From: Kofleriaceae bacterium
GTDB lineage: Bacteria; Myxococcota_A; Polyangia; Haliangiales; Haliangiaceae
Direction: 5' to 3'
NCBI GenBank assembly: GCA_018057825.1
Contig: JAGPCY010000018.1
Span: 1 to 35,085, forward strand
Length of the DNA: 35,085 bases
Both the position numbers and the translations under genes were made by a program. Position 1 is the first letter of the stretch. The number at the start of each line of letters is the position of its first letter. Below the pieces are notes generated by a model. The model was not told where the DNA came from. It was given only the letters and a program-made list of their open reading frames with translations, and made no database searches. Below are positions 1 to 35,085 of the stretch, piece after piece.

Positions 1-138
<138 letters not shown>

Positions 139-226
139 CGCCTCCGTTCGGGATCCCGAAGCTCACCCAAACGTGAGGGTATGCCTTGACAGGCCCCCGC
201 GACCCCTCCATAGTGCGCGGTATCCA

Positions 227-258
227 TTGAACCCTGACGTTCACGTAAGGGTTTGAAT
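227..258 (+). promoter_or_regulatory. MerR-type promoter with palindromic operator
   Basis: A near-perfect palindrome occupies 230-253, with symmetric elements AACCCT, ACGT, ACGT and AGGGTT. It is centred at 241.5, inside the spacer between a possible -35 (TTGAAC, 227-232) and a possible -10 (TTGAAT, 253-258, or TTTGAA one base earlier), giving a 19-20 bp spacer. That over-long spacer with a centred dyad is the hallmark of promoters controlled by MerR-family proteins. Transcription would start around 264-266, so the regulator mRNA would be almost leaderless. A related half site (ACGT, one base, AGGGT) occurs at 171-180, and a second candidate promoter (TTGACA 186-191, TAGTGC 211-216, 19-bp spacer) lies upstream. 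The inferred role is autoregulation and control of the isc operon. Confidence 0.6.
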
Positions 259-270
259 GAGGACCGCGAC

Positions 271-852
271 ATGGACAAACCGGACGACAAACTGCTCCGC
301 GTCGGAGAGCTCGCCAAGGTGGTCGGCAAGACCGTCCGGGCGATGCACCTCTACGAGGAGCTGGGCTTGCTCGAGCCGGCCGGTCGCTCCGAGGGTGGGT
401 TCCGCCTCTACGGCGCGGCCGCGGTCGACCGCATCCACTGGATCGTGAAGCTCCAGGCCATCGGCTTCACGCTCGCCGAGATCCAGGGCTTCGTCCAGGA
501 CTTCCGCGACGCCGGCACCGGCAAGGCCGCCACCGACCGCGTGCGCGCGGTTTTCGGCGACAAGCTCGCGCAGATCCGCGAGCAGATGACCCAGCTCCAG
601 GTGATCGAGAACGACCTCCACGAGGCCCTCGCGTATCTCGACTCGTGCCAGAGCTGCTCGACCGACTTCACCCCCCACGAGTGCGGCGAGTGTGGCCATA
701 ACGGCCACGAGCGGGCCAAGGCGCCGCGGTTGTTCGCGGGCCTGTCGCGCCGACCGCTGCCGCTCCACGGGCCGACGCCCGGGCGCGACCGCGAGTTCGA
801 CGTCGCCGCCGAGAAGCTGATCAAGGACCCCGGGCCTGGCCCGCGCAACTAG
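271..852 (+). CDS. MerR-family transcriptional regulator with C-terminal Cys cluster
   Basis: A 193-residue DNA-binding regulator. Residues 8-75 form a MerR winged helix-turn-helix (LRVGELAK, then an [12 protein letters not shown] segment and a GFRLY wing), followed by a dimerisation coiled coil at about 85-122. After the coil come Cys126, Cys129, Cys138 and Cys141, then His143 and His146 (CxxC-x8-CxxC-x-H-x2-H). This resembles a metal or Fe-S/redox ligand set but not the SoxR spacing. I chose ATG 271 rather than the in-frame TTG at 253 because 253 lies inside the operator. The gene ends 7 nt before iscS, so it is the first gene of the isc operon, in the place usually held by IscR; no IscR-type (Rrf2) protein is in the window. 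The family is certain; the ligand sensed is an inference. Confidence 0.9.
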
Positions 853-859
853 GACGCCC

Positions 860-2143
860 ATGACGACGCTGGTCACCCCTCCACCCGCCACCTCCCTCGG
901 CCGCCTGGTCGCGCCTCCGGCGTCGGTGAAGCTGCCCATCTTCCTCGACAACCACTCGACCACGCCGGTCGATCCGCGGGTGCTCGAGGCCATGATCCCG
1001 TACTTCACCGAGCACTTCGGCAACGCCGCCAGCCGCAACCACGTCTTCGGCTGGACCGCCGAGGCCGCGGTCGAGGCGGCCCGCGGCCAGATCGCGGCGC
1101 TGATCGGCGGCGACGGCAAGGAGATCGTCCTCACCTCGGGCGCCACCGAGGCCATCAACCTGGCGATCAAGGGCGTGGCCTCGTACTACGGCAAGCAGGG
1201 CAAGCACCTGATCACCGTCGAGACCGAGCACAAGGCCACCCTCGACACCTGCAAGCGCCTCGAGCGCGAGGGCTTCACGGTGACCTACCTGAAGCCCGAC
1301 ACCGATGGCCTGGTCAGCGCCGCCCAGGTCGCCGATGCCGTCACCGACCAGACCATCTTGGTGAGCATCATGCTCGCCAACAACGAGGTCGGCGTGGTGC
1401 AGCCGATGGCGGAGATCGTGCGCGCGATCAAGGCCAAGAACCCGAAGACCCTCGTCCACTCGGACATCGTCCAGGCCGCCGGCAAGGTCGCGGTCGACGT
1501 CGAGGCGATGAAGCTCGACCTGGCGTCTCTGTCGGCCCACAAGATGTACGGGCCCAAGGGCGTCGGCGCGCTGTGGGTGCGGCGCAAGCCGCGGGTGCGC
1601 ATCGATGCCCAGATCGACGGCGGCGGTCACGAGCGCGGCATGCGCTCGGGCACCCTGGCGGTCCCGCTGATCGTCGGCTTCGGCAAGGCCGCCGAGCTGG
1701 CCCGCCTGGAGTGGCAGGACGAAGCGGTGCGCCTGACGCGCCTGCGCGATCGCCTCCACCACGGCATCACCAGCCGACTGCCCGAGGTCTATCTGAACGG
1801 GTCGGCGACCCACCGGCTGCCAGGCAACCTCAACCTCTCGTTCGCCTTCGTCGAGGGCGAGAGCCTGCTCATGGCGCTCAAGGACATCGCGGTGTCGTCG
1901 GGCTCGGCCTGTACCTCGGCGTCCCTCGAGCCGAGCTACGTGCTCCGGGCCCTCGGCGTCGGCGAGGAGCTGGCCCACACCTCGATCCGGTTCGGCGTCG
2001 GCCGCTTCAACACCGAGGCCGAGATCGACTACACGATCGACGTCGTCGTGAGCGCGGTCGAGCGCCTGCGGGAGCTGTCGCCGCTGTGGGAGATGCACCA
2101 GGACGGGATCGACCTGAAGTCGATCCAGTGGACGGGGCATTAG
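860..2143 (+). CDS. iscS: Cysteine desulfurase IscS
   Basis: A PLP-dependent class I NifS-like enzyme of 427 residues that takes sulfur from cysteine and hands it as persulfide to the IscU scaffold. Visible landmarks are the N-terminal [11 protein letters not shown], the PLP-binding Lys228 in [10 protein letters not shown], the mobile catalytic loop SSGSACTS with Cys351, and a C-terminal IQWTGH resembling the IscU-docking tail of E. coli IscS. It carries about 25 extra Pro/Ala/Thr-rich residues at the N terminus compared with the roughly 404-residue E. coli protein; an internal start is possible but no better start codon is seen before the conserved block. It lies 7 nt after the MerR gene and is followed by a repeat array instead of directly by iscU. 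Confidence 0.97.
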
Positions 2144-2144
2144 T

Positions 2145-2520
2145 TGTGAGGGTTTTTCGAAAAAACCCTCCCCTTTTCGGCTACGCCGAAAAGGGCACCC
2201 CTCCCAAAACGTCCGGATCGCGAGAGGGCGGTGGACGATCTGGGCGGCGGTGGTCGCTCGCGGCCACCGGCGTTCAGCCGCTGTGTGCTGCTGCGCGGTA
2301 TTGCGACGACCTCACACAAAACCCTCCCCTTTTCGGCTACGCCGAAAAGGGCACCCCTCCCAAAACGTCCGGATCGCGGGAGGGCGGTGGACGATCTGGG
2401 CGGCGGTGGTCGACCGAGGCCACCGGCGTTCAGCCACTGTCTGCTGTGTCGAAGTTGCGGGTTTTTCGAAAAAACCCTCCCCCAGCATTCGCTGGGGCCC
2501 CCGCCCAAAACGGCCCAGCT
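2145..2520 (+). repeat. Modular hairpin repeat array between iscS and iscU (3 units)
   Basis: Three units in the same orientation begin right after the iscS stop. A full unit runs: a terminator-like hairpin (2148-2170), a second hairpin, the conserved block CCCTCCCAAAACGTCCGG, a variable GC-rich stretch, then GGCGTTCAGCC(G/A)CTGT. The second hairpin is CCCTTTTCGGC/GCCGAAAAGGG (11-bp stem, loop TAC) in units 1 (2171-2195) and 2 (2327-2351), but CCCCAGC/GCTGGGG (loop ATTC) in unit 3 (2480-2497), which stops soon after. Unit 2 has lost one arm of the first hairpin. The same family, reversed, fills 25005-25797. No believable gene lies here. Confidence 0.85.
2148..2170 (+). terminator. Terminator-like hairpin after iscS
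   Basis: A perfect 10-bp inverted repeat, arms GAGGGTTTTT and AAAAACCCTC with loop CGA, starts 5 nt after the iscS stop codon. There is no separate U-tract; the T run is part of the stem, so termination efficiency is uncertain. An 8-bp version recurs at 2459-2477, and a 10-bp version follows the gene ending at 25807. It may attenuate transcription into iscU. Confidence 0.5.
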
Positions 2521-2536
2521 ACCTGAGCACGATTGC

Positions 2537-2551
2537 CCCGGCGAGGCCGGG
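2537..2551 (+). promoter_or_regulatory. Small hairpin just upstream of the iscU ribosome site
   Basis: Arms CCCGGC and GCCGGG with loop GAG form a 6-bp GC-only stem ending 4 nt before the Shine-Dalgarno-like TGAGGA (2556-2561) of iscU. It could stabilise a processed 5' end or affect ribosome access. Such short GC stems also arise by chance in this genome. Confidence 0.3.
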
Positions 2552-2568
2552 TTGATGAGGAATGAACC

Positions 2569-2955
2569 ATGGCGTACTCCGATAAGGTCATCGACCACTA
2601 CGAGAATCCCCGCAACGTCGGCTCCCTGGCCAAGGACGACGAGGACGTCGGCACCGGCCTGGTGGGCGCGCCGGCCTGCGGCGACGTGATGAAGCTGCAG
2701 ATCAAGGTCAAGGACGGAGTCATCGCCGATGCTCGGTTCAAGACCTTCGGCTGCGGCTCGGCGATCGCGTCGTCGTCGCTGGCGACCGAGATGATCAAGG
2801 GCATGACCCTCGAGCAGGCCGCGGCGATCAAGAACACGCAGATCGTCAGCGAACTGAACCTGCCGCCGGTCAAGATCCACTGCTCGGTCCTGGCCGAGGA
2901 CGCGATCAAGGCCGCGATCGAGGACTACAAGCAGAAGCAAGCCGGCAAGTCCTGA
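2569..2955 (+). CDS. iscU: Fe-S cluster assembly scaffold IscU
   Basis: A 128-residue scaffold on which [2Fe-2S] clusters are built from IscS-derived sulfur before transfer by HscA/HscB. The three cluster cysteines are visible: Cys37 (PACGD), Cys62 (GCGSAIASSS) and Cys105 (IHCSVLAED), with the assembly Asp39. The HscA recognition motif LPPVK is at 98-102. Length matches the E. coli family member (128 aa). The start is supported by TGAGGA 7 nt upstream. It is separated from iscS by 425 nt of hairpin repeats, an unusual break, and followed 33 nt later by iscA. Confidence 0.98.
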   Translation: MAYSDKVIDHYENPRNVGSLAKDDEDVGTGLVGAPACGDVMKLQIKVKDGVIADARFKTFGCGSAIASSSLATEMIKGMTLEQAAAIKNTQIVSELNLPPVKIHCSVLAEDAIKAAIEDYKQKQAGKS

Positions 2956-2988
2956 GCTCGCACGACCACGCCAAGCCCGAGGCTCGTC

Positions 2989-3369
2989 ATGATGTCGACC
3001 GTCCCGTCCACCACCGCCCCCGTCGCTGCGCCACCGCCGGCCACCGGCATCGCCATCTCCGAGTCGGCGGCCGGTGAGATCGCACGCCAGCGCGACAAGC
3101 GCGGCACCCCCGAGGCCGCGATCCGGGTCGGCATCCGCGGCGGTGGCTGCACCGGCTTCACCTACGTCTTCGAGTGGGCCGACGAGCTGCGCCCGACCGA
3201 CAAGCTGTTCGAGGCCCACGGGGTCAAGGTCGTGACCGACCCGAAGAGCCTGGTCTACCTGCGCGGCATGACGCTCGACTTCGTGCGCGGGATGATGGGC
3301 CACGGCTTCAAGTTCCAGAACCCCAACGCCAAGGGCGCCTGCGGCTGCGGGGAGTCGGTCCAGTTCTGA
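2989..3369 (+). CDS. iscA: A-type Fe-S carrier IscA
   Basis: An A-type iron-sulfur carrier of 126 residues (125 if the second ATG at 2992 is used). The core shows [15 protein letters not shown], the first conserved Cys in GGGCTGFTY and the C-terminal pair in GACGCGES, the three cysteines that hold Fe or a cluster for delivery to apo-proteins. About 20 Pro/Ala/Thr-rich residues precede the conserved domain. Its stop codon overlaps the ATG of hscB by one base (TGATG), so the two are translationally linked within the isc operon. Confidence 0.95.
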
Positions 3370-3902
3370 TGCGCTCGTCGGGTCCCGATCCGTTCGCCGC
3401 CCTCGACCTCCCGGTCCGCTACGACGTCGACACCGCGGCGCTCGAGGAGCGCTTCCGCGAGCGGTCGCGCGAGGTCCACCCCGACCGCTTCGTCGGCGCG
3501 TCGGCGGCCGAGCGGGCCAAGGCGCTGGTCGCGACCCGGGCCCTCAACGACGCCTTCCAGGTCCTGCGCCGACCGGCCCGCCGCGCCGAGGCGGTCCTCG
3601 CCGGCTACGGCGTCGTGATCTCCGATCGCGAGCCGCTCGAGCCGGCCTTCCTCATGGAGATCCTCGACCTGCGCGAGGAGCTGGCCGCCGCCCGGGCGGC
3701 CGGCGCGACCGCTGACGTCACCCGCCTGGCCGGCACGATGCGGGCCCGCCAGCGCGCGCTCCTCGACGGCCTGGCTCCTCAGTTCGCGCGCCTGACCGGA
3801 GGCGACGACGCCGCCGTGCTGGCGACCATCAAGCGCGACCTCATCACGTTGCGCTACGTCGACCGCTACCTCGACGAGTGCGACGCCGCGTTGGACGACT
3901 GA
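3369..3902 (+). CDS. hscB: Co-chaperone HscB (Hsc20)
   Basis: A 177-residue J-domain protein that brings IscU to HscA and stimulates its ATPase. The N-terminal J domain (about 1-75) has the diagnostic HPD at 37-39 (EVHPDRF) and the helix segment [21 protein letters not shown]. The C-terminal three-helix domain, with [12 protein letters not shown], matches the HSCB_C module that binds IscU. The length is normal for the family. The start ATG overlaps the iscA stop by one base, and 2 nt separate its stop from the hscA ATG. Confidence 0.96.
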
Positions 3903-3904
3903 TC

Positions 3905-5764
3905 ATGCTCCTCCAGATCTCCGAGCCGGGCGCCAGCGCGCCCAAGGCCGCCTGCAAGCAACGCGTGGTCGGCATCGACCTCGGCACCACCAACTCGCTG
4001 GTCGCGGTGGTGGCCGACGCCACCCCGATCGTCCTCGGCGACGACCCGATCGTGCCGTCGGTGGTGAGCTACGACGGCGGCGACGTGGTCGTCGGGCGGG
4101 CCGCGATCGCCCGCGGCGCCGCTCACCCGGCCGACACCGTGGCCAGCGTCAAGCGCCTGATGGGGCGGTCCCTGGCCGACCTCGGGGCCCTGGCCGGGCA
4201 GTCCTCGAACCACCTGGTCGACGACGCCGGCCGGATGGTCAAGCTGCGCTTCGCCGACGGCCGCGAGCGTTCGCCGGTCCAGGTCTCGGCCGCGATCCTG
4301 GCCGAGCTCAAGGCCCGGGCCGAGGCCGCCCTCGACGGCCCCCTCGACGGCGCGGTCATCACCGTGCCGGCCTACTTCGACGACGCCCAGCGCCAGGCCA
4401 CCCGCGACGCCGGGCGCCTGGCCGGGCTCGAGGTCTTGCGGCTCCTGGCTGAGCCGACCGCGGCCGCGGTGGCCTACGGCCTCGACCGCGGCACCCGCGG
4501 CACCTACGCGATCTACGATCTCGGCGGCGGTACGTTCGACATCTCGATCCTGACCCTGGTCGACGGGGTGTTCGAGGTCCGGGCCACCGGCGGCGACTCG
4601 GCCCTCGGCGGCGACGATCTCGACCGCGCGATCGCGGTGGCGTTGTGCGGTCCGCTCGATCAGCTCGACGGCGCTGGTCGGCGCGCCGCGGTGATCGCCG
4701 CGCGCGCGGCCAAGGAGCGCCTGACCACGGCCGAGGCCACCGACCTCGCGATCGATCTGGGCGCGCGCCGGGTGGCGCGGACCCTGACCCGCGCCGAGCT
4801 GGCCACGATCGCCGCGCCGCTCCTCGAGCGCACCGGCAAGGCCTGTCGCCGGGCGCTCAAGGACGCTGGCTTCACCGCCGCGGAGCTCGACGGCGTGGTC
4901 CTGGTCGGCGGCTCGACCCGGTCGCCGGTGGTCGTCGACTACGTGCGCGCGCTGTTTGGCCGCGAGCCGCTGTGCGAGCTCGATCCCGAGCAGGTGGTGG
5001 CGCTCGGCGCCGCGATCCAGGCCGACGTCCTGGCCGGTGGCAGCTCCGACGTCGTGCTGCTCGACGTCGTGCCGCTGTCGCTCGGCCTCGAGACCATGGG
5101 CGGCGTGGTCGAGAAGCTGATCGTGCGCAACTCGACGATCCCGTGCGGCGCGACCCAGACGTTCACGACCTACGCCGACCACCAGACCGGCTTCGATCTG
5201 CACGTGGTCCAGGGCGAGCGGGAGACCGCCGAGGCCTGTCGCTCCCTGGCGCGGTTCCAGCTCCGCGGCGTGCCGCCGATGGTGGCCGGCGCGGCCCGGG
5301 TCGAGATCACCTTCCAGGTCGACGCCGACGGCATCCTCCACGTCGCCGCTCACGAGCTGACCAGCGGCGTGGCGGCCGCGATCGACGTCACGCCGTCCTA
5401 CGGGCTGACCGACGAGGAGGTCGAGCGGATGTTGCTCGAGTCCTTCGAGTTCGCCGAGGCCGATCTGGTGACGCGCAACCTGCGGACCGAGCGGGTCGAG
5501 GCCGAGCGCATCCTGGCCGCGACCGCGGCCGCGATGGCCGCCGATCCGCACCTGCTCGACGACGATGTCCGGCGCGCGACCGAGGCCGCGATGGCCCACC
5601 TGACGGCGGTCGCGGCCGGCGACGACTACCTGGCGATCCGCGCCGGGGTCGAGGCCCTCGACCGCGCGTCCAAGCCGTTCGCCGAGCGCCGCATGAACCT
5701 GGCGATCGCGACCGCCATGGCCGGGAAGTCGTTGGCCACGGTCGAAGAGGAGCTGGCCCGATGA
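3905..5764 (+). CDS. hscA: Hsp70-type chaperone HscA
   Basis: The specialised Hsp70 that, with HscB, drives cluster release from IscU by binding its LPPVK motif. It is 619 residues, close to E. coli HscA (616). Hsp70 landmarks appear in order: phosphate loop [26 protein letters not shown], connect/phosphate 2 [13 protein letters not shown], and the adenosine motif [12 protein letters not shown]. The substrate-binding domain (about residues 385-500) and helical lid follow. The start ATG at 3905 is preferred over upstream in-frame codons that overlap hscB. Its stop overlaps the fdx ATG (ATGA). Adjacency to iscU and hscB separates it from DnaK. Confidence 0.96.
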
Positions 5765-6126
5765 CCCGGGTGACCTTCCGCAACCCCGGCGGTCGCGGAA
5801 CGGCCGCCGTCACCGTCGACGCCAGCCCGGGGCAGAGCCTGCTCGAGGTCGCCGAGAGCTGCGACGCGCGGGTCGGCCACGCCTGCGGCGGCAACCTGGC
5901 GTGCTCGACCTGCCACGTCTACGTCCACGCCGGCGCCGACTCCCTCGGCGAGATCAGCGACAAGGAGAACGACATCATGGACAAGGCCTGGGGGGTGCGA
6001 CCAGAATCGCGCCTCGCATGCCAGGCCCTGGTCGCCGACGACGAGCTGGTGGTCGAGATCACCGACGAGAGCCTGAAGGCCTGGCTCGACGAGCACCCCG
6101 AGCTGCGGCGCGCGTCCGCGGGCTAG
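5761..6126 (+). CDS. fdx: [2Fe-2S] ferredoxin, ISC type
   Basis: An adrenodoxin-like ferredoxin of 121 residues that supplies electrons for cluster assembly on IscU. Cluster ligands are Cys42, Cys48 and Cys51 ([12 protein letters not shown]) and Cys87 (RLACQ), the C-x5-C-x2-C...C pattern of ISC ferredoxins. Acidic segments such as [12 protein letters not shown] fit the vertebrate/ISC-type subgroup. The ATG overlaps the hscA stop. The C-terminal tail after residue 105 is longer than in E. coli Fdx and overlaps the presumed start region of the next gene. Confidence 0.95.
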
Positions 6127-7511
6127 CCGCGAGCGCGCTCGCGGCGCTGGCGCTCACCGCCTGTCAGCCCGACGATCGGCCGGGGCCGGTGATCGCGATC
6201 GGGGTCGTGCACCCCGGCGTCGGCGCGGCGGTCGTCGAGTCCGAGGTGGTGGCGCCGATCGAAGCCGCGCTGGCCGGCGTCCGTGGGGTCCGCCAGGTGA
6301 CCTCCAGCATCGTCGACGACCACGCGGTGATCGAGGTCGCGTTCGCGCCCGGCGGCGACCCGGCCGCGCTGCGCGCCCGCGTGGCCGGCGTCCTCGGCGA
6401 GGTGACGCCGCGCCTGCCCGAGGGCGTGGACCGGCCGATGGTCGCCCCGGTGCCGGCCGGTCCACGTCGGCTGGTGGTCTACGATCGACCCGACGACGCC
6501 CATGCGCTCGATCGGGCCGAGAGCGCCGGCCACCTGCAGGTGTCGGCGCGCTGCGCCGCCGCGGAGCGCTGGCAGGTGATGCTCGACCCGGTGCGGCTGC
6601 ATGGCAACGGGCTCTCGGTGGCCGCGGTGGCCGACGCGCTTCGCGCCAGCCTCGGGAGCGGGTTCGATGACGCCCGCGTCCTGGCCGCCGACGATCTGGC
6701 CGCGCAGGTGGTGGCGCCCGGGCTCCGGCTCGACGAGGTCGCTGCGATCGAGCGCACGCCGGGCACCGGCTGTCGCGCCTACGTCGATGGCCGCGCGGTC
6801 GCCCTCCTGGGCGTCGTGGTCCCCGGAACGCGGCGAGCCGGCGCCGCGGCGGTCCGCGCCGCGCTGGGCGACGGACGGCTGGTGCCGCCGACCACGCTCC
6901 ACGGTGAGTTCGCCCTGGCGGCGCCGCCGCCGGAGCTGTTGATGGGGGGCTTTGGGGCCCAGGCCGTCGTGGTCCAGGTCGACCCGGCGAGCCAGCGCGT
7001 CACCGTCGACGTCGCCCTGGCCCCGGGCCAGGACGCCGGGGAGCTCGCGCGCACGCTCTACGCCGCGCTCGGGCGGCCGCCGGGGCGCTGGACCGGGCCC
7101 GGCCTGACCACCCGCCACGCCGTGGTCGTCGACGGCCCTGCGGCTCAGCCTCAGATCGCCGCGGTCCGCGTCCGCGCTCGTCAGGACGGCTTCGAGGTCT
7201 GGTGTCCGACGTGCGACGACCGCGCCGAGATGACCTGGACGATCGATCGGGCCCGGGCCGCCGAGCGCGGGGTCGAGGTCCGCGCCATCGCCGACACCTT
7301 GGCGGCGCAGGCCGGGGGACTCGCGATCGGCGGACTGGACCCGCCGGTCGCGTTGACGATCGCCGCCGATCCGCCGGACCTGGTCGCCGTGCCGAGCCGA
7401 CGCGGCCTCATCCCGATCACCGAGGTCGCGTCGGTCCACACCGCGACGCGGCCCGACCGCATCGAGCGGCGCGCGGGCAAGCGGGTCTACCAGCTCTGGT
7501 CGTGGCGCTGA
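6018..7511 (+). CDS. RND-porter-like periplasmic lipoprotein without membrane helices
   Basis: The segment encodes two half-repeats like the periplasmic porter/docking domains of RND efflux pumps (HAE-1/CusA type). Half one starts [21 protein letters not shown] and continues [15 protein letters not shown] (PN1-like), then [20 protein letters not shown]. Half two has [20 protein letters not shown] and a closing [12 protein letters not shown]...[13 protein letters not shown]. None of the 12 transmembrane helices of a pump is present between or after them. Just before half one, LALTAC at about 6149-6166 looks like a lipobox, so I infer an exported lipoprotein. The start is uncertain: ATG 6018 overlaps fdx by 109 nt and gives a long Arg-rich leader; GTG 6189 would drop the signal. 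A WCPTC motif lies near 7199-7213. Function unknown. Confidence 0.6.
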
Positions 7512-7569
7512 CCGGCGACCTCGACGGCGGGCGCCTCGACGGCGCCGCTCGTCGCGGGTAGGGTCGGGC

Positions 7570-7983
7570 GTGGCCTTCGTCTGCTCGATCCCGGTCCGCT
7601 TCGCCGACGTCGATCACGCCGGCATCGTGTACTACCCGCGGTTCTTCCATTACTTCCACGTCGCCTTCGAGGAGCTGTTCCGGGTCCGCATGGGGCCGCG
7701 GGCCTACGTCGAGCTGCTCGATCGCGATCGGGTCGGGTTCCCGGCGGTCCACGCCGAGGCCGACTACAAGGCGCCGCTCCGCTTCGGCGACACCGCCGAG
7801 GTCGCGGTGAGCGTGGCTCGCCTCGGCGCGACGTCGATCACCTTCCGCTACCGCGTCCGTCGCGACGAGGTCGAGTGCGCGGTCGGCACGGTGGTGTGCG
7901 CGGTGGTCGACCTCGACGCCTTCGCGGCCCGGCCGGTGCCGCCTGCGATCCGCGACCTGGTCGCCGATCTCGTCGAGTCCTGA
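7570..7983 (+). CDS. YbgC/4HBT-family acyl-CoA thioesterase
   Basis: A single hot-dog-fold domain of 137 residues. [20 protein letters not shown] at 10-29 is the signature of the 4-hydroxybenzoyl-CoA thioesterase/YbgC group, with Asp15 at the position of the catalytic aspartate. [15 protein letters not shown] and ITFRYRV fit the remaining strands. It should hydrolyse acyl-CoA or acyl-ACP thioesters; the substrate cannot be read from sequence. It starts with GTG, 58 nt after the RND-like gene, and is followed 12 nt later by the SspB-like gene. It is not next to tol-pal genes, the usual YbgC neighbours, so a cell-envelope role is not supported by context here. Confidence 0.88.
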
Positions 7984-7995
7984 TAGAACCTCCCC

Positions 7996-8751
7996 ATGTC
8001 GACTCCCGCCGATCCGCGCGTCGCGCGGCTCCACGAGCTCCTGGCCGCGATCACCGAACGGCGCTTCGCGGCGTCGCTGGGTGAGGTCGAGGCCGCGCTC
8101 GGTCGCTGGCGCGCCGGCACCGCGGACACCCTCGCCACCCACCAGGCGGTGGTGGCCCACGCCGAGCGCGCCGACGGCATCATGCGCCAGACCCTTGGCC
8201 TGGCCGAGACCCCGACCGAGCTGATCGCGACCGCCGCCGAGCTCGGGCTGGTCGACGCCGACGAGCGCGCCGCCCTCCACGCGGCGCCGTTGCCGCCCCT
8301 GGTCGAGGCCCCGACGGCGGCGGTGTCGCCGCTCCGCCCGAGCAAGCGCGCGGTCGCCGAGTCCCTCCTCGCCAAGGGGCCGATCCTCGTGCACCTCGAC
8401 GCCCGCAAGCCCGGGGTCGCGGTGCCGCTGCGCTTCGCCAGCGACGCCAAGCTGGTCCTCCGCTTCGGCTATCACCTGAGCCCGCCGATCTCCGACCTGG
8501 TGATCGACGACGTCGGCATCGCCGGCACCCTGGTCTTCGCTGGCGTGCCGTTCGGCTGCGTCTTGCCGTGGACCGCGATCTTCGCGCTGATCCAGGACGG
8601 CGAGTCGCGCGGCATGGTGTGGCCCGAGGACGCCCCGGCCGACGTGGCGGTCGCCGACCGCGCCGATCACGACGACGGCGACACCGACCCCGAGCCCGAG
8701 CCGCCACCGCCGCGCAGCAAGCGCCCGAGCCACCTGCGCCTGGTCGACTGA
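7996..8751 (+). CDS. sspB: SspB-like ClpXP protease adaptor
   Basis: A 251-residue protein. Residues 129-220 match the SspB (stringent starvation protein B) fold: [29 protein letters not shown], a [19 protein letters not shown] strand pair and GMVWPEDAP. SspB binds ssrA-tagged and other substrates and tethers them to ClpX. The last ten residues ([10 protein letters not shown]) resemble the ClpX-binding tail of E. coli SspB (consensus RPxLRVxK), joined by an acidic Pro-rich linker (PEPEPPPP), the expected adaptor layout. Residues 1-125 are an additional, probably helical domain that I do not recognise and that classic SspB lacks. It is convergent with the kinase gene, the stops being 7 nt apart. 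Confidence 0.8.
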
Positions 8752-8758
8752 AGCGCGA

Positions 8759-10765
8759 TCAGCGCTCGATCCGCGGCGCGAGCTGGCGGAGCTGCCAGGC
8801 CGCGAGCTCGGCCCGCCGGGTCTGCGCGAACAGCCGGGTCCGGATCCGGCCGGCCGCGACCGTGACCATGATCAGAAACAGCGCCGCCGCGCCGGTGATC
8901 GTGATCGTCGCCGCCGGCTCGCGGAAGCTCACCACCGCCGAGGTCACGTGCAGGACGCCGCCGTCGACCCGGGAGGTCGCCGCGATCCACCCGGCGGCCT
9001 CGAGGGCGGGCGGGGCGATCAGGAACCCGAGAGAGATGGCGATGGTGGGCGCCAGCCAGCGCCGTCGCGCTGCGGCGGCGAACCACACGGTGTTCATGGT
9101 CACGAGCGTCGGCGTCAGGATGAGCGGCCCGAACACCCGGCTGGCGATCGCGATCGCCAGGTTCGACAGCACCAGCCCGAGGAAGTAGGTCGCGGCGTCC
9201 TGCCGACCGCGAGCCTTGGCGGTCAACATCGCCATCGCGGTCGCGACGGTGAAGCCGACCCAGGCCAGGAGCGGCTCGACGTCGCGCAGCCCCATCCACG
9301 CCAGGATGAGCGCCAGCGGCAGCCACAGGACGTAGATCCACGCCCCGGCGCCGGCCAGGGTCGCGTAGGTGGCGTCCTCGGCGGCAGCGACCGCGCGCTC
9401 GACCTCGGGTGGGGTCACGGTCGGCGGCGCGACCAGGAGCGCCATGAGCTGGCGCTGGGCCCCGGCGTGGCCGGGGTCGAGGGCGAGGGCGACGCCCAGA
9501 TCGGCGAGCGCGGCCGCCCGCGCGTTGGCGTCTCCGGCGGCGGCCCGCCCGGCGGCCGCGGTCGCCGCGGCGGTGGCTTGCTCGGCCAGGGCCCGGCGGC
9601 GCTCGAGATCGCGGTCGCCGTCGAGGTAGCGCTCGATCGCCTCGCGCAGCGCGGCCACCGACGGGAACCGATCGGCCGGCTCCAGCGCGGTGGCGCGGAT
9701 GCAGATGTCCTCGAGCTCGGGGGCCACCGGGCCTCGGGCCCGCAGCGCCACCCGGGCGTCGACGCCGCCCAGGGTCGCGGCCAGGACCGCGGTCGCCGGC
9801 CCGCGCGGCACCAGCGGCTGATGGGCCAAGAGCTCGAACAAGGTCGCGCCCAGGGACCACACGTCGGCGCGGGCGTCGAGGCCGTCGCCCCGGGCCTGCT
9901 CGGGGGCCATGTAGCCCGGGGTCCCGAGGTAGTGCCCGGCCGCGGTCAAGGGCTCGCCGGCGCCGCCCGCGGGGGCCGGCCGCAGCGACGGCGGATCGGC
10001 GGCGCCGGCCGGCTTGGCCAGGCCCCAGTCGAGCAGATAGACCTCGCCGTGATCGCCGAGCATGATGTTGGCCGGCTTGAGGTCGCGGTGGAGCACGCCC
10101 TGGGCGTGGGCGACCTCGACCGCGTGGCACACCGCGACGAACGCCGTGAGCAGGCGGCGCGGCGTGGCGCGGCGCGCGGCCTCGACGTCGCCGGCGGCCA
10201 GCCGCGCGCACACCGCGGCCAGCGACTCGCCGCGGACCCGCTTCATCGCGAAGAACGCGGTGCCGCCATGTTGACCGAGCTCGTGGACCGGCACGACCGC
10301 GGGGTGATCGAGCTGGCCCTGGACCCGGGCCTCGCGGACGAAGCGGCGGACCTCGTCGGGCTGGTCGGCCGGGATCAGCTTGACCGCGACCTCGCGGCCG
10401 ATCTGTCGGTCATCGGCCAGCCAGACCTCGCCCATGCCGCCGCGGCCGATCGGCTCGCGCAGCAGGTAGCGCTCGGCGCCGCCGACCCCGGCCAGGGAGG
10501 TCCCGGGATCGACCTGGCGGCGAGCGGTGATGACGTCGTCGCTCGACGTGCCCAGGGGCGCCGCCATCGTGTCGATCGTGGCGAGGGAGGCGGTCAGCGC
10601 GGCGCCGGTCAGGTGGGCCGTGGTCGAGCCCGAGCCGGTGGCGCCGGTCGCGGTCGGCGAGGCCTCCGTCAGCTCGGTGGTCGCGGTGATCGGCGACTCG
10701 GGAGTCGGGTCGACGCGGACGGTGGTCGGCTCGGTGGCCTCGGGATCACGCGCCATGGGGCGCAT
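8759..10765 (-). CDS. Serine/threonine protein kinase with C-terminal membrane domain
   Basis: A 668-residue Hanks-type kinase. A low-complexity Thr/Ala/Ser-rich N terminus (about 1-97) precedes the kinase domain (about 98-370): glycine loop [18 protein letters not shown] lysine, catalytic [14 protein letters not shown] in place of DFG, and [12 protein letters not shown] short Ala-rich helical/TPR-like stretch follows ([23 protein letters not shown]), then about six hydrophobic segments between 480 and 645. DWG instead of DFG is common in predatory and social bacteria and does not abolish activity. Two starts are possible, 10765 and 10756; neither has a clear ribosome site. The substrate is unknown. 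It stands alone on the minus strand after def-folB. Confidence 0.93.
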
Positions 10766-10813
10766 CGTGGCACAACCCCGGCGCGGGGCGGGCGCGGTGG
10801 CAGGCGGCGGGCC

Positions 10814-11176
10814 TCAGCCGCGCCGGGTCAGCCGCACGCCACACGCGGCCGGCACCCCAGGGCAGGGCGGCGCCAGCTTGTCGAGGGTGATCGTCACCGT
10901 GGCGCCGGGATACGCGGCGAGGATCGCATCGGCCATCGACCCGGCCAGGGCCTCGATGAGCTTCCACGTCGACTGGGTGCCGAGGCGGACGATCAGCTCA
11001 CACACGCGAGCGTAGTCGATCGTGTCGGCCAGCTTGTCGGAGCGCGTCGCGGCCGACAGGTCGCGTTCGATCGCGACGTCGACGCGGAACCGCCGCGTGC
11101 CGCGCCGCTCGGCGGCGGTGTAGCCGTGGTTGCCCTCGAACTCGAGGCCGCGGACGAAGACGGCGTCGGCCATCAT
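10814..11176 (-). CDS. folB: Dihydroneopterin aldolase FolB
   Basis: A 120-residue enzyme of folate synthesis that cleaves 7,8-dihydroneopterin to 6-hydroxymethyl-dihydropterin and glycolaldehyde. Family marks are FVRGLEFEGNHGYTAAER at the N terminus, DTIDYARVCELI with the conserved Tyr, LIEALA with the pterin-binding Glu, and a C-terminal LDKLAPPCPG carrying the catalytic Lys. Length is normal. It begins MM, so 11173 is an alternative start. It lies 7 nt downstream of def and must share its promoter. No other folate genes are in the window. Confidence 0.93.
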   Translation of the reverse strand: MMADAVFVRGLEFEGNHGYTAAERRGTRRFRVDVAIERDLSAATRSDKLADTIDYARVCELIVRLGTQSTWKLIEALAGSMADAILAAYPGATVTITLDKLAPPCPGVPAACGVRLTRRG

Positions 11177-11183
11177 GCGTCCT

Positions 11184-11708
11184 TCACACGTCGGCGTCGC
11201 GCTCGGCGTGCTTCTGTAGCTTGCGCTTGATCATCTGCCGCTTGAGCGGCCCGACGAAGTCGACCAGGAGCTTGCCGGTCAGGTGGTCGAGCTCGTGGAG
11301 CAGGCAGCGGGCCAAGAGGCCCTCGCCCTCGAACTCGAACCACTGGCCGTCGAGGTCCTGGGCCCGGAGCTTGGTCCGCATCGGCCGCTCGACCTGGACG
11401 TAGATGTTGGGGAACGACAGGCAGCCCTCGTCGGACTTCTGCTGATCGTCGCTGGCCGCCACCACCTCGGGGTTGACGAACGCCACCGGCGGCGCGTCCT
11501 TGGCCCGGCCGGCCAGCTCGGGCTCGACGATGAACATCCGGGTCGGATCGCCGAGCTGCAGCGCGGCGATGCCCAGGCCGCGTTCGGCGTACATGGTGTC
11601 GACCAGGTCCTGGTACAGGCCGCGCAGGGCGGGACCGAACTCGGTGACGGCGACCGAGGGCTGGCGCAGGCGTGGATCAGGCCAGATGACGACTTCGCGT
11701 ACCGCCAT
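11184..11708 (-). CDS. def: Peptide deformylase
   Basis: A metalloenzyme of 174 residues that removes the formyl group from nascent N-terminal methionine. The three deformylase motifs are intact: motif 1 GLGIAALQ (44-51), motif 2 EGCLSFP with metal ligand Cys96, and motif 3 HELDH (138-142) giving the two His ligands and catalytic Glu139. The C-terminal extension is short and basic (KRQMIKRKLQKH). ATG at 11708 falls only 6 nt after a promoter -10 element, so the mRNA appears leaderless. It is transcribed with folB and divergent from ribA. Confidence 0.96.
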   Translation of the reverse strand: MAVREVVIWPDPRLRQPSVAVTEFGPALRGLYQDLVDTMYAERGLGIAALQLGDPTRMFIVEPELAGRAKDAPPVAFVNPEVVAASDDQQKSDEGCLSFPNIYVQVERPMRTKLRAQDLDGQWFEFEGEGLLARCLLHELDHLTGKLLVDFVGPLKRQMIKRKLQKHAERDADV

Positions 11709-11714
11709 GGCCGC

Positions 11715-11743
11715 ACCCTACGAGGCCGCCGGCGGGCTGTCAA
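11715..11743 (-). promoter_or_regulatory. def promoter, start-proximal
   Basis: On the minus strand TTGACA (11743-11738) is a full -35 consensus, separated by exactly 17 bp from TAGGGT (11720-11715). The def ATG begins at 11708, so the predicted transcription start coincides with, or lies within a base or two of, the first codon. This implies a leaderless def-folB transcript. Confidence 0.6.
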
Positions 11744-11762
11744 ACCGGTCGTCGACGACGCG

Positions 11763-11792
11763 TTGACAATGCCGGGCCCGGGTGCCAAGGAT
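11763..11792 (+). promoter_or_regulatory. Possible ribA promoter, start-proximal
   Basis: TTGACA at 11763-11768, an 18-bp spacer and a weak AAGGAT (11787-11792). The ribA ATG is 8 nt further on, so a transcript from here would also be leaderless. The -35 is perfect but the -10 matches the consensus at only three positions. It diverges from the def promoter, the two -35 boxes being 19 bp apart. Confidence 0.4.
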
Positions 11793-11800
11793 CCGCCGCG

Positions 11801-12420
<620 letters not shown>

Positions 12421-12424
<4 letters not shown>

Positions 12425-13515
12425 CCACGCTCACCGACGCCACGGTCAAGGAACTCCTGTCGACCGTCCTCGATCCCGCGATCAACGCCGACCTGGTCAG
12501 CCACCGGATCTACGCCGGGTGCGAACTCGACGGCCCTGACGTCCTGGTCCGGGTCGAGCTGCCGACCCACGCCTATCCCCAGGCCGCTCGCCGCGAGCTC
12601 GCCGCCCGCATCGAGGCCGCGCTCAAGGCCGGCGGGGCGCGCCGGGTGACGGTCGTGCCCGAGGTGGTCACCGCCTCGGCGCCGCCGCCGTCGGACAAGG
12701 CCCTGCTGAAGGGGCCCAAGAACGTCATCGCGGTCGCCGCCGGCAAGGGCGGCGTCGGCAAGTCGACGGTGGCGACCAACCTGGCGCTGGCCTTGGCCCG
12801 CCACGGCGCCAAGGTCGGTCTCCTCGACGCCGACGTGTTCGGCCCGTCGATCCCGACCATGCTCGGCCCGCCCGAGCGGCCGCCGTCGACCGCCGGCGAG
12901 AACAAGATCGTCCCCGCGGTCCACCACGGCATCAAGGTCATCTCGGTCGGGTTCTTCGTCGACAAGGGCGAGGCGGTGGTGTGGCGCGGCCCGATGGTTC
13001 ACCGCCTGCTGCAGCAGTTCCTGGGCGACGTCGAGTGGGGCGATCTCGACTACCTGGTGTGCGATCTGCCGCCGGGCACCGGCGACGTCCAGCTCTCGCT
13101 GTCGCAGCTCATCCCGATCAACGGCTCGGTCATGGTCACCACCCCGCAGGAGGTGTCGATCGTCGACGTGGTCAAGGGCATCGCGATGTTCGAGAAGGTC
13201 GAGATCCCGATCCTCGGCATCGTCGAGAACATGAGCCACTACACCTGCCCGGCCTGTGGCCACCGCGACGAGATCTTCAGCCACGGCGGCGGCAAGCGGC
13301 TGGCCCAGGAGGTCGGCACCACCTTCCTCGGCGAGATCCCGATCGACACCCGCATCCGCTTCGGTGGCGACGCCGGCGTTCCCATCGTCGCCGCCAACCC
13401 CGACTCCGCCGTCAGCCAGGGCTTCATGCAGCTCGCCTCCACCGTGGCGCTCAAGGTCGCCGCCACGATCCTCGCCAAGCCCAAGCGCTCGCCCCGCCTG
13501 GCCGTCATCCGCTAG
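12421..13515 (+). CDS. mrp: Mrp/ApbC-family Fe-S cluster carrier ATPase
   Basis: A 364-residue P-loop ATPase of the Mrp/NBP35 family that binds a bridging [4Fe-4S] cluster and delivers it to client proteins. Residues 1-85 form a MIP18/DUF59 domain (VKELLSTVLDPAINADLV). The deviant Walker A is GKGGVGKST at 108-116, the switch region DADVFGPSIPTML follows, and DLPPGTGDVQLSL is the family signature. The cluster-binding pair is Cys276-Pro-Ala-Cys279. It overlaps ribA by 4 nt. Together with the isc operon it is the second Fe-S gene group in the window. A hexamer repeat begins 8 nt after its stop. Confidence 0.95.
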
Positions 13516-13522
13516 GGGGGGC

Positions 13523-13732
13523 GGCCTCGGGCTTTGCCTTCGCCTTGGCCTCGGTCTTTGCCTTCGCCTCGGCCTCGGTCTCGCCTCGCTCTCGGTCTCG
13601 GCCTCGGTCTCGGTCTCGGCCTCGGCCTCGGCCTTGGTCCCGGCCTCGGTCCCGGTCTCGGCCTCGGTCTCAGCCTCCGCCTCGGTCTCGGCCTCGGACT
13701 CCGCCTCGGTCTCGGTCTCGGTCTCGGCCTGA
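13523..13732. repeat. Degenerate GGTCTC/GGCCTC hexamer array
   Basis: About 210 bp of 6-bp units, mostly GGTCTC and GGCCTC with variants GGACTC, GGTCCC and GGCCTT plus small insertions, fill the space between the convergent mrp and Omp85 genes. It is the same microsatellite as at 1-138 but clearly more decayed. Open frames across it only spell Gly-Leu, Ser-Arg or Pro-Arg dipeptide runs and are not believable genes. Confidence 0.9.
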
Positions 13733-13755
13733 GGTCACCACCACCCCACGCTGAA

Positions 13756-13831
13756 CCTCCGGCGCCCCGCAGGGGCGCCAGCCGACCGGAGGGAGGCGTC
13801 TCGGCGAGGAGGCTCGTCGGGCGAACGCCCG
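13756..13831. other. Cluster of GC hairpins between repeat and Omp85 gene
   Basis: Several inverted repeats sit side by side: GGCGCCCC/GGGGCGCC with loop GCA (13761-13779), an alternative outer pairing CCTCCGG/CCGGAGG (13756-13762 with 13786-13792), and CGGGCG/CGCCCG with loop AA (13818-13831). Nothing coding is seen. They may be the remains of another intergenic repeat element. Confidence 0.45.
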
Positions 13832-13836
13832 GCGAG

Positions 13837-13860
13837 GAGAGGTCTGGTGACAGACCTCTC
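13837..13860 (-). terminator. Terminator-like hairpin after the Omp85 gene
   Basis: A perfect 10-bp stem, GAGAGGTCTG with CAGACCTCTC and loop GTGA (plus strand), begins 8 nt after the stop codon of the minus-strand Omp85 gene. No U-tract follows in either direction, so it may act as a weak, Rho-assisted or mRNA-stabilising structure. Confidence 0.5.
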
Positions 13861-13868
13861 CATAGAGT

Positions 13869-16975
<3,107 letters not shown>

Positions 16976-16979
<4 letters not shown>

Positions 16980-19900
16980 CAGGGTCCCCAGCGCAGGGTG
17001 GTGCGGAACACGGCCTTCAGCTCGTACTCGGTGACGTCTCGCTCGGCGGCGTCGTCGTAGTCCTTGGTGAGAAACGATCCCTCGGCGTAGGCGAACGAGA
17101 ACACCCGGTACTCGGCGCGGCCGTTGACCGTCGAGCCGGCGGTCGTGCGCTCGAGATCGCCGATCACCTGGAAGTTCTCGGTCACGCGCTTCTCGCCGTG
17201 GAAGCCGAGGGACCCGAGGTTGAACTCGATCCGCGCGACGTCGAGCTGCGACAGGTCGCGGAGCGGCTCGGAGATGGTCGAGCCCAAGAGCTCGCCGGCG
17301 CTCTGGCGGATCAGCTCGTCGAAGTAGCCCTGGGACTCATCGGTCGACGGGTTGATCCGCGTCGGATCGGCGCCGATGGTCGGCTGACCCAGGCCGCGGC
17401 GGAACTCGTCGGGGGTGCGGCCGGCCAGGAGCAACGTGAGGGTCTGGGTCTTGTTCAGGCCATCGGCGGTCGACAGATCCCACTGCACGTTGGCCCAGCG
17501 ATCGAACAGGAGCAGCGTGATCGCGTGCTCGCGCCCGCTGGGGTCGCGGTAGTCGGCCTCCGAGGTCAGGTCGAGCGTCGGGGTCTGGCCGAGCGGCAGC
17601 GATTGCTCGAAGGTGATCGTCCCCGTGGTTCGGGTGAAGCGCGGCCGCAGGCCGGGGATGCGGAAGCTGCCGCGCTGGACCAGGATCGCCCCGCCGAACC
17701 GCGGGTCGCGGGGGCTGCCCGACAGCTTCAGGTCGCCCTCGAGGTCGATCGTCGCGACGTTGTTGGTCACCGAGAACCGGCGCACGTCGACGTCGACCTC
17801 GAGGCGCGCGTTGGCCAGGAGCGGTGACTCGGCCCAGAACGGCGGCGCCGACTGGCCGGGGGTGTCCGGCTTGACCAGATCGCCGAACTTGAGGTCGACC
17901 AGGTAGCGGCCGTTGACCACCGCGACCGCGCCCGAAAGCTCGAGCTCGTCGCCGTTGATCACCCCGCGCACCTCAGCGTCGACCACGAGGTCGAGCTGAC
18001 GCGGCACGCGGTACGGGAAGGCCTCGAGGCTGGCGGAGATGTCGGCGGCGGCCAGGCGCCCGCCCCGGAGATCGATCGCGCCGCGCAGCTCGCGCAGCCG
18101 GCCTTCGCCGTCGAGGGTGCCGCCGACGCCGTCGAGCTCGATCGTGATGGCGTCGCGGACGTCGGGGTCGTTGACGATCGTGATCGTGCCCTCGCCGAGC
18201 GCGACCTCGCGCCGGGCGCGGCGCGCGAACAGGGTCAGCGGCCGACCGGCCTCGAAGGTGATCGCGCCATCGATGATCGGGCGTGGGCCGACGCCGGTGA
18301 GCCGAAGCCCGACGTCGGCCGCGCCGCTGGCCTGGGTCAGCTCGCCGGGCGCGACGAAGGCCGCGGCCAGGGCCAGCATCTCGCCGCCGAGGGCGCCCAA
18401 GACGATCACGTTCCACTCGGCCGGCTGGGCGCCGTCGAGGACGACGCCGCCCGAGATGCTCAGCTTGGCCGGATCGGAGGAGTAGCCGTCGTCGACCTCG
18501 AGGCCGAGGCCGGTGAACGACAGCGTGCGGCGCCCCGGTCCGGCGGCCGCGCCGGTGGCGTCGTCGATCTCGATCTTGCCCTCGGGCAAGCGCAGCCAGG
18601 CGTCCTGGCGCGCCGGGCGCAATCCGACGTCGGCGATCGCCAGGGTGCCGCGCAGGCGCGGCGCGGCCGCGGTGCCGGTGACGCGGACCGCCAGCTCGAC
18701 CTTGCCGCGGGCGTCGTCGAGCCGATCGCCGGCTAGCGGCAGGGCGCGGGCGATGTCGAGGGTGCCGCGGGCGGTGAGATCGAGGGCGTGGGCGCCGGCG
18801 GCGCCGATCACCGCGATCGACCCGAGCGGCGTGGCGAGGACCGCCGGCTGGGTCAGCTGCAGCGTGGCGCCGTCGTAGGTCGCGGCGACCGGGGCGGCGA
18901 GCCGGAGGTCGACCGGCAGCGGCCCATCGCCCAGGCCGGGGATGGCGATCGTGGCGACCAGGTCGGACAGCTCGAGGTCGACGTCGAGCGGGGCGTTGGG
19001 CTGACCCAGGACGGTGCGGACCCGGACCCGGAACGAGCCGCTGGCGCGCGCGGAGGGGACGCCGAGGAGCTTCGCCAGATCGACGAAGCCGTCGAGGGGG
19101 ACCCGGCTGGCGTCGACGGTCAGGTCGAGGCGATACGGGGGCGCGGTCGCGATCCGGCCGCGGATCGCCAGGCGGCCGTCGAGGAAGCTGCCTTCGACCT
19201 GGAGCCCGCCGCCATCGGGCGCGACCACCAGCTCGCCGTCGCCGAGATAGGCGTCGAGGGCCCACAGGCGGCTGACCCGGATCGTCCCGGCCACGGTCGG
19301 GGCGTCGACGGTGCCGCCGAGCGTGAGCGCGGGGGCGTCGAGGATCGCGCCGGCCGGCCAGGTCGCGCCAGACAGCGCGGCCAGGGCCGACAGCGGCAGC
19401 GCCGTGACCGAGAGCGTGCCGCCGAGGGCCTCCTGGCGATCGGCCGCGACGCGGGCGGTCAGCGCCCCTCCACCGGCTCGCTGGACCGTGGCGATCACGC
19501 ACCGACCGCCGCGGTCCTGGACGTCGAGGCAGGCCCGGTCGCGATCGGCGGCGTCGGTGGGCGGCTTGATCGACGCGCAGCCCTTGATCGTCGCCGGGGC
19601 CTGGCCGAGCCACACGCCGACGTCGGTGAAGGCCTCACCGAGGACGGTCAGGCGCGCGCTGCACAGCGCGCCCTTGGCGATCATGCGCAGCGGATCGGTC
19701 GGCCCGCGCAGGGTGACGCCGCCCGACACCTTGCCGGTCACCAGCTTCTTGGCGAGCTTGAGCCGCGCCAGGTCGACGTCCTTGGCGGTGATCTGCAGGC
19801 GTTCGATCCACGCCGTGGGTCCGAGCCGGATGACGCCGTTGGCGACCGTCGAGCCGCCGAGGCCGGGCAGGGTCGCCCTGGTCACGGTCAACCGCGGCTC

Positions 19901-21883
19901 CTCGTACTGGAACCCGGCCACGGTTGCGGTCTCGACGATGGGCACGTCGAGGAACTTGGTGGGGCCACCGATGATCACGCCGCCGGCGACGTGCCGGACG
20001 CCGCCCTCGCTCTCGATGTGGATGTCGTCGAACGAGGACCGCTGGGCGTGGCGAAACGAGCGCGGGCGCGCCGCGACGGCGACGCGCGGACGCGGACGCA
20101 CCGATGGGCGCGTGCTGGCACGCCGGCCCGGCCCGCGCGCCGGCGCGGGGCGTCCTTGGTAGGTCGGGCGGGGAGCCTGCAGGCGTGGCGCCGGCGGCTT
20201 GTGGCACGATAGCGACTGCTGCAGCCGGCGGAGCGTTCCTACCCTGCCACGGATCTCGGTGATCTCGAAAGGCGGCATCGTCAGCACGCGCGGGTCGAAG
20301 GTCACCCCGACGGTGGCGCTGGTATCGCCGTAGCGGACGCTGACGTCCTTGATCTCGATCGTCCCGAAGGACTGATCGGCGAACACGGTGCCGTCTTTGG
20401 CCTCGACCTTGCCGATCTGCAGGTCGATCTTGTCGAGGGTCGCGATGACCTCGGTGTCGCCCTTGGCGCGGCTGACGTGGAACGAGCCGCCCAGGCGCGA
20501 GCCGAGGATCCTCTGCTGACACGGCGCCAGCCACGGCGACAGCTCGATCGGCTTGGTGATGTCGATCTTGGCGTCGACGATGAAGGGCGCCTCGTTGGTG
20601 CCGTCTCCGTCGAAGGACGCCTTGATCCGCAGCTCGCCGCCCAGGCCGCTGGCGCGGAAGGCGTCGACCCGGCCGTGGTTGACCGCGAGGTCGTAGCTGG
20701 CGTTCAGATCGTCGAGGGCCAAGATGATCGACGGCCGGATCCCCGTCTCCGGATCGGGCGGCGCGAAGTCCCGCAGGTCGTAGGTGAGCCCGCTGATCGC
20801 GAGCTGGATCCGCGGGTAGTACACGATCGAGCCGGTGATCTCGGCCGCGACCTTCACGTCGTCGCCGCCGAGGTCGATCAGCACCGACTCCTTCAAGGTC
20901 TGGCCGGCGTTGGTCATGGTGGCGTTCAACTGCCATGAGCCGCCGTACGGGGTGTCCCAGTAGTCGACCATGCTGCCCTTGATCGCGGCCTTGGTCAGCT
21001 CGGTGTCGCCGCTGTGCGACAGGTCGAGCTCGAGGTCGAAGCGCAGGGTGTTGGCCACCGGGCTGACCGGCCAGGTCGATGGGATCTGCTTGAGGGCGTT
21101 GACCCGCAGCTCCCTGACCGGGAACCGGTAGCCGCCGCGCCACTCGCCGTCGGCCTCGCGCTGCCAGGGGATGTCGAGCTCGCCCGGGCCGCCGCGCGGC
21201 TCGAGGGAGAAGTAGAACTTCGGCACCAGCGGGTCGGGGTCCATGTACAGGAAGCCCTTGGCGCTCACGTCGGCGACTAGCGCGCGGAACCCGTACTTGT
21301 TGGCGCTCTTGCGGGCGCTCCAGATCTCGAGGTCGACGTTCTCGATCGAGAAGTCGCGCAGGTCGAACACCGGCTTCTTCGACGCGGTGATGCCGGCGTG
21401 ATAGCCGCCTTTGGTCTTGCCGTAGAACGCGGCCAGCAGGCTGAAGACCTTCTTGTCGTAGGCGTGGAGCGGCTTGGGCTCGGCGATCTCGCGCAGGAGG
21501 ACCCGGCCGCCGTGGACCCGGATCTTGCGCAGCACGAAGTCGTGGCGCCCGAACATGAGCGCGTGCAGATCGATCTCGGCGGTCAGCCGCGGGGTCGTGA
21601 CGACCAGCACGCCATCGGAGTCATGGATCTGGACGTCCTTGATGTCGACCGGGACCCAACCGCCGCGGACCACCGCGGCCAGGCCGGTGATGGGCCACTC
21701 GACCGAGCGGGCCGTGATCCGCCCGCTCATGTTCTTGTTCATGAGCGTGGTCAGGGTGTCGGCCAGGTCGGGCCCCTCGAAGCGGATCCGCAGGACCGCG
21801 ACCGCGGCTCCGGACAGGAGCACGACGATGAGGCCGATGGCCGCCAACCACCGGCGCAACCGGATCGCGGGGCGGGCCAGCAC
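16976..21883 (-). CDS. tamB: TamB-like translocation/assembly (AsmA-like) protein
   Basis: A giant protein of about 1635 residues. One N-terminal membrane anchor (about 13-33, WLAAIGLIVVLLSGAAVAVL) is followed by long beta-rich repeats of the AsmA/TamB bridge-like type and a C-terminal DUF490 domain with GGAILVQRGSFRIPGLRP, DLTSEADYRDPSG and LLAGRTPDEFRRGL. TamB proteins span the periplasm and work with an Omp85 partner or carry phospholipids to the outer membrane; here the partner is the overlapping downstream gene. GTG 21883 is chosen because codons further upstream run through the preceding lipoprotein gene; no strong ribosome site is seen. At about 557-617 lies an Arg/Pro-rich insertion that is atypical of the fold. 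Confidence 0.9.
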
Positions 21884-21933
21884 GCGTCGGTAAGGTATCA
21901 GGTCGGTGACGGCGGCGCTCGTGTCGGGCGCAG

Positions 21934-22314
21934 CTACTGCGTGCAGTACTCGACCGCCGACGGGACGCCGTCGCGGACCACGACGCAGGTCGAGACCGAG
22001 GCCTCGTCGGTCTCGAAGGTGACCGCGACGTTGTCGCCGACCTGGGCCGGGAAGGGCGCGGTGGGGCCGACGCTGCCGTCGGCGCGGGCGGTGGCGATGA
22101 TGCCGATGCCGGCGGTGCGGTTGAAGACGTACACCGTGGCCCCCGAGTAGTTGGGCTCGGCGGCGTACGTGAACGTGGCCTCGCCGGCCTGGGCATCGAT
22201 CGCGAAGGCCATCGACGTCGGCTCGGGCGGCGGGATCGGGATCGACGGCGTGATGCACGCAGCCGAGGCGATGGCCACGAGGGCGGCGAACAGGAGTCGG
22301 ACGGCCGCGTTCAC
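21934..22314 (-). CDS. Small hypothetical lipoprotein
   Basis: A 126-residue protein starting at GTG, with GAGGG just upstream. The N terminus is a classic lipoprotein signal: hydrophobic LLFAALVAIA then lipobox ASAAC. A short Pro-rich linker (PSIPIPPPEP) leads to a small beta-rich domain (FTYAAEPNYSGATVYVFNR, VGDNVAVTFETDEASVSTCVVV) with two cysteines near the C terminus. I do not recognise the family. It precedes tamB by 50 nt on the same strand and may be co-transcribed, which would make it an accessory of the TamB/Omp85 system, but this is inferred from position only. Confidence 0.75.
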   Translation of the reverse strand: MNAAVRLLFAALVAIASAACITPSIPIPPPEPTSMAFAIDAQAGEATFTYAAEPNYSGATVYVFNRTAGIGIIATARADGSVGPTAPFPAQVGDNVAVTFETDEASVSTCVVVRDGVPSAVEYCTQ

Positions 22315-22660
22315 GCCCTCACTCTAGGCAAGGTTCGATCCAGCCGTCCACCATGGAATATCAACTTGTTGCCAGGCTGCCCGGGCCAACCGAGTTGGCG
22401 ATCGCCAACCTCCACGACAGCCCACCAGATACGGAACCGTTTCATGAAGTGCCTCCATACGCTCAGCCTGGCGACAACTACCTCTCCCCAACTCAATCGT
22501 GGGCGTCTCGCAGGGAAGTGCGGATCTGGTGATGACTCCGGAGTTCGTGGGACATGACGCCGTCGGCGTGGGCCTGCCCGCGTCGGTCGACCTCGACGCC
22601 GACGCCTCCCCGCTCACTCTGTATCGACCTCGCGGACCTCGCGCCGTTGCGGACACCTGG
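22315..22660. other. Lower-GC intergenic stretch left of the IS
   Basis: About 345 bp visibly less GC-rich than the neighbours, at least up to about 22560. The only start of note is ATG 22353, a 59-codon frame with no recognisable family. A plus-strand frame from GTG 22499 stays open across the insertion point of the IS and, if the element and one target copy are removed, continues open into 24839 onward. Codon choice does not look coding. It may be a relic of an interrupted or transferred gene. Confidence 0.4.
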
Positions 22661-22665
22661 GATCG
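22661..22665. repeat. Target site duplication, left copy
   Basis: GATCG directly abuts the left inverted repeat of the IS21-family element. The identical five bases follow the right inverted repeat at 24834-24838. Confidence 0.85.
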
Positions 22666-22714
22666 TGTCAGGCGCCACGTAAAATGACCCCCGCGCGCCA
22701 CTAAAACTGACCCC
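22666..22714 (+). repeat. IS left terminal repeats
   Basis: Two direct copies of the transposase-binding motif lie inside the left end, each ending in TGACCCC (about 22671-22691 and 22693-22714). They match, inverted, the two copies at the right end. Confidence 0.85.
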
Positions 22715-22734
22715 TCCCCCGCGGAGGGTAAGCG

Positions 22735-24000
22735 ATGAAAAAGACGCACGAAAACGAGCTCGGGACGATGGTCGTCCCGATGCTGGATCCCGAGATCGTC
22801 GAGCGGATCCGCCTACTGCAGCAGCTTCGCTGGGGCAGCAAGCGGATCGCGCGTGAGCTGGGCGTGGCGCGCAACAGCGTGCGGCGGTACCTGCGCGGCG
22901 GCGCCGCTGTGGCGGTCCAAGCGCGGCCCAACGCGCGGACGCTCGACGCCGATCAGGCGGCGCTGGCGCGCGAGCTACTGGATGGCGCAGCCGCCGGCAA
23001 CGCCGTCGTCGTGCAGCGGCTGCTCGCGGAGCGCGAGGTCGACGTGCCGCTGCGCACGCTGCAGCGCGCGCTCGAGCCGCACCGCCAGGCGCGACGCGCG
23101 GCGGAGCTCGCGACGGTGCGGTTCGAGACGCTGCCTGGCGCGCAGCTCCAGATCGATTTCGGTGAGAAGTGGATCGCGATCGGCGGCGAGCGCACGAAGG
23201 TGCACCTCTTCGTCGCGGTGCTCGGCTACTCGCGGCGGATCTTCGTGCGCGCGTCGCTGAGTCAGCGGCAGGACGACTGGCGCGAGGGCCTGGCTGCGGC
23301 CTTCCGTACGTTCGGCGGCGTCACGCGCAAGATCCTGATCGACCGCGCCGGCGCGCTCGTGATCGGCCAGGACCGAGAGACCGGCACCGCGCGCATCCAT
23401 CCAGCGTTCGCGGCGTTCTGCAAGGACTGGGGCGTCGAGGTCGCGGCCTGTCGCCCGTACCGCGCACGCACCAAGGGCAAGACTGAGTCGGGCGTCGGCT
23501 ACGTGAAGCGCAACGGGATCGCCGGGCGCGCCTTCGATAGCGTCGCCGCGCTCGAGGCGCACCTCGCGCAGTGGATGCTCGAGGCCGACCGCCGCGTGCA
23601 CGGCACGACGCACGAGCAGCCCTGCGTGCGCTTCGAGCGCGCCGAGCGCGCGGCGCTGCAAGCGCTGCCGGCAGCGCCGCTGCGTGTCCGTGAGCGGCGC
23701 CTGCAGCGCCGGGTCGCGACCGACTGCTTCGTCGACATCGACACCGTGCGCTACAGCGTCCCCCATACGCTGGTACGGCGGCACGTCGAGGTCGTCGTCG
23801 GCGACGCCGAGGTCGTGATCTACGACGGCCGCATCGAGGTCGCCCGCCACCGGCGCAGCACCGAGCCGCACCAGCGCGTCGTGAACCCGCGCCATCTCGA
23901 CGGGCTGTATCGGCGCCGTCACGACGACGCGCCGACCGAGCGCTCGCCCCTGACCCGCAGCCTCGACGTCTACGCCGAGGCCGTCGGAGGTGCGCCATGA
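22735..24000 (+). CDS. istA: IS21 transposase IstA
   Basis: The 421-residue DDE transposase of IS21 elements. An N-terminal helix-turn-helix (IRLLQQLRWGSKRIARELGVARNSVRRYLRGG, about 20-52) binds the terminal repeats. The rve integrase core follows with the catalytic acids in QIDFGEKW (first Asp), ILIDRAGALV (second Asp) and KGKTESGVGYVKRN (Glu). The C-terminal beta-barrel domain (TDCFVDIDTVRYSVPHTLVRRHVEV) is typical. ATG 22735 follows GGAGGG at a proper distance. Its stop overlaps the ATG of istB, the normal IS21 arrangement. Confidence 0.96.
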   Translation: MKKTHENELGTMVVPMLDPEIVERIRLLQQLRWGSKRIARELGVARNSVRRYLRGGAAVAVQARPNARTLDADQAALARELLDGAAAGNAVVVQRLLAEREVDVPLRTLQRALEPHRQARRAAELATVRFETLPGAQLQIDFGEKWIAIGGERTKVHLFVAVLGYSRRIFVRASLSQRQDDWREGLAAAFRTFGGVTRKILIDRAGALVIGQDRETGTARIHPAFAAFCKDWGVEVAACRPYRARTKGKTESGVGYVKRNGIAGRAFDSVAALEAHLAQWMLEADRRVHGTTHEQPCVRFERAERAALQALPAAPLRVRERRLQRRVATDCFVDIDTVRYSVPHTLVRRHVEVVVGDAEVVIYDGRIEVARHRRSTEPHQRVVNPRHLDGLYRRRHDDAPTERSPLTRSLDVYAEAVGGAP

Positions 24001-24773
24001 GCGAGCTGGTGCGGGCGCGCGTCGAGGAGCGACTCGTGAAGCTGCGCCTCGGCGCTGTGGCGCAACGCCTCGATGGGATCCTGTCGGCCGCCGCGCGCGC
24101 CGAGCCGACCTACCTCGACTTCCTCGACCAACTCCTCGCCGAGGAGACCGACGCGAAGCAGAAGAAGCGCGTCGCCATGGGGATCCAGATCGCCCACTTC
24201 CCCGCCGTCAGGACCCTCGAGGAGTTCGACTTCAAGTTCCAGCCCTCCGTCGACCAGAAGCTCGTGCGCGAACTCGCCACCGGGCGCTTCGTCGCGGGCG
24301 CCGAGAACGTGCTGCTCTTCGGTCCGCCCGGCGTCGGCAAGACCCACCTCGCCGTCGCGCTCGGGCGCGCCGTCGTCGAGGCCGGCCACTCCGCGCTGTT
24401 CGTCACCGCGACCTCGTTGCTCGCCACGCTGGCCAAGGCCCAGCAGGAAGGGAAGCTCGCCGACCAGATCGCCTTCTACGCCAAACCCAAGCTGCTCATC
24501 ATCGACGAACTGGGCTACCTGCCCCTCGAGAAGCACACCGCCAACCTGTTCTTCCAGCTCGTCAGTCGACGCTACGAGCGCGGCAGCATGCTCATCACCA
24601 CCAACCAAACTATCACCCAGTGGGGCCACGTCTTCGGCGACGAGATGATCGCATCCGCCGTCCTCGACCGCGTGCTCCACCACAGCCACACCCTGCTCAT
24701 CCAAGGCGACAGCTACCGCCTCAAGCAGAAGAAACGAGCCGGGCTCCTCGGCTCAACCAAGACCAACCACTGA
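23997..24773 (+). CDS. istB: IS21 helper ATPase IstB
   Basis: A 258-residue AAA+ ATPase (DnaC-like) that assembles on target DNA and stimulates the IstA transposase. The N-terminal helical domain (LRLGAVAQRLDGIL, EPTYLDFLDQLLAEE) precedes Walker A GPPGVGKTHLA (about 109-119), Walker B LLIIDELGYLPL, sensor 1 MLITTNQ and the C-terminal LLHHSHTLLIQGDSYRLK. It overlaps istA by 4 nt. The end of the gene lies 10 nt before the right terminal repeat. Confidence 0.97.
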   Translation: MSELVRARVEERLVKLRLGAVAQRLDGILSAAARAEPTYLDFLDQLLAEETDAKQKKRVAMGIQIAHFPAVRTLEEFDFKFQPSVDQKLVRELATGRFVAGAENVLLFGPPGVGKTHLAVALGRAVVEAGHSALFVTATSLLATLAKAQQEGKLADQIAFYAKPKLLIIDELGYLPLEKHTANLFFQLVSRRYERGSMLITTNQTITQWGHVFGDEMIASAVLDRVLHHSHTLLIQGDSYRLKQKKRAGLLGSTKTNH

Positions 24774-24783
24774 ACACCTGGGC

Positions 24784-24833
24784 GGGGTCAGTTTTGCTGG
24801 CGCCGAGGGGGTCAACTTTAGTGGCGCTTGACA
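24784..24833 (-). repeat. IS right terminal repeats
   Basis: Two inverted copies of the left-end motif; read on the minus strand the end is TGTCAAGCGCCACTAAAG, then a second copy ending ACTGACCCC. The outer 11 bases match the left end at 10 positions. Confidence 0.85.
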
Positions 24834-24838
24834 GATCG
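24834..24838. repeat. Target site duplication, right copy
   Basis: GATCG, identical to 22661-22665, immediately follows the right inverted repeat and supports 22666-24833 as the exact element. Confidence 0.85.
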
Positions 24839-25004
24839 ATCCACCCGGGCTGCCCTCCCGTCGGAGCTCGCGAGGTCGGCGCCAGCGCCGGGCCTCCCTC
24901 GCGGGCGGCCGGCCCCCGCCTCCTCTGTGCTCCCACCACTGGTCCCGGAGTACCCGTCACACGTCCGCGTCTCGCAACGGCATTCAAACCGTTCGCTGCT
25001 CTCG
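24839..25004. other. Unassigned intergenic DNA right of the IS
   Basis: About 165 bp with no convincing gene, hairpin or promoter. It continues the frame open across the IS (see 22315-22660) and runs directly into the repeat array. Confidence 0.4.
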
Positions 25005-25797
25005 CGAATGCTGGGGGAGTGTTTGACCGGGGTCACCACCCTCGGAGGTGCAAGCAGACCGCGGCTGAACGCCGGCCCTCACGCAACAACGCCGCCGGTG
25101 AAACCGACGGCGACGCTCCCGCGATCCGGACGTTTTGGGAGGGGGCCCTAGAGCCGCGAATGCTAGGGGAGGGTTTGACCGGGGTCACCACCCTCGGAGG
25201 TGCAAGCAGACCGCGGCTGAACGCCGGCCCTCACGCAACAACGCCGCCGGTGAAACCGACGGCGACGCTTCCGCGATCCGGACCTCTGGACGAAGGTGGG
25301 AGGGGGCCCCAGCGAATGCTGGGGGAGGGTTTGTCCGAGGTCACCGCGCACTGCGCTGAAGCAGACAGCGGCTGAACGCCGGCCCTCACGCAACAACGCC
25401 GCCGGTGAGATCACCGGCGACGCTCCCGCGATCCGGACGTTTTGGGAGGGGGCCCCAGCGAATGCTGGGGGAGGGTTTGACCGGGGTCACCACCCTCGGA
25501 GGTGCATGCAGACAGCGGCTGAACGCCGGCCCTCACGCAACAACGCCGCCGGTGAAACCGACGGCGACGCTTCCGCGATCCGGACCTCTGGACGAAGGTG
25601 GGAGGGGGCCCCAGCGAATGCTGGGGGAGGGTTTGTCCGAGGTCACCGCGCACTGCGCTGAAGCAGACAGCGGCTGAACGCCGGCCCTCACGCAACAACG
25701 CCGCCGGTGAGATCACCGGCGACGCTCCCGCGATCCGGACGTTTTGGGAGGGGGCCCCAGCGAATGCTGGGGGAGGGTTTTTGTGAAAAACCCTCTG
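25005..25797 (-). repeat. Modular hairpin repeat array, five units
   Basis: Five units of about 150 bp, read on the minus strand away from the gene ending at 25807, share the building blocks seen at 2145-2520: first hairpin (only next to the gene), second hairpin CCCCAGC/GCTGGGG (25755-25772, 25609-25626, 25453-25470, 25307-25324), the block CCCTCCCAAAACGTCCGG or a variant, a GC-rich middle, and GGCGTTCAGCCGCTGTCTGC. Two alternating unit types create a near-identical 302-bp tandem duplication (about 25165-25467 and 25467-25769). In the outer unit the second hairpin reads CCCTAG...CTAGGG (25146-25168), a paired change. Small open frames inside are repeat artefacts. Confidence 0.88.
25773..25795 (-). 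terminator. Terminator-like hairpin after the barrel-protein gene
   Basis: Arms GAGGGTTTTT and AAAAACCCTC form a perfect 10-bp stem with a 3-nt loop, 11 nt after the stop codon of the gene ending at 25807. It is identical in both arms to the hairpin after iscS (2148-2170); only the loop differs. Confidence 0.5.
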
Positions 25798-25806
25798 AAT
25801 ATTGGA

Positions 25807-26670
25807 TCACCGCGTGCGCTTGGCCTTCATCGGCAGCATGATCGACACGCCGACGCCCGCGAAGAGGTGGTGCAGGAAGCGCGAGTCGTCGTCGGTGACG
25901 GCGAGGTCGGCGTTGAAGTCCGCACCGGAGGGGTTGTCGACGAAGGCGTAGTCGCGGATCGCCAGGTCGATCGCGATGAAGTCGTTGAGGAAGACGTGGA
26001 TGCCGCCGCCCAGGTAGAGGCCGGGCTTGAAGCCGCTGTTGAGCGGCGAGTCGTCGTTGGGGTTGTCGTCGGGCACCATGTTGCCGCCGACCATCTCGGG
26101 GGCGCCCGGATCGGGGTCGTCGCACACGGTGGTGTCGCAGCTCGACTGCAGGAGCGCGAAGGCCACGCCGCCCTGGAAGTAGAAGTCGAAGTTGACGAAC
26201 GCCTTGCCGAAGGCGGCGAGCTTGCCGTACCACGGGGTCACGCTGACGTAGGCGGCGCCGTGGAAGGGCAGCTTGTTCAGGTGCTGCTGGAACTCGGTCT
26301 TGCTCGGCTCGCGGCTGCCCGACGACGCGCCCGGCAGGGGCGGCGGGTCGGACTCCTCGAGGGTGTTGATGATGCGCGTGGTGAGCGCGGTGTCGATCGA
26401 GGCCGAGCCGACGCCGATCGCGCCGAACGACAGCATGTCGTTGACGTGGTACTCGAGCTTCAGGCCACCGCCGATGAAGTGGCGGAAGTCGGCGTTGAGC
26501 GTCGCCTCGAACAGCGGGGTGGCCTCGAGGCGCTTGGCGACCAGGAGCACGCGGTGGCGAACCGCGGGCTGGCTGGCGAGGTCGTCGGTCGAACGGTCGG
26601 CGAAGGCCGTGGTCGGCGCGGCGAGGAGCGCTGCCGCCAAGGCACCAAAGACGAATCGCGACATGGTCAT
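25807..26670 (-). CDS. Outer-membrane beta-barrel protein (Myxococcota type)
   Basis: A 287-residue protein with a signal peptide (about 1-24, cleavage after TAFA) and alternating amphipathic strands fitting an eight-strand-type barrel: FIGGGLKLEYHVNDMLSFGAIGVG, FVNFDFYFQGGVAFALLQ, FLNDFIAIDLAIRDYAFVD, LFAGVGVSIMLP. It resembles the outer-membrane beta-barrel-domain proteins that occur in families in Myxococcota. A long loop near the middle holds two cysteines in CDTTVCDD. It is a paralog of the gene immediately upstream (shared WYGK/VYGK, FLN-IRDY-FVD pattern), 20 nt away, so the two form an operon. Function unknown; a structural or gliding-related envelope role would be speculation. Confidence 0.85.
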   Translation of the reverse strand: MTMSRFVFGALAAALLAAPTTAFADRSTDDLASQPAVRHRVLLVAKRLEATPLFEATLNADFRHFIGGGLKLEYHVNDMLSFGAIGVGSASIDTALTTRIINTLEESDPPPLPGASSGSREPSKTEFQQHLNKLPFHGAAYVSVTPWYGKLAAFGKAFVNFDFYFQGGVAFALLQSSCDTTVCDDPDPGAPEMVGGNMVPDDNPNDDSPLNSGFKPGLYLGGGIHVFLNDFIAIDLAIRDYAFVDNPSGADFNADLAVTDDDSRFLHHLFAGVGVSIMLPMKAKRTR

Positions 26671-26690
26671 GGTGGGGTCCTTGGTTGGGG

Positions 26691-27617
26691 TCAGCGGAAG
26701 GTGGTGTACTCGAAGGTCGGCGGGATCCAGAAGGACACGCCGAGCTGGAACATCACGTTGTTGATGAACTTGCCCTCAGCCTTGGCCTTGGCGTCGTCGG
26801 CCGAGGCCAGGTTGGTGTCCGAGCGGTTGGCCGGCTCGAACTGGTCCACGAACATGTAGTCGCGGATGCCGAGGTTGACCGTCAGCCACTTGAAGAGGAA
26901 GAACCGCATCGACGCGCCCAGGTTGGGCGTGATGAGGATGTTGGTGAAGGCGTCGTAGCGCGGGTCGCGGGGGATGATCTCCGACTGGGTCACGCCGACG
27001 CCGACCGTGAAGTAGGTCTCCCAGTGGATCAGGTGCTTGTCGAGGACGGCGAACTTCCCGTAGACCGGCACGTAGTGGAAGTTGAGGGCGCCGGCGAAGT
27101 TGTACTTGTTGACCGTCGGCAGGCGGCGGGCCTGGCGGCCGACCAGGTCGAAGGGCTCGCGGAAGTTCTTGGCGAAGAACTGTCCCTCGACGCCGATCGC
27201 CAGCACGTCGGTCAGGTAGTAGTTGATCTGCGCGCCGGCCGAGACGTGGCGGATCATGTTGTCGTTCATGGTCGTGCCCACGAACGGCATGAGGTCGGTG
27301 CGGCCGAGCTTGAGGAACGGCTTCCGCATCACCACGACGATGTCCTTCCAGGACACCGGCTTGACCTCGCGGGTGGTGGTGTCGATCTTGGTGGCGTCCT
27401 CGGTGGTCGCCGCCAGGTCGGCGTTGAGATCCTTCTCCGGCGGGGTGTCCCCCTCCATCTCGATCTCGCCCTCGTCGGGTGGTGGGGTGTCCCCCTCCAT
27501 CTCGATCTCGTCCTCGGCCGGTTGCGCCAACGCCGTCGGCAGACCGGTCGCCCACGTGAGCGCCACCGCGCTCACGAGCGCGGCGAGGAAACGGGTTTGG
27601 CTCTTGGTGCGTCGCAT
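26691..27617 (-). CDS. Outer-membrane beta-barrel protein, paralog with acidic repeat
   Basis: A 308-residue protein; ATG 27617 is chosen because it gives a signal peptide (1-31, cleavage after ALA). After it, [10 protein letters not shown] occurs twice (37-46 and 51-60), an acidic, probably flexible tether. From about 80 the sequence parallels the downstream gene: strands around [63 protein letters not shown] and a C-terminal [11 protein letters not shown]. It is the first gene of a two-gene operon transcribed from a promoter at 27721-27750 with an approximately 95-nt leader. Codon use is like the host. Confidence 0.85.
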
Positions 27618-27720
27618 GAGGTGAGATGGTCTCCCGCGAAGGGTCTTAAGCCGCCGCGCTAAATGCCGAAAAGCTGAATCATTTCGGGTTGTTGCGCTTT
27701 GGTCTGCCGAGCTGCGCGCA

Positions 27721-27750
27721 TTTATAACACGCTGGATTTTCAATTCACAA
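27721..27750 (-). promoter_or_regulatory. Promoter of the barrel-protein operon
   Basis: On the minus strand TTGTGA (27750-27745), an 18-bp spacer and TATAAA (27726-27721; five of six consensus bases) lie in the most AT-rich patch of this part of the window. Predicted transcription starts near 27714, leaving an approximately 97-nt untranslated leader before ATG 27617, in which I see no strong structure. Confidence 0.55.
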
Positions 27751-27900
27751 GACCGCGGCGCCATTCGATGGTTGCAGCTGTGCGTGGAACGGTCACCCTG
27801 GGTCGGTGGCCGGGCCGGCCGCGATCCGTCTCTCGAGCGCGATCCTCGACGGCGCCGGCTGGCAGATCCCCCGGCCGGGCCGGACGAACCGGACGCCGCC

Positions 27901-27988
27901 GCGGGCTGCCTCTGCCGCCGCCGCGGGCTGCCTCTGCCGCCGCCGCGGGCTGCCTCTGCCGCCGCCGCGGGCTGCCTCTGCCGCCGCC
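27901..27988. repeat. 22-bp tandem repeat, four copies
   Basis: Four exact copies of a 22-bp unit (GCGGGCTGCCTCTGCCGCCG plus CC) start at 27901, 27923, 27945 and 27967, followed by a partial GCC run. They lie just 3' of the ftsY stop. The 22-bp unit shifts frame each copy and does not extend ftsY, whose stop is at 28000-28002. Perfect identity suggests recent or ongoing slippage. Confidence 0.92.
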
Positions 27989-27999
27989 GCGCCGCCCGG

Positions 28000-29229
28000 T
28001 CACCCGGGCGCGTCTTCGTACAGCGCGGCCACGAAGGCGGCCGGGTCGAAGGGCCGCAGGTCCTCGAGCTTCTCGCCGACCCCGACGTAGCGCACGGGCA
28101 CCCGCAGCTCATCGCAGATGCCGAGGATCACGCCGCCCTTGGCCGAGCCATCGAGCTTGGTGATCACGATGCCGGTGATCTCCATGGCGTCCTTGAAGGT
28201 CTTGGCCTGGTTGATCGCGTTCTGGCCGGTGGTGGCGTCGAGGACCATCCAGGTCTCGTGGGGGGCGCCGGGCATGGCCTTGTCGATCACCCGCCGCACC
28301 TTCTTGAGCTCGTCCATCAGGTCGGACTTGGTGTGCAAGCGGCCGGCGGTGTCGCAGATCACGATGTCGGCGCCGTCGTCGACGCCGCGCTTGACCGCCT
28401 CGAAGATGACCGACGAGGGGTCGCCGCCCTCCTTGCCGCGGACGACCGGGCAGTTGGCCCGCTTGCCCCACACCTCGAGCTGCTCGGCGGCGGCGGCGCG
28501 GAAGGTGTCGCCGGCCCCCAGGACGACCCGCTTGCCGTCGGCGGCGAGCAGGGCGGCGAGCTTGCCGATCGTGGTGGTCTTGCCGACCCCGTTGACCCCG
28601 AGCACGAGGAGCACCGTGGGGCGCTTGGCCGACCAGTCGAGGGCCGGCGCGCCGACGTCGAGGATCTGGGTCGAGGTCCAGCGGATCCGGTCCCAGATCT
28701 TGTCGGCGTTCTCGAGGTCGTCCTTGGACAGGCTCTTCTTGACCGACTCGAAGATCCGGTCGGCGGCCCGCGGCCCGATGTCGGCGGTGAACAGCACCTC
28801 CTCGAGCGCGGGCAGGACGTCCTCGTCGATCTTCTTCTTGCCGAACAGCTTGCCCAGCTTGGCGACGAAGCCGCCGCGGGTCTTGGCTAGGCCGGCCCGG
28901 TAGGCGTCGGTGGCGTCGCTCGACGGGGCGGCGACCGCGGCGCCGTCGGCCGCCGCGGGGGTCTCGGTCTCGTCGTCGTCGTCGTCGTCGTCCTCGTCGT
29001 CGTCGCGCTTCGGCGGTGGGGCGGCCGGGCGCGACCGCCCACCGGCGGCGGGGCGGCGCTTGCGCTCGCGCGGCCGGCGCTCGCGCTCCGGCGCGGCCGG
29101 GCCGACCACGCGCTCTTGCATCGACCGGGCGCTCTGCGCGCGGCTCTTGTCGCCGGCTCGACGCAGGAACCAGATGAACAGGCCGATCACCGCCAGCACG
29201 GCCACAAACGTGAGGATCTCGCGGACCAT
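28000..29229 (-). CDS. ftsY: Signal recognition particle receptor FtsY
   Basis: A 409-residue SRP GTPase that docks ribosome-nascent chain complexes carrying Ffh/4.5S RNA at the membrane. An N-terminal membrane helix (about 3-24, [18 protein letters not shown]) is followed by a basic Arg/Pro segment and an Asp/Glu run (about 77-90), which replace the long acidic A domain of E. coli FtsY. The NG domain follows: G1 [10 protein letters not shown] (about 210-219), G2 [12 protein letters not shown]3 DTAGR, G4 [10 protein letters not shown] and the closing [15 protein letters not shown] 29229 is chosen because it gives the membrane helix. It lies 11 nt after the upstream gene, hence an operon. Confidence 0.96.
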
Positions 29230-29240
29230 AAGCCGCGCGA

Positions 29241-30917
29241 CTATACAGCAGCGCCGGCCGCGCGCTCGGCGATGGCGGCGGTGGCCGCGCGCTCGAGCCC
29301 CGGCAGGAGGTCCTCCTCGGCGACTCGGCCGGAGAAGTAGATCTCCTCGATCCGCTCGGTCAGCGCCGCCAGGGCCGGGCGCGGTCGGGCGGCGCGGACG
29401 TGGTCGACGATCTGGCGCGGCGACCAGATGCCCCACAGCTCGGGGCGCGGCAGATGGGGCAGGGCGGCGGTGCGGTAGATCGCGAAGGCGCGCTCGCGGA
29501 CCGGCACCAGGTCGATCCGGGCGCCGCGCAGCTCCCCGCGGTGCGGGATCGAGACGGTGAAGCGCTCGCTGACGTGGCCGCTGGCGCTGACCTGCGCCGA
29601 CCACTCGCCGGCCGCGAGGGCCTCGTGGGCGAACCGGCCGTCGGCGCTGGTGGCGACGGTGCGCGCCTCGGCGCCGAGGGTCAAGGTGACCGCGGCGCCC
29701 TCGAGGGGGCGGTGGCGATGGGCGTCGCGGACCGCGCCGGCGAAGCCGTGATCGGCGGCCCGGCGCAAGGTCGACACCAGGCCGGGGCGGGCGGCCTCGA
29801 GACCACCGCGCGCGATCTCGGGGCCGACCTCGGCGCCGTCGGTGGCGGCCAGCGCCGGGCGGCCGCGGCGGCGCCGGGCCCACAGGAAGGCCGCGGCGGT
29901 GAGGGCGGTCGCGGCGAAGGCGGCGATGGTGAGGGCGACCGGGGCCGGCCGAGGCTGGCCGATGTCGACGAAGCCGACCGAGGATTGGCTCGGGCGCAGC
30001 CAGGTCTCGCGCGGGGTCGCGATGACCACCAGGCCGTGGCGGCCGGTGCCCAGCAGGCTGGCCTCGGTGGCGATCGAGAACCGGCCGTCGGCGCCGGTGG
30101 TCGCGCTGCCCAGCCGGCGCTTCTGATCATCGACCAGGGTCAACGTCACCTTGGCGACGCCGTTGCGATCGGCGTCGAGCACCCGGCCGCGGATCCGCAG
30201 GGTCGCGTCGAAGGCGGCGGTGGACGGGATCTCGGCCTCGACGGCGGTGTCGCTGGCCAGCTCGACCACGGTGGCCGCGGTCGCCGGGGCATGGCCGGGG
30301 TCGCCGGCGAACCGGGCGGTGATCCGCCGGGCCCCAGGGCCGAGGGCGTCGGCCCGGGCGATCGTGAACGGTCGGCCGCTCACCTGGGCCAGCTCGCGGG
30401 CCGGCTGGTCCGCGCCCGCCGGGGTGATGCGGATCGCGACCGGCAGGGTCACGGCGATGCCATCCGCCGAGGTGACGACCGTGACGGTGACGCCGGTCGG
30501 GGTGACCGCGGTCGACAGGGTCATGTCGATCGGCAGCTTGGCTGGGTCGACCCGGTCCGAGAGCGTGGCGGCGTCGAGGAGGTCGCCGCCGGCGAAGGCC
30601 AGGGCGACCTCGACGGGACCGGGCGGAGCCGCCAGAGTGGCGTCGAAGGTGCCGTCGGGGCCGGTGATGGCGGTGGCCTGGACCGGTCCGATCTGGATCG
30701 AGATGTCGGCGCCGCCCAGGCCGGCGCCGCTCGCGCGGTCGGTCAGCGCCCCCTTGACCAGGACCTGGCCGTCATCGGTGCGGCGGACGCTGGTCAGGGC
30801 CAGGTCGGCCCGGGCCTTGATCGTCACGGTCGGCGCGGCCCAGGCCCGGGGCGGCGCCCAGGTGGCGCTGGCGGCCGCGGCCACGGCGACCGCGCAAGCG
30901 ACGATAAACCGAGCCAC
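29241..30917 (-). CDS. Membrane-anchored carboxypeptidase-regulatory-domain protein
   Basis: A 558-residue protein: signal peptide (about 1-28), two or three beta-sandwich domains of the carboxypeptidase regulatory/Ig-like kind outside the membrane ([48 protein letters not shown]), a membrane helix near 328-350 ending in RRRRGR, then a further regulatory-like domain on the inner side ([25 protein letters not shown]) and a helical C-terminal module ([13 protein letters not shown]...[13 protein letters not shown]) similar to the DUF4129 tail of transglutaminase-type membrane proteins. No catalytic residues are recognised. It precedes ftsY and shares its operon. The overall role is unknown; domain calls are by eye. 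Confidence 0.75.
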
Positions 30918-31040
30918 GGGCCCGATTCATACCACGGCGGACCGTCGCGAGCCGGCGGCGCCGGGCCGGTCGGCCGACCCCGATGTCAGAGGTCCGATCA
31001 AGGCTGCGATGCGCGGAGCAGATCCCGGGATCACTCCGCC

Positions 31041-31045
31041 AGGAG
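31041..31045 (+). promoter_or_regulatory. Ribosome binding site of smc
   Basis: AGGAG lies 12 nt before ATG 31058, which begins the conserved MRIKRVEIIGFKSF, and favours it over the in-frame ATG at 30983, whose 25 added residues have no SMC similarity. Confidence 0.6.
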
Positions 31046-31057
31046 CCAAGCCTTTCC

Positions 31058-35074
<4,017 letters not shown>

Positions 35075-35085
35075 GGAGGGAGAGG

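Follow-up and report, generated by a model that had tools for sequence, protein, structure and literature searches.

The core of the element consists of a hairpin (H1), a second hairpin (H2) and a C-rich unpaired block, in this order, and lies in the sense orientation 0–16 nt past the stop codons of about a hundred genes. It is described here for a Kofleriaceae bacterium, whose draft assembly (8.9 Mb, 84 contigs) is called the source genome; the window is the whole stretch analysed, 35,085 nt of contig JAGPCY010000018.1, and contains two arrays of the element. It forms a lineage-specific, non-coding, REP-like family, and, judged from the sequences, there is about an even chance that it acts in mRNA as a 3' or intercistronic barrier.

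Structure of the array behind iscS

The iscS gene (860–2143, + strand) ends with a TAG stop codon at 2141–2143, and the array starts behind this stop. H1 of unit 1, GAGGGTTTTTCGAAAAAACCCTC, begins 4 nt past the stop and occupies 2148–2170 (+); sequence and fold show a perfect 10-bp stem with the arms GAGGGTTTTT and AAAAACCCTC. H2 of unit 1, CCCTTTTCGGC-TAC-GCCGAAAAGGG, is at 2171–2195 (+) and forms, by the same evidence, an 11-bp stem of the TTTTCGGC type. The conserved block of this unit, CCCTCCCAAAACGTCCGG, is at 2199–2216 (+). The succession of a 10-bp hairpin, a second hairpin and a conserved block reported in the initial annotation was thus confirmed by direct reading of the sequence.

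Two models were used: a covariance model for the long unit (R1) and a model for the H1-H2 core (R2). The R2 match at 2148–2195 corresponds to H1 and H2 of unit 1. R1 placed long unit 1 at 2156–2320 (+; 137.1 bits, E 1.0e-28) and long unit 2 at 2312–2474 (+; 117.4 bits). Unit 2 shows 95% identity with unit 1 over 129 nt and has the same H2, and its H1 is reduced to the right arm. Unit 3 (2457–2520, +) was matched by R2 at 2457–2497 (61.2 bits) and by R1 with 53.5 bits. Its H1 at 2457–2479 has one mismatch, its H2 at 2480–2497 is swapped for CCCCAGCATTCGCTGGGG (CCCCAGC-ATTC-GCTGGGG), and it ends with the block CCGCCCAAAACGGCCC. The second hairpin therefore does differ between units of this array, an 11-bp stem in one case and a 7-bp CCCCAGC stem in the other, as had been claimed.

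The region 2141–2270 folds at −69.3 kcal/mol; the mean of the shuffled sequences is −50.1 kcal/mol (z −4.9), and none of 200 shuffles was as stable. Rfam gave no match at the gathering score within the window. The downstream gene of the split operon, iscU, is at 2569–2955 (+). In sequence comparisons with congeners, the iscS orthologues are 79–89% identical and iscU is the next gene downstream.

Second array and associated repeats

The same modules recur at a second site, again 3' of a gene, as had been noted before. This gene (25807–26670, −) encodes an outer-membrane-protein-like product, and its congener orthologue likewise has the element. H1 and H2 of the first unit are at 25755–25795 (−; R2, 66.7 bits), 11 nt past the stop codon. 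Five head-to-tail long units were matched by R1 at 25022–25787 (−), so that the array extends from 25795 to 25022 and, with the three units behind iscS, the eight units counted previously are all accounted for.

The tail of the array (24957–25004, −) reads as the left end of a terminal-inverted-repeat (TIR) element inside an H2. The TIR element is ~175 bp long, its terminal inverted repeats (AGAGCACCGAACGGTTTGAATGCC...GGCATCTCAAACCGTTCGGTGCTCT) measure ~24 bp, and its left end has ~30 matches in the genome; besides the truncated copy in the window, it is found at L188, L143, L145, L314, L317, L320 and L324–L327. Several copies are located at exactly one identical point within the H2 of units. 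IS1397 and IS621 insert into REP loops, and the TIR element resembles them in its position within the H2 of several units, but it is short (~175 bp), non-coding and always at the same point. This means that it may have spread together with the unit, not by targeting. The H2 variant CCCTAGCATTCGCGGCTCTAGGG at 25146–25168 (−) is possibly the remnant or scar of a TIR element lost from the hairpin loop.

Other repeats were observed in the surroundings. An IS21-like istA/istB pair (22735–24773, +), assigned from ORF translations, adjoins the tail of the second array. Intergenic hexanucleotide arrays, (GGTCTC/GGCCTC)n, are at 1–140 and 13540–13735 of the window and also at L315, L318 and L323; such arrays also abut the ends of hairpin arrays. 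Comparable GGATCCC or GGAGCC repeats lie directly behind some single elements in G003, the metagenome-assembled genome (MAG) of a congener. A 22-bp tandem repeat, CGCCGCCGCGGGCTGCCTCTGC, is present in about five copies at 27894–28003 of the window.

Genome-wide distribution and species range

The initial annotation postulated a dispersed, non-autonomous repeat family, and the covariance-model search of the genome and its relatives bore this out. The source genome has 132 long units (R1, E ≤ 0.01) and 114 H1-H2 double hairpins (R2); G003 shares the family with at least 140 double hairpins, and the family is nearly absent from the other relatives. In the 33 remaining genomes of the order, R2 had no match except a marginal one in G006. 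For the H1 pattern, 69 matches were found in the source genome, 89 in G003 and none in 54 other relatives; the reversed-pattern control gave zero matches. Among ~85,000 named species, the H1 pattern was found only in "Myxococcales bacterium MAG-81", whose gene content matches that of G003, and in one contig labelled Lysobacter (L288, JADZBF010000103.1). This contig, itself from a MAG, is probably misbinned; the element is behind the orthologue of the gene that precedes it in both species (L125/L259).

A phage origin was rejected, as none of 2.9 million viral contigs contains the H1 pattern. A genus-wide habit of placing hairpins past stop codons was also rejected: in samples of two other congeners, only 4 of 121 genes in one and 5 of 91 in the other had such a hairpin. 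Searches of the literature on myxobacterial repeats yielded nothing relevant. An unrelated hairpin, GGGAGNCGGGACGNCTCCC, together with CCCCCATCCGGGA, is present in small numbers in G006, G009 and G010 (L225–L235), which represent one congener and other genera. Several of its copies are 6–10 nt past stop codons, also behind iscS (G009, G006). This hairpin might be an independent or highly diverged counterpart of the family.

The two species differ in the arrangement of the copies. The source genome has 62 sites with one to four strong long units each, arranged head to tail with a period of ~150 bp (unit lengths vary, ~147–176 nt), and all 39 clusters detected in G003 are single copies. Units of the source genome are on average 78% identical within one array versus 56% between arrays. 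From this similarity and the single copies in G003, the amplification into arrays was probably recent, local and species-specific. Internal units of arrays usually have the right H1 arm without the left one, which means that H1 mainly marks the gene-proximal end.

Position relative to stop codons

The initial annotation also proposed a preference for gene 3' ends, and the distances and orientations agree with it: the elements are on the sense strand of the preceding gene at a narrow spacing just past its stop. In ~0.94 Mb chosen around source-genome sites and congener loci, with approximate gene calls from a home-made caller that misses some small genes, 52 of the 59 array starts with an upstream ORF in the source genome are located between −2 and +15 nt relative to a same-strand stop, as are ~66 of 75 matches (−2 to +16 nt) in G003. 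The corresponding fractions for random points are 8.7% and 8.3% (binomial P ~1e-47 and ~1e-61), sites shared by both species not being independent observations. The distances peak at 6–8 nt. Where the distance is −2 nt, as in rpoZ (L148) and rplK (L145), the TGA within TGAGGG serves as the stop codon.

The element is also present behind tRNA genes (L085, L153, L257). The downstream neighbour is on the same or the opposite strand in a ratio of 36:22, versus 329:208 for all genes (P = 1); this means that operon ends are not preferred. Convergent gene pairs can have one copy per gene (L123, L133). Only about 1–2% of genes have the element, which thus is not a general 3'-end device.

Conservation of sites and pairing

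At least 17 orthologous genes have the element in both species, as compared with 0.8 expected by chance. At the 17 shared sites, H1 and/or H2 often differ in sequence with the pairing intact. Behind SSB, for example, H1 has TTTTT/AAAAA in one species versus TCTTT/AAAGA in the other, and H2 is AGCATTCGCT versus ACAAGACGT. In 30 distinct 41-nt cores, 98.2% of the cells are paired, and double changes were found in 32 cells versus 11.0 in shuffles; the covariation score was above 500 of 500 shuffles and above every slid control. The earlier suggestion that structure rather than sequence is kept in the second hairpin is supported by this covariation, and it is true of the first hairpin too. RNAalifold gave only a weak common fold for whole 158-nt units, which means that the conserved structure is H1-H2 and not the entire unit.

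Selection at the RNA level is expected to leave some G–U intermediates. No one-sided G–U intermediates were seen among the covarying pairs of the 30 distinct cores, so that spread of whole variants or maintenance of palindromes at the DNA level is equally compatible with the data. In addition, the variants form few subfamilies and thus represent few independent compensatory events. H2 has at least seven sequence types. Most arrays of the source genome hold one type, and some mix two, such as the array behind iscS in the window. The dominant hairpin types differ between the source genome and G003, and such species-typical types suggest a genome-wide homogenisation.

Elements within operons

The element lies within groES-groEL, rplK-rplA, infC-rpmI and iscS-iscU. 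The groES-groEL gap is 328 nt in the source genome and 182 nt in G003, both with the element, and 14–81 nt without hairpins in 13 relatives. Similarly, the iscS-iscU gap is 425 nt and 193 nt with the element, and 9–178 nt elsewhere. Five congeners of the genus are without the element in groES-groEL and, where compared, in iscS-iscU. Since the two gaps are longer only where the element is present, the operons most likely existed first and received it in an ancestor shared by both species.

According to Pfam, the genes before the element include those for SSB, EF-Ts, IF-1, IF-2, IF-3, ClpX, the ribosomal proteins L27 and L11, the omega subunit of RNA polymerase, LexA, GyrB, PrkA, BamA and GroES, among others. 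GroEL and L1 directly follow two of the sites, and L35 and L20, as read from ORF translations, follow the element behind IF-3. Translation genes make up 6 of 52 upstream genes (a rough P of 1.5e-4, with an assumed background of 110 translation genes in 7000).

Comparison with known repeat families

REP elements (PMC3733652, PMC2817692) served as the comparison family. REP/BIME sequences, which are GTAG-tagged, RAYT-associated and found in gammaproteobacteria, are high-copy intergenic palindromes, mostly downstream of ORFs and clustered; they sometimes provide the stop codon, and their pairing is kept by complementary changes. The family described here shares these properties, with more than 100 intergenic palindromic copies per genome. 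It differs in its strict sense orientation a few nucleotides past the stop and in having two different hairpins per element. No GT(A/G)G head was found before the palindromes: the bases before H1 vary, and those before H2 are CCCTC. The units of an array are all on one strand, head to tail, and do not alternate as in REP/BIME. Profile PF01797 (Y1_Tnp), representing RAYT, had no match in the source genome, and a RAYT-driven REP was rejected on this ground. G003 has 17 PF01797 matches; the ~1.5 kb inspected to either side of the one at L198 contained no H1, and others are, by their coordinates, far from H1 sites. Therefore, the REP/BIME-like character initially considered possible holds for the behaviour and not for membership: without the GTRG head, RAYT and alternating units, this is a new REP-like family.

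CGTC-tagged REPs that have no dedicated transposase (PMC3733652) are similar in being REP-like with no known transposase and in that some of their families are species-specific. The CGTC tag, however, is not conserved here between units or species: the C-rich block is followed by CGTC in some source-genome units, and by GGCC or GCGAG in others and in the congener. As to MITE features, no terminal inverted repeats were seen at the unit ends, and in the groES-groEL comparison the gap is simply longer.

MIRUs of mycobacteria are tandem, minisatellite-like arrays that occupy intercistronic sites in operons, near stop codons, and are oriented with transcription. They carry small ORFs and do not consist of paired hairpins. 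Set beside them by description only, the present family is similar in its tandem copies at intercistronic operon sites in the direction of transcription and different in its paired hairpins.

Proposed function and alternative explanations

The barrier model, to which even chances were given above, takes the element to protect the upstream message from 3'-to-5' decay, by analogy with galE of E. coli, whose polarity is set by an 8-bp hairpin that blocks exonucleases (PMC11925234). Both the galE hairpin and the REPs that stabilise mRNA in E. coli resemble the present case as hairpins between genes of one operon (PMC11925234); galE is a single evolved site, whereas here a dispersed repeated family would have this effect. 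When the mRNA is processed or prematurely terminated downstream, the stacked GC-rich hairpins would halt 3'-to-5' exonucleases. The stable upstream mRNA left by this block might then allow, for example, a higher expression of iscS or groES than of the distal iscU or groEL. A hairpin so near the stop may also slow the terminating ribosome; in E. coli, REPs less than 16 nt from the stop are reported to lower translation (PMC12306157, citing its reference 17). The element probably changes the protein yield of the mRNA in the shared operons. Tentatively, the sequences might also reflect a young repeat system that arose in the ancestor of the two species, settled exactly past the stops of core genes in essential operons and re-tuned their stoichiometry, its palindromes being copied and homogenised across the genome, with exchanged hairpin sequences and intact pairing, by a RAYT-independent process that targets gene 3' ends.

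It is rather unlikely, but conceivable, that the family is selfish or neutral DNA with no function for the host. In this view, a non-autonomous palindrome, either mobile or prone to conversion, would be recognised in its DNA hairpin form and would insert past stop codons because it does least harm there. Its confinement to two sister species, the species-specific hairpin types expected from genome-wide homogenisation, the lack of G–U intermediates, the ordinary neighbour orientation and the tandem amplification in one species only would be consistent with such an origin. However, the retention of at least 17 orthologous sites with pairing kept, the excess of core, highly expressed genes, the very narrow spacing from the stop and the preservation within groES-groEL, a sensitive operon, in both species argue against it; moreover, no transposase able to move the element was found.

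An effect at the level of translation alone seems unlikely. The terminating ribosome would meet the hairpin 0–16 nt past the stop, and slowed release or recycling would tune the upstream gene or a coupled downstream gene. The spacing, with its peak at 6–8 nt, is within the <16-nt zone of the E. coli REPs (PMC12306157, citing its reference 17), but such an effect accounts neither for the copies behind untranslated tRNA genes nor for the second hairpin and the C-rich block.

The mobile terminator or attenuator of the initial annotation, whether intrinsic or Rho-dependent, would lower the expression of distal genes. Although the 3' position, the stable hairpins and the splitting of operons fit this role, and the C-rich unpaired stretches could load Rho, it is disfavoured and quite improbable. 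There is no terminator-like sense-strand site or U-tract in 2100–2600, and the frequency of sites with a hairpin and a T-rich stretch does not clearly exceed that in random stretches (11/75 vs 18/300; 11/62 vs 44/300). The neighbour ratios show no convergent bias, and full termination within essential operons such as groES-groEL or rplK-rplA would require a new promoter each time; a sigma-70-like promoter was not found before iscU. A terminator on the opposite strand, where H2 is followed by GAGGGTTTTT and a scan does find such sites at 2195–2171 and 2497–2480 (−), is very improbable, since the T-run begins 5 nt past the stem and is broken to TCTTT or GCTTT in most congener copies together with the matching A-run, so that pairing is kept and the T-tract is not.

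That a REP-like family keeps strictly to the sense orientation in a genome without RAYT implies that another route of dispersal probably exists. The two species with intercistronic hairpins in essential operons and the five congeners without them in groES-groEL and, where compared, in iscS-iscU constitute a natural experiment. In orthologous operons that have or lack the element, the ratio of distal to proximal expression would bear on whether it is a selfish passenger or a regulator of mRNA 3' ends.
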